Below are positions 1 to 64,000 of a DNA stretch of 64,000 nt, one piece after another. The stretch is from NCBI RefSeq assembly GCF_021298855.1, contig NZ_JAJTHI010000022.1:1-64000 (forward strand), in the 5' to 3' direction. Each line of letters opens with the position of its first letter. Position 1 is the stretch's first letter. The stretch comes from Gemmatimonas sp. Its GTDB lineage: Bacteria; Gemmatimonadota; Gemmatimonadetes; Gemmatimonadales; Gemmatimonadaceae. Under the pieces are notes generated by a model. The model saw nothing but the letters and a program-made list of their open reading frames with translations. It was not told where the DNA came from and did no database searches. The translations under genes and the position numbers were made by a program.

Positions 1-165
1 AGACGGCGTCATGTGAGACGGCGTCATGTGAGACGGCGTCATGTGAGACGGCGTCATGTGAGACGGCGTCATGTGAGACGGCGTCAAGTGAGACGGCGTC
101 AAGTGAGACGGCGTCAAGTGAGACGGCGTCAGGTGAGACGGCGTCAGGTGGGACGGCGTCATGGA
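1..165. repeat. 15-bp tandem repeat array (11 units)
   Basis: Eleven head-to-tail 15-bp units of the form AGACGGCGTCATGTG start at base 1, so the array probably continues outside the window. The units differ mainly at position 12, and the variants sit in blocks: five T, three A, two G, then a diverged last unit. That pattern suggests local stepwise duplication. The last unit runs into the left arm of the inverted repeat that flanks the four-helix-bundle gene. There are no unique spacers, so it is not a CRISPR array. Confidence 0.95.
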
Positions 166-190
166 TGACGGCCGGACCGGTGACGGCGGG
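141..190. repeat. Left arm of 50-bp inverted repeat around the S23-type gene
   Basis: Bases 141-190 match the reverse complement of 707-756 at 47 of 50 positions by hand alignment. The arm begins inside the 15-bp tandem array and ends 87 bp before the start codon of the four-helix-bundle gene. A transcript across the region could fold into a stem of about 50 bp with the gene in its loop. Confidence 0.9.
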
Positions 191-277
191 GAGCCACGGA
201 AGACGGCCTGCGTTGTGGTGATGATGCGCGCGTAGGATGGATGACACCGGCCGGGAAGGGCGGGGCTATCGTGGTGC

Positions 278-676
278 ATGAGCGATCCACGAAACCTCAG
301 GGTGCTGGAAGCGGCGCTGTACTTTGCCGACGCCGTACACCAGCGCATCGACCGTCACGACTTCACGCGGGCGCCGCGCCTCCGGGCGCAACTGCTTCGT
401 GCCGTCGACTCGGTGCCGGCCAACATCGCCGAAGGGGCGCGTGGCACTCGCGCCCAGTTCGCCAATCACCTGCGTATTGCGCGCGGTTCGGCCGACGAGG
501 TGGGCGTGCATCTGCGCGTCGCGCGCCACGCCGGTGCCATTGCCGAGTCGGAGTACTGGCGCTGCGAGAACAAGCGCGTGCTCGTGTGCAAGATGCTCAC
601 CCGCTTTCTCCGCACACTGGATGAGGAAGAGGCGCATGCTCACCATCGTGAGCACATGCGACGGTCCCCGCCGTAA
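278..676 (+). CDS. Four-helix-bundle protein, S23 / 23S-rRNA-intervening-sequence family
   Basis: A 132-residue, Arg- and Ala-rich, almost entirely helical protein. It has the family hallmarks: an N-terminal helix ending near HDFTRAPRLRAQLLRA, the SVPANIAEGARG segment at about residues 46-57, and a C-terminal helix with the LTRFLRTL pattern. The family includes proteins encoded inside 23S rRNA intervening sequences and the Avd accessory protein of diversity-generating retroelements; both are basic bundles thought to bind nucleic acid. No rRNA or reverse transcriptase lies nearby, so this is a free-standing copy. The ATG at 278 gives the full family length; no strong ribosome binding site is visible. 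The stop codon lies in the first unit of a 10-bp tandem array, and inverted repeats flank the gene. The biological role is unknown. Confidence 0.88.
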   Translation: MSDPRNLRVLEAALYFADAVHQRIDRHDFTRAPRLRAQLLRAVDSVPANIAEGARGTRAQFANHLRIARGSADEVGVHLRVARHAGAIAESEYWRCENKRVLVCKMLTRFLRTLDEEEAHAHHREHMRRSPP

Positions 677-720
677 CCCGCCGTAACCCGCCGTACCCCG
701 CCGTAACCCGCCGTTACCGG
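671..720. repeat. 10-bp tandem repeat (5 units)
   Basis: Five units of CCGTAACCCG, with small variations, begin at the stop codon of the four-helix-bundle gene and lead into the right inverted-repeat arm. The TAA stop itself is part of the first unit. Confidence 0.9.
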
Positions 721-756
721 TCCGGCCGTCTTCCATGACGCCGTCCCACGTGACGC
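707..756. repeat. Right arm of 50-bp inverted repeat around the S23-type gene
   Basis: Reverse complement of 141-190 with three mismatches. Outward of it (about 739-772) lie roughly three degenerate inverted copies of the same 15-bp unit that forms the 1-165 array. The outer tandem arrays are therefore inverted relative to each other as well. Confidence 0.9.
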
Positions 757-770
757 CCTTCCCATGACGC

Positions 771-830
771 TGTTCCCGCCAGTCCCCGCCAGCCCCCGCC
801 AGTCCCCGCCAGTCCCCGCCAGTCCCTCCC
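771..830. repeat. 10-bp tandem repeat (6 units)
   Basis: Six 10-bp units of the type AGTCCCCGCC fill the gap between the inverted-repeat element and the stop codon of the DUF4175 gene at 831, ending exactly there. Confidence 0.85.
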
Positions 831-3800
831 CTACCGCTTCCGCTTCCCTCCCGCCAGCGCCCGGTAGTATTCCTCCACCATCTGCCGGTATTCCGCTGGC
901 GCCGTGGCTCGCGCCCCAACAGCCGGGCGCCCGTCGGCGCTTCCCGCGGCGGTGCGATACAGCGTGAACTCGAAGTCCTTGAGCCGGTCGAGCAGCGCCG
1001 TCTGCAGCTGCTCGAGCCCCTGCGGGTCCCCGAACGCCCCGGTGTTCTCCAGTTCTCGCATCGCCTGGATTGCGCGGTCGAGATCCTGTGTGTTCACCCC
1101 CTGCGCTGCCGCCTCGCGCCGCACCTCCTCGGCGGCCTGACGGCGCAGGCGGAACTCGCGCGCGAACTGCGTGGCCTCTCCGCGCGGTATCCCGCCACCA
1201 CTGCGCGGCGCGCCTGCAGCCATTCCACCCTGTCCCGGCTCGTCGCCCGGCATACCACCGCCGCGCGCGGCGCCCTGCGCTGCGCCACCACGGTTCCCGC
1301 CTTGCTGCCCCTGCTGCCCCTGCTGCCCCTGCTGCCCCTGTTGCCCCTGTTGCCCCTGCTGCCCCTGCTGCCCCTGCTGTCCCTGCTGCCCCTGCTGTCC
1401 CTGCTGCCCCGGTCGGCCCTGTGCCCGATCTGCCACCCGGTCACGCAGCGATTCCATGCCCGCCACGAGCTCGCGCGTTCGCTCGAGCGTGCGCTCCTGC
1501 CCACGCGCCGCGCTCTCGCCCTGCAGCGCGCCACGCGCGGCGCGAAGCCGCTCCGCCACATCGCGAATGTTCTCGCCAATCTGATTCTCGAACGCGCCCG
1601 CGTACTCGCCGCTGCCGCTGCGCGCGACCTGCTTGGAAAACTCGATCTTGTCGGCCAGTCGCGTATCACGAATGGCATCGGCCGCCCCGCTCAACTGACC
1701 GGCAGCCTTGGGCTGATCCCGACGCGCCGATCGTGACAGGCGATCGGCCTCGCTCTCGAGGCGACGGACCTCGTCCGCCAGCCGGTCCTTCTGCTGCGAC
1801 AGTTGCTGCAGGCGCTGCCCGCGTTCACTGGGTGAGGCCTCGGGCAACCCCTGAACCGCTTCCTGGATCTGCTGCTGCTCCTCCTCCAGCCGGCGCGCCT
1901 GGTCGGCCAACTGCTGCACGCCGCGTGAGGTACTCGAGGCCCGAGCCCCCTCCAGATTGCGCGCCGCGCGATTGAGCTCCTCGAGAGCGGCATTGCCCTG
2001 CGCCGCCGATCCGGTGGCGGCACGACGCATGTTGTCGGCCGCCTGCTGCAACTGTTCGGCCGCACGCTGCAGCTCCGGATTGCTCTGCTCGCGCGCCAGC
2101 CGCTCAAGACGGCGTGCTTCCTCCTCCGCCTGTCGCGCCAGCTCCCGCTGTGCGCCGCTTTGGCTGCTGTTGCCGTTCGCGCCGCCCGGTCGCGCGCCTC
2201 CGCTGGCGGAGCCGCCACTGGCACCGCCGGCCGCACCACCCGCGTCCGCCAACCGCTGCCGCATCGCCTCGGCCATGCGCTGCAACCGCTCGTTCTCCTG
2301 TTGCTGGCGGCTGGCGAGCTGTCGCAGCTTCTCGAGGGTCTCGTCGACCTGAGGCTGCGACGGATCCGCCGCGCGCTGCTGCTGCATGGTTTCGTACTGA
2401 TTGCGCTGCTTGTCGTTCTCCAGTTCGAAGAGGTCGGCCAGATCTTCGGCACGCTGCTGTCCACCGCCGCCGCCGCCACCCCCCCCGCCGCCGCCCCCCA
2501 TCTGGACCTGCACATCGCGATAGAGCGCCTCAGCGCGTTGCAGGCGCTGCAGCGCGCGCTGCTCCGGCGGCAGCGCGCCATTGCCGCGCACACGCCCGAG
2601 CTGCTCCTCGGCGGCCTTGAGTTCCACCGCGGCCTGCTGCAGTTCCCCGCGAATCTTCGCGAAGGTCGTGTCCTGCGCGGCCACGCCGCGCTCGGCCAGG
2701 CGCTTCACCAGCTGCTCCACATCCTCGCGCAAGCGCCCTTCGGCAATGGCCAGCGTCGTCATGTTCTCGCGGCGCACCTTGTCAGTGGTGCTCGCGCTGT
2801 CGCGCAGCCAGTTGAAGGTGCCGGCCACCACGTCCCGCTGGCGCGCCACGAATCCATCGGGTGAATCGCCCTGGGGCTGTCCGGCACCGCCTGGCTGCGG
2901 TGACTGCGCGCGCTGGTCCGACTGTCGGTAGTCCTTGCCGAAGGGACGCACCTCCAGGAAGTACACATCGCTGCTCCCCACCAGCCCGGCGCCGTCCCGG
3001 GCCACCGCGTGGTACGCCACCAGATCGCCAGGCTGCAGCGCGAGCTCCTCGAGGAACAGCGTGTGGGCGCCACGCGCATCCCGCGGGCGCCGTGTTCCCC
3101 CGGTCACCTGCACACGCCGTTCCTCGCCGCCGTTCACGCGGTAGCGAAGTTCCAATGCGGTCACACCCAGGTCATCGGTCGCCTGCAGGGCAATCGTGAC
3201 CTCATCCGTGTTCAGGACCTTGGTGTCGCGCCCCGGCTCCTCGATGCGCACCACGGGGGCGCGATCGGGGATCGCATCCACGACATACTCCACGGCGCCG
3301 GCCACGGTCGTGCCGTCGGTCGTGGTGAGGTCCACGTGATAGAAGCCACTCCGGCGTACCGTGAACGCGCCCACGAGGGTGCTGTCGCCTTCACGCGTCA
3401 TCGCCACCGTCCGTCCATCATCGAAGCGCAACGTGCCGCCACCCACCGTGCGGGTGACGCGCGCGCGAACGGTAACGGTCGTGCCCACCACCGCCGCGAC
3501 ATCGCCGGTGTCCTCGATCTTCTCCGGCGGCAGCCCGCTGTATGCCGGAAAGCGCAGGTCGAGCGACACACGCGACACGGCCGGCAGGTCGTTCACGGTC
3601 AGCGTAAAGACCGCCGATCGCACGTCGGCCGACTCCACGTAGTACTCGGTGCGCTGTACGATATCGAACAGGCGCGACCGGAACCGCGCCGAGTCGGCGT
3701 CGGACGCCATGGGCAGGCGTTGCCAGGCACCGGTGTCGTTGCCCGCACTATCGCTGCGGAACACGAGTTCGGCGCTCGAGGCCGCGAATCCCACCAGCCC

Positions 3801-4442
3801 CGCTTCCACCTCGATGGCGCCGCCGCGCGGCACACTCACGTTGCCGGGGGTAATGGCCAGCATGCGCACCGGCACGGCCGCCTGCGCCGTACCAAAGGGG
3901 ACGAAGAGCACGCGGGCGCCATCCCGCACCGCCTGCGGCCCCAGCCAGAGCAGCGCCGCCGCGACGGCAACGATACCGCCGAAGGACTGCATGGCGCGCA
4001 CGATGCGCGGACGCTCGAGCGCCATGCGGGACTCGAGTGGACGAATCGCTGCCACGGCCCGCTGCATCACGCGCGCCGACAGCGTGGGCGACGGACGCTG
4101 CGCTTCGGGGAGCTGCGCTTCCTGTACGGCGGCCAGCAGGGCCTGGCGCAACGACGGCTCGCGCTCTTCGACGTACAGTGCGAATCGTTCATCCGACGCG
4201 CGCCGCAGCAACGGCACGATCAGGCCGCGCACCAGCGCGACCGCGATCAGCAGGTAGCCCACCGCGCGCGCAATGGCCGGTCCCGTCTCATTGCCGGCAA
4301 AGAGCCGCAGCAGCCCCCATGCCGACACCACGGCAAGAAGCGTGGCGACCGCGAGCCACACCAGCGATTCGCACAGCACACGCAGGCGCCACTGCCTCCG
4401 CAGCGCGTGGAGTGTCACGAGCAACTGCCGGTCGGGACTCAT
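831..4442 (-). CDS. DUF4175 family membrane protein with long coiled-coil/low-complexity tail
   Basis: About 1203 residues from ATG 4442, which is preceded by GGAG; the longer ORF start at 4583 would overlap the upstream gene. Two N-terminal membrane helices are followed by Ig-like beta-rich segments (about 180-500), then a long helical Q/E/R-rich region typical of coiled coils. Within the tail are a run of about 13 glycines, an 11-fold Gly-Gln-Gln repeat and a final helical segment ending in KRKR. DUF4175 proteins accompany MoxR/DUF58/VWA clusters; their biochemical function is not established. It is the last gene of an eight-gene minus-strand operon, 46 bp after the BatA-like gene, so a structural or scaffold role in the envelope is an inference from context. 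Confidence 0.88.
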   Translation of the reverse strand: MSPDRQLLVTLHALRRQWRLRVLCESLVWLAVATLLAVVSAWGLLRLFAGNETGPAIARAVGYLLIAVALVRGLIVPLLRRASDERFALYVEEREPSLRQALLAAVQEAQLPEAQRPSPTLSARVMQRAVAAIRPLESRMALERPRIVRAMQSFGGIVAVAAALLWLGPQAVRDGARVLFVPFGTAQAAVPVRMLAITPGNVSVPRGGAIEVEAGLVGFAASSAELVFRSDSAGNDTGAWQRLPMASDADSARFRSRLFDIVQRTEYYVESADVRSAVFTLTVNDLPAVSRVSLDLRFPAYSGLPPEKIEDTGDVAAVVGTTVTVRARVTRTVGGGTLRFDDGRTVAMTREGDSTLVGAFTVRRSGFYHVDLTTTDGTTVAGAVEYVVDAIPDRAPVVRIEEPGRDTKVLNTDEVTIALQATDDLGVTALELRYRVNGGEERRVQVTGGTRRPRDARGAHTLFLEELALQPGDLVAYHAVARDGAGLVGSSDVYFLEVRPFGKDYRQSDQRAQSPQPGGAGQPQGDSPDGFVARQRDVVAGTFNWLRDSASTTDKVRRENMTTLAIAEGRLREDVEQLVKRLAERGVAAQDTTFAKIRGELQQAAVELKAAEEQLGRVRGNGALPPEQRALQRLQRAEALYRDVQVQMGGGGGGGGGGGGGQQRAEDLADLFELENDKQRNQYETMQQQRAADPSQPQVDETLEKLRQLASRQQQENERLQRMAEAMRQRLADAGGAAGGASGGSASGGARPGGANGNSSQSGAQRELARQAEEEARRLERLAREQSNPELQRAAEQLQQAADNMRRAATGSAAQGNAALEELNRAARNLEGARASSTSRGVQQLADQARRLEEEQQQIQEAVQGLPEASPSERGQRLQQLSQQKDRLADEVRRLESEADRLSRSARRDQPKAAGQLSGAADAIRDTRLADKIEFSKQVARSGSGEYAGAFENQIGENIRDVAERLRAARGALQGESAARGQERTLERTRELVAGMESLRDRVADRAQGRPGQQGQQGQQGQQGQQGQQGQQGQQGQQGQQGQQGQQGGNRGGAAQGAARGGGMPGDEPGQGGMAAGAPRSGGGIPRGEATQFAREFRLRRQAAEEVRREAAAQGVNTQDLDRAIQAMRELENTGAFGDPQGLEQLQTALLDRLKDFEFTLYRTAAGSADGRPAVGARATAPAEYRQMVEEYYRALAGGKRKR
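1301..1410 (-). repeat. 9-bp coding repeat (Gly-Gln-Gln tract)
   Basis: About twelve 9-bp units (CTGCTGCCC on the plus strand) inside the DUF4175 gene encode a Gly-Gln-Gln tract. Units are nearly identical at DNA level, so the tract could change copy number by slippage without breaking the frame. Confidence 0.9.
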
Positions 4443-4488
4443 AGGGGCTGCTCCGGAATGGGTGTCGCGGCGTGCGTTGGCTGGGCAA

Positions 4489-6549
4489 TCACGTGGTGCG
4501 CTCCGCACCTGAGCGTGTCGACGGCTGCGCGACCACCCGTCGCGCCGTGCCGCGCCGGCCGCGCGTGGCCAGCACCGTTTCAAGCGTCAAGGCCAGCAGG
4601 GCCAGCAGCAGCAGCACGCGCCAGGGTGACTGCCGCCGCTCCAGTTCCTGGTCGGTCTGCGGACCGGCGCTGCGTTGCGCCGCGCTGTCCGAGGCTGCGG
4701 TGGCACCGCCCGCCTGCACACCAAGCAGGAGTTCGGCCGAGTCCATGGGCGTGAGCACCGATTCCGATGTCGGCACATTCACGGCCAGCAGCGCCGCCGG
4801 TTCTCCGCCCACCCGATTGGCAAACGCGCGATAAACACCGGCATCGGCCACTGGCACGGCCGCACCCAGCGAGTCGGCCGTTGGGCGGAGCAACGTACCG
4901 TCTGGTGACTCGACCACCGGGGCCGCGAGTGTGCCGGGGAGCGCCCACCGGTCTCCCGTGCCACGCCAGAGTGGCGCAGCATCGCGGCCGGACGCGTGCA
5001 GCACGAGCTGTCGCACGAACGGCAAGTAGGCGGGCTGGAGCGGGAAATCGCCGGCGGTGTTGTCGAGCGGCAGGGCGAGCAGCAGGAGACGGCCGTTGCC
5101 GACCCGCCGTTCGAGGATGGCCGGCAGGCCGTCATCGAACCGCGCGAGCACATCGGCGTCCGGTTCCGCGTCGAGTCGGGCATAGCGGAACATCCGCACC
5201 GCACCAAGCGCATCGGCATTCTCGCGGAAGGGAGCGAAGAGCGGATGTTCCGTGCGCAGGTCGCGCAGCGTTCCCCCGCGGTCGGACAGGCGATCGGCCG
5301 TGCCGGCCAACGAGGCCGGGAGGAGCGGTGACACCGACCCGCGACGCTCGGCCAGCCGACGTCCGACCACCACGATCGCGCCTCCGCCCTCCTCCAGCCA
5401 CGGTGTGAGCGTGGCATCGGGGAGCATATCCCAGAAGACGCGCACCGCGGCCGGTCGCGCGGTGCCGCCGGGCATCCCGCCGGGGCGCGACACCAGCACC
5501 GACGGCGCGCGGCCAATGCCCAGCGCGCGCTCGAAGTACAGCGTTTCGCCACTACCCGACAGTTGCACCACCAGATCGTCATCACGCGGTACGACCGCGA
5601 CGAGCGTGTCGTCGGCCGCGAGCGCATCGGGGCTCATGGCCACCTGTACGGCAACCGCGCCGTCCGGTGCGGGCACGGGATCGAACGTCACCACCGTTTC
5701 ACCGCCCGCACTCACCTGGACCGTGCGCGTGGCGGCATCACGCCCGTTGATCACGAGGTGCACGGTGCGCTCCACGGGCGCGTCGCCGCCATGGCGGCGC
5801 ACCCGCGCCTTGACCGCCAGCACCGTGCGGGCCTCCTGCACGACGCGGCGTGCGTCGAGGGCATGTACCGTGGCGTTCTCCCACGATGCCGGCCCCACGG
5901 GGATGCCGCGCACCATCACGCCCGCGGGCAGCTCCACTCCCGCCACGCCGATCGCCCCGGCCCGCTGCAGGTCGGAAACCACCAGGATCTCCGCGGCCGC
6001 GAAGGGGGCGTCGAGCAACAGCTGGCGCGCCGTACGCAACGCCGGTGCCAGCCGCGTGCCGCGACGGCGCGGCGACAGCCCGTTGAGCGACGCCAGCACC
6101 GCTGCCCGGTCCGTGGTGAGTCGCTGCCGGGTTTCCGCCTGGTCGTCGTAGGTCACCACCGCGATGCGATCACCGGCGTCCAGCCGCCCCACCACGGCGC
6201 GGACCGAGTCGAGTGCACGGGCCCAGGTGCCCTCGTACCCCATGCTCTGCGACCGGTCCAGGAGCAGCACCACGGCCCGCGAACGCGAGTCGGTCCCTGC
6301 GGCGCCCCGCGCGCGGAAGAGCGGGCGCGAGAACGCGAAGACGAGCAGCGTGAGCAGCAGCAGCCGGAGCAGCAGCAGCGGCCAATCGCTGACCCGCTGC
6401 CGTTGCTCCGTGCGGATGGTGATCTGCTCGAGAAACATGAGCGACGGGAATCGCTGCGGCCGGTCGCGATCACGGTGCCGCAAGTGCAGCACAAGCGGAA
6501 CGACCAGCGAGGCGAGGCCGGCGAGAAAGGCGGGAACGAGGAAGTTCAT
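4489..6549 (-). CDS. BatA/VWA-domain membrane protein with glutamine-amidotransferase-like segment
   Basis: 686 residues from ATG 6549 (MNFLVPAFLAGLASLVVP), the standard BatA N-terminus; the ORF-track start at 6603 runs into the upstream gene. Order: first membrane helix, a basic loop, second helix (about 55-80), a VWA domain with the MIDAS-type motif DRSQSM, a beta-rich region, a class I amidotransferase-like fold around GGGAIVVVGRRLAERR, and a final membrane helix near the C-terminus. The VWA domain probably binds a metal ion and partner proteins in the periplasm. It sits 10 bp after the DUF58 gene, and pairing with DUF58 and MoxR is standard for this family. Confidence 0.88.
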   Translation of the reverse strand: MNFLVPAFLAGLASLVVPLVLHLRHRDRDRPQRFPSLMFLEQITIRTEQRQRVSDWPLLLLRLLLLTLLVFAFSRPLFRARGAAGTDSRSRAVVLLLDRSQSMGYEGTWARALDSVRAVVGRLDAGDRIAVVTYDDQAETRQRLTTDRAAVLASLNGLSPRRRGTRLAPALRTARQLLLDAPFAAAEILVVSDLQRAGAIGVAGVELPAGVMVRGIPVGPASWENATVHALDARRVVQEARTVLAVKARVRRHGGDAPVERTVHLVINGRDAATRTVQVSAGGETVVTFDPVPAPDGAVAVQVAMSPDALAADDTLVAVVPRDDDLVVQLSGSGETLYFERALGIGRAPSVLVSRPGGMPGGTARPAAVRVFWDMLPDATLTPWLEEGGGAIVVVGRRLAERRGSVSPLLPASLAGTADRLSDRGGTLRDLRTEHPLFAPFRENADALGAVRMFRYARLDAEPDADVLARFDDGLPAILERRVGNGRLLLLALPLDNTAGDFPLQPAYLPFVRQLVLHASGRDAAPLWRGTGDRWALPGTLAAPVVESPDGTLLRPTADSLGAAVPVADAGVYRAFANRVGGEPAALLAVNVPTSESVLTPMDSAELLLGVQAGGATAASDSAAQRSAGPQTDQELERRQSPWRVLLLLALLALTLETVLATRGRRGTARRVVAQPSTRSGAERTT

Positions 6550-6559
6550 CGCCGTCTGC

Positions 6560-7459
6560 TCATCGCACGCGGCCGCGCGAGAGCCGCGCGTCGAGGTACG
6601 CATGCAGGGCCCGGTCGAGTGGCTCGCTCGTGTCGAGCCTCACGTAGTCGGCGCCTGCCGCGGCCAGGCGGGTCTGCAGCGCCGCATGATGCGCCGTGAC
6701 CAGTGCCTGGTACTGCTCGCGCAGCACGCGGGGCTTGAGCGGCAGCAGGGCGCCACTCTCCGCATCCTCGAAGGTCGTATCGTCGTCGCCTGGCAGGTCG
6801 CGTTCCGCCGGGTCGACCACATGGAAGACGATGCAGTCGTGGCCGTGCATGCGCAGCGCATCCACGGCGCGACCAAGGGCCGCCGGCTGCTCATAGCAGT
6901 CGGTCACCAGCACGATGATCCCGGCCCGTTGCGACAGCAGGCCGATCTTGGCCAGCGACGCCACCAGCTGACTGGGGCCGCCCGCGGTCGTGGTGGCCAG
7001 CGTATGCAGGAGGCGCTGGAGATGCCGCACCGACGGCGGGATGACCTCCTCCAGCTCCTGCGTGAAGGTGGCCAACCCCACCCGGTCTCCCTGGCCCTGC
7101 GACAGCCACGCCAGACTCGCCACGAGCATGCGGGCGTACGCGAACTTGGTCACGGCACCGCTGCCGTACTGCATGCTCCCCGACGTGTCCACGGCAAAGA
7201 GCACACTGGCGTTGGTGTCCGCGTCGTACTCCTTGATGTAGAACCGGTCGGTGCGTCCGTACACGCGCCAGTCGATGCGCCGGAGATCATCGCCGGGCTG
7301 ATACGAGCGATGCTCGGCGAAGTCCAGTGACGAACCCTTGCGCAGGCTGCGATGCTGCCCGTGCATGAAGCCGTCCACGACGGTGCGCGCGAGCAGCGCG
7401 AGATCGGCGATCGTCGCGAGCAGCGCAGGGTCGAGGAATGCGGCGGGGGCGGCGGGCAC
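6560..7459 (-). CDS. DUF58 domain-containing protein
   Basis: About 299 residues. The DUF58 signature YQPGDDLRRIDWRVYGRTD is followed by a VWA-like core with DTSGSM. Proteins of this family are encoded next to MoxR ATPases and are thought to be their adaptors or substrates. The GTG at 7459 is chosen because it leaves a 10-bp gap after moxR. The track start at 7525 would overlap moxR by about 55 bp and adds a Cys/Pro-rich stretch that looks non-native. A strong ribosome binding site is not visible, so the start is uncertain. Confidence 0.88.
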   Translation of the reverse strand: MPAAPAAFLDPALLATIADLALLARTVVDGFMHGQHRSLRKGSSLDFAEHRSYQPGDDLRRIDWRVYGRTDRFYIKEYDADTNASVLFAVDTSGSMQYGSGAVTKFAYARMLVASLAWLSQGQGDRVGLATFTQELEEVIPPSVRHLQRLLHTLATTTAGGPSQLVASLAKIGLLSQRAGIIVLVTDCYEQPAALGRAVDALRMHGHDCIVFHVVDPAERDLPGDDDTTFEDAESGALLPLKPRVLREQYQALVTAHHAALQTRLAAAGADYVRLDTSEPLDRALHAYLDARLSRGRVR

Positions 7460-7469
7460 GGTGCTGGGC

Positions 7470-8498
7470 TCAGAGGGAGGAGCGGGGCACGGACACCGAG
7501 TCGAGCAGGCGCGCCACCATGGCATCGGTGGTGAACTTCTCCGACTGCGCCTGGAAATTCACGAGCACGCGGTGCCGCAGCACGGGACGGGCCAGCGCCT
7601 TCACATCGTCGAATCCGGCACTGGCGCGCCCCTGCAGCAACGCGCGGGCCTTGGCCCCGAGGACCAGGGCCTGCGCCGCGCGCACCGACGCGCCGTAGCT
7701 CACGTACTGCTTCACGTAGTCGGGGGCGCCGCCCTCGCTGGGACGCGTGCAGCGCACCAGCTTCACGGCATAGCGCGTGACCGCATCGGCAATGGGCAGC
7801 CGGCGTACCACCCGCTGGTAGGCGAGGATTTCTTCCTTGGAGACCACCGGGTGTACCGCGTCCGGCGGCAGTGCCGTGGTCGCCTTCACCACCGCCACCT
7901 CGTCTTCCTCCGGCAGGTAATCCAGCATGACCTCCAGCATGAACCGGTCGAGCTGCGCCTCCGGCAGGGGATAGGTGCCCTCGAGCTCGATGGGGTTCTG
8001 CGTGGCGAAGACGAAGAACGGCTTGTCGAGCTCGTAGGTGCGTCCCTGCACGGTGACGCGCCGTTCCTGCATGGCTTCCAGCAGTGCCGCCTGAGTCTTG
8101 GGTGGAGTGCGATTGATCTCGTCGGCGAGCAGCACGTTGGCGAACACCGGCCCGGGCATGAAGGCCAATCGGCGCTGTCCGGTGGCCGGGTCATCCTGGA
8201 TGACGTCGGTGCCGGTCACATCACTCGGCATGAGATCGGGCGTGAACTGGATGCGCGAGAACTTGAGGTCGAGCGCACGCGCCAGCGTGGAGATGAGCAG
8301 CGTCTTGGCCAGCCCAGGGACACCCACCAGCAGGCAGTTGCCGCCGGCAAACAGCGCCACGAGCGCCTGTTCCACCACGGCATCCTGCCCGACGATCACC
8401 TTGCGGAGTTCGCTGGCGATGCGCTGACCGGCACCCTGCAGACGGTCAGCGAGGGCGGCGTCGTCGAGGCGATCGAGTTCGGAAAGAGGGGCAGTCAC
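7470..8498 (-). CDS. MoxR family AAA+ ATPase
   Basis: 342 residues. Walker A GVPGLAKT, Walker B LLADEINR, and the sensor region around FVFATQNPIELEGTYPLPEA all match MoxR (AAA_3) ATPases, and a C-terminal lid domain follows. MoxR proteins act as chaperone-like ATPases that use VWA proteins as partners, for example in metal insertion or envelope protein maturation. The gene lies between the DUF4159 and DUF58 genes, 24 bp after the former, in the classic operon order. Confidence 0.95.
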   Translation of the reverse strand: MTAPLSELDRLDDAALADRLQGAGQRIASELRKVIVGQDAVVEQALVALFAGGNCLLVGVPGLAKTLLISTLARALDLKFSRIQFTPDLMPSDVTGTDVIQDDPATGQRRLAFMPGPVFANVLLADEINRTPPKTQAALLEAMQERRVTVQGRTYELDKPFFVFATQNPIELEGTYPLPEAQLDRFMLEVMLDYLPEEDEVAVVKATTALPPDAVHPVVSKEEILAYQRVVRRLPIADAVTRYAVKLVRCTRPSEGGAPDYVKQYVSYGASVRAAQALVLGAKARALLQGRASAGFDDVKALARPVLRHRVLVNFQAQSEKFTTDAMVARLLDSVSVPRSSL

Positions 8499-8522
8499 GC
8501 AGGTCCTCGGTGGGGGGAAGAG

Positions 8523-9311
8523 TCAGCGGGTCAAGGCGTAGATCACGTAGTTCACGCCCAGCTTGTACGCTTCATTCGACATGTCGACAGGGAACATCCC
8601 CACGTCGGAGAACTCCCACATCTCCGACAGGTCGTTGTTGTAGTTGGCGATCGCCAGCAGCCGCTTGCGCGGATCGTTGTCCTCGAAGAATCCGTAGAAC
8701 ACCGCCTTGAGCCCGTAGTACGGGTGCGTGTAGTCGAGGGAGGTGATCTTGTAGAACGAATCGAAGATGGGGTGTGAGGCGTCCAGCGGGACGGCGCGCA
8801 CGGTGGGGAGTACGCGCTGCATCTGGCTTTCGAAGTTGAACCAGTGCTGCCCGGCAAAGTCGTCGAAGATGATGAAGCCGCCCTTCGCGAGATAGTTGCG
8901 CAGCCCGAGCACTTCCTTGTCGTTGGGGCGCCAGAATCCCGGCTCGGCCATGTACGCCACGGGGTACTTGCCCAGCAGCGGATCATCGAGCGTGAGGATA
9001 TTGCTCGCGCCCAGGCGGACGCGCGCCGTGGAGAGCTCACTCACGATCTTGGTGAAGTGACGCTCGCCCCGCGGATAGTCGTGTGACCACGGCAAGTCGC
9101 GCCCGCCGCGAAAGCCACTGCTGCTGCTGAAGTCGGGGAGAATGTACTTGACGCGGACCCAGGTAAGCCGTCCGTCGTACGGCACGTTCGGTTCGAATTC
9201 CGGCGCTCCGCGGCGCCGCTGGCCCTCGACCGCCACCAACGCCACCAGCGACAGCAGGGCGCCCGCCGTTGCGGTCCATCGGCGCCACCAGGTTGTCTCC
9301 CCTCTCCTCAC
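8523..9311 (-). CDS. DUF4159 domain-containing protein
   Basis: 262 residues with an N-terminal membrane/signal segment (LLSLVALVAV) and then a DUF4159 domain: TWVRVKYILPDF near the start and GGFIIFDDF in the centre, an amidotransferase-like fold without an evident catalytic Cys-His pair. The family is a usual member of MoxR/VWA clusters; its biochemical role is unknown. The start overlaps the upstream TPR gene by 4 bp (ATGA), indicating translational coupling. Confidence 0.9.
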   Translation of the reverse strand: MRRGETTWWRRWTATAGALLSLVALVAVEGQRRRGAPEFEPNVPYDGRLTWVRVKYILPDFSSSSGFRGGRDLPWSHDYPRGERHFTKIVSELSTARVRLGASNILTLDDPLLGKYPVAYMAEPGFWRPNDKEVLGLRNYLAKGGFIIFDDFAGQHWFNFESQMQRVLPTVRAVPLDASHPIFDSFYKITSLDYTHPYYGLKAVFYGFFEDNDPRKRLLAIANYNNDLSEMWEFSDVGMFPVDMSNEAYKLGVNYVIYALTR

Positions 9312-11677
9312 GGCGTTCCTCCGCGTTTGCGCAGTTCGAGCAGCAGTTGCTGCGCGCCCTCATAGCTGGGCGCGTCCTCCAGCAGGCTCAGCAGCTCGCG
9401 TCGTGCCGCCGCCGTGTCGCCACCTGCCGCGAGCGCGCGGGCAAGTTCGAGCCGTGCGTCCATGAGATCCGGTGGCCGCAGGGCAATCACCGCGCGCCGT
9501 TCGCGAACCGCCCGCGCGTGATCTCCGGCCCGGGCGGCGAGCACCGCCAGGGCTTCATGGTCTCCCGCCGTATACGGCCAGATCCACAACAGCCTGTCGA
9601 GCGCCGCCATGGCGCCCGTCAGGTCGCCACGCCGTTCGCGCAACTCCGCTTCCAGCTTGTTGGCATCAAAGGCGGTTTCATCGCGTGTGGTGACCTGTTC
9701 CACCATGGCCAACGCTCCCGTGGTATCGTGCGCGTCGAGCGCCAGACGCGTGAGGTACCACGCGGGGCCGTCATCACCGGCGTAACTTGGAAACAGCCGG
9801 TGTGCCCGCTCGAAGAGCAGCCGCGCGGAATCGCGCTGGGTGTCCATGGCACGCACCGCCCGTTTCATGGTCTGCACGAACTCCCCGCCGCTGCTGTCCC
9901 GTCCGCCGGTCCCACCAATGGCCTGCAGCTCCGTGGCGAACCGCTGCCGCAGCCACCCATCGAACTGCGCGTCCACCTCCGGCAGGCGCAGGCCAAGCAC
10001 ACGTTCCATGGCGGCGGGCGTGTCCGCTCCCTCACGGAACGCCACGAGCAGCGCCGGAAGGGCGCCCGCTCCCTTGGTGCGTTCCACCCACTCGCAGAAC
10101 AACGACGCCTGGTAGTAGCTGAACGAGGTCTCCTCAGGATACCGCGGACGCATGAAGCCATCATTCATCTGGCTGACCGGACGCAGGCGTCCGGCGTGGT
10201 ACGCCAGAAGCCACGGCAACGTCGTGCGGGCGCCCCATCCCACATTCGCGCGCCGCTCCTCGAGCACCGAGAGCCCTTCCGACAGCCACCGGGGAACGCG
10301 ATGCCCCGAGGCACCCAGCGTGAACGCGTGCGTGAGCTCGTGCCACGCCGTGCTCCCCCAGTTGAACGTCCCGCGCTCTCGTGCATTGGGGGTATCCATG
10401 GCCAGCAGGCTGCCAAAGCTCACGCCAAGCGCCCCCAGTCCCGTGAGCCCCACGGTGCGCACCGAGAAGTCGGCATGCTGCCGGAAGAACTCGAGACGCA
10501 CCGGCGTGGGCGCCTGGTACCCATACCGGCGTGCGAGGGAGTCGTAGGCCTGCTCGAGCAGCGGCACGATGTACAACGCCAGCAGCGCGGCATCATCGGA
10601 CGGTGCCACGACTTCGAATCGTCCCTGCCTGACGGTGCGGAACCCGCGCATCTTGTCCAGCAGGTCCAGCGTGTTCTTGTGCCACAGATTGAAAGGATCG
10701 AGCGCAAAGGCCCGCTCCACCGACAGCCGCCCGGCATCCAGCTGACCGATGCGCAGCTGATTGGTGCCCAGGACTCCGAGCGCCCGTGCCGAGAGGCTGT
10801 CGAATCGCACGGCCTGCTCCGCCAGACGCACCGCCTCCGCATAGCGGCGCTGCCGAACGGCGGCTTCGGCCAGGGCGGTGTAGAACTCGGCAGGGCGAGG
10901 CTGCAGCAGGGTGGCGGCCCGCAGGGCGCGCTGGTACGTGGCGGAGTCGCCGCGGAGCCACGCCTGTGCCCCCAGCACCGACCACGCCGACTGCAGCGTA
11001 CTGTCCGCGCGCACGGCGCGTTCGGCCACGGCACGGGCCGAGTCGAACGCCTCGGCATCGAGGTGCAGGCGGGCCACGTACGACAGCACGCGCGCACTCG
11101 CGGGCGCCGCCGCGAGCGCCTGGCGTGCCGTGGCCATGGCCGTGCCCTTCCCCTCGAACTCTTCCACCATGGCAAGCCCCAGCAGCGCCTCCGCGTCGCC
11201 ATCCGCGCGGGCGAGCACCGCCTCGAACGAGGCGCGCGCCTCGGGGCCGTTGTACGCGTCGAGAAAGAGCTGCCCAAGGCGCCGGCGCGCGTCGAGGTTG
11301 CCCGAATCGGCGGCCACGGCACGATCAAATGCGGCCAGCGCCGCGCGTGTCGCCGCGGCGTTCCCCGTGGCCAGCAGCGCGTACGCGCGACCGGCCTCGC
11401 TGTGGTCGGCGCTGCTGCGCGTGCCGGTCTGTTCGTAGGCGGTCGTGATGCGGCGCGCCCGGGCCATGGCGTCGGTGCGGTCACCGCGCTGCGCCGCCGC
11501 CTCGGCCGCGGCGATCTCGGCGCCGAACCGATCGGTGCGCGTTGGCACCTGTGCGCAGGCGGCGGAGAGCGGCACTTCGAGCAGCACACTCAGCAGGCTA
11601 CCCGCCATCACCAGCCAGCGGGACGCCCTCCGGCGACGCACGCCTGGTTGCCTACGGAACTGCAGGCAACGGTTCAC
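9308..11677 (-). CDS. Exported TPR-repeat zinc metallopeptidase (gluzincin, peptidase MA-like)
   Basis: 789 residues. An N-terminal signal peptide ends near SAACAQ. Repeated helical pairs typical of TPR cover about residues 40-330. A peptidase MA-like domain contains HELTH and a downstream WLSEGLSV, giving the HExxH...E zinc site, and more TPR-like helices finish the protein. All expected ligands are present, so it is probably an active periplasmic metallopeptidase. It overlaps both neighbours by 4 bp in the MoxR operon. A role in processing or quality control of envelope proteins handled by MoxR/VWA is inferred from context only. Confidence 0.88.
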   Translation of the reverse strand: MNRCLQFRRQPGVRRRRASRWLVMAGSLLSVLLEVPLSAACAQVPTRTDRFGAEIAAAEAAAQRGDRTDAMARARRITTAYEQTGTRSSADHSEAGRAYALLATGNAAATRAALAAFDRAVAADSGNLDARRRLGQLFLDAYNGPEARASFEAVLARADGDAEALLGLAMVEEFEGKGTAMATARQALAAAPASARVLSYVARLHLDAEAFDSARAVAERAVRADSTLQSAWSVLGAQAWLRGDSATYQRALRAATLLQPRPAEFYTALAEAAVRQRRYAEAVRLAEQAVRFDSLSARALGVLGTNQLRIGQLDAGRLSVERAFALDPFNLWHKNTLDLLDKMRGFRTVRQGRFEVVAPSDDAALLALYIVPLLEQAYDSLARRYGYQAPTPVRLEFFRQHADFSVRTVGLTGLGALGVSFGSLLAMDTPNARERGTFNWGSTAWHELTHAFTLGASGHRVPRWLSEGLSVLEERRANVGWGARTTLPWLLAYHAGRLRPVSQMNDGFMRPRYPEETSFSYYQASLFCEWVERTKGAGALPALLVAFREGADTPAAMERVLGLRLPEVDAQFDGWLRQRFATELQAIGGTGGRDSSGGEFVQTMKRAVRAMDTQRDSARLLFERAHRLFPSYAGDDGPAWYLTRLALDAHDTTGALAMVEQVTTRDETAFDANKLEAELRERRGDLTGAMAALDRLLWIWPYTAGDHEALAVLAARAGDHARAVRERRAVIALRPPDLMDARLELARALAAGGDTAAARRELLSLLEDAPSYEGAQQLLLELRKRGGTP

Positions 11678-12609
11678 TTGCCGCCTCCCGCCGCCTTGAT
11701 GGCGGCCGACTTCTCCGCCAGCGCGAGCAGCAACCGCTCGAGTTCGGCTTCGTAGGCCGCCGGTTCCATCGCCGCCTTGCGCGCCCGCAGCGCGGCCACC
11801 TGTGACTCGAGCGCCTGCCGTTCCTCCAGCAGGCGGGCCACGCGCGGATCCGTGGTGGCCGCGCGCGTGCCGAACGACATCCTGGCCGCCGCCGTGGAGT
11901 CGCTGAGCACGGCATGTTCGGTGAGCATGCGGTTGGTCGACTCGTACGACTTCGCCACCTCCGCGCGCGCAAAACGGAATGCCTCGAGCGCAGACAACCG
12001 TCCGTCCTTGTTCGCGTCGGCGTCGTCGGTGCTGAGGGCGCGGGCAAAATGCTGCAGAAACTCCGCATCGTTCTTTTCGACCGCCGAGCGCGTGGCGGTC
12101 ACCACCACCCGGCCGCTGCCGGCAATGACCGGCACGAAATCCCCGCTCCCGGTGGCGGCGTTCACGAACACCACCTGTTGCGCGCCGAAGGGCGCCAGCC
12201 AGGCGGCGTACTCGCTGGCGGTGGCATCGGGGCCGGGCAGGTTGACCTTCGAGCCGGCGCCCTCACCACTCCCGTGGCCCACCAGGAGCACGAGCAGCAC
12301 GTCGCCGGGGCGCGTCCGCCGCGACAGCGCGGCAAACGCGCGGGCGATATTGTCGCGGGTGGACCGCCCGTTGAAGGCCGTGGAATCCTCGGTGAGCACG
12401 ATGAGACTGGAGTCGCTCACCCCCCATCGCGTCGCGGCGGCCGACCGCACGGCGCTCACGGCGCTGCCGAAGCGCGTCTTGAACGCCGGGTCCCCAGAGA
12501 GCCCCGAGACGATGAGAACGTGCGTGCTTTGTGCGGCCACGGCCCGCGGCGTTCCCGCTGCGGCCAGGCAGGCGAGCACGCCGGCCAGTCGTCGTCCCAG
12601 CGCCTTCAT
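11674..12609 (-). CDS. Exported caspase-like fold protein with EF-hand-like loop, catalytic cysteine absent
   Basis: 311 residues from ATG 12609, which overlaps the upstream gene by 4 bp; the track start at 12690 lies inside that gene. A signal peptide ends near AVAAQS. The core resembles caspase/legumain-type C13/C14 domains: STHVLIVSGLSGD at the first strand, DVLLVLLVGHGSGEG with the candidate catalytic His, then VFVNAATGSGDF where active homologues usually read D-A-C-x-S-G. The cysteine position is Ala here. An EF-hand-like loop (DADANKDGRLSALE) follows, then a helical C-terminus. The protein is probably a pseudo-protease or binding protein; a displaced nucleophile cannot be excluded. Confidence 0.72.
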   Translation of the reverse strand: MKALGRRLAGVLACLAAAGTPRAVAAQSTHVLIVSGLSGDPAFKTRFGSAVSAVRSAAATRWGVSDSSLIVLTEDSTAFNGRSTRDNIARAFAALSRRTRPGDVLLVLLVGHGSGEGAGSKVNLPGPDATASEYAAWLAPFGAQQVVFVNAATGSGDFVPVIAGSGRVVVTATRSAVEKNDAEFLQHFARALSTDDADANKDGRLSALEAFRFARAEVAKSYESTNRMLTEHAVLSDSTAAARMSFGTRAATTDPRVARLLEERQALESQVAALRARKAAMEPAAYEAELERLLLALAEKSAAIKAAGGGK

Positions 12610-14933
12610 GCCAGTCCCCTCCAGCGACGGTAGCTCCACTCGGCCCCGAGCACGAAGGCCAGAAGAAGGAATACCGCCGGCATGTCCCACAGGTCCTTCG
12701 CCTCGCGCACGGTCACGCCGGCGTTCGTGTACACGGCGTCATCGGCGAGGGCGCCGGCCTCGGCGATCGGGTAGTAGCGCCCGCCGGTCTCGTCGGCAAT
12801 GCGCCGCAGCAGCGGGGCCCGCAACTCGGCTTGCGCCACGTCGGCTCCCCGTTCGTCCACCAGCACCGTGGTGGTGACCGCCTGCACCGAATCGCGCCCC
12901 GTCACGGCCACCGCGTCCACGATGTAGCGTCCGGTGTCGCGGGGGGTGAAGCGGGCCGCGTAGCTGCCGTCGTCGCGCAGCGACCATTCGAGGGCCAGCG
13001 TCTCGCTGCCGCCTGTCGGTCCGGTCACGGTGGCCGTCACCTCCGCGTCGTTGATGTCTTCGAACTGGGGCGTGGCCACCTGCGCCCGCAGCACCACGGT
13101 CTCACCAGGGGCCACGCGGGCCGGAGTGGTGGTGACCTCGAAGGGCGACGGGGCGCCATCCACAAGCCAGCGCGTCATTTGGCGCCAGAACGTCTGGTGT
13201 GAGCGGTCTTCCACCGCGATGCTGGCGTCCATACGCCACAGCCATGAGTCCTGCGCCGTGAAGACCGCGCTCATGCCCCGCCCGTAGCGTTGCCATGCCA
13301 GCACGGGAACATCACTGCGTCCGTCTTCCGTGCGACCGGCAAGCAGCAGCGTGGCGCCGGCGCGCAGCGCGCCAACACGGTTCACCAATGTGAGCGGGGG
13401 CAGGGAGTCCCACCGCTGTCGCGAGGCGGCCAGGGTCTCCCGCAGCTGGAGGGCCGGGTGCACGTCACCGGCGCGCGTGGGGCGTACCTGCACCGAGGTG
13501 GCCGGCCCGTCCACGTTGATCTCGCCGCGCGTGAGGGTGAGGGGCAGGACGTCCGCGAGCGGCGTGCCGGCAAATCCGCCTTCACTGAGCGAGGCACGGC
13601 CACCCAGCACGAGCAGACCGCCACCACGAACGCTCACGAAGTCAGCCAGCATGCGCAGTTGTTCGCCGCTGAAGAAGGCTGCCTCGACGCTGCCGAGGAT
13701 GATGGCGCGATAGCCGAAGAGCTCCTCGCGCGTGGTGGGAAATCCGTTGAGCAGGTCGAGACTGTCCCGCACACCGAGTCGCAGAAACTTGCGCTCGGCG
13801 CTGCGCATGAGTCCCACCACCTGCATGGCGCTGTCCTCGGCCACGGCGCGCCGCAGGAACGCGAATTCCGGGCGCGGTTCCCCTTCCACGTAGAGCACGC
13901 GCTCGGGGCCACTGCGCACCTCGAGACTGGTTTGCCACTCGTTGTTCTGCGTGACGACCTCGTTGGCGAGCGGACGCGCCCGCACGGCGAGGCGGTGTAC
14001 GCCGGGCGGAAGCGGGGGAATGCGCATGCGCAGGGTGCCAAGATCCCCCTTGGCGGGTCGCGGCACAGTCTCCGTGGCGACCACGCGCCCGTCTGCTTCG
14101 AGCGTCACCGACACGCCGCGTTCGTCGAGGCCACGCATGCGGATGTCCGCTTCCACGACACCGGCCGCTCCGGCGAGCAGGCGCTGCGGCGCCTGCACCC
14201 GTTCCACCGCCACGTCGCGCGTGAAGCGCTCCGTGCCCACACCCACCGTGTAGACCGGCACCCGGCGGGCGCGCAGGCCGAGCAGCGCGTCGTCGAGGGA
14301 GGAGCGGCCGTTGTCGGCACCGTCGGTCACCAGCACGACGCCCGCGAGCGGCATTCCGTCGAGATCCTGTCGCACGTCGTCGAGCGTCTGCGCGAGGTCG
14401 GAGCGGGTCCCCGCTGCGCGTACCTCATCGGCGGCGCGCACCGGCGTGGCGCCGGCCGAAAAGCGGAAGCGGCGGATCGCGAAGCGGCCCCCCAGCGCGC
14501 GCATGAGCGCCGTGCTGTCATTGAAGGCGCGCTGCAGGACGGCGAGGCGCGATGCCGCGGCCGTGGTCGCGCTGTCTCCGCGCGCCATCGACGCACCGAC
14601 ATCGGTGATGCGCATGCTGCGCGAATCATCGAATACCACCGCGAGCACGTTGCGCTGCGGAACGGCCGCGGCAATCACCAGTCCGGGACGGAAGAGGCAG
14701 GCCAGTACCAGCAGTACGGCGGCCGTGCGCAACGCCGCGAGCAGCAGCCGATCACGCCAGGGCAGCGAGCGCAGGCGTACGTGACTGGCAACGATCAGCA
14801 GTACCAACACGATCGCGGCACCGACCAGCAGCGTGGCCGGTACGACCGGCGCCGTCACGAACTCCCCGCGGGCAAACGCGCGCGGGGAGTACTTGAAGAG
14901 CCAGGTGCCGATCGTGTCGAACCAGGATCCCAC
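12606..14933 (-). CDS. VWA-domain membrane protein with amidotransferase-like domain
   Basis: About 775 residues from GTG 14933; upstream ORF sequence has no recognisable domain. Two membrane helices (about 25-45 and 60-80) precede a VWA domain with FDDSRSM (a DxSxS-type MIDAS) and LVTDGADNGRSS. A class I amidotransferase-like region follows (LRMLADFVSVRGGGLLVLGG), then beta-rich domains, and a last membrane helix near the C-terminus (VFLLLAFVLGAEW). It resembles the large VWA protein in MoxR clusters and is the first gene of the eight-gene operon. Its promoter should lie in 14934-15221. The start codon is uncertain because no clear ribosome binding site is visible. Confidence 0.85.
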   Translation of the reverse strand: MGSWFDTIGTWLFKYSPRAFARGEFVTAPVVPATLLVGAAIVLVLLIVASHVRLRSLPWRDRLLLAALRTAAVLLVLACLFRPGLVIAAAVPQRNVLAVVFDDSRSMRITDVGASMARGDSATTAAASRLAVLQRAFNDSTALMRALGGRFAIRRFRFSAGATPVRAADEVRAAGTRSDLAQTLDDVRQDLDGMPLAGVVLVTDGADNGRSSLDDALLGLRARRVPVYTVGVGTERFTRDVAVERVQAPQRLLAGAAGVVEADIRMRGLDERGVSVTLEADGRVVATETVPRPAKGDLGTLRMRIPPLPPGVHRLAVRARPLANEVVTQNNEWQTSLEVRSGPERVLYVEGEPRPEFAFLRRAVAEDSAMQVVGLMRSAERKFLRLGVRDSLDLLNGFPTTREELFGYRAIILGSVEAAFFSGEQLRMLADFVSVRGGGLLVLGGRASLSEGGFAGTPLADVLPLTLTRGEINVDGPATSVQVRPTRAGDVHPALQLRETLAASRQRWDSLPPLTLVNRVGALRAGATLLLAGRTEDGRSDVPVLAWQRYGRGMSAVFTAQDSWLWRMDASIAVEDRSHQTFWRQMTRWLVDGAPSPFEVTTTPARVAPGETVVLRAQVATPQFEDINDAEVTATVTGPTGGSETLALEWSLRDDGSYAARFTPRDTGRYIVDAVAVTGRDSVQAVTTTVLVDERGADVAQAELRAPLLRRIADETGGRYYPIAEAGALADDAVYTNAGVTVREAKDLWDMPAVFLLLAFVLGAEWSYRRWRGLA

Positions 14934-15221
14934 GTGAGAACGGCCGGTGAGGGACGGGAAGGGCAGGCGAACACGACATGGCACGGCACCCACACGGTGC
15001 GTCGGGCCCCCCGTGCATCCTAGGATGCACCCATGGACTCGCCCTGCACCAGCGCCACGCGGTCGTGCCGCGCGATGCATGAGCTAGACGCAACAGGGGC
15101 CCGCGACGTTGGCGCCGTCGTGACGACGCGACCAGCGCCTTAACGGTCAGGACCGACATGCGTCCAATGGGGTGAAGCGGGCGCCGGCAGGGCGACCGCC
15201 ACACTCAACCGGAAGGCTTAT
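14934..15221. promoter_or_regulatory. Divergent intergenic region with an 18-bp perfect palindrome
   Basis: This 288-bp gap separates the minus-strand MoxR operon from the plus-strand Spy-like gene and must carry both promoters. The clearest element is a perfect 18-bp palindrome, GTGCATCCTAGGATGCAC, at 15013-15030, a good candidate operator for a dimeric regulator. GGAAGG at about 15210 is the ribosome binding site for the gene at 15222. No convincing sigma-70 boxes were assigned. Confidence 0.5.
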
Positions 15222-15920
15222 ATGACACATATCCGTTCCCGTCTGTTGCTGGCGACCGCGCTCGCCAGCCTGGCACTCGGCACCGTGGTTCAGGCACAGG
15301 CTGGTGCCGGGGCTCCCCGTCCGCGCGACGGCCAGGGGCCGGCCGGCACCATGCGTCGCGGTGGTCCGGCAGCTGGTCCCAACGCCGTGGCGGGTGACCG
15401 GCGCATGGGTCGTGCAGGACGTGGCAATCCGGCCGGCATGCTGTTGCGGATGCGGTCCGAACTGCAGCTGACCGATGAGCAGGTGAAGCGACTCGAAGCG
15501 CTGCAGGATGCGCCGGCCGTGCGGGCCAACGAGGCCGATCTGCTGCGGGCGCGTGCCGATCTGCTCGACGCCACTCAGGGCGATGGCAACCTGTCCAAGG
15601 CGCGTACCGCGCTCGATCGCATGAGTGCGCTGCGCAATGAACAGCTCATCGCCGGTCTCAAGCAGCGACAGGAGGTGCGTGGTGTGTTGACCACGCAACA
15701 GAAGACGCGCCTCGACAATCTGCGACGCGACATGCGGCAGCGCGGAGCCATGCGCGGACAGCGGGGCGCCGCGCGCGGCGGGCGAGGCATGCGGCGCGGT
15801 GCGTATGGGGGGCCGTTCCGCGGGCAGCGCGGTCCCGATGGAGCGATGCCGCCGGGGATGTACGGTGGCCGGGGACGGCGCGGCGCGCCCGAGGCACCAG
15901 TAGCGCCGGACAGCCAGTAA
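15222..15920 (+). CDS. Spy/CpxP-like periplasmic protein (LTXXQ type)
   Basis: 232 residues with a clear signal peptide ending at VVQAQA. The central part is helical and contains LTDEQVKRLEAL and, later, LTTQQKTRLDNL, two LTxxQ-type motifs as in the Spy/CpxP chaperone family. The C-terminal third is Arg/Gly-rich and probably disordered. Spy-type proteins bind unfolded proteins or metals in the periplasm. The gene is divergent from the MoxR operon, and a good GGAAGG ribosome binding site precedes the ATG. Confidence 0.75.
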   Translation: MTHIRSRLLLATALASLALGTVVQAQAGAGAPRPRDGQGPAGTMRRGGPAAGPNAVAGDRRMGRAGRGNPAGMLLRMRSELQLTDEQVKRLEALQDAPAVRANEADLLRARADLLDATQGDGNLSKARTALDRMSALRNEQLIAGLKQRQEVRGVLTTQQKTRLDNLRRDMRQRGAMRGQRGAARGGRGMRRGAYGGPFRGQRGPDGAMPPGMYGGRGRRGAPEAPVAPDSQ

Positions 15921-15952
15921 CCGCAGCGCGCACCAGTGGGTTGCGAATGTCG

Positions 15953-15986
15953 CGTGCCCCCGATGCCTTAGGGTATCGGGGGCACG
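15953..15986. terminator. Bidirectional hairpin between convergent genes
   Basis: A 12-bp perfect stem (CGTGCCCCCGAT with its complement), extended inward by GCC/GGT and closed by a TTAG loop, sits between the converging Spy-like and mocA genes. There is no long T-run, so termination strength is uncertain. Confidence 0.65.
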
Positions 15987-16012
15987 TGGCGGTTCGGCGT
16001 CCCGGTGGCGTG

Positions 16013-16681
16013 CTACGTGTTCGCCGATCGACCGCCGAGTCCCTGCGTCTGTCGCCACCGTGCCACGTCGGCAGGGGTATCCAGATCGAAGGCCCCGTCG
16101 CCGAGAGGCACGGCAATGGTGTCCTGCTGTAGCAGCGGCTTGGCACCCTGTTCACCAGACAGCATCTTCAGCCACGGCCAGTCGGCACGAGGGAGAATCG
16201 CGGGAATGCCGCGGGCAGGTGCCGTGGTTGCCGCTGCACTTGCGGCTGGCATAGACGCCCCCGCCACGTACGCCGCCGCCACGCGCTCCGTGCCAGTGAA
16301 GTGTGAGCGCAAGGCCACAAGGAACGGCGCGGTGACCGCAGGCATGTCACACGGCGCAATGAGCACGCCCTGTACGTCGTCGGTGGACGCGGTGAGGTCG
16401 ATCAGCGCCCGCATCCCCGCGCCGATGGAGCTCCCCATGCCATGGGCCCATTCCGCATGCCGCACCACGTGCACCGATTCGTGCGCCAGACTGCGGGTTA
16501 CCGCCTCGGCGGCGGCGCCAACAACGACGAGGAGCGGGGCGCACCCCGCATCGCGGAGCGCCCGCGCCATGCGCACGACCGCCGGAACGCCGGTCTCGTC
16601 CACCAGGAGTTGCTTGGGCTCGCCCAAGCGGCGCGACCCGCCTGCCGCCAACAGGAGCCCGGCGACGCTGCCTGGGGGCAT
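16013..16681 (-). CDS. mocA: MobA/MocA-like nucleotidyltransferase (molybdenum cofactor cytidylyltransferase type)
   Basis: 222 residues of the MobA-like NTP-transferase fold. The N-terminus LLAAGGSRRLGEPKQLL is the nucleotide-binding loop with the family's PKQLL motif; IAPCDMPAV carries the metal-binding Asp, and FDLDTPADVARW closes the fold. Such enzymes attach CMP to molybdopterin to give the cofactor used by xanthine-dehydrogenase-type enzymes. The gene begins 11 bp after xdhC ends, matching the usual xdhC-mocA pairing. No xanthine dehydrogenase subunits are in the window. The exact nucleotide specificity is inferred from context. Confidence 0.8.
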   Translation of the reverse strand: MPPGSVAGLLLAAGGSRRLGEPKQLLVDETGVPAVVRMARALRDAGCAPLLVVVGAAAEAVTRSLAHESVHVVRHAEWAHGMGSSIGAGMRALIDLTASTDDVQGVLIAPCDMPAVTAPFLVALRSHFTGTERVAAAYVAGASMPAASAAATTAPARGIPAILPRADWPWLKMLSGEQGAKPLLQQDTIAVPLGDGAFDLDTPADVARWRQTQGLGGRSANT

Positions 16682-16692
16682 GAGCGGGTCAC

Positions 16693-17925
16693 TCAGCGGT
16701 CAGGAAACTCGGGGAGATCGCAGCGCAACGGCTGATCGGCCAACGCGCGCGCCGCGTCGCGAGCGAGGAGCTCGGGGGTCGGCGTGCGCGCATGAATGGG
16801 ACTCTGACGCTCCCGCAGGAATCCCGCCGGGCGCGCGTGAATCACCGCCTCGATCTCGGCGATCGCCGCCAGCGCGATGGAGGCCGGCGTCTCCCCCCCA
16901 AGATCGAGGCCGATGGGCGCGTGGAGCTTGTGTCGCTGACGCGCCGTGAGCGGCGTGCCGCGCAGGGCGAGCTGCTGGGTGGCCTGCTCGGTGAGCTGCG
17001 TGGCGCGCTGCCGAGAACCCAGCACCCCCACGTAGCCGAACGGCAGCGGGAGCGTGGCGGTGAGCCACGCCACGTCGACGTCGAAGATGTGCGTCAGCAA
17101 CGCAACGGCCGTGCGCTCGTCGTGCGGCAGTTGGGTCACCGCCTGCTGCACCGCCTCCATCTGTCCCACCCGACGCACCGCGACGCCCGCGGGCAGCTGC
17201 AGCCCGTCGAGCAGCGCCGGGCGGTGGTCGAGGACCGTGACCTGCCATCCCAACGTCGTGGCGATCTGCGCGAACGCCTCGGCGCCGCGCCCGGCCCCCA
17301 CGCAGTGCAGCGCGACCGGTGCCACCAACGGCTCCACGAACACGGTGACGTCATCGGCGATCGCCTGCAGCACGGCCTGCCCGGTACGCCGCGTCGCCTG
17401 CACCAGCGGCGCGATCTCGGCATTTGGAACAAGCCGCGACTCATCGTGGAGGCGATGCCACCGACCATTGCTCACGTCGCCGTCGAGCAGCGCGCAGGTG
17501 GCCCCACTTCCCCGGGCATCGAGGACGGTCACCACCGCGCCCCCCTGCCGGCGGTTTCGCACCGATTCGGCTTGTACCATCCAGCGCCAATCGGGGAGTG
17601 GCTCCAGCAACAGATGCGCGATGCCGTCGCACCGGGCGCCGAAGCCCCAGATTGTCTCGAGGTCAGCCCGCAAGTCGTACCTGAGGCGCAAGGCCCGCCC
17701 GCTGGCACACACCTCGCTGGCGCGCGCCGCGACATCGCCCTCCAGACAGCCGCCGCTCACAGCCCCCGCCAGCACCCGCGCCTCGGCGTCGACCAGCAAG
17801 CGCGCCCCAGGCTGTCGGTATGACGAGCCGTCCACCTGCACGAGGGTGGCGAGCGCCAGCGGGACGTCGGGCCGTGCCAGACGCGCGGCCTGGGCGGCAC
17901 GCGCAAGATCGACGAAGCCGGACAC
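16693..17925 (-). CDS. xdhC: XdhC family molybdenum-cofactor insertion/maturation protein
   Basis: 410 residues from GTG 17925, which has AGGAG seven bases upstream; the track start at 18138 adds a non-homologous Arg-rich leader. The XdhC/CoxI N-terminal domain contains VDGSSYRQPGARLLV and AVSGGCLEGDVA with the conserved Cys. A C-terminal Rossmann-like domain holds LHCVGAGRGAEAF, VGVLGSRQRATQL and APIGLDLGGETPASIA. XdhC binds molybdenum cofactor and promotes its sulfuration and insertion into xanthine-dehydrogenase-type enzymes. The probable client enzyme is encoded elsewhere. Confidence 0.88.
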   Translation of the reverse strand: MSGFVDLARAAQAARLARPDVPLALATLVQVDGSSYRQPGARLLVDAEARVLAGAVSGGCLEGDVAARASEVCASGRALRLRYDLRADLETIWGFGARCDGIAHLLLEPLPDWRWMVQAESVRNRRQGGAVVTVLDARGSGATCALLDGDVSNGRWHRLHDESRLVPNAEIAPLVQATRRTGQAVLQAIADDVTVFVEPLVAPVALHCVGAGRGAEAFAQIATTLGWQVTVLDHRPALLDGLQLPAGVAVRRVGQMEAVQQAVTQLPHDERTAVALLTHIFDVDVAWLTATLPLPFGYVGVLGSRQRATQLTEQATQQLALRGTPLTARQRHKLHAPIGLDLGGETPASIALAAIAEIEAVIHARPAGFLRERQSPIHARTPTPELLARDAARALADQPLRCDLPEFPDR

Positions 17926-18116
17926 GATCGCTCCTGGGGGGAAGGCAGGGATGACGGGCTGCCGCGCACAGCGGCACGCAACGGCGTACACCGATGGGCA
18001 AAGAATAGACCGCGCAGGACGGCTTCGCCAACGCCGCGTGCGCCGTGAAACCCCCGCGTTCCGGTTTCCGTTACGTCTCTCGGGTGGAGACCTAACGCTG
18101 TTCCACAATACGGCAA

Positions 18117-18150
18117 GCAAGTGCCTGCTTGCACGCAAGCATGTACTTGC
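18117..18150. promoter_or_regulatory. Probable TetR operator
   Basis: A 34-bp imperfect palindrome with arms of about 16 bases (CAAGTGCCTGCTTGC against GCAAGCATGTACTTG, 13 of 15 paired in the core) ends 13 bp before the tetR start codon. Position and symmetry fit autoregulation by the TetR protein and co-control of the downstream efflux operon. Confidence 0.7.
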
Positions 18151-18163
18151 ATAACGTGTCGGT

Positions 18164-18817
18164 ATGACTGAAGACCATCGGCAGCGGATCCTCCAGGCAG
18201 CGGGGCGCGTCTACACCCAGCATGGCTGGCGCGGGGCAACCACGCGCCGCATCGCCGAGGAGGCAGGCGTGAACGAAGTCACGCTGTTCCGGCACTTCGG
18301 TTCCAAGGACGCGCTGCTCGAGCAGATGATGCGCGACCTCGCGGCGGCCAAGGAGCAGGAGCGGCTCCCGGACGACCCGCGGGAGCCGGAGGCCGAGCTG
18401 TACGCCTGGGCGCGCGCGCATCACTCCGAGACCTGCGGCATGCGGCCGCTCATCCGGCAGATGATGTCCGACCTCGAGGAGCGGCCCGACCTCGCGCCGT
18501 GCGCCGTCAGTGGGCCGCACGGCGCAATGATGCAGCTGCGCCGCTACGTGCACCAGCTGTACGTGGCCGGCTACATCGATCACGACAAGGTGGCCACGCC
18601 CACCGAAATCGACGCGGCCGTCACGATGTTCATGGGCGCGGTCTTCGCCGACGGCATGAACCGCGACGTGATGCCCATGATGTTCACCCAGCCGGTGGAG
18701 GACTCGCTGCGTGCGTACGTACGCCTCTTCCTCCGCGGGTTGCATGTGTTGTCTCAACCGGCCGTACGCGCGCCGCTGATGGCGCCCGAGTCGACCCTTA
18801 CCGCGATCCCCGAATGA
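18164..18817 (+). CDS. TetR family transcriptional regulator
   Basis: 217 residues. The N-terminal helix-turn-helix reads RILQAAGRVYTQHGWRGATT then RRIAEEAGVNEVTLFRHFGS, a textbook TetR DNA-binding domain. The helical C-terminal ligand domain is unique to each subfamily, so the ligand cannot be predicted. A strong palindromic operator lies just upstream. The stop codon overlaps the start of the TolC-like gene (ATGATG), placing the regulator first in a four-gene efflux operon that it probably represses until substrate binds. Confidence 0.93.
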   Translation: MTEDHRQRILQAAGRVYTQHGWRGATTRRIAEEAGVNEVTLFRHFGSKDALLEQMMRDLAAAKEQERLPDDPREPEAELYAWARAHHSETCGMRPLIRQMMSDLEERPDLAPCAVSGPHGAMMQLRRYVHQLYVAGYIDHDKVATPTEIDAAVTMFMGAVFADGMNRDVMPMMFTQPVEDSLRAYVRLFLRGLHVLSQPAVRAPLMAPESTLTAIPE

Positions 18818-20370
18818 TGGTGACTCTCCGTGTCCGCGCGCATCGCGCGGCACTTGCTCCCTTGGCGGTGGCCGCCCTGCTGGCTGCGGCGTCGCCGTTG
18901 TCGGCGCAGCGGCCAACAGCCGCCCCGCGACCACTCTCGCTGACTGACGCCCTGCGCCTGGCCGGGGCCACGAGCGAAGCCGTGGAACTTGCCCGTGCCG
19001 GCGCGCAGCGCGCGCGTGGCCAGCAGGCGCAGGCGCGCTCTGCCGGGTTGCCGCAAGTGAACACCACCTTGAACTGGCAGCGGCAGCTGCAGAACCAGTT
19101 CGCCGCCGTGGCCAATCGTGGTGGAGGGGGCGGGGCTGGTACCGGGGGAGGGGCCGACTCGTCGCAGGCGGACAATCCCATCACCCGCATCTTCGCGTCG
19201 CCGTACAACTTCAATTTCGGGCTCATTGCTTCGCAGCCGCTCTACACGGGCGGACGCGTCGCCGCCGGCATGCGCGGCGCGCGCTATGCACGCGAGTCGG
19301 CCGACCTTGCGATAACCAGCGCCGAAGCACAGGTACAGCTCGATGTCACGTCGGCCTACTACGATGCGCTGCTTGCCGAGCGGCTGGCCATCATTGCCGA
19401 CTCGGCCTTCGTCCAGGCTGAGCGGACCCTGCGGCAGGTGCAGCTCACCCGCAATGTGGGGTCCACGTCGGAGTTCGAGCTCATTCGTGCGCGCGTGACA
19501 CGCGACAACCAGCGTCCGGCGCTGCTGCAGGCGCGGACCACGCGCGAAACGGCCCTCATTCGGCTGCGGCAACTGCTCGACTTGCCTGCCGATCAGCCGC
19601 TCCAGCTCACCGACAGCATCGCGGAACTGCCCGTGCCAGCGTCCGCCCCGGCTGGCGCCATCGCGACCATCAATGTGAACGCCGACTCGGTGCTGGCCGC
19701 GGACCCGCGTGTGCAGGGCGAGGTGTCGCGGCTGGTGGCCGCCAGCGATACCGCGGCGCGCGCACGCGCCGCCGTGCGTCAGGCCGCTTACGGGGTGAAT
19801 GTGGCCGAGCAGCAGTTGCGTGCCACCAAGGCGCAGCGTCTGCCGCAGCTCTCGGCCACGACCAACTACCAGCGACTGGCGCCGACGCCCACCGTCCTGC
19901 CGCGCAGCCTCTCCGACTTCCTCCCCAACTGGACCGTGGGTATCGGGCTGTCCTATCCGCTCTTCACCGGCGGCAACGTGCGCGGGCAGATCACCGCCGC
20001 AGAGGCCGGCGTGGTGGAAGCACGACAGCGCCTCAAGCAGGCCGAAGAAGGCGCCACGCTCGATGCGCGTCTGGCCGCCCTGCAGCTCACCGAAGCGGAG
20101 ACCAACTGGCAGGCCAGCATCGGCACGGCGGAGCAGGCCCAGCGTGCCTACGCCATTGCCGAGGTGCGCTTCCGCGAAGGCATCTCCACGCAACTCGAAC
20201 TGTCGGAAACCCGTGTGCAGCTGCAGCAGGCGCTCGCCAACCGGGCGCGGGCTGCGCGCGACCTGCAAGTGGCCCGCAAGCGCCTTGAACTTCTCCCGTA
20301 TCTCCCGTTGTCGGCTGGCGGCGCGTCCGTTCCGATGTCGGCTTCCATGAACATGGGTATCTCCCGATGA
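18814..20370 (+). CDS. TolC family outer-membrane efflux protein
   Basis: 518 residues from ATG 18814, overlapping tetR by 4 bp; the track ORF beginning at 18499 merely extends upstream in frame. A signal peptide ends near SPLSAQR. Two homologous OEP halves follow, with long helices such as SAEAQVQLDVTSAYYDALLAE and the repeat-like NVAEQQLRATKAQRLPQL. A Gly-rich, Ser-containing insertion lies around residues 100-125. The protein forms the outer-membrane channel of the efflux pump and overlaps the adaptor gene by 4 bp. Confidence 0.92.
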   Translation: MMVTLRVRAHRAALAPLAVAALLAAASPLSAQRPTAAPRPLSLTDALRLAGATSEAVELARAGAQRARGQQAQARSAGLPQVNTTLNWQRQLQNQFAAVANRGGGGGAGTGGGADSSQADNPITRIFASPYNFNFGLIASQPLYTGGRVAAGMRGARYARESADLAITSAEAQVQLDVTSAYYDALLAERLAIIADSAFVQAERTLRQVQLTRNVGSTSEFELIRARVTRDNQRPALLQARTTRETALIRLRQLLDLPADQPLQLTDSIAELPVPASAPAGAIATINVNADSVLAADPRVQGEVSRLVAASDTAARARAAVRQAAYGVNVAEQQLRATKAQRLPQLSATTNYQRLAPTPTVLPRSLSDFLPNWTVGIGLSYPLFTGGNVRGQITAAEAGVVEARQRLKQAEEGATLDARLAALQLTEAETNWQASIGTAEQAQRAYAIAEVRFREGISTQLELSETRVQLQQALANRARAARDLQVARKRLELLPYLPLSAGGASVPMSASMNMGISR

Positions 20371-21554
20371 CCACCGCTTCGCGCCGATCGGCGCATTACA
20401 CGATGCTCGCCGTCACGACGCTGTCGCTCGCTCCGCTCGCTGCCTGCGGCAGCAAGGCGGAGGCACCCGCCGACCAGGCGGCCGCCGTCCAGACCATCGG
20501 TCCCGACAACATGGCCGTGGCCATCTCCGACACGCTGAGCAGCGGCCCCAGTATCTCGGGTACGCTCGCGGCCGACCGTGAGGCGCGGCTGCGCGCCGAG
20601 GTGGCCGGCGCCGTGCTGCAGACATACGCCGACGCCGGGCAGCGCGTGAACGCGGGCACGGTGCTCGCCCGCATCGACGACTCCGCGGTGCGTGATGCCG
20701 CCCTGTCCGCGCGTTCGGGCGTGACGCAGGCCTCGGTCGCGGCGCAGCAGGCCGAACGCGAACTGCAGCGCGCCCGCACGCTCGCGGCGGCGGGAGCCAT
20801 CGCCGACCGTGACGTGGAGGGCGCCGAGCGCGCCAACCTCTCGGCGCAGGCCGGGCTCGCCGAGGCACAGGCGCGGCTCTCATCGGCGGAAAAGAATCTG
20901 CGCAACACGGTTGTGCGTGCCCCCTTCGCCGGCATCGTCGCGGAGAAGGCGGTGAGCCCGGGCGACATCGTGACGCCGGGGAGCGCGATGTTCACGGTGA
21001 TCGATCCGCGCAGCCTGCGCGTGGAGGCCTCGGTGCCCGCCGTATCCCTTGGCGAGGTCCGGGTGGGCGCCCCGGTCACCTTCACGGTGAACGGCGCCGA
21101 TCGCGCGCTCACGGGGCGCGTCACGCGCATCGCGCCCATGGTGAACGCGCAGACCAAGCAGGTGGCCATTCAGGCCTCCGTGCCCAACAACGCCGGGGTG
21201 CTGGTGGCGGGCCTCTTCGTCGAAGGCCGCGTCTCGTCGCAGAAGCGCGTCGGGGTGCTCGTCCCGGAGCAGGCCGTGGACCAGACCGGCATCACGCCCA
21301 GCGTGATGCGCCTCAAGGGCGGCAAGGTGGAAAAGGTGGACGTACTGCTCGGCTTGCGTGACGAGGTGGCCGAGCGGGTAGAAGTGACCACCGGGCTGGC
21401 CAGCGGCGACACGGTGCTGCTGGGTGCCGCGCGCGGCATCTCGGTGGGCGTGCCCGTCACGGTGTCGGCGCCGAGCGACGCGCCGGGCCAGCGGGCGACC
21501 ACCAGGGGCATCGCGCCGGCGACCGACTCGGCCCGGCCGATCTCGAAGAACTGA
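20367..21554 (+). CDS. RND efflux periplasmic adaptor (membrane fusion protein), lipoprotein
   Basis: 395 residues. The N-terminus carries a lipobox (LAAC at about residues 23-26). Next come the biotinyl-lipoyl half motif (VLQTYADAGQRVNAGTVLARID), a helical hairpin rich in Ala/Glu, the second lipoyl half (VVRAPFAGIVAEKAVSPGDIV), a beta-barrel domain and a membrane-proximal domain. It links the inner-membrane RND pump to TolC. It overlaps the TolC gene by 4 bp (ATGA) and lies 40 bp before the pump gene. Confidence 0.93.
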   Translation: MTTASRRSAHYTMLAVTTLSLAPLAACGSKAEAPADQAAAVQTIGPDNMAVAISDTLSSGPSISGTLAADREARLRAEVAGAVLQTYADAGQRVNAGTVLARIDDSAVRDAALSARSGVTQASVAAQQAERELQRARTLAAAGAIADRDVEGAERANLSAQAGLAEAQARLSSAEKNLRNTVVRAPFAGIVAEKAVSPGDIVTPGSAMFTVIDPRSLRVEASVPAVSLGEVRVGAPVTFTVNGADRALTGRVTRIAPMVNAQTKQVAIQASVPNNAGVLVAGLFVEGRVSSQKRVGVLVPEQAVDQTGITPSVMRLKGGKVEKVDVLLGLRDEVAERVEVTTGLASGDTVLLGAARGISVGVPVTVSAPSDAPGQRATTRGIAPATDSARPISKN

Positions 21555-21594
21555 GCACCCTCCGCGACTCTCCGCAGCTCATCCCAAGGCACCC

Positions 21595-24500
21595 ATGTTC
21601 ATTTCCGATTTCGCGATCAAGCGGCCACTGATCACCGTGGTGGCCATGCTGGCCCTCGTGGGGTTCGGGCTGGTCGCGCTGTTCCAGCTGCAGACCGACG
21701 AGTTCCCCGAGGTGCAGCCGCCGGTCGTGCTCACGACGGTCATCTATCCCGGCGCCTCGCCGGAGCAGGTGGAACGTGAGGTCCTCGAGCCGATCGAGGA
21801 AGCCATCCAGTCCATCTCCGGCGTGAAGAAGATGGAGGGCGAGGCGCGCGACGGCTTTGCGCAGATCATCACCACCTTCGTGTACTCGAAGGATCTGCAG
21901 GAGGCCTCGCAGGAGATCCGCGACGCCATCGGCACCAAGCGACAGGACCTGCCGCAGGAAATCGAAGAACCGATCCTGCGCAAGTTCAATCCCACGGACG
22001 CTCCCATCGTGACGCTGGGGCTCTCGTCCACCACGCTGTCACCCGCGCAGCTCACGCTGCTGGCCGACCCCGGCATCACGCGGGAACTGCGCGCCATTCC
22101 CGGCGTGGCCGACGTGTCGGTGACCGGTTCGGTGAAGCGGGAACTCACCGTCAATCTCGACCCGCAGCGGCTGCTGTCGGCCGGGATCTCGGTGCCGCAG
22201 GTGGTGTTGGCGCTGCAGCAGGGAAACCTCGCGGTGCCGGTGGGACGGGTGAACGGCGCGCTGGATGAGCGCACCATCCGCCTGCGCGGTCGCCTCGATG
22301 GTCCGCAGGACTTCATGGCCCTCGTGGTCGCCGAGAAGGGCGGGCGGGTCGTGCGCCTCGGCGACGTGGCAACGGCCGAGGACGGGATCGAGGAGCAGCG
22401 GACGCTCGCGCTCTACAACGGCAAGGATGCCGTCGGCATCGAGATCAAGAAGACCAAGGGGTACAGCACCACCGCGGTCGCCGAAGCGATTCTCGCGAAG
22501 GTGGGCACCCTGGAGAAGGTCATGGCGCAGCAGGGTGCCACGCTGGCCGTGATCAAGAACAAGGGGCAGCGTGTCACCAACTCCGTGAACAACGTGCAGA
22601 GCGCCCTCATCGAAGGGGCCGTGCTCACGGTGCTCGTGGTGTTCCTGTTCCTCAACTCGTGGCGCTCCACGGTCATTACGGGGCTTGCCCTGCCGGTGTC
22701 GGTGCTGGCCAGCTTCGTGGCGGTGTGGGCCTTCGGCTTCACGCTCAACACGATGTCGCTGCTCGGGCTGTCGCTCGCCATCGGCATTCTCATCGACGAC
22801 GCCATCGTCGTGCGAGAGAACATCGTGCGGCACGTGGAGATGGGGAAGGATCATTACACCGCCGCGCGGGAGGGCACCGACGAAATCGGCCTCGCGGTGG
22901 CCGCGACCACGTTCTCCATCGTGGCGGTGTTCGTCCCCATCGCCTTCCTCGAAGGAGAGTCGGGGCAATGGTTCAAGCCGTTCGCGCTCACCATCGCCTG
23001 TTCGGTGCTCGTGTCGCTCTTCGTGTCCTTCTCGCTCGACCCCATGCTGTCGGCCTACTGGCCCGATCCGCATCTCGAGGAGCACCAGAAGAGCTGGATC
23101 ACGAAGCAGCTGGACAAGTTCAACCACTGGTTCAACGGTCTGGCCGCCGGCTATCGGCGCCTCATCGGCTGGGCCCTCGATCATCCCAAGAGCATGGTGT
23201 CGCTGGCGGTGGGGACCTTCCTGTTTGCCCTCGCCATGCCGGCGCTCGGTTTCGTGGGGGGCGGCTTCTTCCCGCTCGAGGACAACGCCGAACTCAACAT
23301 GACGGTGGAAACCCCGCCGGGCGCCAACGTGGACTACCTGCGGCAGAAGGTCTCGGAGGCCATTCGCCTGGCCGATCCGTCCCGGCATCCGGAAGTGCTG
23401 TACAGCTTCGTGACGGCCGGCGGGGCGAGCGGCGCCGTGGACAAGGCCAGCGTGTATCTCAAGCTCCGTCCCAAGGGCGAGCGCCTCAAGGACGGACAGC
23501 TCTCGGCCGAGGCGCTGGGCGACGTGATGCGCAAGGAAGTGGCGGGGATCGGCGGTGCGTCCGTCTCGCTGTACACCAACGACTTCGCGGGCCAGCAGAA
23601 GCAGATCTCGCTGGAGCTGCGCGGCAACAACAAGGACGCGCTGCAGAAGACCGCCGATCAATACCTGGCGGTCATGAAGGGAACCCCGGGGGCGGTCGAC
23701 GTGGCGCTCAGCACCAAGGGGCAGAAGCCGGAACTCACCGTGCAGGTGGATCGCGGCCTCGCCGGCGCCCTGGGCGTGAGTGTGGGGCAGGTGGCCACCG
23801 CCATTCGTCCGGCGTTCGCCGGCCTCGATGCCGGTGACTGGGTGGATCCCACCAACGAAACGCGCAAGGTCATGGTGCGGCTCGCCCCGGAAGCGCGTGC
23901 GCGTGGCGCCGATCTCGCGCAGTTGCCGATTGCCGTGGGGCAGGGGGCCAATGGGGCGCTCATTCCGCTGCAGCAGGTGGCGCGCATCAAGAGCGAACTC
24001 GGGCCGGCCATCGTGAACCACCTCAATCGCGACAACGTGATCAAGGTGGAGGCGAACATCGCCGGGCGTTCGCTCAGCGAAGTGCAGGCCGACATCGAGA
24101 AGGGGCTGGCGAACATCACCCTGCCGCCGGGCATCTCGGTGTCGAGCGGAGGCCAGGTGGAGCAGCAGCAGGAGGTCTTCAGCAGCATCTTCATCGCGCT
24201 TGGCGTGGCGGTGACGCTCATGTACCTCATTCTGGTGGTGCAGTTCGGCTCCTTTCTGGATCCGATCTCCATCCTCATTTCCCTGCCGCTCTCGCTCATC
24301 GGCGTCATGGGAGCGCTGGCGCTCACCGGCAACACGATCAACCTCATGAGCCTCATCGGGGTGATCCTGTTGTGCGGCATCGTGGCCAAGAACGCCATCC
24401 TGCTCATCGACTTCGCCAAGTGGGCGCGCGAAAAGAACGGCATGCCCCTGCGCGAGGCACTCATCGAGGCAGGCGCCATTCGGCTGCGCCCCATCCTCAT

Positions 24501-24759
24501 GACGACCTTCGCGCTCATCGCCGGCATGGTACCGGTCGCACTGGGACGGGGAGAAGGCGCGCAATTCCGTGCCCCACTGGGGGTCGCCGTGATCGGCGGC
24601 GTGATCACCAGCACCGTGCTCACGCTGCTCGTGATCCCCACCTTCTACGAGATCTTCGATCGCTGGCGCACGCGCCTGTCGCGCATGGTCGGGCTCACGC
24701 CGCCACGCACCGGGGAGTTCCGCACCTTCGAAATGCCGGTGCCCGAAGCCGGTGACTGA
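21595..24759 (+). CDS. RND family efflux transporter, inner-membrane pump
   Basis: 1054 residues from ATG 21595 with AAGG upstream; the N-terminus [19 protein letters not shown] is standard for the family, so the track start at 21424 is rejected. There are twelve membrane helices and two large periplasmic loops. [21 protein letters not shown] contains the conserved paired acidic residues of helix 4, and [20 protein letters not shown] gives the helix 10 Lys. It pumps hydrophobic substrates out using the proton gradient, together with the two preceding genes. Substrate specificity cannot be read from sequence. Confidence 0.95.
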
Positions 24760-24798
24760 CTCGAGGGCCACGGCGTGACGAGAGCAGACCGGTGCGCG

Positions 24799-24805
24799 TT
24801 AGATT
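24799..24805 (+). promoter_or_regulatory. Candidate -10 element for the DedA gene
   Basis: TTAGATT lies 8 bp before the ATG at 24814, with a weak -35-like GTGACG about 18 bp upstream. If used, transcription would start almost at the start codon and give a leaderless or nearly leaderless message. Confidence 0.35.
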
Positions 24806-24813
24806 AGCAACGT

Positions 24814-25467
24814 ATGCGCGTGCCGGTTTCTCTCCTCGTTGCTGAAGCCTCCTGGCTTTCCATGCTGACCGACGCGCCGTGGACGTACATCGTCCTCGGC
24901 GCGTCGGCGATTCTCACGGAGGAGTTGGCGCCGATCTTCGGTGGCATCGCCGTGCACGAGAAGGAACTGCGCCTCGTGCCGCTGCTCCTGGCGATCACGC
25001 TGGGCGGATGGATTGCCACCGCGCTGCTGTACACGGTCGGGCGCCTCAAGTGGGAGGCCATTCGGCGACGCTTTCCGCGCACACGCGCCACCGGTACCGT
25101 GGCACTGCGCGTGGTACGCCGCAATCCGGTCACCGCGTCGTTCCTGGTTCGCTTCGCCTTCGGGCTGCGCATCGTGCTGCCCATGGCGTGCGGGGCGGCG
25201 CGCATGCCCCTGTACCTGTATCTCCCGATATCACTGCTCGGGTCCATCGCCTGGACCGCGGTGTTCACCGCCGTGGGCTATGTGGCCGGGGAAGCGGCTG
25301 TGCAGGCCATTGGGCATCTCAGCAAGGTGGGCGAGATCGTCGGCGCGGTGATCGTGACCGTGGCCGTCTTCGCCTTCCTGCGCTGGCAGCGCCGGCGGCG
25401 AGAGCGGAAGGCCGAGCGGCGCGCCATGGTACAGCGCGCGCTCGACGCGTCCCGCCACGACGCGTAG
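24814..25467 (+). CDS. DedA/SNARE-associated (VTT) family membrane protein
   Basis: 217 residues with about five hydrophobic segments. The conserved core matches DedA/VTT proteins: an acidic EELAPIFGG segment in the first half and FLVRFAFGLRIVLPMACGAA followed by LLGSIAWTAVFTAVGYVAG. DedA proteins are inner-membrane lipid or undecaprenyl-phosphate transporters needed for envelope integrity. The C-terminal tail is strongly basic (RWQRRRRERKAERR). It stands alone, convergent with the decarboxylase gene 12 bp downstream. Confidence 0.85.
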   Translation: MRVPVSLLVAEASWLSMLTDAPWTYIVLGASAILTEELAPIFGGIAVHEKELRLVPLLLAITLGGWIATALLYTVGRLKWEAIRRRFPRTRATGTVALRVVRRNPVTASFLVRFAFGLRIVLPMACGAARMPLYLYLPISLLGSIAWTAVFTAVGYVAGEAAVQAIGHLSKVGEIVGAVIVTVAVFAFLRWQRRRRERKAERRAMVQRALDASRHDA

Positions 25468-25479
25468 CGCCACAGGGCG

Positions 25480-26937
25480 CTATGCGCCCCCTTCGATTTC
25501 CGCGGCTGCGGCCCGCAGCTCGCGCCACGCCAGCGCGATGTGCTGGCGATCGGTGCGGATGTTGCCAATGGCCAGACGCAACGTGTACTGCTCGCCAAGC
25601 TTGGTGTGTGACAGGTAGACCGCTCCGCGCGCGTTGACCCGTTCCATGATGCGGGCGTTGAGCCCGGCGATCGCCGCTTCGTCGGCACCGGGTGGCACGC
25701 GCCGAAAGCAGACCAGCGACAACGTCACCGGGGCCATCAGCTCCCAGCCACCCTCGAAGTGCACCATGCCGGCGAACTCGCGCGCCAGCTCGCACTGGTG
25801 CCGGATCCGCTCGGCGAGTCCGTCGCGGCCGTAGGCCCGCAGCACCATCCACAGCTTGAGTGAGCGGAAGCGCCGCCCCAACTGTATGCCATAGTCCATC
25901 AGGTTCACGGTCTCACTCGTCGTGGCGGTGACGAGATACTCCGGCAACAGCGCGAACGCCTGCTTGAGGGACTGTGGATCGCGCGTGTACAGCACCGAGC
26001 AGTCCATCGGGGTGAACAGCCACTTGTGCGGGTTCACCACCAGCGAGTCGGCGCCGTCCACACCGTCGAGCACATAGCGCAGCTCCGGCACGATGGCGGC
26101 CACGCCGGCGTAGGCAGCGTCCACATGCACCCAGCACCCGAAGCGCCGGGCCGTGCGTACCACCTCGGGCACCGGATCGATGCTGGTCATGCCGGTGGTC
26201 CCCACACAGGGCACCACGGCCATGGGGCGATAGCCGGCCGCCACGTCGGCCGCGAGCGCCGCCTCCAGGGCGTCGGCACGCAGGCGGAACTGTGTGTCGG
26301 TGGCGATCTTGACCAGGTTGTCGTGCCCGAGCCCCAGCGCGATGACCGCCTTGTCGATCGACGAGTGCGCGTGCTCGCTGCAGTAAACCCGCAGGCGCGG
26401 CAGGTCGGAGCGGGCCGCCATGCCTTTGCTGCGCACGTCCAGGCCGGTGCGTTCCCGGGCCGCCGCCAGTGCGTAGAAGGTGCTCACGCTCGCCGTGTCG
26501 GTGATCTCACCGAACCACCCGTCGCCCAACCCCATGAGCTGCCGCAGCCAGTCGAGTGTGACCTGCTCGAGCTCCGTGACGGCCGGACTGGTGATCCAGA
26601 GCATACCGTTGGCGTTCAGGCCGGCGGCCAGCAGTTCGCCAAGGATACCCGGGTACGCGCCCGAGTTGGCGAAGTAGGCGAAGAACGCCGGGTGATTCCA
26701 ATGGGTGATACCGGGGACGATGGTGCTGATGAAGTCGCGCAGCATCGCCTCGAGTGGCTCCCCACGCACGGGAGGCGATGGGGGGAGCGCCTCCCGGATG
26801 TCGCCGGGGCGCACGCGGCTGCGCACCGGATACTGACCGCTCGATTCGAGGTACTCGGCAATCCATTCGATCGCGGCGTGGGCGGCGGTGCGAAACTCCG
26901 CGGGGGACAGGTCCCCGGTCAGTGGTGGCGTGGACAT
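25480..26937 (-). CDS. Pyridoxal-dependent group II decarboxylase (aromatic-L-amino-acid type)
   Basis: 485 residues, the typical length. Family features are the N-terminal DFISTIVPGITHWNHPAFFA, TDTASVSTFYALAAARER for cofactor phosphate binding, HVDAAYAG with the PLP-ring Asp, and NPHKWLFTPMDC with the Schiff-base Lys. The sequence best fits the aromatic-amino-acid/tyrosine decarboxylase branch rather than glutamate decarboxylase; the substrate is not certain. No transporter or amine-using gene is adjacent. A TAAGTT hexamer five bases before the ATG suggests a nearly leaderless message. Confidence 0.92.
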   Translation of the reverse strand: MSTPPLTGDLSPAEFRTAAHAAIEWIAEYLESSGQYPVRSRVRPGDIREALPPSPPVRGEPLEAMLRDFISTIVPGITHWNHPAFFAYFANSGAYPGILGELLAAGLNANGMLWITSPAVTELEQVTLDWLRQLMGLGDGWFGEITDTASVSTFYALAAARERTGLDVRSKGMAARSDLPRLRVYCSEHAHSSIDKAVIALGLGHDNLVKIATDTQFRLRADALEAALAADVAAGYRPMAVVPCVGTTGMTSIDPVPEVVRTARRFGCWVHVDAAYAGVAAIVPELRYVLDGVDGADSLVVNPHKWLFTPMDCSVLYTRDPQSLKQAFALLPEYLVTATTSETVNLMDYGIQLGRRFRSLKLWMVLRAYGRDGLAERIRHQCELAREFAGMVHFEGGWELMAPVTLSLVCFRRVPPGADEAAIAGLNARIMERVNARGAVYLSHTKLGEQYTLRLAIGNIRTDRQHIALAWRELRAAAAEIEGGA

Positions 26938-26942
26938 GCCTC

Positions 26943-26948
26943 AACTTA
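26943..26948 (-). promoter_or_regulatory. Candidate -10 element for the decarboxylase gene
   Basis: Reads TAAGTT on the minus strand, five bases before the decarboxylase ATG at 26937. No clear -35 box was found; the upstream side enters the inverted-repeat region. Confidence 0.3.
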
Positions 26949-26973
26949 GCAGGAACTGCCCGGATTCATCGGA

Positions 26974-27141
26974 GGTCGGATGGATGCCGGAAATCGGCGT
27001 CGGGACTGCTGTCGGAGGTCCGAGGTGGGATGGCTACCCGCAAGGCCCCAACCGATGACTCGCGTGCGTCGGTAGCCCAAACACCTCCGACTTCCGATCT
27101 CGGACAACCGTCCCACGTCCGGCTTCGGGCATCGGTCCGAC
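26974..27141. repeat. Long imperfect inverted repeat, no gene inside
   Basis: Bases from about 26974 to 27037 pair, with gaps, with about 27071 to 27141; matched blocks include GTCGGA..GATGCC.GAA and GCTACC at the inner ends. By eye roughly two thirds of positions pair. The loop is about 33 bp and holds no reading frame of note. The design resembles the inverted repeat around the S23-type gene, but the sequence differs. Confidence 0.65.
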
Positions 27142-27183
27142 ATCCGAACGCATCCGACATCCGAACGCATCCGACATCCGAGC
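27137..27183. repeat. 17-bp tandem repeat
   Basis: Two full and one partial copy of CCGACATCCGAACGCAT form the outer edge of the inverted-repeat region, ending just before the stop codon of the M20 amidohydrolase gene. Confidence 0.9.
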
Positions 27184-27189
27184 CCTTGG

Positions 27190-28521
27190 TCAGGGGATGC
27201 GGGGGACTCCGCCTGACACCAGAAACTCCACCGCCAGCGTGCTCATGGCGCGCACGCCCACGGGCAGCGCGTTGTCGTCACCCTGGAAGAGCGGGGAATG
27301 GTTGCTTGCCACGCCGAACAGGTCCACCGAGGGCGGGGTGACGGACAAGTTGAAGAAGAACCCGGGGGCTTTCTCGGCGAAACGCGAGAAGTCCTCACCA
27401 GCCATGCTCCCCGACTTGTTCTCGAAGACCCCGGCCGGGGTCCCCACGCGCTTGAGCGTCTGCGAAAAGCGTGACACCATGGCGGTGTTGTTGATCGTGC
27501 TGCCGTAGCCCAACACCACATCCACCTGCGCGGTGGCACCGTGCGCTTCGGCGATGTTCTGCGCCAGCTGCTTCATGCGCTGCCCCACCAGCTCCCGTGC
27601 CTTGGGATCGAAGGTGCGGATGGTGCCGATCATCCACACCGAATCGGGGATGATGTTCTCGCGCAGGCCGCCGTGAATGGCCCCCACGGTCACGACGGCC
27701 GGACCAGTCGTGAGGTCGAGTGAACGCGACACAATGGTTTGCAGCGCCGACACGATCTCGGCGCTCACCACGATCGGGTCAACGGTGGTGGAGGGAAACG
27801 CACCATGTCCCTGCTTGCCGCGCACGATGATCTTCCAGCTGTCGGAGGCGGCGCTGATCGACCCGCTGCGGAAGCTCATGGCCCCCAGCGGCCCCGGCCC
27901 CACGTGCAGCCCGAAGACGCCATCGACGCCGTTCATCACGCCGGCCTCGATCATGGGCTGGGCACCGCCGCGCGGCGGCACTTCCTCGGCCGGCTGGAAG
28001 AGAAACTTCACCGTGCCCGGCAGCTGCGCCCGAAGGCCCGCAAGGACTTCGGCAGTCCCCATGAGCATGGCGGTGTGCATGTCGTGGCCGCAGGCGTGCA
28101 TGACGCCGGTCTCAACGCCGTTGTACACCGTGCGCACCATGCTCTTGTACGGCACATCCACCGCCTCGGTGACCGGCAGCGCATCCATGTCGGCGCGCAG
28201 CGCCACCGTGGGGCCAGGCTTGCCACCCTTGAGGATGCCCACGACGCCGGGAATCCCGCCCACGTTCTCCTGTACCTCCATGCCCAGCGACTTGAGGTGG
28301 GCAGCCACCAGCGCCGCCGTGCGCTTTTCCTGATACCCGAGTTCGGGGTGCTGGTGAATGTCGTGCCGCCATGCCGTGACCTTGCCGGCGATGGCGGTGG
28401 TGCGACGGTCGATCTCCGCCTGCAGGGCGGCATTGAACGGGGGCTGCTGCGCCGCCGCGGCAGGGAGCGGCAGCAACAGCAGCAGGACAGCTGTCGCGGT
28501 ACGCCGCGTGGTCCGACGCAT
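27190..28521 (-). CDS. Exported M20 family amidohydrolase
   Basis: 443 residues from ATG 28521, which shares one base with the stop of the upstream gene (TGATG); the track start at 29088 lies inside that gene. A signal peptide ends near AAAAQQ. The M20D amidohydrolase signatures are GPTVALRADMDALPVTE, the metal site MHACGHDMHTAMLMG, QPAEE, and SNHSPLF near the C-terminus. Relatives split N-acyl or indole-acyl amino acids, and the AbgA subunit belongs to the same branch. Pairing with the AbgB-like gene upstream suggests they act on one class of amide in the periplasm. The substrate is unknown. Confidence 0.92.
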   Translation of the reverse strand: MRRTTRRTATAVLLLLLPLPAAAAQQPPFNAALQAEIDRRTTAIAGKVTAWRHDIHQHPELGYQEKRTAALVAAHLKSLGMEVQENVGGIPGVVGILKGGKPGPTVALRADMDALPVTEAVDVPYKSMVRTVYNGVETGVMHACGHDMHTAMLMGTAEVLAGLRAQLPGTVKFLFQPAEEVPPRGGAQPMIEAGVMNGVDGVFGLHVGPGPLGAMSFRSGSISAASDSWKIIVRGKQGHGAFPSTTVDPIVVSAEIVSALQTIVSRSLDLTTGPAVVTVGAIHGGLRENIIPDSVWMIGTIRTFDPKARELVGQRMKQLAQNIAEAHGATAQVDVVLGYGSTINNTAMVSRFSQTLKRVGTPAGVFENKSGSMAGEDFSRFAEKAPGFFFNLSVTPPSVDLFGVASNHSPLFQGDDNALPVGVRAMSTLAVEFLVSGGVPRIP

Positions 28522-30221
28522 CAGTTGTTCCCCTTCGGCTTGGCTTCGATGGGGCGTACCGTGGGATACTCGATCCCCAGCTGCTCGAGATAGGTTTTGT
28601 ACTTGGAGGGATCGTAGTAGAACTTCTGCAGCTGCGGCTTGTACTTCGCCATGATGTCGGCGTTGAGCCAGATGGGCGGCTGGTCCGACGGGCGGATGAA
28701 CGGCTGGTACTTCACCGTCTTGGTCTGCACGTTCTTGAAGTAGTCCCACGCGTCCGTCACCACCTTGGGGGTGAGCAGGATGTCGAGCAGCGTGAGCGCC
28801 TGCACCTTGGCGCCGGCCAGGGCTCCCTTGTGCGCAATGGGCGTGGCCATGGAGATGGCGTTCGCCCAGTTGTGCCCAGGCAGCGACGGAATGTTGGAGG
28901 GGAAGCGCAGCGTGACCGTGGGCACGTTCCACGCAATGTCGCCGATGTCGTCGGAGCCACCGCCCATCCAGTTCTGCGGCGTCTCCGATCCACGCAGCTG
29001 CTTGTTCACTTCGCTCGACAGGCCGAAGTCCGGCTGACCCAGTTCCCGCTGGATCCCCTTGGCGAGGGTCTGGTCCTTGTCGTCCCACACCGGCATGCCC
29101 ACCGTCTGGATGTTCTGGTGCATGGCCTCCGCCACCGGCTTGCTGAAGTGCGCCGACCAGCCGGAACCCAGGATCATCACCGTGTCGAGCTTCGTGTCGG
29201 TCATCATCGCGGCGCCCTGCGCGATGCGCTTGCCCGTGTCGAACAGCTCCATCGTGCGCGGGTAGTCCTGCTCACGGAAGTAGAACCAGATGCTGGCAGT
29301 GCTCGGCACGACGTTCGGCTGATCACCGCCATCCTTGATCACGTAGTGCGAGCGCTGCTGCAGGCGCAGGTGTTCACGGCGGTACTCCCATCCCTGCGCC
29401 ATGAGCATCACGGCATCCAGCGCCGACTGGCCGCGCCAGGGTGCGCCGGCCGCGTGCGCGCTGGACCCCTTGAAGCGGAACTCAGCGGAAATGAGGGCGC
29501 TCGATCCGCTCGCGCCCCACTGCACGCCGAGGTCGTTGCTCACGTGCGTGAACAGCGTGACATCGGTGTTCTTGAAGATGCCGGCGCGCACCAGGAACGC
29601 CTTGCCCGCCATCTGCTCCTCGGCAATGCCGGGCCAGAGCAACAGGGTGCCGTTGATCTTGTCGCGCTGCATGAGCTGCTTCACCACGATCGCGGCCACG
29701 ACATTGAGCGCCTGCCCCGCGTTGTGTCCTTCACCGTGGCCGGGGCCCTGCACGACCATGGGGTCCTTGTAGCCCACCCCGGGCTTGTTGCTGGCCTGGG
29801 GAATGCCATCCACGTCGGAGCCCAGCGAAATCTCCGGCTTGCCGGTGCCGTAGCTCCACTTGGCGGTCCACGCCGTGGGAATGCCGGCGACCCCCTTCTC
29901 GATCTTGAAGCCTTCCTTCTCGAGCAGCGTGGTCAGGTACTTCTGCGACTCCCATTCCTGGAATCCGAGCTCCTGGAAGGAGAAGAGCATGTCCACGATT
30001 TCCTGCACCTGCTTGGCGCGCCCCTGCACCATCTGCAGGGCCTCTTCCTTGAGCTTGGCCAGGCGCGGGTCGGCGGCGGCCACCTGCATGGTGGCGGGAG
30101 CGGGCGACGGCTCCTGTGCGCCAGCGGCGCCTGGCAGTGCCGCCAGGGCAGCGAGGGAGGAGAGCGCGGCCACGGCCGCGTGCTGTCGGGACGAACGAAC
30201 CAATTGCGGGCGGAAGCGCAC
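28521..30221 (-). CDS. Exported M20 peptidase, AbgB-like (aminobenzoyl-glutamate utilisation type)
   Basis: 566 residues from GTG 30221, preceded by AGGAGATC. A signal peptide ends near GAAGAQ. The body follows the AbgB pattern: SFQELGFQEWESQKYL, ISLGSDVDGIPQ, a metal site in GPGHGEGHNAGQALNVVAA, EEQMAGKAFLVRAG, SSAHAAGAPWRGQSALDAV and MGGGSDDIGDIAWNVPTVT. AbgB pairs with AbgA to hydrolyse p-aminobenzoyl-glutamate, a folate breakdown product. Here both partners are exported, unlike the cytoplasmic E. coli pair, so the substrate may differ. First gene of a two-gene operon. Confidence 0.88.
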   Translation of the reverse strand: MRFRPQLVRSSRQHAAVAALSSLAALAALPGAAGAQEPSPAPATMQVAAADPRLAKLKEEALQMVQGRAKQVQEIVDMLFSFQELGFQEWESQKYLTTLLEKEGFKIEKGVAGIPTAWTAKWSYGTGKPEISLGSDVDGIPQASNKPGVGYKDPMVVQGPGHGEGHNAGQALNVVAAIVVKQLMQRDKINGTLLLWPGIAEEQMAGKAFLVRAGIFKNTDVTLFTHVSNDLGVQWGASGSSALISAEFRFKGSSAHAAGAPWRGQSALDAVMLMAQGWEYRREHLRLQQRSHYVIKDGGDQPNVVPSTASIWFYFREQDYPRTMELFDTGKRIAQGAAMMTDTKLDTVMILGSGWSAHFSKPVAEAMHQNIQTVGMPVWDDKDQTLAKGIQRELGQPDFGLSSEVNKQLRGSETPQNWMGGGSDDIGDIAWNVPTVTLRFPSNIPSLPGHNWANAISMATPIAHKGALAGAKVQALTLLDILLTPKVVTDAWDYFKNVQTKTVKYQPFIRPSDQPPIWLNADIMAKYKPQLQKFYYDPSKYKTYLEQLGIEYPTVRPIEAKPKGNN

Positions 30222-30387
30222 GGGAGATCTCCTGAAACGAAAGGCGTCGAGCCGGGGTCCAACTGTCCGAAGTTACGTTTCGGGGAAGGAAACCGCTCGC
30301 GGGAAGCGCCCGTAGTCCTCGTTGGGCCATTCACCCGGCGGCGTGCGCCAGCTGTTCGGACTCTCCCCGTATCTCCTCTCCGTTCCC

Positions 30388-33000
30388 ATGTACCGCCCTT
30401 TCCTTGCCGGACTGCTGTTCGCCGTCGCTCTGCTGCCCGCCGGTCTGCGTGCGCAGGCTTCCCCGAGGCGGCCGGCCGGCCGTGACAGTACTGCCCGCGG
30501 CGACACGCTGACGGACGCGCAGCGACGGGCGGTGCGCGAGGTCGTGCGCGATGCCCGCGCGATCAACCGGCAACGGCTCGGTGGGGACAGCGCCACACGG
30601 GCCCGGCTCGCGGCGGAGGCTGCCTTGTCGGCCTTCGGCAGCCCCGATGCCCGTGCCGTGTTCGATCGCGCCCGCGACGCCCGCGAGCGGCAGGACAGCG
30701 CGCTGCGCTCCTACCGCGCCACGACCACCCAGCGCATGTCGGTGCATCTGGGGGCCCGGCGGCTCGGGCTCGAAAAACTCCTCTTCCGTGGGGACAACGT
30801 CGCCGAGATTTCCTGGCGCCGTGACGTGGGGGTGCGGGTCCGCCCCGTCGGGTCCCGCATGACCGTGCCGATGGCCAGCGAGGTCGCCGGAGATTTCGTT
30901 TCGGCCGTGTCCATTCCGTACTTCCCCGGGCGTGAGCAGCTCTGGTTCCCCTCATCCGACTTCGGTCGCGTGAAGACCGAGGTGGATGATCGCGACATCA
31001 TTCACCCGCTCGCGCGCGGCGCGGAGCGATACTATCGCTACGACATCGGTGATTCGGCCGACATCACGCTGCCGGACGGACGGGTGATCAAGTTGCGCGA
31101 GCTGCGCATCACGGCCCGCAAACCCGACTGGCGCACCTTCGTGGGGTCGTTCTGGTTCGACCGCGACGGCGGGCAGCTCGTGCGCGCCGCCTATCGCCTC
31201 GCCACCGACATCGACATCTGGGGGGTGGCAAACGAGGAGATCAAGAAGGATCTGCAGGAGAACGCCACCCTCGACCCGGTCCGGGATTCCGTGCTGCGGG
31301 CCCGCCTGCCGCGCGACCTGTACGTCAAGGACAGCCTGCAGCGGGCCCGGGTGCAGGCGTCCGCCAGCCGTGGCGGAGGAGAGGACGGCGACGACGAGGA
31401 AGTGCCGGCGTGGGTGAGCGCCACCATGCGCCCCATGCGCGCCAAGCTCGATGCCAGCACCGTGGAGTACGCCCTCTACAAGGGCAAGTTCTGGCTGCCG
31501 CGCGCGCACAGCGCCACGGCCAGCGCGGACGTGATGTTCATGCGGATGCCGTTCCGCATCGACGAGAAGTTCACGTACGAGGACGTGGACGGGGACTTCA
31601 CCCTCGCGACCCTGCCACCGGCGCGCAATCCTTTCGAGGCAACCCCGAGCCCCGACTCCATCGACGTCGACCTCGACAACGACGTGGAGGTGACCATCGC
31701 GGCCGGTGGGGGGCGCCGTCGGCCCCCCACCGATTCGGCCGCGCGCGACTCGGTCGAACAGCGCAAGTATGGCCGCGGCAAGGTGACCCAGTGTCGTACC
31801 GACAGCACGTGGACCAGGGTCGAGGAGCGGTACGAGCGCTCACTGCGTATCGCCTACGACCTGCCTTGCGACATGGACCGGCTGGCCACGTCCGCGGCGC
31901 TTCCGGCGGCAACGGCCAGTGACGAAGCGCTGTTCGACCTCCGCAGCGCCGAACAGCTGGCCCGTGCGCTCAGTATGGACCTGCAGGTGCCGTGGGCGCC
32001 GCAGCGCCCCACCATTCGTACCGGCAGTGACCTGTTCCGCTACAACCGCATCGAAGGGCTGTCGGGTGGTGTGGAAGTGAAGCAGGTGCTGGGGGCGGGG
32101 TACGCCTTGCGCGGCGTGGGACGCATTGGGCACGCCGACCTGCATGTCAACGGCGAGCTCGCGCTCAGTCGCACCAACGGGGCGCGCACCATCACCGCCG
32201 GGGTCTATCACCGGTTGTCGGCGCTCAATCCCGAATGGGCCGGTGCCCTCACCTTCGGGACGTCGCTGCCGGCACTGCTCTACGGGCGTGACGAAGGCTT
32301 CTACTATCGCAACTACGGCATCGAACTGGGCGAGCGGCGCGAGCAGCGTCGCGGGGCACTCGAGTACCGGCTGTTCGTCGAGCGGCAGTGGACAGCGGGC
32401 GACAGCTCGGTGGTCAACACCTTCTCGTTCGCGCGTGCCTTGAACGGGCGGCGCTTCGCCAGCTTCCTGCAGGCGGAGCCGGGCGATTTCGCCGGGGTGA
32501 GTGCGACCTGGTCGCGGGCGTTTCTCGACCGGCCAGGCGGGGTGCGGCTTGTCGGCACCACGCGGGCCGAGGCCGCAACGGGCACCTTCGAGTACGCGCG
32601 CGGGTCGTTCGAGAGCACCATCTCCCGTCCGCTGTTCGGCCGTGCGGCCGCGGCCCTCACCGGGGCCATCGGCAGTTCCATGGGGCGGGTGCCCTTCCAG
32701 CGCGGGTATGCCGTGGGCGGTCTGCGCACGGTGCGTGGGCAGCTGCCGGGCACGCAAACCGGGGATGCCTTCTGGTACAGCCGCGCCGAATTGGGCACGC
32801 GGGGTGGCGCCATCCGGCCCGTCGCCTTCTTCGACGTGGGCTGGGCCGGCAGTCGCAGGACGTTTGGGCAGGTCCAGCCGCAGCGGGGGGCGGGCCTCGG
32901 CTTCGGCGCGCTCGATGGTCTCATGCGCTTCGACATCGCGCGGGGGCTCTATCCCAACAGGGGCTGGCGGCTCGACCTCTACCTCGACGCGCCGATCTGA
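30388..33000 (+). CDS. Outer-membrane beta-barrel protein, Omp85/surface-antigen-like C-terminus
   Basis: 870 residues from ATG 30388 (MYRPFLAGLLFAVALLPAGL), with signal peptide cleavage near GLRAQA; the track start is 22 codons upstream. The N-terminal half is beta-rich with the segment YALYKGKFWLPRAHSATAS, similar to large outer-membrane proteins of unknown role. The C-terminal half resembles a barrel: alternating aromatic strands, the RG-type loop AVGGLRTVRGQLPG typical of Omp85 barrels, and a final strand ending LDLYLDAPI. It stands alone between the divergent AbgB-like gene and convergent gltB. The exact function is unknown. Confidence 0.75.
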   Translation: MYRPFLAGLLFAVALLPAGLRAQASPRRPAGRDSTARGDTLTDAQRRAVREVVRDARAINRQRLGGDSATRARLAAEAALSAFGSPDARAVFDRARDARERQDSALRSYRATTTQRMSVHLGARRLGLEKLLFRGDNVAEISWRRDVGVRVRPVGSRMTVPMASEVAGDFVSAVSIPYFPGREQLWFPSSDFGRVKTEVDDRDIIHPLARGAERYYRYDIGDSADITLPDGRVIKLRELRITARKPDWRTFVGSFWFDRDGGQLVRAAYRLATDIDIWGVANEEIKKDLQENATLDPVRDSVLRARLPRDLYVKDSLQRARVQASASRGGGEDGDDEEVPAWVSATMRPMRAKLDASTVEYALYKGKFWLPRAHSATASADVMFMRMPFRIDEKFTYEDVDGDFTLATLPPARNPFEATPSPDSIDVDLDNDVEVTIAAGGGRRRPPTDSAARDSVEQRKYGRGKVTQCRTDSTWTRVEERYERSLRIAYDLPCDMDRLATSAALPAATASDEALFDLRSAEQLARALSMDLQVPWAPQRPTIRTGSDLFRYNRIEGLSGGVEVKQVLGAGYALRGVGRIGHADLHVNGELALSRTNGARTITAGVYHRLSALNPEWAGALTFGTSLPALLYGRDEGFYYRNYGIELGERREQRRGALEYRLFVERQWTAGDSSVVNTFSFARALNGRRFASFLQAEPGDFAGVSATWSRAFLDRPGGVRLVGTTRAEAATGTFEYARGSFESTISRPLFGRAAAALTGAIGSSMGRVPFQRGYAVGGLRTVRGQLPGTQTGDAFWYSRAELGTRGGAIRPVAFFDVGWAGSRRTFGQVQPQRGAGLGFGALDGLMRFDIARGLYPNRGWRLDLYLDAPI

Positions 33001-33015
33001 CCCCGGCCCCAGCCT

Positions 33016-33048
33016 CCCCCGCGCGCGCCGTGCGGGCGAACGCGGGGG
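33016..33048. terminator. Hairpin between convergent genes
   Basis: An 8-bp perfect stem (CCCCCGCG / CGCGGGGG) around a GC-rich loop sits in the 55-bp gap between the converging barrel-protein and gltB genes. There is no T-run. Confidence 0.5.
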
Positions 33049-33055
33049 AATGCCG

Positions 33056-36000
33056 CTACGCCGGTACGCCCCCGGCGGGGGCCAGCGCCGCCACGCGCGC
33101 CAGCCACGTGGCGCGAACCCGCGCCACATGTTCACCCGCCCCGCGCGGCTTCACCTTGCGCCAGCGTCCGTGCTGGTGCTCCCAGTCGTTCAGAATCCAG
33201 CGGGCGCGGGCACTGCCCGTGCCCGCGATGTGCAACCGCAGCAGCTGCGTGACCAGTAGCGTGTCGTCACCATCCAGGTCGGCCAGCAGCACCATCTCAT
33301 GATTCAGCCGGCTCGCGAACGTGTCCGACTCGTCGAACACATAAGCCACGCCGTTCGACATTCCCGCGCCGAAGTTGCGCCCGGCGCGACCCAAAACCGT
33401 GACCACGCCCCCCGTCATGTACTCGCACGCGTGGTTGCCCACCCCTTCCACCACGGCGCACGCCCCGGAATTGCGCACCGCGAACCGATCGCCCGCCTGA
33501 CCGGCGGCGCAGAGCAGGCCATCGGTCGCGCCGTACAGCACCGTATTGCCGAGGATCATGTTGAGATGGCTGGCCCCCCGATAGCGGGCATTGCGGAAGG
33601 GGCGCACGGTGATCTCCGCGCCGTTGAGCCCCTTGCCCACGTAGTCGTTGGCTTCGCCCTCGAGCTCGAAACGCATGCCCCGTATGCCGAAGGCCCCGAA
33701 GCTCTGTCCGGCGCTCCCCTGAAACGCGAGGTGGACCGTACCCGGCGGCAACCCCGCGTCGCCGAACCGCTCCGCCAGCGCCCCCGACACCCGTGCTCCC
33801 ACCGTGAGATGGTGATTGCGAATGTCATAGCTGCCGCGGAAGGAGGCCCCGTTCACGAGGCCGTCGCCCAGATCGGCGAGGATCCGCTCGTCCAACTCCA
33901 CCGTACCCGGACGCACGTTGCGCTCGGTCGTGCGCACGCGTGCCTCGTCGGTCCGGCGGGGTGAACCCAGCACCAGCGACAGGTCGAGCATGGTCGAGCG
34001 CGGCAGTTCGGGACGCTCCGCGCGCTGCAGTCGTTCCACCTGCCCGATGATCTCCGACAGCGCGCGCGCACCCAACAGCGCGAGCTCCGTGCGCACATCC
34101 TCCGCGATGCGGGAGAAATACGCGATGACCTGCTCGGGCGTGCCACGGAACTTGGCGCGCAGGTCTTCCCGCTGGGTGGCGATGCCGGTGGGACAGGTAT
34201 TGAGATGGCACTGACGCGCCATGTCACAGCCCATGGCCACCAGCGGCGCGGTGCCGAATCCGTACGACTCCGCGCCCAGGAGTGCGGCAATGATCACGTC
34301 ACGGGCCGTCTTGAGCCCGCCGTCGACCCGGACTTCGACACGATGCCGCAGGCCGTTCGCCACCAGCACCTGCTGCGCTTCGGCCAGTCCCAGCTCCCAC
34401 GGCGAGCCCGCGTGCTTGATACTCGAAAGCGGACTCGCGCCGGTGCCGCCGTTGTGCCCGGCAATGAGCACGTAGTCGGCAAAGGCTTTGGCCACACCGG
34501 CCGCCACCGTGCCCACGCCACTCTCCGCGACGAGCTTCACCCCCACGCGCGCGCGGGGATTGACGGTCTTGAGGTCGTGCACCAGCTGGGCGAGATCCTC
34601 GATGCTGTAAATGTCGTGATGGGGCGGCGGCGAGATGAGGCCGACTCCCGGCGTGCTGTGGCGCAGTCGCGCGATGAGCGCCGTGACCTTGTGTCCCGGC
34701 AGCTGTCCGCCTTCGCCGGGCTTGGCCCCCTGCACGATCTTGATCTCGATCTCCTCGGCACGCACGAGATACTCGGTGGTCACGCCAAACCGGGCCGAGG
34801 CGACCTGCTTGATGCGACTGTCCCGGCGATCGGGACCGGTGTCGCGGTAGAAGGCCGGGTCCTCCCCACCTTCGCCGCTGTTCGACCGCGCCCGCATGCG
34901 GTTCATGGCCATCGTGAGCGTTTCGTGCGCCTCGGGGGATAGCGCCCCCAACGACATGGCGCTCGAGATGAAGCGCGCACGGATCGCTTCCATCGGCTCC
35001 ACCTCCTCGATGGGGATGGGCGTTCCGGCACGAATGGCGAGCAGGTCGCGCACAGTGGCCGGCGCACCGCCGTCCGCATGCGTGGCAAAGCGGCGCCATG
35101 CGTCGTCGGGGTTGGTGCCGGCCCTCGCGGCGCGAGCGCTGCCCACGGCCTGTTGCAGCGCGAGCACGTGCGGCGGCGCCCAGGCGTGCGCCTCCCCTTC
35201 CTTGCGGAATCGCACGCGCCCGTGATCGGGCAGCGCGGCCTGCGGCGCGCCATCGGCCGTGAAGGCCCGGCGGTGCCGCTGCAGCACATCCTCGCTCAGC
35301 TCGCGCAGCGACAGGCCGCCAATGGGGGAGGCCGTACCGGCGAAGCAGCGGTCGATCACGTCGGCCCCGAGACCGAGGGCGTCGAAGGTCTGGGCGCCGC
35401 AATACGACGAGAGGGTGGAGATGCCCATCTTGGCGAGCACCTTGAGCAGCCCCTTCTCGACGGCGGCCCGATAGCGGGACTGCGCCAGCGCCGGCCCGGG
35501 GCGCTCGGTATCGGCGTCGGCTTTGCCGTGGGCTTCGGAGAACAGCGTGGCCACGGTTTCCATGGCCAGCCACGGGTGCACCGCCTCGGCGCCGTAGCCG
35601 AAGAGCGCCGCCATGTGGTGCTGCTCCATGGCGTCACCCACCTCCACCACCAGCCCCACACGGGCGCGCAGCCCGGTACGGACGAGATGCTGACGCACCG
35701 CCCCGAGCGCCAGCAGCGCCGGGATGGGTGCGCGGTCGGCGCTCACCTTGCGATCGCTGATGATGAGCAGGCGGGCGCCCTTGCGCGCTGCCACCTCGGC
35801 GCGGCGGCACAGGGAATCGAGCGCCGCCTCCAGCGCCTCCGACCGCGAGCGGGCGTTGTACGTGGCGTCGAGCGTGGCACTCGGAAACTGCGGGAAGGCC
35901 CGCAGGGCGGCCATTTCATCCGGGAGCAGCACCGGATGCTCGATGCGCAGCATGCGCGCGTACGCGGGCTTCTCCACCAGCGGTGACCCACGTCGCCCCA

Positions 36001-37633
36001 GGTGCATGCGCAGTGACATCACCATGCTCTCCCGCAGCGAGTCCATGGGCGGGTTGGTCACCTGCGCGAACCGCTGCCGGAAGAAGGCGTACAACGGCGG
36101 CGTGTTGGTGCTCAACACCGCCAACGGCGCGTCGTCGCCCATGCTCCACACCACTTCCGCGGCCGTACTGGCCATGGGCTCGAGCACCAGGCGCAGGTCC
36201 TCGTGGCCATAGCCGAAGGCCATCTGCGTGGCGCGCAGCTGGTCGCTCGACCGCACGAGCGGCTCGGCGCCGTCGCTGGGCGGGAGCGTGGCCATGTGGG
36301 CGGCAATCCACTTGGCGTAGGGGCGGCGCGTGGCCACCTCACGCTTGGCCGCCATGTTGCGCACGATACGCTGCCCCACGGTATCCACGAGGAACACGCC
36401 GCCCGGCCCGAGCTTGCCGGTTTCCACCACGTCGCGCGGGTCGAAGTCCACGATGCCTACTTCCGATCCCGCGACCACCATGCCATCCGCACGGATCTTG
36501 TACCGGCACGGGCGCAGGCCGTTGCGATCGAGCGACACGGCCACGGTCACGCCGTCGCTGAAGGCCAGCGCCGCCGGCCCATCCCACGGCTCGATCACGC
36601 ACTGGTGGTACTCGTAGAACGCCTTCACGGCGGGCTCCACGTCGGGGAACTTCTCCCACGCCTGCGGCACCAGCATCATCGTGGCGTGCACCGGCGAGCG
36701 GCCGGCGCGCGTCAGCAGTTCGAGCGCGTTGTCGAGACTGGCCGAGTCGCTGCCACGCGGCCGGATCGGGTCGCGCACCCGATCGGCGCGCTCCCCGAAG
36801 GCGGGCGCGTCCAGCAGGGTGCCGCGCATGGCCATGGCGTTGCGGTTGCCCCACAGCGTGTTGATCTCGCCGTTGTGCGCCAGCATGCGAAACGGCTGCG
36901 CCAACTCCCAGCGCGGCATCGTGTTGGTCGCGTAGCGCTCATGGAACACGGCAATCGCCGACTCGAAGGCGGGGTCGCGCAGGTCGGGGAAGAATGCGCC
37001 CAGCTGCCCGCCATTGAGCAGGCCCTTGTAGACCACCGTGCGGCAGGACAACGAGCAGAGGTAGAACGGCTCGAGTGCCCGCGCCAGCGCCCGGTGCTCC
37101 ATCTCGCGGCGGGCCAGATACAGCTGCCGCTCCCAGGTGTCGTCATCGGCGCCGGCAGGGCGCCCCACGAGCACCTGCTGGATCATCGGCATCGCGGCCC
37201 GTGCCGACGCGCCCAGCACCTCGGGGCGGATGGGTACCTCGCGCCAGCCCAGCACCGGAATGCCATCGCCAAGCAGCACATCGGTCACGAGCCTCATCGC
37301 GTCCTCGCGCGCCTGCGTCTCGGTGGGCAGGAAGCACATCCCCACGCCAATGGAGGCATCGGCGGGGAGGTGAATGCCCAGACGCGAGGTCGCCAGGATG
37401 AACAGACGACGGGGGATCTGCGTCAGCAGGCCGGCACCGTCGGCGGAGTGGTCGGTGGCGGAGGCGCCACGGTGCGCCAGGCGCGCCGCGGCCTCGAGCG
37501 CCAGGCTCACCACTTCATGGGTGCGCTCGCCACTTTGGCGGGCGATGAAGCCCACGCCGCAGGCGTCGCGCGGGGCGTACGGCGAACCAACCTCGTCATC
37601 GAAGTACGAACCAACGGCGTCGTGCAGGGGCAT
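33056..37633 (-). CDS. gltB: Glutamate synthase large subunit
   Basis: About 1525 residues. The class II amidotransferase domain begins at DACGVGFIA, whose Cys becomes the N-terminal nucleophile after removal of a short propeptide. The central domain and FMN-binding synthase domain follow (GEGGEDPAFY, KPGEGGQLPGHKV, GHNGGTGASPLSS), then the 3Fe-4S cysteine cluster CDMARQCHLNTCPTG, and a C-terminal beta-helix domain rich in Gly (GSAGQSFGAFG). The enzyme turns glutamine and 2-oxoglutarate into two glutamates. ATG 37633 gives a propeptide of about 23 residues; ATG 37684 and the track start 37717 are alternatives. gltD is not adjacent. Confidence 0.96.
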   Translation of the reverse strand: MPLHDAVGSYFDDEVGSPYAPRDACGVGFIARQSGERTHEVVSLALEAAARLAHRGASATDHSADGAGLLTQIPRRLFILATSRLGIHLPADASIGVGMCFLPTETQAREDAMRLVTDVLLGDGIPVLGWREVPIRPEVLGASARAAMPMIQQVLVGRPAGADDDTWERQLYLARREMEHRALARALEPFYLCSLSCRTVVYKGLLNGGQLGAFFPDLRDPAFESAIAVFHERYATNTMPRWELAQPFRMLAHNGEINTLWGNRNAMAMRGTLLDAPAFGERADRVRDPIRPRGSDSASLDNALELLTRAGRSPVHATMMLVPQAWEKFPDVEPAVKAFYEYHQCVIEPWDGPAALAFSDGVTVAVSLDRNGLRPCRYKIRADGMVVAGSEVGIVDFDPRDVVETGKLGPGGVFLVDTVGQRIVRNMAAKREVATRRPYAKWIAAHMATLPPSDGAEPLVRSSDQLRATQMAFGYGHEDLRLVLEPMASTAAEVVWSMGDDAPLAVLSTNTPPLYAFFRQRFAQVTNPPMDSLRESMVMSLRMHLGRRGSPLVEKPAYARMLRIEHPVLLPDEMAALRAFPQFPSATLDATYNARSRSEALEAALDSLCRRAEVAARKGARLLIISDRKVSADRAPIPALLALGAVRQHLVRTGLRARVGLVVEVGDAMEQHHMAALFGYGAEAVHPWLAMETVATLFSEAHGKADADTERPGPALAQSRYRAAVEKGLLKVLAKMGISTLSSYCGAQTFDALGLGADVIDRCFAGTASPIGGLSLRELSEDVLQRHRRAFTADGAPQAALPDHGRVRFRKEGEAHAWAPPHVLALQQAVGSARAARAGTNPDDAWRRFATHADGGAPATVRDLLAIRAGTPIPIEEVEPMEAIRARFISSAMSLGALSPEAHETLTMAMNRMRARSNSGEGGEDPAFYRDTGPDRRDSRIKQVASARFGVTTEYLVRAEEIEIKIVQGAKPGEGGQLPGHKVTALIARLRHSTPGVGLISPPPHHDIYSIEDLAQLVHDLKTVNPRARVGVKLVAESGVGTVAAGVAKAFADYVLIAGHNGGTGASPLSSIKHAGSPWELGLAEAQQVLVANGLRHRVEVRVDGGLKTARDVIIAALLGAESYGFGTAPLVAMGCDMARQCHLNTCPTGIATQREDLRAKFRGTPEQVIAYFSRIAEDVRTELALLGARALSEIIGQVERLQRAERPELPRSTMLDLSLVLGSPRRTDEARVRTTERNVRPGTVELDERILADLGDGLVNGASFRGSYDIRNHHLTVGARVSGALAERFGDAGLPPGTVHLAFQGSAGQSFGAFGIRGMRFELEGEANDYVGKGLNGAEITVRPFRNARYRGASHLNMILGNTVLYGATDGLLCAAGQAGDRFAVRNSGACAVVEGVGNHACEYMTGGVVTVLGRAGRNFGAGMSNGVAYVFDESDTFASRLNHEMVLLADLDGDDTLLVTQLLRLHIAGTGSARARWILNDWEHQHGRWRKVKPRGAGEHVARVRATWLARVAALAPAGGVPA

Positions 37634-37724
37634 CGGCAGCGGGCTAAGGGTCCCTGGACCAAGCATACTGCGAACCGTCCCGTTCCATCCGGTGGTCGTC
37701 CGCGACCAGCCGTCCATTTCGCCA

Positions 37725-37740
37725 ACTGCCGTTTGGCAGT
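37725..37740. promoter_or_regulatory. Small inverted repeat before the diguanylate cyclase gene
   Basis: ACTGCC-GTTT-GGCAGT lies 12 bp before the diguanylate cyclase ATG and in the short divergent region shared with gltB. It could be an operator for either gene. TACGATT directly after it may be a -10 element of a nearly leaderless transcript. Confidence 0.35.
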
Positions 37741-37752
37741 ACGATTGCCCGT

Positions 37753-39009
37753 ATGGACACGGAGCGATCGCGCACGGAGGCGGCCACCGCCGATATCCTG
37801 ATCTGGCAGACCGGCTATCGGCTGGCGCTGGCCGCGGTCACGGGGCTCGTCACGATTGCGCTGCGCGTCAGCGGTTCGCTGCCGCTCTCGCCGGTCGCCG
37901 ATCTCGCCATCGGGCGGGGGCACGTGGACTGGGTGCTGGCGATCGCCACGGCGCTCTACGCCGGGCTGGTGCTTGGCATTCGCGCCGTCGTGCGCCGCGC
38001 GCGCCGCGCCGACCGCACGCTCTCCACGCTCATGGTGGCCGCCGACCTGACCGTCGTGTTCTGGCTCGTGTTCCTGCTCGCGCAGCCCGACGACTACTCC
38101 ATCGGTCTGTTCCTGGCGTTCGTCTCGCTGCAACTCACGCACGTGTACTTCGGGCGCGCGCCGGCGCTGCTCATGCTCGTGGCCACGGCGGTCTCGTATC
38201 TGCTGCTCAACGACGTCGCCGCGCGTCACGGCAGCCCGGTCAGTTGGGGCCGGGTGTTCGTCACGCTCTCGATCTTCAGTACGGGCGCCCTCCTGCTCAC
38301 GCGGGTGCAAAGCAACCTGCAGGAACGACTCGCCACGCTGGTGTCGATCTTTCAGAAGGCCGAAGAGGGTGACTTCTCCGAGAGCTACGATGTGGCCGCC
38401 GACGAGCGGCCCGATGCGATCACCTCCGTGGGCCGGGCCTACAATCGCATGCGCACGCAGCTGGCCAGCATCGTGCTCACCGATCCCCTGTCGGGGTGCT
38501 TCAATCGCCGCGGCTTCGAACAGCAGTTCCGCCGGGAACTCGCGCGGGCGGTGCGCGCCAACACCGACGTCGCGCTGCTCGCCATCGACCTCGATCACTT
38601 CAAGGTGGTCAACGACACCCATGGCCACCTGGTGGGCGACCGGGTCATCGCCGAAGTGGGTGAACTGCTGCGCGCCAACGCGCGGACCGACGATGTGGTG
38701 GCACGGACGGGTGGCGAGGAGTTCATGATCCTCGCCCCCAGCACTTCGATGGACGGGGCGCAGCACCTCGCGCTGCGCATCGTGGAAGCGTTCCGGCGGC
38801 GGGCCTTCGTGGAGCCAACGCCGCGCGTGATGCTCACCGTGAGCATCGGGGTCGTGGCCGACGCCGTGCCCAACGACGACATTGCCGAAGACCTGCGCGC
38901 ACGCGCCGACGAAGCGCTCTATGCCGCGAAGCGCAGTGGGCGCAACCGCGTGGTGCTCTGGTCACGCGGGCTCGACGCGCTCAAGCTCGGACACCCCGGT
39001 CCCACGTAA
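37753..39009 (+). CDS. Membrane-bound diguanylate cyclase (GGDEF)
   Basis: 418 residues. Five to six N-terminal membrane helices (about 25-195) form a sensor without a recognised ligand domain. A linker with EEGDFSESYDV, reminiscent of a HAMP segment, precedes the GGDEF domain: DPLSGCFNRRGFEQQF, AIDLDHFKVVNDTHGH and GGEEF. The active site therefore looks intact. RTDD lies five residues before GGEEF, matching the RxxD inhibitory site for product feedback. It makes cyclic di-GMP from two GTP. The signal it senses is unknown. Divergent from gltB. Confidence 0.92.
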   Translation: MDTERSRTEAATADILIWQTGYRLALAAVTGLVTIALRVSGSLPLSPVADLAIGRGHVDWVLAIATALYAGLVLGIRAVVRRARRADRTLSTLMVAADLTVVFWLVFLLAQPDDYSIGLFLAFVSLQLTHVYFGRAPALLMLVATAVSYLLLNDVAARHGSPVSWGRVFVTLSIFSTGALLLTRVQSNLQERLATLVSIFQKAEEGDFSESYDVAADERPDAITSVGRAYNRMRTQLASIVLTDPLSGCFNRRGFEQQFRRELARAVRANTDVALLAIDLDHFKVVNDTHGHLVGDRVIAEVGELLRANARTDDVVARTGGEEFMILAPSTSMDGAQHLALRIVEAFRRRAFVEPTPRVMLTVSIGVVADAVPNDDIAEDLRARADEALYAAKRSGRNRVVLWSRGLDALKLGHPGPT

Positions 39010-39045
39010 CGTCGCGCCTGCGGCGCGAGCGGTCGCACCCCGCAC

Positions 39046-39061
39046 ACGGCCGAACGGCCGT
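39046..39061. terminator. Short hairpin between convergent genes
   Basis: ACGGCC-GAAC-GGCCGT lies between the converging diguanylate cyclase and phzF-like genes. The stem is only 6 bp and lacks a T-run, so this is a weak call. Confidence 0.3.
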
Positions 39062-39094
39062 CTCCGTACCGCCGTGCCCGTCAGTCGGGCACCG

Positions 39095-40051
39095 TCAGTC
39101 GGGCACCGTCATGGTGCCCTGTGCCATGACGACGCTGGCCCCCCCTACGCGCACCGCGGTGATGCCCCCCTGCCGCTTTTCCGCTTCAATGGACAGGCGG
39201 CTCGGGCGGCCCATCTCCACACCCTGAGCCACCTCCCAGCGCAACGTGCCCTCACGCGGTGTTCGTGCGGCCAGATACCCGGCCAGTGCGGCGTTGGCCG
39301 ATCCCGTGGCCGGATCCTCCGGCACGCCGCCGCTGGGCACGAACACACGAGCCCGCACGTCGCACCCGCGCACATGCGGCGCGAGGTCCGGCGTGTCCCG
39401 GCCGTCGGTCATCGCGAACACCATGGGCCACTCCGCCCACGTCCCGCCAAGCACCCGCTCCCACGCCTCCACGCGCAATCGCGCACGGGACACCGCGTCC
39501 ACGCTGGCAAGTGGAATCATCTGAAAGGGTAAGCCGCAGCTCACGCCGGCAGGGGCGTAGTCGCCGTCCAGCAGGTCGGTCACTTCCAGCGAGAGCATGT
39601 GCGCGATCGCGTCGCGGTCGGTGACCTCCACCCGCTCCTCCGGCAACAGCGCCGTGGTGAGCTGCGCCCACGTGGGCGCGCCCGCATCCAGTCGGATACG
39701 TACCGGTACCGGCCCCACATTCTCTCCCAGCACGACCGTCATCTCGCCTGCCGCCAGCGCGTCGGCCGTGGGCTGCACCTCGCCGGTGGCCACGAGCACG
39801 TGCGCCGTGCCAATCGTGGGGTGCCCGGCGAACGGCACTTCCATGCCGGGTGTAAAGATGCGGACGCGCCGCGTGGTGCCCGCCGACTCCGGCGCGAACA
39901 CGAACGTGGTCTCGGAGTAATTGAACTCCCGCGTGATGGATTGCAGCGTGTCTGTCGACAGGCCTTCCGCGCCGAACACGACGGCGAGCTGATTGCCGGT
40001 GAATGGCTGCGACGTGAAGACGTCGGCGGTGACGTAGCGGAGGGTGCGCAT
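39095..40051 (-). CDS. PhzF family isomerase/epimerase-like protein
   Basis: 318 residues from ATG 40051 (MRTLRYVTADVFTSQPFTGN), the standard PhzF N-terminus; the track start at 40099 adds 16 unrelated residues. Two similar domains are visible. Conserved stretches are NYSETTFVF with the catalytic Glu, FTPGMEVPFAGHPTIGTAHV, and EDPATGSANAALAGYLA. Characterised relatives catalyse the PhzF isomerisation in phenazine synthesis or act on unknown metabolites. No phenazine genes are nearby, so a housekeeping metabolite isomerase is more likely. Same strand as pruA, about 180 bp downstream of it. Confidence 0.9.
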   Translation of the reverse strand: MRTLRYVTADVFTSQPFTGNQLAVVFGAEGLSTDTLQSITREFNYSETTFVFAPESAGTTRRVRIFTPGMEVPFAGHPTIGTAHVLVATGEVQPTADALAAGEMTVVLGENVGPVPVRIRLDAGAPTWAQLTTALLPEERVEVTDRDAIAHMLSLEVTDLLDGDYAPAGVSCGLPFQMIPLASVDAVSRARLRVEAWERVLGGTWAEWPMVFAMTDGRDTPDLAPHVRGCDVRARVFVPSGGVPEDPATGSANAALAGYLAARTPREGTLRWEVAQGVEMGRPSRLSIEAEKRQGGITAVRVGGASVVMAQGTMTVPD

Positions 40052-40201
40052 GGCGATGAGGTTGACGGCGCGCGCTGCGCGCGCGCCCCTGTATGACAAG
40101 GGAGGGAGCAGGGTGAAGGCACTCAGGGGGAAGGACGTCGGGGCGCGCCTTCCTCCTGCGCCCTGACAGCTTTCCCCCTGCTTCCTTCCTCGTAAACCGC
40201 A

Positions 40202-40226
40202 GCGGGCCGGCCACCGGCCGGCCCGC
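40202..40226 (-). terminator. Strong GC hairpin after pruA
   Basis: A perfect 11-bp stem (GCGGGCCGGCC / GGCCGGCCCGC) with loop ACC starts six bases after the pruA stop codon. It probably ends the pruA transcript; there is no T-run. Confidence 0.65.
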
Positions 40227-40232
40227 GGTCCA

Positions 40233-41864
40233 TCATCCGAGGAAGGGGTACGTCCAGTCGAGTGGCGGCGAGAACGTCTCCTTGATCGTCCGCGTGCTCA
40301 CCCAGCGCATGAGGTTGGACTTGCTGCCGGCCTTGTCGTTCGTGCCCGAGCCGCGCGCCCCGCCGAAGGGCTGCTGGCCCACGACGGCCCCGGTGGGCTT
40401 GTCGTTGATGTAGAAGTTGCCCGCGGCGTTGCGCAGGTGCGTCATGGCTTCCCGCACCGCCTGCCGGTCGCGCGAGAACACGGCACCCGTCAGCGCATAG
40501 GGCGACGTGCCATCGACCAGCGCGAGCGTCTCCAGCCACTGCGCATCGTCGTATACGTACACCGTGAGCAGCGGGCCGAACAGCTCTTCGCACAGCGAGC
40601 GGTAGTTCGGGTCCCGCGTTTCCACGATCGTGGGCTGGATGAACCACCCCTTCGACTTGTCGTAGCTCCCGCCGGCCACGATCGTCGCGTTGGCCTTCGC
40701 CTCGTCGATCGCCCCGGCGAGCCGGTCGAACGCGCGCTCATCGATCACCGCCGCCACGAAGTTGGAGAAGTCGCGCGTGTCCCCCTGCTTCATCTCCGCC
40801 ATCATCGCGATGCACCGCTCCTTCACCGTTGGCCACAGCGACGCAGGAACATAGGCCCGGCTCGCCGCCGAGCACTTCTGCCCCTGGTACTCGAAGGCGC
40901 CACGCACCATGCCCACCGCCACGGCCTGCGGCTCGGCGCTGGGGTGCACCACGATGAAATCCTTGCCGCCCGTTTCCCCCACGATGCGCGGATACGACCG
41001 GTACTTGCCCATGTTCTTGCCCACCGTCTCCCACATGCTGCTGAAGACGCCGGTGGAGCCGGTGAAGTGCACGCCGGCGAGATCGCGGTGCGTGAGCGCG
41101 ATGTCGGAGATCATGGCCGCGTCGCCGGGGAGGAAGTTGATCACGCCCTTCGGCAGCCCCGCTTCCTCGAGCAGGAGGTACGTGTACCAGCTCGAGAGCA
41201 GCGCCGTCGCCGAGGGCTTCCAGAGCACCACGTTGCCCATCAGCGCCGGGGCCCCGGGGAGGTTGCCGCCAATGGCCGTGAAGTTGAAGGGCGTGACGGC
41301 GTACACGAAGCCCTCGAGCGGCCGGTAGTCCAGCTGATTCCACATCGTGTGGTCGCTGAGCGGCTGCTCCGCGTACAGCTCCTGGGCGAACTGCACGTTG
41401 AAGCGCCAGAAGTCGATCAGTTCGCAGGTGGCATCGATCTCGGCCTGATGCACCGTCTTGGCCTGCCCCAGCATGGTGGCAGCCAGCAGCGTGTTGCGCC
41501 ATGTGGTGGTGAGCAGCTCGGCCGCCCGCAGGAAGACGGCGGCCCGCTCCTCCCAGCGCCAGCTGGCCCATTCCGCGCGCGCCGCGGCGGCCGCGGCAAT
41601 GGCCTCGTGGACCAGCTCGGGCGTGGCCTTGTGATACGTGGCCAGCACGTGCTGGTGATCGCAGGGCATGCGGACCGTGCCGGTGAGGCCGGTGTGAATG
41701 CGGCGACCACCGATCACCACCGGAATTTCGGCCACCTCGGCGGCCATCTGCTCGAGGCGCGTCTGCAGGGAGGCACGTTCGGCGGATCCCGGCGCGTAGG
41801 CGCGCACCGGCTCGTTGACCGCAGGCGGTACGCGACGCGTACCGTCGAAGGCAGCAAAGGACAT
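40233..41864 (-). CDS. pruA: 1-pyrroline-5-carboxylate / L-glutamate gamma-semialdehyde dehydrogenase
   Basis: 543 residues from ATG 41864, preceded by GGAG eight bases upstream; the track start at 41942 is rejected. Aldehyde dehydrogenase fold: NAD-binding FTGSTGVFSSMWE, catalytic Glu in IVGETGGKDF, catalytic Cys in YQGQKCSAASRAYVP, and the P5CDH-specific end QPFGGARGSGTNDKAGSKSN. It oxidises glutamate semialdehyde to glutamate, the last step of proline breakdown. Proline dehydrogenase is not adjacent. Divergent from the lipoprotein gene; a TAGCTT candidate -10 lies about 78 bp upstream. Confidence 0.94.
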   Translation of the reverse strand: MSFAAFDGTRRVPPAVNEPVRAYAPGSAERASLQTRLEQMAAEVAEIPVVIGGRRIHTGLTGTVRMPCDHQHVLATYHKATPELVHEAIAAAAAARAEWASWRWEERAAVFLRAAELLTTTWRNTLLAATMLGQAKTVHQAEIDATCELIDFWRFNVQFAQELYAEQPLSDHTMWNQLDYRPLEGFVYAVTPFNFTAIGGNLPGAPALMGNVVLWKPSATALLSSWYTYLLLEEAGLPKGVINFLPGDAAMISDIALTHRDLAGVHFTGSTGVFSSMWETVGKNMGKYRSYPRIVGETGGKDFIVVHPSAEPQAVAVGMVRGAFEYQGQKCSAASRAYVPASLWPTVKERCIAMMAEMKQGDTRDFSNFVAAVIDERAFDRLAGAIDEAKANATIVAGGSYDKSKGWFIQPTIVETRDPNYRSLCEELFGPLLTVYVYDDAQWLETLALVDGTSPYALTGAVFSRDRQAVREAMTHLRNAAGNFYINDKPTGAVVGQQPFGGARGSGTNDKAGSKSNLMRWVSTRTIKETFSPPLDWTYPFLG

Positions 41865-41941
41865 CGTGAGTCTCCGATGGGCAAAAGGCCGCGAGCCCGG
41901 CGGCCAAGTGGGGCGGGGTCGCAAGCGAGAGGATGAGGCCA

Positions 41942-41947
41942 AAGCTA
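41942..41947 (-). promoter_or_regulatory. Candidate -10 element for pruA
   Basis: TAGCTT on the minus strand lies 78 bp before the pruA start and would give a leader of about 70 bases that contains the GGAG ribosome binding site. Confidence 0.35.
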
Positions 41948-41991
41948 GCAGACGCGCTGGCGTCGCGCCGTTCTTGCACTACCGTTCGCGC

Positions 41992-43020
41992 ATGTCCCGT
42001 CCGCTGCCACCTCTCCGCCCCGCCACTCTGCTCGCGGGTGCCACGCTCGGGCTCGTCCTCACCGCCTGCGAGGAGCCCCCGGCGCGGTGGCTGGACCCGG
42101 CGCCCGTGGCGACCACGAAACCGTCGCCTCTGCGCTACCCGCCGTTCGCGCCCCACGACAGTACCCTCGCCGACGGCTCCGCAACGGCGGCGTTCCTGCT
42201 GACGGAGGATCAGCTGCGCGAGGCGGGCGCCGTGACCCTGCTCGCGGGGGCACTCGATTCCCTCGCGGAGGCGGGGCAGCGGCTCGCCGCGTCGGCGACG
42301 CTGCCGTCCATGGACATGGCCTCGGCGCCCACGACCTCGTTGGGTGACGGGGAGGTGCCGATCGACGCCGCCCGCTGTGCCCGCTCGCTGCGGCTGGCGG
42401 TGGCACCGGCGCGCGGCCTGGTGGCCGTGTGGTGGACGCGCGCGACGGGCGGACGTGTCCACCTCGCCGCCGCCTGGCGCGATTCCGTTCGCAGCGAAGG
42501 GCGTCTCGGCGCTTGGCGCGGGCCCATCATGGTGGACACGCTCGATCAGGGGCCGCGCGATGCGCAGGCCGCCGATCGCGGCGCATACGGGTGCGCGCGT
42601 CCCGCGCCGAGTCTGGCGGTGGATCGCCTCAACGGATACGTGCATGTGGCCTACGCCCTCACCGGCCCCGAGGGGCCGGGGGTGTTCTACGCGCACCAGA
42701 TGGATCCGCGCGCCGCCTTCGAACCGCCGGTCGCCGTGCTCTACGGCGAGCGGCTGGGGCAGGCGCGCGTGGCGTCGCATGGCGAACTGGTGGCGGTGGC
42801 CTACGAGGACCCCAACAGCCGTGCGCGGGTGACGACGGCGGTGGCGATTTCCCGCACGGCCGGCCATCTCTTCGAGGAGCGCCTCACGGCGAGCGGCGGG
42901 ACCACGGCGCGCGATCCGTACGTGGCGGTGCGCGGCAAGGCGGTGGTGGTCGGGTGGAGCGACTTCGCCTCACCCGATGCGGAACCCGTGTTCAAGATTC
43001 GTCGCGCCGTGGTGAAGTGA
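41992..43020 (+). CDS. Lipoprotein of unknown function, beta-propeller-like
   Basis: 342 residues from ATG 41992; the upstream part of the track ORF overlaps pruA in antisense. A lipoprotein signal ends at LVLTAC. The mature protein is beta-rich with recurring motifs such as SLAVDRLNGYVHVAYALTG and YVAVRGKAVVVGWSDF, which look like blades of a sialidase/propeller fold. No catalytic motif was recognised. It lies 44 bp before the endonuclease IV gene and may be co-transcribed, but no functional link is evident. Confidence 0.75.
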   Translation: MSRPLPPLRPATLLAGATLGLVLTACEEPPARWLDPAPVATTKPSPLRYPPFAPHDSTLADGSATAAFLLTEDQLREAGAVTLLAGALDSLAEAGQRLAASATLPSMDMASAPTTSLGDGEVPIDAARCARSLRLAVAPARGLVAVWWTRATGGRVHLAAAWRDSVRSEGRLGAWRGPIMVDTLDQGPRDAQAADRGAYGCARPAPSLAVDRLNGYVHVAYALTGPEGPGVFYAHQMDPRAAFEPPVAVLYGERLGQARVASHGELVAVAYEDPNSRARVTTAVAISRTAGHLFEERLTASGGTTARDPYVAVRGKAVVVGWSDFASPDAEPVFKIRRAVVK

Positions 43021-43064
43021 TCTGCGTCCTGCTCCCTGAACGCCCCCTCCCTGCTTCCTGAGCC

Positions 43065-43964
43065 ATGCTCCTTTTGGGCGCCCACTGCATCGACACCGGC
43101 GGCATTCCCATGGCCGCCCGCCGCGCCGGCACGGCGGGCATGCACGCGCTGCAGATCTTCAGTGCCATTCCCAAGTACTACAACGACAAGGTGGGGGTGA
43201 AGCCCGACCGGGTCGCCCGCTTCCACGACGCCCTCGCCGCCGCCGGCATTCAGCCGGCACATGTCATCGTGCACGCCGCGTACGTACTCAACTGCGCCAC
43301 GCCGGACGCCGAGAAGTGGGCGCGTGCCGCTGCGGGGCTCGCCAAGGAGTTCGAGCGCTCGACGGCGCTGGGCGTTGGCGGGGTCTGTTTTCATCCGGGG
43401 GCGGCGACCACCGGTGACCGCCAGGAGGCGTGCGAACGGGTAGCGGACGCCATGCGCCGCGCGCTGGCCTTGGTCCCCGAGGGCCCGACCCGCCTGTTGA
43501 TCGAGAACACGGCCGGCGCCGGCACGACGGTGGGGCGCACACCCGACGAGGTGGCGCTCATGCTGGCCGGCATTCCCCAGGATCAGCGGCACCGGACCGG
43601 GTATGGGCTCGACACCTGTCACCTCTTTGCGTCGGGCTTTCCGCTCGCCGAGTCGCGGGAAGCGCTGACGGGCGTGCTGGACGCCTTCGAAGCGGCTACC
43701 GGCGAACCGCCGGCTTTCCTGCACCTCAACGACAGTGAAGGGGCGATGGGGTCGAACAAGGATCGGCACGCGCTCATTGGCGAGGGGCTCATTGGCGCCG
43801 AGCCGTTCGGCTGGCTGTTGCAGGACCGGCGTGCGCAGGGGATCCCGCTCATTCTCGAGACACCGCAGCAGCGTCCCGACGTCGCCGAAGACGACGCGAC
43901 GCCCGATCCCTGGGACGTCCAGTGCCTCACGCGCCTGCGCGCGCTCGCCGCCGCGGCGCGCTGA
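43065..43964 (+). CDS. nfo: Deoxyribonuclease IV (AP endonuclease)
   Basis: 299 residues with the TIM-barrel and metal ligands of endonuclease IV: LGAHCIDTGG at the N-terminus, VIVHAAYVLNCATPD, FHPGAATTG, LLIENTAGAGTTVG, GLDTCHLFASG, FLHLNDSEGAMGSNKDRH and LILETP. It cuts DNA at abasic sites in base-excision repair using a trinuclear zinc centre. The 3-prime end overlaps the downstream lipoprotein hydrolase by 43 bp in another frame, which implies coupling or a later true start of that gene. Confidence 0.95.
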   Translation: MLLLGAHCIDTGGIPMAARRAGTAGMHALQIFSAIPKYYNDKVGVKPDRVARFHDALAAAGIQPAHVIVHAAYVLNCATPDAEKWARAAAGLAKEFERSTALGVGGVCFHPGAATTGDRQEACERVADAMRRALALVPEGPTRLLIENTAGAGTTVGRTPDEVALMLAGIPQDQRHRTGYGLDTCHLFASGFPLAESREALTGVLDAFEAATGEPPAFLHLNDSEGAMGSNKDRHALIGEGLIGAEPFGWLLQDRRAQGIPLILETPQQRPDVAEDDATPDPWDVQCLTRLRALAAAAR

Positions 43965-44941
43965 CGCGGCGCCTGGTGTCGTGCGCGTGGCTGGGGATCG
44001 CCGCGTGCACGACCCCCGCCCCGACCGGCGCGTGGCGCGAGGAGCGCGCCGTGGTGGTGGTCGACGACAGTACCACCCTCGTGGGGGCGCTCATGCGGCC
44101 GGCGTCATCCGCCCCGGCCGCGGCGGTGGAGCCGCGCGTCCCGGGGGTACTGCTCATTGGTGGCTCCGGGCCGCAGGATCGTGACGGCACGCGGGTGGAA
44201 CTGTCGGGCTACGCTCCGTGGCGTGAACTGAGCGAATCGCTGGCCGCGGCGGGGATGGCCGTGCTGCGCCTCGATGATCGTGGCACCGGCGAGTCGGGCG
44301 GACGGTTCGCGGGCGCGACCACGGATGACTTTGCCCGCGACGCGGCCGCAGCCGTGCGCTGGCTGCGCGCGCAGCCGGCCATCGACCGCGCGCGCATTGG
44401 GCTGGTGGGGCACAGCGAGGGCGCGGTGGTGGCGCTGCTCGCGGCACGGGCCGATCCGGCCCTTGCGGCCCTCGTGCTGCTGGGCGCCCCGTCCCGACCC
44501 GGGCGCGACATCGCACGCTGGCAGCGGCAACAGCTCGTGAGCAGCGATCTCGCACGGTGGCCTGGCGAGGCGCATACGACGGTGCTCGCGGCGGCCGATG
44601 CCGAGGCGGAGCTGCTGGCCGCCGCGGACCCGTGGCTGCGCCGCTGGTTTGCGCTGGATCCGCGCGAGGTGGCGGCCACGGTACGCCAGCCGGTCCTGCT
44701 GCTGCACGGGGACACCGATCGCCAGGTACCGCCGGCGCAGGCCGACGAGCTCGCACGCGCGTTGCGCCGCGGGGGAACACGACCGGTGGAGGTGCGACGG
44801 TTTCGCGACACCGACCACTTGTTGCTCCCCGATCACGACGGCGAGCCCGAGGGGTACGTGCGCCTCGGCGACCGGCGGGTGCGCCGCGAGATTCTCGCCG
44901 CCACCACACATTTTCTCTCTGTTCACATGCCGCCGCGCTGA
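43922..44941 (+). CDS. Alpha/beta-hydrolase lipoprotein (dienelactone-hydrolase-like)
   Basis: 339 residues. The Arg-rich N-terminus and hydrophobic LVSCAWLGIAAC form a lipoprotein signal. The hydrolase fold shows GVLLIGGSGPQDRDG, RLDDRGTGESGG, the nucleophile elbow GLVGHSEGAV, LLLHGDTDRQVPP with the acid, and DTDHLLL with the His. The triad therefore looks complete. It is probably an envelope esterase or peptidase-like hydrolase of unknown substrate. The ATG overlaps nfo by 43 bp; an alternative GTG lies at 43976, but it would shorten the signal. Confidence 0.82.
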   Translation: MPHAPARARRRGALTRRLVSCAWLGIAACTTPAPTGAWREERAVVVVDDSTTLVGALMRPASSAPAAAVEPRVPGVLLIGGSGPQDRDGTRVELSGYAPWRELSESLAAAGMAVLRLDDRGTGESGGRFAGATTDDFARDAAAAVRWLRAQPAIDRARIGLVGHSEGAVVALLAARADPALAALVLLGAPSRPGRDIARWQRQQLVSSDLARWPGEAHTTVLAAADAEAELLAAADPWLRRWFALDPREVAATVRQPVLLLHGDTDRQVPPAQADELARALRRGGTRPVEVRRFRDTDHLLLPDHDGEPEGYVRLGDRRVRREILAATTHFLSVHMPPR

Positions 44942-44968
44942 GCGGGCGGTGCGCCGCGAGCGCGCGTT

Positions 44969-45070
44969 TCAGAGGGGAAACGGGGCGCGCCGCGACGAAA
45001 AAATCCGCGCGTCAGAGGGGAAAACGGAGAAAAACGGCAAATATTCGACGTTTTTCAGAGGGAAAACGAC
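44969..45070. repeat. Three direct repeats at 43-bp spacing upstream of the SWIB gene
   Basis: TCAGAGGGGAAA-type motifs start at 44969, 45012 and 45055, exactly 43 bp apart, close to four helical turns. A- and T-tracts between them make the region AT-richer than its surroundings and possibly curved. The third copy ends ten bases before the likely -35 box of the SWIB gene. This suggests phased binding sites for a regulator. Confidence 0.7.
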
Positions 45071-45080
45071 AAATCCACTA

Positions 45081-45108
45081 TTGCGCGACCAAGGTGTGAT
45101 TGTAGTTT
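45081..45108 (+). promoter_or_regulatory. Candidate promoter of the SWIB/H1-like gene
   Basis: TTGCGC at 45081-45086 and TAGTTT at 45103-45108 are separated by 16 bp, giving a plausible sigma-70-type promoter. The leader would be about 90 bases before the CAGGAG ribosome binding site. Confidence 0.45.
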
Positions 45109-45205
45109 GTGCGCGTCCGCGAAGCGCGTCCCGCCTTCGCGCGATCTGTCGAGATCATCCGGTTGCTCGACGCGACCTACACGGTCACCACTCTCAGGAG
45201 ACGAC

Positions 45206-45640
45206 ATGGCCGCTGCGAAGAAGTCCGCGAAGAAGGCTGCTCCCAAGAAGGCCGCCAAGAAGGCTGCCCCGAAGAAGGCCGCGCCCAAGAAGGCGGCCGC
45301 GAAGAAGGCTCCGGCCAAGAAGGCCGCGACCAAGGCGGCGCCCAAGAAGGCGGCCGCGAAGAAGGCCCCGGCCAAGAAGGCCGCCAAGCGCGCGCCGAAC
45401 CCGGCCTTCATGAAGCCCCTCACGCCGAGCGCCGAGCTCGCGGCGATCGTCGGTGACAAGGGCCTGCCGCGCACCGAAGTCGTGAAGAAGCTCTGGGCCT
45501 ACATCAAGAAGAACGGCCTCCAGGATCAGAAGAACAAGCGCCAGATCAACGCCGACGACAAGCTCAAGAAGGTGTTCGGCGGCAAGAGCTCGGTCAGCAT
45601 GTTCGACATGACCAAGCTCGTTTCGAAGCACCTGTCGTAA
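45206..45640 (+). CDS. Histone H1-like Lys/Ala-rich tail fused to SWIB domain
   Basis: 144 residues from ATG 45206 with CAGGAG six bases upstream. Residues 1-64 are repeats of [18 protein letters not shown], like eukaryotic H1 tails, and should bind DNA. Residues 68-144 form a SWIB/MDM2 domain ([61 protein letters not shown]). SWIB proteins in bacteria are presumed chromatin or topoisomerase-associated proteins; the combination suggests a nucleoid-associated protein. Strong ribosome binding site, phased upstream repeats and a strong terminator suggest high expression. Confidence 0.93.
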
Positions 45641-45666
45641 CCCACGACCGGCTGCACTCGTACGAC

Positions 45667-45700
45667 CAAGGGGCGCGTCCGGATCCGGACGCGCCCCTTG
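45667..45700 (+). terminator. Strong hairpin terminator after the SWIB gene
   Basis: A perfect 34-bp palindrome (arms CAAGGGGCGCGTCC, centre GGATCC) starts 27 bp after the stop codon. It is followed by TACATTT, a weak T-run. Confidence 0.75.
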
Positions 45701-45765
45701 TACATTTCGGTTGGTTCGCCGTCCGCCCCGCCGGGCGCCTCCGTGGAACACCTACCCGCACACCC

Positions 45766-46575
45766 GTGGCCTCGAAGAAGTCCGCCTCCTCCCGCAGTGG
45801 CAGCGCCGTCTCGGCGCTTCGCGCCGGCAAGTCCGCCGGCAAGTCCGCCGGCGGGTCCGGCCACGGCCCCTCCCTGTGGGAGAACACCAAGGCCGTCCTG
45901 TTCACGGTGGCGGTCTTCCTCGTGGTGCGCACGTTCCTGCTCGAGGCCTATCGCATCCCCTCGGGCTCCATGATCCCGACGCTGCTCATCGGCGACTGGC
46001 TGTTCGTGAACAAGCTGGCGTACGGCCCGCACGTGCCATTCACCGCCATCAATCTGCCGGGCTACGACGACCCCGAGCGTGGCGATGTCGTGGTGTTCGT
46101 GTCGCCCAATCAGGTGGACCAGCCGGACGACCCCACCCCCACGCTCGTGAAGCGCCTGGTCGCCGTGGGAGGTGATACCGTGTGGATGCGCGGCGGCCTG
46201 TTCTATCTCAACGGCCTCCCCCAGCGACAGGGATTCGCCGCGTCGCAGAACCCCAAGGGGGATGGCGGATTCTCGCACCCGCTGTTCCTGTGGCAGAAGC
46301 CGTTCGAGGTGAAGGGCACCGCGGCCGGCGATCCGCCCGCTCAGCCGACACTCGACGATTGGGGGCCGCTCGTCGTGCCACCGGGGATGCTGTTCATGCT
46401 CGGCGACAATCGCTACGACTCGAAGGACGGCCGCTACTGGGGGTTCGTGCCGCGCGAGAATGTGCGCGGGCGCCCGGTCTTCGTGTACTACTCGTATCGT
46501 GCCGACGAAAGCGATCGACCGCTCCCCTTCCTCACCGACATTCGGTGGGGACGCATTGGCGACATCATCCGGTGA
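45766..46575 (+). CDS. lepB: Signal peptidase I
   Basis: 269 residues from GTG 45766. A Ser/Lys-rich cytoplasmic N-terminus precedes one membrane helix (AVLFTVAVFLVVRTFLLEAY). Catalytic Ser in IPSGSMIPTL, catalytic Lys in LVKRLVAVGGD, and the conserved box MLFMLGDNRYDSKDGRYWGF are all present. It cleaves signal peptides of exported proteins on the periplasmic side of the inner membrane. The N-terminal extension is unusually basic and low in complexity. The esterase gene follows 7 bp downstream. Confidence 0.96.
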   Translation: MASKKSASSRSGSAVSALRAGKSAGKSAGGSGHGPSLWENTKAVLFTVAVFLVVRTFLLEAYRIPSGSMIPTLLIGDWLFVNKLAYGPHVPFTAINLPGYDDPERGDVVVFVSPNQVDQPDDPTPTLVKRLVAVGGDTVWMRGGLFYLNGLPQRQGFAASQNPKGDGGFSHPLFLWQKPFEVKGTAAGDPPAQPTLDDWGPLVVPPGMLFMLGDNRYDSKDGRYWGFVPRENVRGRPVFVYYSYRADESDRPLPFLTDIRWGRIGDIIR

Positions 46576-46582
46576 TGCGCGC

Positions 46583-47587
46583 GTGACCAGCCCGTGGGGC
46601 CGCCTGCGGGGCGTGTGCCAGGTCGTGGCAGCGCTCCTGGCAGCCGGGGCGGCGGCCCTGCCGGCGCAGTCCACACCGGGAACCGTCGTCACGGATACGC
46701 TGTGGGCGCAGTCCCTCGGCACCCGCAAGGCGCTCACGGTGTACCTGCCGCCGTCGTATGGACGCAGCGCGGCCACCCGCTACCCGCTGCTGGTGTACCT
46801 GCACGGGCTGGGCGGCAGCGAGCGCGACTGGGTCACGGCGGGACGGTTGCCGCAGGTGATGGATTCACTCATTGCCGTCGGCTTCCCGGAAGCGATCGTC
46901 GCCATGCCCGACGGGGACGACGGCTGGTATACCACATGGGCGTCGCTCCCCGACGCGGGGTGTGCGGCCGATACGGCGCGCCGGGAGCCGGCTGCCAGTT
47001 ACTGCGTGCCGTGGCCACACTACGACGACTACATCGCGCGCGATCTCGTGGCGCACCTGGATCGTCGCTACCGCACCCGGGGCACCCCCGACAGCCGCGG
47101 CATTGCCGGGCTCAGCATGGGCGGCTACGGTGCCCTGACGCTCGCCCTGTCGTACCCCGACGTGTTTCGCGCTGCGGCCAGCCACTCGGGTGTCCTGTCG
47201 CCGCGGCTGCGGGTCGGTGCCGTGCCGACCGACTCCGCGCGCTACGCCACCACGCTCGCCGAACTCGCAGCCGCGGCGCGCCAGCTGTGGCCCTCGCAGC
47301 GCCCGGCGTTCGGCACCGACACCCTCTCGTGGCGGGCCCGTGACCCGCAGCAGCTGGCGGCCCGCCTGCGGGCCCGCGTGGAACGCGGTGACGCGCGCTA
47401 TCCCGCGCTCCAGTTCGACAGCGGCGTGGACGACGTCTGGGCGCCACACAACCGCGACTTCGCCGCCTCCCTTGCCCGCCTGGGGGTGCCGCACCGGTAC
47501 ACGGAGTACCCGGGCGCGCACACCTGGAGCTACTGGCGCACGCACGTGCCGGAGAGCCTGGTGTTCCTGCTGGGAGCGGTGCGATAA
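46583..47587 (+). CDS. Exported esterase (esterase D / PHB-depolymerase-like alpha/beta hydrolase)
   Basis: 334 residues from GTG 46583, right after lepB; the track start lies within lepB. A signal peptide ends near ALPAQS. The fold follows the esterase D family: YPLLVYLHGLGGSERDW with the oxyanion region, nucleophile elbow GIAGLSMGGYGAL, an Asp in FDSGVDDVW, and His in YPGAHTWSYWRTH. Substrates of relatives include carbohydrate esters, siderophores and trehalose mycolate-type esters; here unknown. No ribosome binding site is visible, so translation may be coupled to lepB. Confidence 0.86.
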   Translation: MTSPWGRLRGVCQVVAALLAAGAAALPAQSTPGTVVTDTLWAQSLGTRKALTVYLPPSYGRSAATRYPLLVYLHGLGGSERDWVTAGRLPQVMDSLIAVGFPEAIVAMPDGDDGWYTTWASLPDAGCAADTARREPAASYCVPWPHYDDYIARDLVAHLDRRYRTRGTPDSRGIAGLSMGGYGALTLALSYPDVFRAAASHSGVLSPRLRVGAVPTDSARYATTLAELAAAARQLWPSQRPAFGTDTLSWRARDPQQLAARLRARVERGDARYPALQFDSGVDDVWAPHNRDFAASLARLGVPHRYTEYPGAHTWSYWRTHVPESLVFLLGAVR

Positions 47588-47591
47588 CGAC

Positions 47592-47676
47592 GCGGGGGAC
47601 CCACGCGCGATCGCCTACGCGCTGGCACGGACGCGCTGGCAGGGACGCACTGGCAACCACGCGTTGGCACGGACGC
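47592..47676. repeat. Left arm of 85-bp inverted repeat
   Basis: Pairs with the reverse complement of 47856-47940 at 67 of 85 positions by hand count. It consists largely of degenerate 14-bp units of the type GGACGCGCTGGCAG. No gene lies between the arms. Confidence 0.8.
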
Positions 47677-47749
47677 TGAGGGGACGCAGGCGCCCACGCG
47701 GGCCTGTACGCGGGGCAACGACGGGCGACGAGCCTTCGGCCGTCGCGGC

Positions 47750-47869
47750 GTTGGTGCCCGCGTTGGTGCCCGCGTTGGTGCCCGCGTTGGTGCCCACGTT
47801 GGTGCCCGCGTTGGTGCCCGCGTTGGTGTCGGCGTCGGTGTCGGCGTCGGTGCCCGCGTCGGTGCCAAC
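47750..47869. repeat. 12-bp tandem repeat array (about 10 units)
   Basis: About ten units of GTTGGTGCCCGC and close variants (GTCGGTGTCGGC) lie in the loop and start of the right arm of the 85-bp inverted repeat. The region 47588-48002 carries no supported gene. Confidence 0.9.
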
Positions 47870-47940
47870 GCGTCCCCGCCAACGCGTCCCCGCCAACGCG
47901 TCCCCGCCAACGCGTCCCCGATCGCGCGTAGTCCCCCCGC
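47856..47940. repeat. Right arm of 85-bp inverted repeat with 14-bp tandem units
   Basis: Four near-identical 14-bp units (GCCAACGCGTCCCC) followed by 13-bp units containing GCGTAGTCCCCCC, the latter continuing to about 47960. The arm is the inverted partner of 47592-47676. Confidence 0.85.
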
Positions 47941-48002
47941 GTAGTCCCCCCGCGTAGTCCTCCCCGCGCCCGAGAGGGCCTAGCGCCCCCCCTCCCCGCA
48001 CG

Positions 48003-48008
48003 TAGCTT
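48003..48008 (+). promoter_or_regulatory. Candidate -10 element for the small membrane protein gene
   Basis: TAGCTT sits seven bases before the ATG at 48016, implying a very short leader. No matching -35 box is evident. Confidence 0.35.
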
Positions 48009-48015
48009 CACCCGA

Positions 48016-48504
48016 ATGTCCCGTTTTTTTCCGCGCGACGTGATCCACTGGGGTGAGGAAAAGCTTCACCCCCTGCGCGCCTTCGCCATCCGCACCGTGG
48101 AACCAGCCGGCATTACCGGGCTGGTGCTGCGCGGGTGGCGTGCCGTCATCCTCGGCAGCGGGAGCTGGCTGTTCTTCATCATCGGCCTGACGCTGGGCGT
48201 GCTCTTCCTCTGCGGCATGCTCACCTGGCACCTCGGCAACTATCCGGTACGCCGCTGGCCGCTGCGCGCCCTGGCCTTTTTCGTCATCGAGTTCGCCGTG
48301 GAAATGGGGATGAGCTCCGTGCTCATCGTCCTCGGACGCGAGCGCTATGGCTCCCAACTCGCCGGCTGGGGGGACTGGTGGGCCATGGCCGGCCAGACGC
48401 TCTGGCAACGCGGCCTCACCATCGCGCTCTTCGCCCTCATCCTCGCGGTCGTCGTGCAGATGGTGCGGAAGGCGGTCGACCAGCGGTCGCCGGCCACTGG
48501 TTGA
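48016..48504 (+). CDS. Small membrane protein of unknown function
   Basis: 162 residues, not recognised. Three hydrophobic segments are visible: LFFIIGLTLGVLFLCGMLTW, LRALAFFVIEFAVEMGMSSV and GLTIALFALILAVVVQMV. The N-terminus is amphipathic and basic. It lies between the long inverted repeat and an M24 peptidase gene 51 bp downstream on the same strand. Base composition matches its neighbours. Confidence 0.7.
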   Translation: MSRFFPRDVIHWGEEKLHPLRAFAIRTVEPAGITGLVLRGWRAVILGSGSWLFFIIGLTLGVLFLCGMLTWHLGNYPVRRWPLRALAFFVIEFAVEMGMSSVLIVLGRERYGSQLAGWGDWWAMAGQTLWQRGLTIALFALILAVVVQMVRKAVDQRSPATG

Positions 48505-48555
48505 AAGCAAGCCCTGCTGTTGAACCAACTCCATCGCCACACGGACCTCGTGACC

Positions 48556-49989
48556 ATGCGCTCCATCGTCGTCGCCCTCGCGCTGCTCGCTCCGCTCGCC
48601 GCGCACGCCCAGCCCATCGCCTTCCCCGCCACGCCCGGCGCGCGCACCAGCGGGTCGCCGGCGGCCGACTCGCTGCGCCCGTTCGGGTTGCTGCGCGACC
48701 AGGCGATGCAGCAGCAGAAGTGGTTCGAACTGCGCATGGAGCGGACGCTGCCCCTGCTCATGCGCCGCGAGGGCGTCGACATGTGGGTCGTCCCCATGCG
48801 CGAGTACAACGAGGACCCGCTCTTCAAGGCCATCACGTCGCCCACCACCTTCGCCGCGCGTCGGCGCACCATCTACGTCTTTTTCGATCGTGGCCCGCAG
48901 CAGGGCATCGAACGCATCGCGCTGGGCGGCACGTCGCAGGGGAACGTCTTCAAGGCCGTGCGCAGCATGAAGCCGGTGGCGCAGCCTGCGGCCGGCAGTC
49001 GTGAGAACTCACGGCAGGCCGAACTGTGGGGTGATGAGCAATGGACCGTGCTCAAGCAGGTCATCGAGGAGCGCAAGCCACGGAAGATCGCCATCAACAC
49101 GTCACGTACCTTCGCCTTCGCCGACGGGCTCTCGAGCGGGGAGAAGGAGGGGATGCTGGAGGCGCTCGGCGCGCCGTGGACCTCGCGCATCGTGAACGCC
49201 GAAGCGCTCGCGGTAGACCTCATCGCCGCGCGTCAGCCGGAAGAGGAGGCGGCCTTCCGTGAGCTCAATCGCGTGGCGTGGGAGATCATCACCGAGGCGT
49301 TCTCGAACAAGGTCATCACCCCCGGGGTCACCAGGACCGATGACGTGGTCTGGTGGATGCGCCAGCGTCTGGCCGACCTTGGGCTCTCCACCTGGTTCCA
49401 GCCCAGCGTGGAGATCCAACGGGCCTTCGGGAGCCCGGAGCTCGTGGGGGTCAACCCCACCATCCTGCCGGGCGACATGCTGCACTGCGACTTCGGCGTC
49501 ACGGCGATGGGGCTCAACACCGACACCCAGCACAATGGGTACGTGCTCAAGCCGGGCGAGACCGACGTGCCGGCGGGGCTCAAGAAGGCGCTCGCCAACT
49601 CCAACCGGCTGCAGGATATCACCGTGGAGGAGCTCAAGCCCGGGCGCACGGGGAACGAGGTCCTCAAGGCGGTGCTCACTCGCATGAAGGCGGAGGGGAT
49701 CGACGGCACCGAGTACTCGCACCCGATCGGGTTGCACGGACACGGGGCGGGCGCGCTGATCGGTCTCTGGGACTACCAGGACGGCGTCCCCGGTCGCGGC
49801 GACCACAAGATCATCCCCGGCATGTGGTACTCCATCGAGCTGCAGGCCACCACCCCGGTGCCGGAGTGGAACAATCAGCAGGTGCGGTCGGCGCAGGAGG
49901 AGGACGTGATCATCGACGCGAGCGGCAAGGTGCGGTGGGCGTTCGGGCGTCAGGCCACGTATCATCTGGTCAGGCCGCCGCTCAAGTAA
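48556..49989 (+). CDS. Exported M24 family metallopeptidase (Xaa-Pro aminopeptidase-like)
   Basis: 477 residues from ATG 48556, giving a clean signal peptide (MRSIVVALALLAPLAAHAQP); TTG 48520 of the track is less likely. A creatinase-like N-terminal domain precedes the pita-bread domain. The five metal ligands are visible: Asp in LHCDFGV, Asp in LNTDTQ, His in LHGHGAGALIG, Glu in YSIELQ, and Glu in QEEDVII. It probably removes N-terminal residues before proline or processes a related substrate in the periplasm. Confidence 0.9.
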   Translation: MRSIVVALALLAPLAAHAQPIAFPATPGARTSGSPAADSLRPFGLLRDQAMQQQKWFELRMERTLPLLMRREGVDMWVVPMREYNEDPLFKAITSPTTFAARRRTIYVFFDRGPQQGIERIALGGTSQGNVFKAVRSMKPVAQPAAGSRENSRQAELWGDEQWTVLKQVIEERKPRKIAINTSRTFAFADGLSSGEKEGMLEALGAPWTSRIVNAEALAVDLIAARQPEEEAAFRELNRVAWEIITEAFSNKVITPGVTRTDDVVWWMRQRLADLGLSTWFQPSVEIQRAFGSPELVGVNPTILPGDMLHCDFGVTAMGLNTDTQHNGYVLKPGETDVPAGLKKALANSNRLQDITVEELKPGRTGNEVLKAVLTRMKAEGIDGTEYSHPIGLHGHGAGALIGLWDYQDGVPGRGDHKIIPGMWYSIELQATTPVPEWNNQQVRSAQEEDVIIDASGKVRWAFGRQATYHLVRPPLK

Positions 49990-50008
49990 CCGGCCGGTGG
50001 TGCGCCGG

Positions 50009-50023
50009 GTGTCATCCTGACAC
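50009..50023. promoter_or_regulatory. Inverted repeat upstream of the polyamine operon
   Basis: GTGTCA-TCC-TGACAC lies 50 bp before the first gene of the SPFH/SpeD operon. It is symmetric and placed where an operator would be. Confidence 0.4.
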
Positions 50024-50073
50024 TTTCCGGCGGCGTTGTCGTAGGGGCTGCTACACCTGAACCAGGAGCTTCC

Positions 50074-51090
50074 GTGGCGCTGGGCGATTTCCTCCGCAAG
50101 CAATTCATCGATGTCATCCAGTGGACCGAATCCGGTCCCGGGGTGCTCATGTACCGCTTCCCCATGCGGGACATGGAAATCCAGAGCGGTGCCCAGCTCA
50201 CGGTGCGGGAATCGCAGTTGGCGCTCTTCGTGAATGAGGGGCGTGCCGCCGACGCCTTCGGTCCCGGGCTGCACACGCTGGTGACGCAGAACCTGCCGCT
50301 GCTCACGAACCTCATGAACTGGGACAAGATGTTCCAGTCACCGTTCAAGAGCGACGTCTACTTCTTCTCCACCCGTCAGCAGACCGGACAGCGGTGGGGA
50401 ACGCAGCAGCCCATCACCATTCGCGATCGCGAGTTCGGCGCGGTGCGCCTGCGCGCGTTCGGCATGTATGCGTTCCGCGTGGCCAATCCCGCCGTGTTCC
50501 AGCAGACGGTGGGTGCCACCGATGCGGAGTACACGGTGGCGCAGATCGAGCCCCAGCTGCGGAACGCCATCATTGCCGGCTTCACCACGGCGTTCGCCAG
50601 CGCAAACGTGCCGTTCCTCGACATGGCCGCCAATCAGGCGCAGCTCGCCACGCAGATTGCGAGCGGCGTGGCGCCCGCCTTCGAGCAGTTGGGCCTCCGG
50701 CTCGAGTCGTTCACCGTCGAGAACCTGTCGCTTCCGGAAGAGCTGCAGAAGCGTCTCGATGAACGCATCTCGATGAACATGATCGGCGACATGCGCACCT
50801 ACGCTGCGTATCAGGCGGCGCAGAGCATTCCCATTGCGGCGGCCAACGAAGGGGGCATGGCGGGGCTGGCCGCCGGCATGGGCGCCGGTGTCGGGCTCGG
50901 CGGGGCGATTGCCGGCGCCATCGTGGGCGGAATGCAGGCCCCCGGTGCGCCAGGTGGTGCGGCCCCGCCCACGCGCATGGCCACTCCCGTCGAGCCGTCG
51001 GCCGACAGCAAGTTCTGCATCAACTGCGGCACTCGGCTGCCGTCCATCGCCAAGTTCTGCTCCGCCTGCGGCACCGCGCAGGGAAGCTGA
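50074..51090 (+). CDS. SPFH-domain protein with C-terminal zinc ribbon (YdjI/virion-core type)
   Basis: 338 residues from GTG 50074 with AGGAG six bases upstream. The SPFH/YdjI-type domain spans about residues 20-235 (TVRESQLALFVNEGRAADAF, FGMYAFRVANPAVF, LRLESFTVENLSLPEELQ). A Gly/Ala-rich hydrophobic stretch (GLAAGMGAGVGLGGAIAGAI) may associate with the membrane, and a four-Cys zinc ribbon ends the protein (CINCG and CSACG). Such proteins scaffold membrane assemblies. First gene of a run of eight plus-strand genes that includes SpeD, DUF4178, DUF350 and a spermidine-synthase-like protein. Confidence 0.88.
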   Translation: MALGDFLRKQFIDVIQWTESGPGVLMYRFPMRDMEIQSGAQLTVRESQLALFVNEGRAADAFGPGLHTLVTQNLPLLTNLMNWDKMFQSPFKSDVYFFSTRQQTGQRWGTQQPITIRDREFGAVRLRAFGMYAFRVANPAVFQQTVGATDAEYTVAQIEPQLRNAIIAGFTTAFASANVPFLDMAANQAQLATQIASGVAPAFEQLGLRLESFTVENLSLPEELQKRLDERISMNMIGDMRTYAAYQAAQSIPIAAANEGGMAGLAAGMGAGVGLGGAIAGAIVGGMQAPGAPGGAAPPTRMATPVEPSADSKFCINCGTRLPSIAKFCSACGTAQGS

Positions 51091-51123
51091 GCGCACGGCC
51101 AGCCTCCCTTGCTGCCGTTCAGC

Positions 51124-51546
51124 ATGACGACCTCTCCTGTGGGTGAAGAGTGGATCGTGGAGGCGCTCGGCTGTGTGCCCGAGCGCCTGGCCGATCCCGC
51201 CACGCTGCGCGCGCTCTTCGGCGCCATCGTGGCCGATCTGGCATTGCATCCGGTGGGCGAGGCGCTGTGGCACCAGTTCCCGGCGCCCACCGCCACGGCC
51301 GACGGTGATGCCGGGGAGGCCGGGGGGATCACCGGGCTCCTCATGCTCGCCGAGTCACACCTGACGGTGCACACGTTCCCGGAGCACGGGTCGGCCTGCC
51401 TCAACCTGTTCTGCTGCACCCCGCGTGCGGCGTGGGATTGGGAGGCGCGGCTGCAGGCGCGGCTGGGCGCCACGGTCGTTCACGTGCGCCATGTGGCGCG
51501 CGCGTACGCGCCGGAGCCTGGCGCCGCCGGCCTGACGCGCTCGTGA
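51124..51546 (+). CDS. speD: S-adenosylmethionine decarboxylase proenzyme
   Basis: 140 residues from ATG 51124. The processing and catalytic site ESHLTVHTFPEHG is intact: the Ser after Glu becomes the pyruvoyl group after self-cleavage. The His five residues later and a Cys twenty residues later match the His68 and Cys83 positions of characterised bacterial class 1 enzymes. Decarboxylated AdoMet is the aminopropyl donor for polyamine synthesis. The stop overlaps the next start (GTGA). Location in a membrane-protein operon, not with arginine or ornithine decarboxylase, suggests a specialised role. Confidence 0.9.
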   Translation: MTTSPVGEEWIVEALGCVPERLADPATLRALFGAIVADLALHPVGEALWHQFPAPTATADGDAGEAGGITGLLMLAESHLTVHTFPEHGSACLNLFCCTPRAAWDWEARLQARLGATVVHVRHVARAYAPEPGAAGLTRS

Positions 51547-52187
51547 CGGCACCGCAGGCGCACAGCGCCACCTGCCCCAACTGCGGCGCACCCGTGCGCT
51601 TTCTGTGGGCGCAGGCCGTGCAGACCACGTGTCCCTACTGCCGCAGCCTGCTCGTGCGCCGCGACCTCGCGCTCGAGCGCGTGGGACTGCAGGCCGACTT
51701 TCCCGTGACGGGCTCGCCCATTCAGATCGGCACCGCGGGGCGCTGGCGTGGCCAGTCGTTCGTGGTGGTGGGGCGTCTCACGTATGGGTGGGAGCGGGGA
51801 CGCTGGAACGAATGGCACTGTCTGCGCGACGACGGATCGAGCGCGTGGCTTTCCGATGCGCAGCTGGAGTACGCCATGACCGTGCAGGTGCACCCCGACG
51901 GCCGCATGCCGGAGCAGCGCAATGTGCTCGTTGGCGATGCCTTCACGTGGGGGGATGGGCGATACGAGGTGGCCAATATCCTCGAGGCGCACTATCTGGG
52001 CACCGAGGGTGAACTGCCCTTCACCACGTTCGCCAAAGGCAACAGCACGTTCGTCGACCTGGTCAGCGACGATGGGCGCTTTGCCACCGTTGATGGTACG
52101 GAAGTGCCGCCGCTGCTGTATCTGGGGGAGTACGTGTCCTTCGACGACCTCGCCATGACGCAGTTGCGCGACTTCGAAGGCTGGTGA
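51543..52187 (+). CDS. Zinc-ribbon DUF4178 protein (first copy)
   Basis: 214 residues from GTG 51543, overlapping speD by 4 bp; the track start at 51432 lies inside speD. Residues 10-37 form a zinc ribbon (CPNCG and CPYC). The rest is a beta-rich DUF4178 domain with GRWRGQSFVVVGRLTYGWERG, WNEWHCLRDDGSSAWLSDAQ and LLYLGEYVSFDDLAM. There are no membrane helices. DUF4178 proteins co-occur with DUF350, SpeD and spermidine-synthase-like genes; their biochemical function is not known. Confidence 0.85.
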   Translation: MTAPQAHSATCPNCGAPVRFLWAQAVQTTCPYCRSLLVRRDLALERVGLQADFPVTGSPIQIGTAGRWRGQSFVVVGRLTYGWERGRWNEWHCLRDDGSSAWLSDAQLEYAMTVQVHPDGRMPEQRNVLVGDAFTWGDGRYEVANILEAHYLGTEGELPFTTFAKGNSTFVDLVSDDGRFATVDGTEVPPLLYLGEYVSFDDLAMTQLRDFEGW

Positions 52188-52197
52188 GCGCCCCACC

Positions 52198-53520
52198 ATG
52201 ACACGGCCCACCACATCGCCCGTGGCCCGCAGCGTGGTGCCGCGCGTGGCATCCCTGTCGTGCCCCTCGTGCGGCGCCGCCATCGAGATGCGGGCCCAGG
52301 GATGGGCCGAGAGCGTCGTGTGTGCCGCCTGTGGCGCGCAGCTCGATGCCGCCAACGACACCCTGCGTGTCCTGCAGTACGGGGAGGCCGTACGCCTCAA
52401 GCCGCGCATTCCGTTGGGCACGCGCGGGGTGTTGCGGCGTGTCACCTGGGAAGTGATCGGCTGCCAGGTGGTCACCATTACCGTCGAAGGGACCGACTAC
52501 TCGTGGACGGAGTACGTCTGCTTCAATCCGTATCGCGGGTTTCTGTACCTGTCGGAATACGACGGCCACTGGAACGTCATCGAGAAGCTCAAGTGGCGCC
52601 CCCGCGGCGGCGTGAGCGACGGGCAGCTGACCCTCACCCACGATGGCCGTCGCTACAAGCACTTCCAGACGGCGCTGGCGCGAACCACGGCCGCGCTCGG
52701 CGAATTCCCGTGGGAGCTGCGCGTGGGCGACTCCGTGGTGAGCCGGGATTTCGTCGACCCGCCCTTCATCCTCAGTGCCGAGGAGTCGGCGGGTGAGGTC
52801 ACCTTCTCCCGTGGCACCTACACGCCGCCGGAGGAGATCGCCCGGGCCTTCGGCATCCCCTCGCTCCTCACGCCGATCGGCGTTTTCGCCAACCAGCCCA
52901 ACCCGTACGGCGACCTCCCCAAGCGCATGGGGCAACGGTTCCTCATCGGCCTGCTGGTGCTGTTCATGATGCTCTTCGCGAACCTCATCTTCTCCAGCAA
53001 GCGCACCGTCTTCTCGCAGGCGTCCACCTTCGATCGCACCACCGGGGTCAGCGGCGCCTTCGTGACGCCGCCGTTCACCCTCGACGGGCGCCCCTCGGGC
53101 GTGGCGATCGATGTCGCCGCGGCACTCGACAACGACTGGGTGTTCTTCACGCTGTCGCTCATCAACGAGCAGACCGGCGAGACGCGCGAGGTCACGCGCC
53201 AGCTCGCGTACTATTCCGGCCAGGACAGTGACGGCTCGTGGTCGGAGGGGGATCGCTCCGAGACGGTGCGTCTGTCGGCCGTCCCTGCGGGCCGCTATTT
53301 CCTGCGCGTCGAACCCGAAGGGGGCGAGGTCGGACGACCGCGTGTCGGATACACCATCGCGGTTCGTCGCGACGTGCCGCACTACGGCTTCTACGCGGTG
53401 GCGTTCCTCGCACTCCTCACACCCATGGTGTTCGCGCTCTTCCCGTCTGCCGCCTTCGAGAACCGGCGCTGGGCCGAGAGCGATCATCCCATCGGCGGCA
53501 CCTCCAGCAGCGAAGAGTGA
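52198..53520 (+). CDS. Zinc-ribbon DUF4178 membrane protein (second copy)
   Basis: 440 residues. The N-terminal zinc ribbon (CPSCG and CAACG) precedes a DUF4178 domain (about 60-200: ITVEGTDYSWTEYVCFNPYRG, YLSEYDGHWNVIEKLKW). A membrane helix follows (FLIGLLVLFMMLFANLIF), then a beta-rich, probably periplasmic domain (about 290-395), and a second helix (FYAVAFLALLTPMVFALF) with a short acidic tail. The topology puts the ribbon and DUF4178 in the cytoplasm and a sensor-like domain outside. Separated by 10 bp from the first DUF4178 gene and 2 bp from the next gene. Confidence 0.85.
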   Translation: MTRPTTSPVARSVVPRVASLSCPSCGAAIEMRAQGWAESVVCAACGAQLDAANDTLRVLQYGEAVRLKPRIPLGTRGVLRRVTWEVIGCQVVTITVEGTDYSWTEYVCFNPYRGFLYLSEYDGHWNVIEKLKWRPRGGVSDGQLTLTHDGRRYKHFQTALARTTAALGEFPWELRVGDSVVSRDFVDPPFILSAEESAGEVTFSRGTYTPPEEIARAFGIPSLLTPIGVFANQPNPYGDLPKRMGQRFLIGLLVLFMMLFANLIFSSKRTVFSQASTFDRTTGVSGAFVTPPFTLDGRPSGVAIDVAAALDNDWVFFTLSLINEQTGETREVTRQLAYYSGQDSDGSWSEGDRSETVRLSAVPAGRYFLRVEPEGGEVGRPRVGYTIAVRRDVPHYGFYAVAFLALLTPMVFALFPSAAFENRRWAESDHPIGGTSSSEE

Positions 53521-53522
53521 AC

Positions 53523-53708
53523 ATGGGCCCTCGCCTCTACACCGTCTGGCTCGCCCTGGTGCTCGCCCTGCTCGGCATGGCGCAGTATCGCGGCTGGACG
53601 CTCACGCGCGCCAACGAAACGCGCAACGATCCGCGTTCGGTGCGCGACAATCCGGGCGCGTATCGCTCGTCGTACTACATCCCCGGGCGCACGCTCCGTG
53701 GCAAGTGA
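53523..53708 (+). CDS. 61-residue single-pass membrane peptide
   Basis: 61 residues, ATG 53523, starting 2 bp after the preceding stop. One N-terminal membrane helix (LYTVWLALVLALLGMAQYRG) is followed by a polar tail with NETRNDPRSVRDNPGAYRSS. No family recognised. Tight spacing inside the operon and good codon context make it a real gene; the longer track ORF from 53238 overlaps DUF4178 in another frame. It is probably a small subunit of the membrane assembly. Confidence 0.7.
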   Translation: MGPRLYTVWLALVLALLGMAQYRGWTLTRANETRNDPRSVRDNPGAYRSSYYIPGRTLRGK

Positions 53709-53732
53709 CACCCCACGCATGAGGATTCAGGC

Positions 53733-53945
53733 ATGAACGGACAGTTCGTGGAGAACGTCGTCAACTCCGCCGCTTTTGCGCTCATCGGCATCGTGATGTT
53801 CGTGGCGGCCTTCTTCATCCTCGATGCCCTCACCCCCGGCAAGCTCTGGGACGAGATCAGCGAGAAGCAGAACACCGCGGCAGCCATTCTCATGGGGTCG
53901 GTCGCCATCGCCCTCGGCATCATCGTCGCGGCCGCCATTCACTGA
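53733..53945 (+). CDS. DUF350 family membrane protein
   Basis: 70 residues with two membrane helices (AFALIGIVMFVAAFFILDAL and AAAILMGSVAIALGIIVAAA) separated by PGKLWDEISEKQNTA, the DUF350 pattern with its conserved acidic/Asn segment. This copy holds a single DUF350 unit. GAGG lies upstream of the ATG. DUF350 proteins occur with DUF4178, PspA-like and polyamine-related genes and may form small membrane channels or anchors; the function is unproven. Confidence 0.85.
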   Translation: MNGQFVENVVNSAAFALIGIVMFVAAFFILDALTPGKLWDEISEKQNTAAAILMGSVAIALGIIVAAAIH

Positions 53946-54001
53946 CGCGCGCGGCATCGCGCGCGGGGCATCGCGCCGACGACCGCGTCACCAGGGTTCC
54001 C

Positions 54002-55498
54002 GTGCAACTCGCGCTGTTCCTATCCGTCTGCCTCATCGCGGCGTGCGGGCTCATCTACGAGCTCGTCGCGGGAGCGCTCGCGTCGTATCTGCTGGGCGAC
54101 AGCGTCACGCAGTTCTCCACGATCATCGGCACCTATCTCTTCGCCATGGGCATCGGGAGCTGGCTGTCCCGCTTCGTGGTGCGCGGGGTCGTGACCCGCT
54201 TCGTCATCATCGAACTGCTCGTCGGCGTGGTGGGGGGGCTGTCGTCGCTCGCGCTCTTCCTCGCGTTCGCGTATACCGAGGCGTTTCGCCCCACGCTGTA
54301 TGCGCTGGTGCTGCTCATCGGCATCCTGGTGGGACTCGAGGTGCCGCTGCTCATGCGCATCCTCAAGGATCGCTATTCGTTCAAGGACGTCGTGGCGAAC
54401 GTGCTCACGTTCGACTACATCGGCGCCCTCGTGGCCTCGCTGCTGTTCCCGCTGCTGCTGGTGCCTCGGCTGGGCCTCGTGCGCTCCGCGCTGCTGTTCG
54501 GGGTGATCAACGTGGCCGTGGGGCTGTGGAGTACCTGGCTCTTCCGTGATGTGCTGCCGCGACGGCGCTGGCTGCAGGGCGCCGGCATGCTGGCGCTCCT
54601 CGTGCTGGGTGGCGGCCTCTGGAAGGGGCAGGCCATTACCACGTTGGCCGAGGAGGGGATGTATGCCGATCCCATCATCCTGGCGAAGGACACCCGCTAT
54701 CAGCGCCTCGTGCTCACCAGCTGGAAGGACGACCTGCGCCTCTACCTCAACGGGCATCTGCAGTTCGCGTCGCGCGACGAGTATCGCTATCACGAGGCGC
54801 TGGTGCACCCCGGGCTCGCCGCCGCGCGAGCCCGCGGGCGGGTGCTGGTGCTGGGCGGCGGCGATGGCCTCGCGGTGCGCGAGATCCTCCGGTACCCCGA
54901 CGTGCAGCGGGTCACGCTGGTGGATCTGGACGAGGGCATGACCCGCTTGTTTCAGTCGCATCCGCGGCTCACGCGGCTCAATGCGGACGCGCTCAACGAT
55001 CCACGCGTGACGGTGGTCAATGCCGACGCCTTCACCTGGCTCGCCGCCAATGCGGCGCAGTTCGATTTCGTGATCGTCGACTTTCCCGATCCGTCCAACT
55101 ATCACGTAGGCAAGCTGTACACGAGTGCCTTCTATCGCCTCGTGCGGCAGCACCTCGCGCCGGGCGCGTTCATTGCGGTGCAAAGCACGTCGCCCATGTT
55201 TGCGCGGCAGTCGTACTGGAGCATCGTGGCCACGCTCGAGGGCGCAGGCCTTCGCACCTGGCCGTACCATGTGTACGTGCCAAGCTTCGGCGAGTGGGGG
55301 TTCGTGATTGCGGGGGTCGACAGCTATGCGCCCCCGGCCCAGCTGCCTGCGGGCTTGCGCTATCTCACGGCCCGGGCCGTCCCGACGCTCTTCGATTTCC
55401 CGGCAGACATGCAGCGCGTGCCCGCCGAGGCCAACCGGCTCAACGATCAGGTGCTCGTGCGCTATTACGAGCACGAGTTCGATGCCATCAATCGCTAG
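54002..55498 (+). CDS. Membrane-anchored spermidine-synthase-like aminopropyltransferase
   Basis: 498 residues from GTG 54002. About seven membrane helices (residues 1-210) precede a spermidine-synthase domain: VLVLGGGDGLAVREIL for the donor-binding loop, VTLVDLD for ribose contact, NADAFTWL, and IVDFPDPSNYHVGKLY with the DxxDP-type catalytic motif. It should transfer an aminopropyl group from decarboxylated AdoMet made by the SpeD of the same operon. The acceptor is unknown and could be membrane-associated. Fusion to a transporter-like membrane module is known for this branch. Confidence 0.88.
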   Translation: MQLALFLSVCLIAACGLIYELVAGALASYLLGDSVTQFSTIIGTYLFAMGIGSWLSRFVVRGVVTRFVIIELLVGVVGGLSSLALFLAFAYTEAFRPTLYALVLLIGILVGLEVPLLMRILKDRYSFKDVVANVLTFDYIGALVASLLFPLLLVPRLGLVRSALLFGVINVAVGLWSTWLFRDVLPRRRWLQGAGMLALLVLGGGLWKGQAITTLAEEGMYADPIILAKDTRYQRLVLTSWKDDLRLYLNGHLQFASRDEYRYHEALVHPGLAAARARGRVLVLGGGDGLAVREILRYPDVQRVTLVDLDEGMTRLFQSHPRLTRLNADALNDPRVTVVNADAFTWLAANAAQFDFVIVDFPDPSNYHVGKLYTSAFYRLVRQHLAPGAFIAVQSTSPMFARQSYWSIVATLEGAGLRTWPYHVYVPSFGEWGFVIAGVDSYAPPAQLPAGLRYLTARAVPTLFDFPADMQRVPAEANRLNDQVLVRYYEHEFDAINR

Positions 55499-55519
55499 AC
55501 GCGCGACGCGAGGCGGCGC

Positions 55520-57196
55520 GTGATTACGCGGCGGGCGTTGCTGCAGCGTGCGGCGCAGGCGGCAGCGCAGGTTGCAGCGCAGGCGGCGGCGGGGGCGGCG
55601 GCCCTCACCGTGGTGGCGCCGCCGGTGGTCGGCGCCGCTCCCGCCCTGGTGGGGCTCACGCAGAAGGGGCGCGTCATTGGCGGAGGCTTCGTGGACGACG
55701 ATGCCGCGGCGGGGCATGCCTTGCGGGATGGGGGCGTCACGCCCACCCACGCACGCACCGAGCGCACCGTGGCCGTGGCCATCGTGGGGGGTGGCATTGG
55801 TGGGCTGAGCGCCGCCTGGCGACTCGATGCGCGCGGGCTCACCGACTGGACGCTACTCGAGCTTGGTGCCCAGCTGGGCGGCAATGCCCGCTCGGCAGAG
55901 TACCCCGGACTCGACGGGTTGCGTGCACCGTGGGGCGCGCACTACCTCCCCGTTCCCGCCACCCATGCCGTGCATGTGCGCGAACTCTGTCGCGAACTGG
56001 GGCTGCTCTCACCAACCGGCGAGTGGGACGAGACGGTGCTCTGCCACGCGCCGCAGGAGCGCATCTGGCACCACGGCCGCTGGCGCGAAGGACTCGATCC
56101 CCTCGATGCGGCCACTGCGGCCGAGCGGCGGCAGTTTGCCCAGTTCGAATCGCTGGTCGCAGAGTGGCGCGCGAGCGGCATGTTCAGCGTGCCGTCGGCG
56201 CAGGGCCATGCGGTGCGCGAGGAGGCCAGGCGGCGCGGCGGCCTGGCGGCGAGGCGCGCACGCGACGTGGAGGCGCTCGATCGGGTGACGGCCGATCAGT
56301 GGCTACGGTCGCTCCGGCTCGATGCCCCGGCGCTGCGCTGGTGGGTGGAGTACGGCACGCGCGACGACTATGGCGCGTCGCTGCAGCAGGCCAGCGCCTG
56401 GGCGGCGATGCACTACTTTGCGGCAAGGGGGGAGGAGGAGCTGGGTCCGCTCACCTGGCCGGAGGGCAACGACTATCTCGTCCGCGCCCTGACGCGCCGG
56501 TTGTCGCGTCGCGGCGACGCGCGCGGGCGCCCGCGCCTGCAGGCCGCAGCGCCCGTGCTGCAGCTCGAGCGCCGTGGCACCGCATGGCAGCTCGATACGC
56601 CCCGCGAGCGCATCATCGCCGAGGCCGTGGTGTGGGCCGCTCCGTTGTTCGTGCTTCCCCGCGTGTTGCGCACCGCGGTGCTCCCGGTGAGCCTCGAGTA
56701 CGCGCCGTGGATGGTGGCCAACCTCGTGCTCGACCGGCCTCCGGCAGAGCGCGGCGCGCCCATGGCGTGGGACAACGTGATCTACGGCAGTAGCGCACTG
56801 GGGTACGTGAATGCGCAGCATCAGCAACTTGGCACCCCGCGAACGACGCAGCTGTGGACCTGGTATCACGCGCTCACCGATCGTTCTGCGGTGGAGGCGC
56901 GGCAGCAGCTGCGCGACACGCCGTGGAGTGCGTGGCGTGACCATATCATTGCCGACCTGCAGCGTGCCCACCCCGACATCGCGCAACGGCTGGTGCGTAT
57001 CGACATCAGGCGCTGGGGGCACGCAATGGCCCGCCCCGTCCCCGGGGCGCTGGCGCGCGTCCAGGCGCTGCAGGCGTGGCAGCCTGGACCGCGATTGTTC
57101 ATGGCCCACGCAGACCTCAGTAACTTGAGTCTCTTCGAGGAAGCGCAGTGGCATGGCGTGGCGGCGGCCGATCGGGTCGTGCGCGCACTGCAATGA
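55520..57196 (+). CDS. Tat-exported FAD-dependent amine-oxidase-like oxidoreductase
   Basis: 558 residues from GTG 55520. The N-terminus MITRRALLQRAAQ is a twin-arginine signal followed by a long Ala-rich hydrophobic stretch. The FAD-binding motif VAIVGGGIGGLSAAWRL starts near residue 84, with NARS and GAHYLPVPATH downstream. The C-terminal region resembles flavin amine oxidases (LFMAHADLSNLSLFEEAQWHG). Likely located in the periplasm with FAD bound. As last gene of the polyamine operon it may oxidise a product of the upstream enzymes; this is inferred from position. Confidence 0.83.
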   Translation: MITRRALLQRAAQAAAQVAAQAAAGAAALTVVAPPVVGAAPALVGLTQKGRVIGGGFVDDDAAAGHALRDGGVTPTHARTERTVAVAIVGGGIGGLSAAWRLDARGLTDWTLLELGAQLGGNARSAEYPGLDGLRAPWGAHYLPVPATHAVHVRELCRELGLLSPTGEWDETVLCHAPQERIWHHGRWREGLDPLDAATAAERRQFAQFESLVAEWRASGMFSVPSAQGHAVREEARRRGGLAARRARDVEALDRVTADQWLRSLRLDAPALRWWVEYGTRDDYGASLQQASAWAAMHYFAARGEEELGPLTWPEGNDYLVRALTRRLSRRGDARGRPRLQAAAPVLQLERRGTAWQLDTPRERIIAEAVVWAAPLFVLPRVLRTAVLPVSLEYAPWMVANLVLDRPPAERGAPMAWDNVIYGSSALGYVNAQHQQLGTPRTTQLWTWYHALTDRSAVEARQQLRDTPWSAWRDHIIADLQRAHPDIAQRLVRIDIRRWGHAMARPVPGALARVQALQAWQPGPRLFMAHADLSNLSLFEEAQWHGVAAADRVVRALQ

Positions 57197-57236
57197 TGCG
57201 CCTCCCCGTTTGCGGTGCCTCCTCCGACCATCGCCC

Positions 57237-58764
57237 ATGAACACACACGCCTTTGCCTGGCCTGAGCCGGCACCATCCCTGGCCCGAGCCGTGGGGGCCG
57301 ACTTCCTGCTCCAGCGTGAAATCGGGCGCGGGGGCATGGGCGTGGTGTATCTGGCCGAGGATACGCAGCTGCACCGGCAGGTGGCCATCAAGACACTCCC
57401 GCCGCACCTCGCCGCCGATCCGGCGGTGCGCGAGCGCTTCCTGCGAGAGGCGCGCACGGCCGCCGCGCTGTCGCATCCCAACATCGTGCCCATCTACTCC
57501 GCCGCCGAGCGCGACGCGGTGGTCTACTTCACCATGGGGTACGTGAAGGGCGAGTCGCTCGCCGAACGGCTCGCGCAGACGGGCCCCTTCGACGTGCCGA
57601 GCGCGGTCGCGGTCATGTGACAGCTGGCGCTGGCCCTCGAGGCCGCGCACGCGCTCGGGGTGCTGCTCTTCCGCCTGCTCACCGGGCGATTCCCCTTCGA
57701 ACGCAGCACCCCCCTCGGCGGTGCTGGTGGCGCACGTGAACACGGCGCCGCCCCGCCTGCACGAGCTGCGCCCCGATCTGCCTGGCTGGCTCGATACGCT
57801 GGTGGCGGCGCTCCTCGAAAAGCGCCCCGGCGACCGTATCCCATCGGCGCGGGCCCTGCTGGAATCGCTGGGCGAATCAGGCGTGCTCGCGCCGCAGGGC
57901 AAGGCACCGCCGGGGCCCACCGCCGGAGCGGAGGCGTGGCTATCCTCGACCGAGGCGGACGCCGTATGGGCGCGGGCGGCGGAGCTTCAGGCAAACACCG
58001 GCATGATGGTGCCGCCGGCGCAGTTCCCGGCGTCACCACCGGCGGCGTCGCCAACCCGCGGCTACGACGTGACAATGGTGAAGGACGCAGCGTCGGAGGC
58101 CGGTATCGCGCCCCGGTACGTGGAGCGCGCCCTCGCCGAACGCGAGGTGGCCAACGCCCTTGCCCAGGTCACGGTGGTACCGGGCCCGCGCATGCAGAAG
58201 CCACGCAATGCCTGGCTGGGCGAATACACGAAGATCGAGTACGAGAGTGTGCTGGACGGCGAGATCTCCCTCGAGGCGTTCGAGGAGCTGGCCGACATCG
58301 CACGTCGCTCACTGGGCGACCTGATCGCCGTCAACGCGGTGGGGCGTACACTGACGATCAACGTGAACAGCGCCCGGCAGGCTCAACAGGGGATGGTGCG
58401 GCTGCTGCAGGTCACGGTGGCCGTGCGCAACGGGCGTACCACCGTGCGGGCCTACGAGGACCTGAGCGGGGTGGCGGCCGGCGTGTACGCCGCCCTTGGG
58501 GCCGGGATTGGGGTGGTGGCCGGCGGGGTCACCGCGGCCACACTGTCCAAGTCCATGGGCTCGCTGGTCGGCGTCGGTGCCTGGCTGGGGATTCTCGCCG
58601 GGACCCTCGGCGGCGCGCGGGTGGCCTTCCAGTTCAGCTCCCGGTCCAAGCAACAGGAGTTGCGGGACCTGGTGCTGGAGCTGGCACGGTTCGCCAGCGC
58701 CTCGCTCGCCCATCCTGAACGCCCCACGCCCCCCGAACCCCGAGACCCTTCCGCCAGCCGCTAG
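57237..58764 (+). pseudogene. Decayed Ser/Thr protein kinase gene
   Basis: The 5-prime part encodes a normal kinase N-lobe (IGRGGMGVVYLAEDTQL, VAIKTL with the ATP Lys) that stops at TGA 57618 after SAVAVM. The same frame then continues QLALALEAAHALGV joined directly to LLFRLLTGRFPFERSTP. The catalytic loop (HRD), DFG and activation segment are missing. A C6 run at about 57708-57713 then shifts the frame, and AVLVAHVNTAPPRL continues in the frame of the 57721-58764 ORF. Three lesions, one of them a large internal deletion, argue for true decay rather than sequencing error. Confidence 0.85.
57721..58764 (+). CDS. Open 3-prime fragment of the decayed kinase gene, with C-terminal membrane module
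   Basis: 347 codons from GTG 57721. It begins with the end of the kinase C-lobe (LPGWLDTLVAALLEKRPGDRIP), then a linker and an unrecognised domain (about 115-250) with LGEYTKIEYESVLDGEISLE and NAVGRTLTINVNSARQ. Two Gly-rich membrane helices (AALGAGIGVVAGGVTAATL and LVGVGAWLGILAGTLGG) are near the end. It has stayed open over a long stretch, so it might still be translated as a separate membrane protein, but it has no convincing ribosome binding site. Confidence 0.45.
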   Translation: MLVAHVNTAPPRLHELRPDLPGWLDTLVAALLEKRPGDRIPSARALLESLGESGVLAPQGKAPPGPTAGAEAWLSSTEADAVWARAAELQANTGMMVPPAQFPASPPAASPTRGYDVTMVKDAASEAGIAPRYVERALAEREVANALAQVTVVPGPRMQKPRNAWLGEYTKIEYESVLDGEISLEAFEELADIARRSLGDLIAVNAVGRTLTINVNSARQAQQGMVRLLQVTVAVRNGRTTVRAYEDLSGVAAGVYAALGAGIGVVAGGVTAATLSKSMGSLVGVGAWLGILAGTLGGARVAFQFSSRSKQQELRDLVLELARFASASLAHPERPTPPEPRDPSASR

Positions 58765-58767
58765 CTT
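58762..58767 (+). promoter_or_regulatory. Candidate -10 element for the GroES-like gene
   Basis: TAGCTT lies seven bases before the ATG at 58775, overlapping the 3-prime end of the decayed kinase frame. It would give a nearly leaderless message. Confidence 0.35.
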
Positions 58768-58774
58768 TCAGCGC

Positions 58775-59158
58775 ATGACCAAGAAGCGTTTGATCGTCGT
58801 CGGGGATCGTGTCCTGGTGAAGCTCGAGGATGGGGAGCAGCGCTCGAAGGTGGGGCTGTATCTCCCGCCAACGGCGGTGGACAATCAGGCGGTGCAGGGT
58901 GGGGAGATTGTGGCCACTGGGCCTGGACTGGCCCTGCCGGATCTGGCCGATCAGGGGGACGAGCCGTGGCGGATTGGCGGACAGGCGGGGCGCGAGGCGC
59001 GCTACGTGCCCATGCAGGCCCAGGTGGGCGACTACGCGCTCTTTTTCCGCAAGGCCGCCGTGGAGATCACCTTCGAAAACGAACAGTATCTCGTGGTCCC
59101 GCAGGCCGCCATTCTGGCGCTGGTGCGGGAACCCCGAGAGGATATCCCTGACTACTGA
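58775..59158 (+). CDS. GroES-like co-chaperonin (Cpn10 fold)
   Basis: 127 residues from ATG 58775. The Cpn10 pattern is visible: VVGDRVLVKLEDGEQRSKVGLYLPP, GEIVATGPG, VGDYALFFRKAAVEITFENEQYLVVPQAAILALV. It is longer than canonical GroES (about 97 residues) because of an insertion around residues 55-77 (LALPDLADQGDEPWRIGGQA), and no groEL is adjacent, so it is probably a divergent paralogue. It lies 14 bp before the bacilliredoxin gene, suggesting a shared protein-quality or redox-stress role. Confidence 0.85.
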   Translation: MTKKRLIVVGDRVLVKLEDGEQRSKVGLYLPPTAVDNQAVQGGEIVATGPGLALPDLADQGDEPWRIGGQAGREARYVPMQAQVGDYALFFRKAAVEITFENEQYLVVPQAAILALVREPREDIPDY

Positions 59159-59172
59159 AGGAGCCGGCACAC

Positions 59173-59598
59173 ATGATGTACCCCGAACAGCTGCTCATTC
59201 CCATGCGCCAGGAGCTCACGCGGCTTGGCGTGGAGGAGCTCAAGACGGTGGCTGAGGTCGATGCGAAGTTCGCCGAGCACAAGGGCACGGCGCTCGTGGT
59301 GGTGAACTCGGTGTGCGGGTGCGCGGCCCGCAACGCGCGTCCAGCGGTCGCCATGGCGCTCCAGCACACCGTGAAGCCTGATGTGGCCACCACGGTGTTC
59401 GCCGGGCAGGACAAGGAGGCCACGGAGCGGGCGCGCAGCTACTTCACCGGCTACCGGCCGTCGTCCCCCAGCATCGCCCTGCTCAAGGACGGTGATGTGG
59501 TATTCATGCTCGAGCGGTACCAGATCGAGGGGCGCAGCGCGCAGGAGATCGCGGCCGACCTGACGCACGCGTTCGACGAGCACTGCGCGCCAGCGTGA
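59173..59598 (+). CDS. BrxA/BrxB family bacilliredoxin
   Basis: 141 residues, the standard length. MYPEQLLIPMRQEL opens the protein, the active site is VVVNSVCGCAARNARPA with the CGC motif of the family, and SSPSIALLKDGDVVFMLERYQIEGRSAQEIA follows the thioredoxin-like fold. Bacilliredoxins remove bacillithiol from oxidised proteins in Firmicutes; the partner thiol in this organism is not evident. ATG is preceded by GGAG. Ends at a strong bidirectional hairpin. Confidence 0.93.
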   Translation: MMYPEQLLIPMRQELTRLGVEELKTVAEVDAKFAEHKGTALVVVNSVCGCAARNARPAVAMALQHTVKPDVATTVFAGQDKEATERARSYFTGYRPSSPSIALLKDGDVVFMLERYQIEGRSAQEIAADLTHAFDEHCAPA

Positions 59599-59642
59599 CC
59601 CGAGGCCGCCGGCGGGGGATACACCCGCCGGGCGGCCTCGGG
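59599..59642. terminator. Strong bidirectional hairpin
   Basis: Stem CCCGAGGCCGCCGGCGGG pairs with its complement with one bulged G and an 8-base loop. It lies between the convergent bacilliredoxin and ABC permease genes and probably ends both transcripts. Confidence 0.8.
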
Positions 59643-59655
59643 ACCGCGGCACCGG

Positions 59656-60942
59656 TCACCCGTTCACGCGAATCCAGCGCGCGATTTCGGCGAGTGACGG
59701 CCGCTTGCCGTACATGAGCAGCGCCGTGCGATAGAGCCGCGCCGCCGCCACCATGGCGGCGAGGGCCGAGATCACGAGGAGCACGATGGAGAGCACCAGT
59801 TCGCTCGCCGGCACCGACGCCAGCCCAAGCCGCAGCGGCATGAGGATGGGCGACGAGAATGGCACGATGCTCATCGTGCGGGCAATGGGGCCATCGGGGT
59901 CGCTCAGCGCGGGCTGCAGCAACGCCATACTCCCCACCAACAGCGAGACCAACGGGGTCTGCGCCTGCTGCGCCTCCTGCTCGGAGCTCACGATGGAGCC
60001 CACCGCGGCGAAGAGCGCCGCGTACAGGATGTACCCAAACACGAAATAGGCGAGCAGCGGGGCCAGTTCGAACAGGGTGAACGCGGGGAGCGTTATGCTC
60101 GTGCTCGTAACCCCGAGCGCACCCAGCAGGCGCCCGCGATTGGCCAGCAGCGTCACCGCGCTGGCGGTCCAGAAGCCCAGCTGCACCAGCGCCACGCCGC
60201 CAATACCGAGCACCTTGCCCGTGAGCAACACGCGCGGCGACACGCTCGCCAGCACCAGCTCCGAGACGCGCGACTGCTTCTCCTCGGTCACGCCCCGCAG
60301 CACGATCTGGCCATACAGCACGATGATCAGGTACAGCAGCAGCGCCACACCAGCGCCAAACAGCAGATTCACCTGCGCCGACCCGCTGCGGCCATCCCTC
60401 ATGACGCGTTCCACGGTGGCCGTTATGCGCAGCTTCGCAATGCGCTGCGCCTGCTCGAGGTCGATGCCCGCATCGGCCACGCGCCGCCGCAGTAGCTCAC
60501 GCTCGGCAGCCGCCTGCACGCGCTCGGAGGTGACGATCGGCGCCCCGCCGGCCAGCAGCAGCCGCATACTGCCCACCGCCAGGGTGTTGGCGTCGATCAC
60601 CGCCACCGCCGGCAGCGCGTTGCTCCCCAGGCGCGTGCGCAGCGAGTCCAGCACCTTCCCGGAGTCGGTGGCCGTCACGGCAATGACGGTGGCCCGCTGG
60701 CCGGTGGCCATGAGTCCCCCCGCCAGCTCCGTGGCTATGCCGTCTCCCATCGTCGTCCCGGTACCGTCAACGATCACCATGGACGAGAAGTCCACCGACC
60801 GCGACGACAGGTATGCCAGGTACGGCGGGCCGATGAACAGCACCGCAAAGAGGAGGGGAGCGAAGAGCGTGCTTGCCAGAAACCACTTGGAGCGGACGCG
60901 CTCGCCGAACTCCCGTTCAATGACCGCCAGCAGCTTACCCAT
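59656..60942 (-). CDS. ABC-2 type transporter permease (NatB-like)
   Basis: 428 residues. First helix after KLLAVIEREFGERVRSKWFL, a large periplasmic domain (about 45-205), then five C-terminal helices including YLIIVLYGQIVLRGVTEEKQ followed by SRVSELVLASVSP, the NatB/ABC2_membrane_3 signature. It exports an unknown substrate, possibly sodium or a peptide, with the ATPase encoded just upstream. The start overlaps the ATPase gene by 8 bp. Confidence 0.92.
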   Translation of the reverse strand: MGKLLAVIEREFGERVRSKWFLASTLFAPLLFAVLFIGPPYLAYLSSRSVDFSSMVIVDGTGTTMGDGIATELAGGLMATGQRATVIAVTATDSGKVLDSLRTRLGSNALPAVAVIDANTLAVGSMRLLLAGGAPIVTSERVQAAAERELLRRRVADAGIDLEQAQRIAKLRITATVERVMRDGRSGSAQVNLLFGAGVALLLYLIIVLYGQIVLRGVTEEKQSRVSELVLASVSPRVLLTGKVLGIGGVALVQLGFWTASAVTLLANRGRLLGALGVTSTSITLPAFTLFELAPLLAYFVFGYILYAALFAAVGSIVSSEQEAQQAQTPLVSLLVGSMALLQPALSDPDGPIARTMSIVPFSSPILMPLRLGLASVPASELVLSIVLLVISALAAMVAAARLYRTALLMYGKRPSLAEIARWIRVNG

Positions 60943-61909
60943 GTCCGCTCACTCCCGGTTCCACACCTGTCGCTCCCACGCGCTCGAGGAAAATGCGATG
61001 CAATGACGCCTCGGTGCGGTCGAAACGCACCACCTCCGCATCGTGCGCCAGCAGTGCCTTGAGCAGCTGCTGGGAGTGCACGCCGGGCACGAGATCCACT
61101 TCCACCTGCTGGCCATGATCATCGAGATGCGCGACCAGCGACGGGTCAGCCAGCACCGCGCGCGCGCGATCGCGCCCGTCGTCGGCGAACTGGATGAAGA
61201 CACGTCCCGGCCCGCCGAACTCCGTCTTGAGTGCCTTCAGCGACCCGTTGGCCACCACTTCACCCCGGGCAATGATGGCCACGGCGTCGCACATGCGCTC
61301 GGCCGCGTCCATGACGTGGGTGCTGAAGATGACCGTGCGCCCTTCGCGCCGGAGATCGAGCACGGTGTCCTTGAGCGCCTGCGCGTTCACCGGATCGAGC
61401 CCGCTGAACGGCTCGTCGAGAATCACCAGCTCCGGATCGTGCAGCATCGTGCCGGCAAACTGCACCTTCTGCTGCATGCCACGGGAGAGATCCTCCACCT
61501 TGGCCGTGCTCCAGTCCTGTTGCGCCCCGCGCAGCCCGAGGCGTTCGAGCCAGTGGTCGATGCGCCGGTCGGCGTCACGCGTCTCCAGGCCCTTGAGGCG
61601 GCCGAGAAAGCGCAGCACGCGTCGCACCTGCATCTTGCGATACAGCCCGCGCTCCTCGGGCAGGTAGCCGAGCCGGTCGGTGATGCCCGGGTCGGTGTTG
61701 GGACGTCCGAGGACCTCGATGCGTCCCGCGTCGGGGATCATGAGGTTGAGGATCATGCGAATGGTCGTCGTCTTGCCGGCCCCGTTGGGACCGAGCAAGC
61801 CGAAGATCGTGCCGGTGGGAACGAGCAGCGACACATCGCGCACGGCGAGGTGGTTCGCATACGCCTTGCGCACCTGTTCGACGCGAATGGCAACCGATGA
61901 TGCAGACAC
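60935..61909 (-). CDS. ABC transporter ATP-binding protein (NatA-like)
   Basis: 324 residues. Walker A GLLGPNGAGKTTTIRM, a Q-loop region at LGYLPEERGLY, signature LSRGMQQKVQFA, Walker B ELVILDEPFSGLDPVN and switch His in VIFSTHVMD are complete. The C-terminal 90 residues match the DUF4162 extension common in NatA-like ATPases. It powers the NatB-like permease encoded next. A TAGCTT hexamer 64 bp upstream is a candidate -10. Confidence 0.94.
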   Translation of the reverse strand: MSASSVAIRVEQVRKAYANHLAVRDVSLLVPTGTIFGLLGPNGAGKTTTIRMILNLMIPDAGRIEVLGRPNTDPGITDRLGYLPEERGLYRKMQVRRVLRFLGRLKGLETRDADRRIDHWLERLGLRGAQQDWSTAKVEDLSRGMQQKVQFAGTMLHDPELVILDEPFSGLDPVNAQALKDTVLDLRREGRTVIFSTHVMDAAERMCDAVAIIARGEVVANGSLKALKTEFGGPGRVFIQFADDGRDRARAVLADPSLVAHLDDHGQQVEVDLVPGVHSQQLLKALLAHDAEVVRFDRTEASLHRIFLERVGATGVEPGVSGHG

Positions 61910-61972
61910 CAGGGCAGGTCGTGGAGGAAGAGCGGTCAGCGGGCAGTCAGTATTCCCCCGCGAATGCGGTGG

Positions 61973-61978
61973 AAGCTA
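61973..61978 (-). promoter_or_regulatory. Candidate -10 element for the NatAB-like operon
   Basis: TAGCTT on the minus strand, preceded by TGGT, 63 bp before the ATPase start. It lies in the divergent region, which argues that the plus-strand membrane-protein gene starts at the downstream ATG 61996. Confidence 0.4.
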
Positions 61979-61995
61979 ACCACGCGTCCTCCGGG

Positions 61996-62907
61996 ATGTG
62001 GCTGGTGCTGGGCGCGGGCATGGTCGCGACATTTCTCTCGTCGCCGACGGACGGTGCGCTGCTGCCGCTGCGCCTGGGCGACCCGCGGTCCACCTTCTCG
62101 TGGTTTCCCGAAGTGCTCCGCGCCCTCGTCTGGCGACAGGCCGGGAGCGTTGGTCTCGCCCTGCTGGACGCGGGACTCATGGGCGCGTCGCTGCTGGCCG
62201 TGCGGGATCTGGCGCGCCGGGACCGCTGGACGTTGTGGGGGACACGCCTCGTCCTCGGGTTGCACGTACTGCTCTGGCGTGTCGTGCAGCCGGTCACGAG
62301 CCCACTGCTGGTGCTGGCCATCGCCCTGCCCCTGGCCTGGAGTGCTGCCCTGCGCCTGCGCGACGGCACATGGGGGGCGGGTACGCTGATGGCCGCCTTG
62401 GCCGCCACGCTGGCCGTGAACAGCCACGTCCTGTTCCCGCTGGGCATGCTGCCGGTGGCGCTCCTGCTGGCCGATCGCCGACAGGCGTCGCCCAACGCCA
62501 TATGGCGCTTTGCTGCCGTCACACTGATTGGATGGTGCGCCACGCCATACCTGTTCGACCTGCCGGGCACACTCACGCGCTTCGTTGCGCGCGGCACGCT
62601 CGTTGGCGGCGGCGCGGCCATGCAGGAGCTTGCCCCCGGGTTCGCGGGGCTCGCGCACGCGCCACCGGACCTGCTGCTCGCGACCCTCTTCCTGCTGGTG
62701 CTGCCGCTGCTCCCGGCCAGCATGGGGCAGCACGTTGGCCGGCTGCGCTGGCTCGCCGTGCCGTGGCTGGCCGGGCTGCTGCTCTTCGCCCTGACGGTGC
62801 GCGGGCTGTGGCTCTGGTGGCTGTTGGCCCTGCCTCTTGTGGCGGCAACCATGGGCGCGATTCCGCTGCCCCCACCGCTGGTGCAATCGGAGCCCACGGG
62901 TGAATAG
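61996..62907 (+). CDS. Polytopic membrane protein of unknown function
   Basis: About 303 residues from ATG 61996 (MWLVLGAGMVATFL); the track start at 61897 would overlap the divergent ATPase gene and adds 33 polar residues. Seven to eight hydrophobic segments cover most of the protein, including LLVLAIALPLAWSAAL, ALLLADRRQ and LLLATLFLLVLPLLPASMG. No motif was recognised; the layout vaguely recalls membrane parts of glycosyltransferases or exosortase-like proteins. It lies 31 bp before the transporter gene. Confidence 0.65.
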   Translation: MWLVLGAGMVATFLSSPTDGALLPLRLGDPRSTFSWFPEVLRALVWRQAGSVGLALLDAGLMGASLLAVRDLARRDRWTLWGTRLVLGLHVLLWRVVQPVTSPLLVLAIALPLAWSAALRLRDGTWGAGTLMAALAATLAVNSHVLFPLGMLPVALLLADRRQASPNAIWRFAAVTLIGWCATPYLFDLPGTLTRFVARGTLVGGGAAMQELAPGFAGLAHAPPDLLLATLFLLVLPLLPASMGQHVGRLRWLAVPWLAGLLLFALTVRGLWLWWLLALPLVAATMGAIPLPPPLVQSEPTGE

Positions 62908-62938
62908 TGGGCCGTGGCGGCATTCGTCTCTTCCCACG

Positions 62939-64000
62939 ATGGACTCCATGCGTAGTGCCCCATTCGTTCGTGCTGTCGCACCGCCTTCGCTTTCCTTCTC
63001 CCGCCACGAGCTCGCCGGCGCGTTCGGTGACCTCGGAACCGACCTCCCGTTGCTCGTGGGGGTGGTGCTGGCCACCGGTATGGACGCCCCTGCCGCCTTC
63101 GTCGCCTTTGGCGTGCTGCAGATCCTCTCGGGACTCGCCTACCGGCTGCCCATGCCGGTGCAGCCGCTCAAGGCCATGGCCGCCATTGCCATCGCCGGAA
63201 AGATCGCGCCGCCGCTGCTCGCCGCCGGCGGGCTCATTGTCGGCGTCACCATGCTCGTGCTCGCGAACTCGGGCGCCCTCGAGTGGATCGCCCGGACCGT
63301 CCCCAAGGCCGTGGTCCGCGGCATTCAGGTGGGGCTGGGTCTCCAGCTGCTCACGCTCGCCGTCACCCGGTTCCTCCCGTCGGGAGGAGGCCTTGGCTGG
63401 GCGATGGCCACCGCTGCGGTCGCCATCGTCGTGGGGCTCCGACGGAACCGCCTCGTGCCACCGGGGCTGCTGGTCCTCGCCCTCGGTCTGACGGTCGCTG
63501 CCGTCACCTGGCCCGCCGATCTCCCGGGTCCGTGGGGCTTCCATCTCCCCAGTCTCCCCAGCCGTTGGCCTACGCCGCAGGAGTTCGGGCGCGCGGCGCT
63601 GCTGCTGGCGCTCCCGCAGATTGCCCTGTCGCTCGGCAACTCGGTGCTCGCGACCCGGCAGGTGGTGACCGACTTCTTTCCCGACCGCGACCCCCCCTCG
63701 GTACGCCGCATCGGTACGACCTACGGGCTCATGAACCTGCTGGCGGCACCCGTGGGCGGGTTGCCCGTCTGCCATGGCTCCGGCGGGATCGTGGGCCATT
63801 ACGTGTTTGGCGCCCGCACCGGCGGAAGCGCGGTCATTTACGGCGCCGCACTGGTGTTGGCCGGGCTGTTTCTCGTGGGGGACCCGGCCGCCTTTCAGCG
63901 GCTGGTCCCCGGTCCCATTCTGGGGGCCCTGCTCCTCGTCGAAGCGGTGGCCGTACTCCTGCTCGTTCGGGATCTGTGGCGGTGGCCTTCCGCCTTTGCC
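62939..64000 (+). CDS. MOT1-type molybdate/sulfate transporter (partial, runs off window)
   Basis: Open from ATG 62939 through the last base (354 codons, no stop), so it is absent from the ORF track. AGAFGDLGTDLPLLVGVVLA and RLPMPVQPLKAMAAIAIAGK are the two hallmark motifs of the MOT1 branch, and a third conserved stretch, APVGGLPVCHGSGGIVGHY, lies near residue 270. About ten membrane helices are visible before the cut. MOT1 proteins import molybdate with high affinity; this fits the XdhC/MocA genes elsewhere in the window. ATG 62948 is an alternative start. Confidence 0.85.
   Translation, partial: MDSMRSAPFVRAVAPPSLSFSRHELAGAFGDLGTDLPLLVGVVLATGMDAPAAFVAFGVLQILSGLAYRLPMPVQPLKAMAAIAIAGKIAPPLLAAGGLIVGVTMLVLANSGALEWIARTVPKAVVRGIQVGLGLQLLTLAVTRFLPSGGGLGWAMATAAVAIVVGLRRNRLVPPGLLVLALGLTVAAVTWPADLPGPWGFHLPSLPSRWPTPQEFGRAALLLALPQIALSLGNSVLATRQVVTDFFPDRDPPSVRRIGTTYGLMNLLAAPVGGLPVCHGSGGIVGHYVFGARTGGSAVIYGAALVLAGLFLVGDPAAFQRLVPGPILGALLLVEAVAVLLLVRDLWRWPSAFA

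Follow-up and report, generated by a model that had tools for sequence, protein, structure and literature searches.

The intervening sequence (IVS) of Coxiella burnetii, which RNase III cuts, carries an S23 open reading frame (ORF) between inverted repeats, with GACAGAT heptamers just before it (PMC4990558). IVSs have been proposed to be relics of mobile elements, and S23, a large protein family, has a function still under debate decades after the intervening sequences of rRNA were described (PMC4990558). RAYT/REPIN systems offer a second point of reference. Here, a RAYT (REP-associated Y1 transposase) gene is linked to dispersed hairpin repeats (PMC3116915). In the open-access literature, we found no paper that ties S23 genes to dispersed or inverted arrays. 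The locus described below combines elements of both systems: an S23 gene stands between inverted repeats at a free-standing site, and its repeats recur elsewhere in the genome.

The S23 element at the start of the window

The window is the whole stretch of DNA that was analysed, 64,000 nucleotides long and corresponding to positions 1-64,000 of contig C41. Its home genome (G000) comprises 4.09 Mb in 91 contigs. The S23 element occupies the first positions of the window, and a group of related arrays without an S23 gene lies further along. The features are as follows (arrays were identified with TRF).

about 1-172 (1-165), + strand: left 15-bp tandem array, unit AGACGGCGTCATGTG (TRF)
140-207, core 141-190, + strand: left inverted arm (arm alignment)
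208-277, + strand: leader, from left arm to start codon (inner gap in the arm alignment)
278-676, + strand: S23 gene (23S-rRNA-intervening-sequence-type four-helix bundle), 132 aa (ORF and profile matches)
667-718, + strand: 10-bp array CCCGCCGTAA, 5.2 copies, beginning at the 3' end of the ORF (TRF)
690-757, core 707-756, - strand: right inverted arm (arm alignment)
725-770/777, - strand: about three degenerate units of 15 bp, in the opposite orientation to the left array (TRF and arm alignment)
775-826, + strand: second 10-bp array CCCGCCAGTC, 5.2 copies (TRF)
831-4583, - strand: conserved neighbour gene, its 3' end towards the element, which serves as the site anchor in 24 genomes of the genus (ORF list and synteny)
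about 47595-47968 (47595-47912), no strand assigned: S23-less cluster of 12-14-bp arrays of the same arm family as the S23 element on C31

The left array comprises 11.5 copies of its unit (about 11 units) with 95% matches in TRF, and its G-rich strand reads inward. The two arms are 84% complementary over 68 nt, rising to 47 of 50 positions (94%) in the core. Their alignment scores 45.5, whereas 1000 dinucleotide shuffles average 10.2 and never exceed 18.5. The inverted copies and inverted 15-bp arrays reported in an initial annotation, made from the sequence alone, are therefore confirmed by alignment, shuffling and TRF; that annotation listed the arms, arrays and gene correctly and missed the two 10-bp arrays at 667-718 and 775-826. 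The inner gap of the alignment measures 87 nt, against a median of 75 over S23 elements. In G000, the S23 gene and the neighbour gene are convergent. Within the latter, a 9-bp coding repeat at 1303-1410 specifies a Gln-Gly-rich tract.

Position 1 is a contig end, and the same 15-bp array terminates contig C56. In three relatives (G005, G017 and G008), the gene from the C56 end comes directly after the neighbour gene. Because this gene order links the two contigs, C56 and C41 join through the array, and the left array is longer than the part visible in the window. An assembly artefact was considered, as the element starts at a contig end, and was rejected: the junction is backed by the gene order of the three relatives, and whole elements are present in G015 and other genomes.

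The protein encoded between the arms belongs to the S23 family, as initially annotated. It matches PF05635 with an E-value of 9e-20 (71.3 bits; cut-off 33.8) and TIGR02436 with an E-value of 6e-22 (77.9 bits; cut-off 24), and thus exceeds both curated cut-offs. Its AlphaFold2 model (pLDDT 92.8) is a four-helix bundle that matches 2gsc and 2rld, S23 proteins whose structures each contain five chains, and, less closely, Avd (4dwl, 8ub7). The predicted isoelectric point is 10.3, close to the median of 10.0 for 96 S23 proteins from related genomes. No catalytic motif was recognised in S23, whose residues Q38, N49, E52, S71 and E74 are invariant. Like an IVS of 23S rRNA, the window element has terminal inverted repeats around an S23 ORF. 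It does not lie inside 23S rRNA: the 64-kb window contains no match to any Rfam family and no tRNA, in agreement with the earlier statement that rRNA is absent from the locus.

S23 genes and inverted arrays in other genomes

The home genome holds nine S23 genes, each with its own distinct flanking repeat. Inverted arms were detected at six of the eight loci for which both flanks are available, with scores from 22.5 to 176; the ninth locus, on C6, is cut by a contig end. The S23 loci on C17 and C53 have no inverted arms by the flank-alignment test. The lowest of these scores, 22.5, belongs to the C58 locus (L075). At this locus, from C58:28682 onward, no stop separates the S23 frame from the next gene, so that S23, arm and next gene form one open frame; judging from its N-terminus, the next gene resembles that of the GTPase YchF. 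Among G000 control genes with intergenic DNA on both sides, none of 168 reaches an inverted-repeat score of 18.

The association extends well beyond a single genome. PF05635 is present in 37 of the 41 related genomes searched, in 1-12 copies each, and in none of 14 control genomes. When the 300-nt flanks of 94 distinct S23 genes from related genomes were compared, all of them genes with both flanks available, 65% had an inverted repeat scoring at least 20 (p 4e-32). The corresponding figures for controls were 1 of 462 same-locus window pairs taken elsewhere and 0.9% of mismatched flank pairs. For a broader sample, a scan of a genome collection with the window S23 protein alone yielded zero relatives, and a wider alignment had no conserved stretch of scannable length; the scan therefore used a three-sequence S23 alignment. 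Its named genomes represent Planctomycetota, Pseudomonadota, Bacteroidota, Chloroflexota, Acidobacteriota, Bacillota, Cyanobacteriota and others. In this many-phyla set, 57% of 77 S23 genes score at least 18, compared with 3 of 957 control pairs (0.3%; p 5e-31).

In the many-phyla set, most arms consist of repeated units of 7 or 8 nt, such as AGTTGACG, TTAGTGG, AGGGACT and TCAGGGG. Of 105 arms, 96 are G-rich when read inward (p 1.6e-19). Measured from the inner edge of the arm, the median distance to the gene is 75 nt on the start-codon side and 10 nt on the stop side. About a third of all S23 genes surveyed have no detectable inverted arms. Enclosure by inverted repeats is the rule for S23 genes in the searched relatives and is common in other phyla, a general habit that the initial annotation, having seen one locus, missed.

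The arms also occur without the gene. A search for S23-less copies covered 1.196 Mb of G000 (29% of the genome). Within it, each of the nine S23 loci has members of its arm family at sites that lack S23, in 2-12 places per family. For control genes, the median number of dispersed matches is 0 (p 5e-5), yet 45% of them have at least one. The arm family of the window recurs at S23-less sites on C30, C33, C58 and C70. The initial description of a free-standing, hairpin-shaped, repeated element is borne out by these recurrences and by the repeats that flank other S23 genes.

Several of the S23-less copies retain a definite structure. At C58:13077-13332, a copy of the window arm family still has its two arms, one on either side of a short spacer. 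Copies of the C6 arm family are about 180 nt long and consist of an outer stem with inner hairpins, and across eight copies compensatory changes occur at 13 of 60 predicted pairs. The S23 element whose arm family is matched by the arrays near position 47595 of the window lies at C31:226214-226585. Such gene-specific repeat families, dispersed as inverted pairs, are a defining trait of REPIN-RAYT systems. In the gammaproteobacterium Thiohalocapsa halophila, TTAGTGG heptamers that flank S23 are found at further places too, whereas a control pattern gave 0. The numbers of S23-less hairpins differ widely: 33 in 1.19 Mb of G000 (9 S23 genes), 2 in 0.4 Mb of G025 (12 S23 genes) and none in 0.4 Mb of the S23-free G031. 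The idea that the number of S23 genes sets array density was examined in these three genomes and set aside, the outcome being not clear-cut and revealing no simple relation.

Variation between relatives and competing explanations

Fifteen S23-less sites of G000 were compared with the relatives G015 and G042. Sites S1 and S4 (C41:96942 and C58:85345) hold a copy in G000 and none in G015, while S8 and S10 (C31:269565 and C33:22464) carry a copy in G000 and are empty in G042. No target-site duplications were noticed by eye in these occupied/empty alignments. Two C70 copies of the C6 repeat family (C70:36747 and C70:52718), about 16 kb apart, have exchanged flanks in G015, where their counterparts lie at G015:C1:270569-270684 and 286523-286594. 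This arrangement suggests that a chromosomal segment of about 16 kb is inverted in G015 and that both its ends lie in S23-less copies.

At seven of the nine G000 S23 sites, G015 also has an S23 gene, which indicates that S23 copies are mainly inherited in place. Values of dS between the S23 genes of the two genomes are 0.13-0.17 at C41, C70 and C31, 0.40 at C53, and 1.4-2.6 at C58, C7 and C17. Throughout these shared sites, dN/dS lies between 0.09 and 0.23, and the S23 protein is consequently under purifying selection. At the C58 site, the G015 flanks are 94% identical and enclose a different S23 (56% protein identity) in the opposite orientation, with other arms. The window element is likewise inverted in G015, its closest relative, where the flanks are 90% identical.

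At the window site, an S23 gene is found in seven species of the genus, in either orientation. The site anchor also matches genomes in which a different gene lies downstream and the repeat is absent; occupation of the site is thus not universal. Within each of the seven species the two arms match one another (scores of 25 to 97.5), and between species they hardly match, except between G000 and G015. Some between-species scores are high, for example 59 for G042 versus G000; since orientation differs, their probable source is sequence of the neighbour gene within the 300-nt flank, and they were not counted as arm similarity. The S23 subfamily of the window was found at three different sites. As judged from the aligned loci, elements are shown to be inverted or replaced in place, with both arms changing together. 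The initial annotation had named an outcome that would speak against it, namely arms unique to this locus and conserved in all relatives, with S23 genes elsewhere lacking repeats; what was found is the reverse, and orientation and arm sequence vary among relatives.

The explanation that we favour, with somewhat more confidence than doubt, is a selfish or commensal system of two parts that would resemble REPIN/RAYT and be kin to the rRNA IVS: S23 on the one hand, and on the other the DNA arms and dispersed arrays on which it would act in trans. The arms are inverted arrays of short, G-rich-inward repeats able to form a hairpin or cruciform. S23, a small basic protein of the S23/Avd fold, would act on them as hairpin or single strand, probably as a pentamer, and may promote their persistence, rearrangement and spread together with replication or repair enzymes of the host. 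The rRNA IVS could then be regarded as a special case, an S23 element seated in a 23S rRNA helix. We infer that the repeats owe their movement or maintenance to S23 itself. The earlier suggestion of a mobile or selfish cassette gains indirect support from the occupied and empty S23-less sites, in-place inversion and replacement; no transposition event, enzyme activity or insertion in progress was observed, and this counts against our explanation. So do the absence of any noticed target-site duplication or recognised catalytic motif, the inheritance in place of most S23 copies, the S23 genes without inverted arms (those on C17 and C53 among them), hairpin numbers that do not simply track S23 number, and the dispersed repeats near some control genes.

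The main rival puts the arrays first. Slippage and template switching at imperfect palindromes would make and match the arrays, and S23 would be passive, either tolerated or attracted. The arms are tandem arrays that evolve in concert and match at the DNA level, as slippage and palindrome correction predict, and S23-less arrays are common in G000. However, this account leaves unexplained why S23 genes in particular should be enclosed across phyla, when no control gene in G000 is (0/168), why the G-rich-inward polarity and leader geometry are constant, and why structured 180-nt S23-less copies carry compensatory changes. We regard it as unlikely, although it retains real weight. A lower probability attaches to an intervening sequence that operates at the transcript level, where the arms would pair in RNA, RNase III would excise the element from a host transcript, and S23 would bind or protect the RNA. 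The gene family and hairpin design are indeed shared with rRNA IVSs, of which that of Coxiella is cut by RNase III (PMC4990558), and the fold is also that of Avd, a component of a retroelement ribonucleoprotein (8ub7). Selection on transcript pairing, however, predicts G-U mismatches in excess over A-C, and the arms contain 180 G-U and 208 A-C mismatches, without any G-U preference. This speaks mildly against selection on RNA pairing, and binding of the protein to its own stem as RNA, one of the options initially raised, is not favoured. The element also lies outside rRNA and is convergent to its neighbour in G000. Given the lack of a G-U excess, the arms are most likely kept alike at the DNA level, whether through recombination, through template switching, through recent spread or through a DNA-acting protein.

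A mover of another kind, with S23 as its cargo, would be a Y1 (RAYT-type) transposase. G000 has a single Y1 (RAYT-like) gene, at C30:74525-74860, and it too is enclosed by inverted, G-rich-inward arrays, GGGGTCAGGGCT / AGCTCTGACCCC (C30:74186-75104; score 58.5), the contig ending inside the right array. G015 and G005 have one Y1 gene each. Nevertheless, GGGGTCAGGGCT matched no S23 arm in the part of the genome searched, and among the genomes without a Y1 gene over the cut-off, which also include G041, the four covered by the arm survey (G020, G042, G004 and G021) still have S23 genes with inverted arms. S23 arrays therefore do not need Y1, and with array sequences that differ as well, the transposase was largely rejected as the mover and is very improbable. 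The same low probability is given to an ordinary chromosomal gene whose flanking repeats are terminators or regulatory hairpins. Purifying selection (dN/dS 0.09-0.23) and the mostly constant sites of G000 and G015 would suit such a gene, but arms of up to about 200 nt that are locus-specific, dispersed, inverted and replaced do not behave as terminators.

If S23 moves or maintains repeats, as in the two-part system that we favour, it would form a repeat-partner system without any known transposase. The link between S23 and arrays gives the S23 family a probable substrate and offers one cause for bacterial heptamer arrays, a class of repeat otherwise without known cause. The rRNA IVS would become one case of a broader element, and the Avd fold would gain a nucleic-acid role outside retroelements. 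A more far-reaching proposal, which we put forward tentatively and hold to be somewhat short of probable, is that S23 drives a widespread, unrecognised class of repeat systems with a non-transposase protein at its centre. Each S23 would move or maintain its own array family and gene-less copies, and many heptamer arrays (perhaps including the short tandemly repeated repetitive heptamers, STRR, of cyanobacteria) and rRNA IVSs would belong to the class.

Comparison with known systems

DNA transposons and insertion sequences have a transposase between terminal inverted repeats, whereas S23 is the only convincing gene between the arms of the window element. The resemblance to REPIN/RAYT is closer. 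In both, one gene is flanked by its own inverted extragenic repeat family, a genome may hold several such gene-repeat pairs, and gene-less, hairpin-forming copies are dispersed between genes. In contrast to REPIN-RAYT, where the linked gene is a Y1/HUH transposase, the linked gene here is S23, and the Y1 gene is found at another locus between arrays of its own. S23 forms a four-helix bundle and is not an HUH/Y1 nuclease, and its arms are short tandem arrays.

With Avd of diversity-generating retroelements (4dwl, 8ub7), the window protein shares its fold, with TM of about 0.71 by query length and 0.78-0.85 by target length for the best matches. It differs from Avd in sequence (about 10% identity), and no reverse transcriptase or variable gene was noticed in the ORF list of positions 1-8000.

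The rRNA IVS shares with the S23 element a PF05635 protein, a single ORF, an inverted-repeat stem around this ORF and a scattered distribution, and in the Coxiella IVS, too, repeats adjoin the S23 ORF, there as heptamers. Unlike the rRNA IVS, the S23 element is free-standing and outside rRNA, its arms are locus-specific tandem arrays that recur without S23, and it bears no RNA wobble signature. Finally, cyanobacterial STRRs resemble the S23-associated repeats in being heptamer arrays between genes. To our knowledge, they have been described in the literature without S23. The S23 gene of Nostoc sp. CHAB 5715 (L249) nevertheless has TGGGGAG/CTCCCCA heptamers close by, which resemble STRR units.
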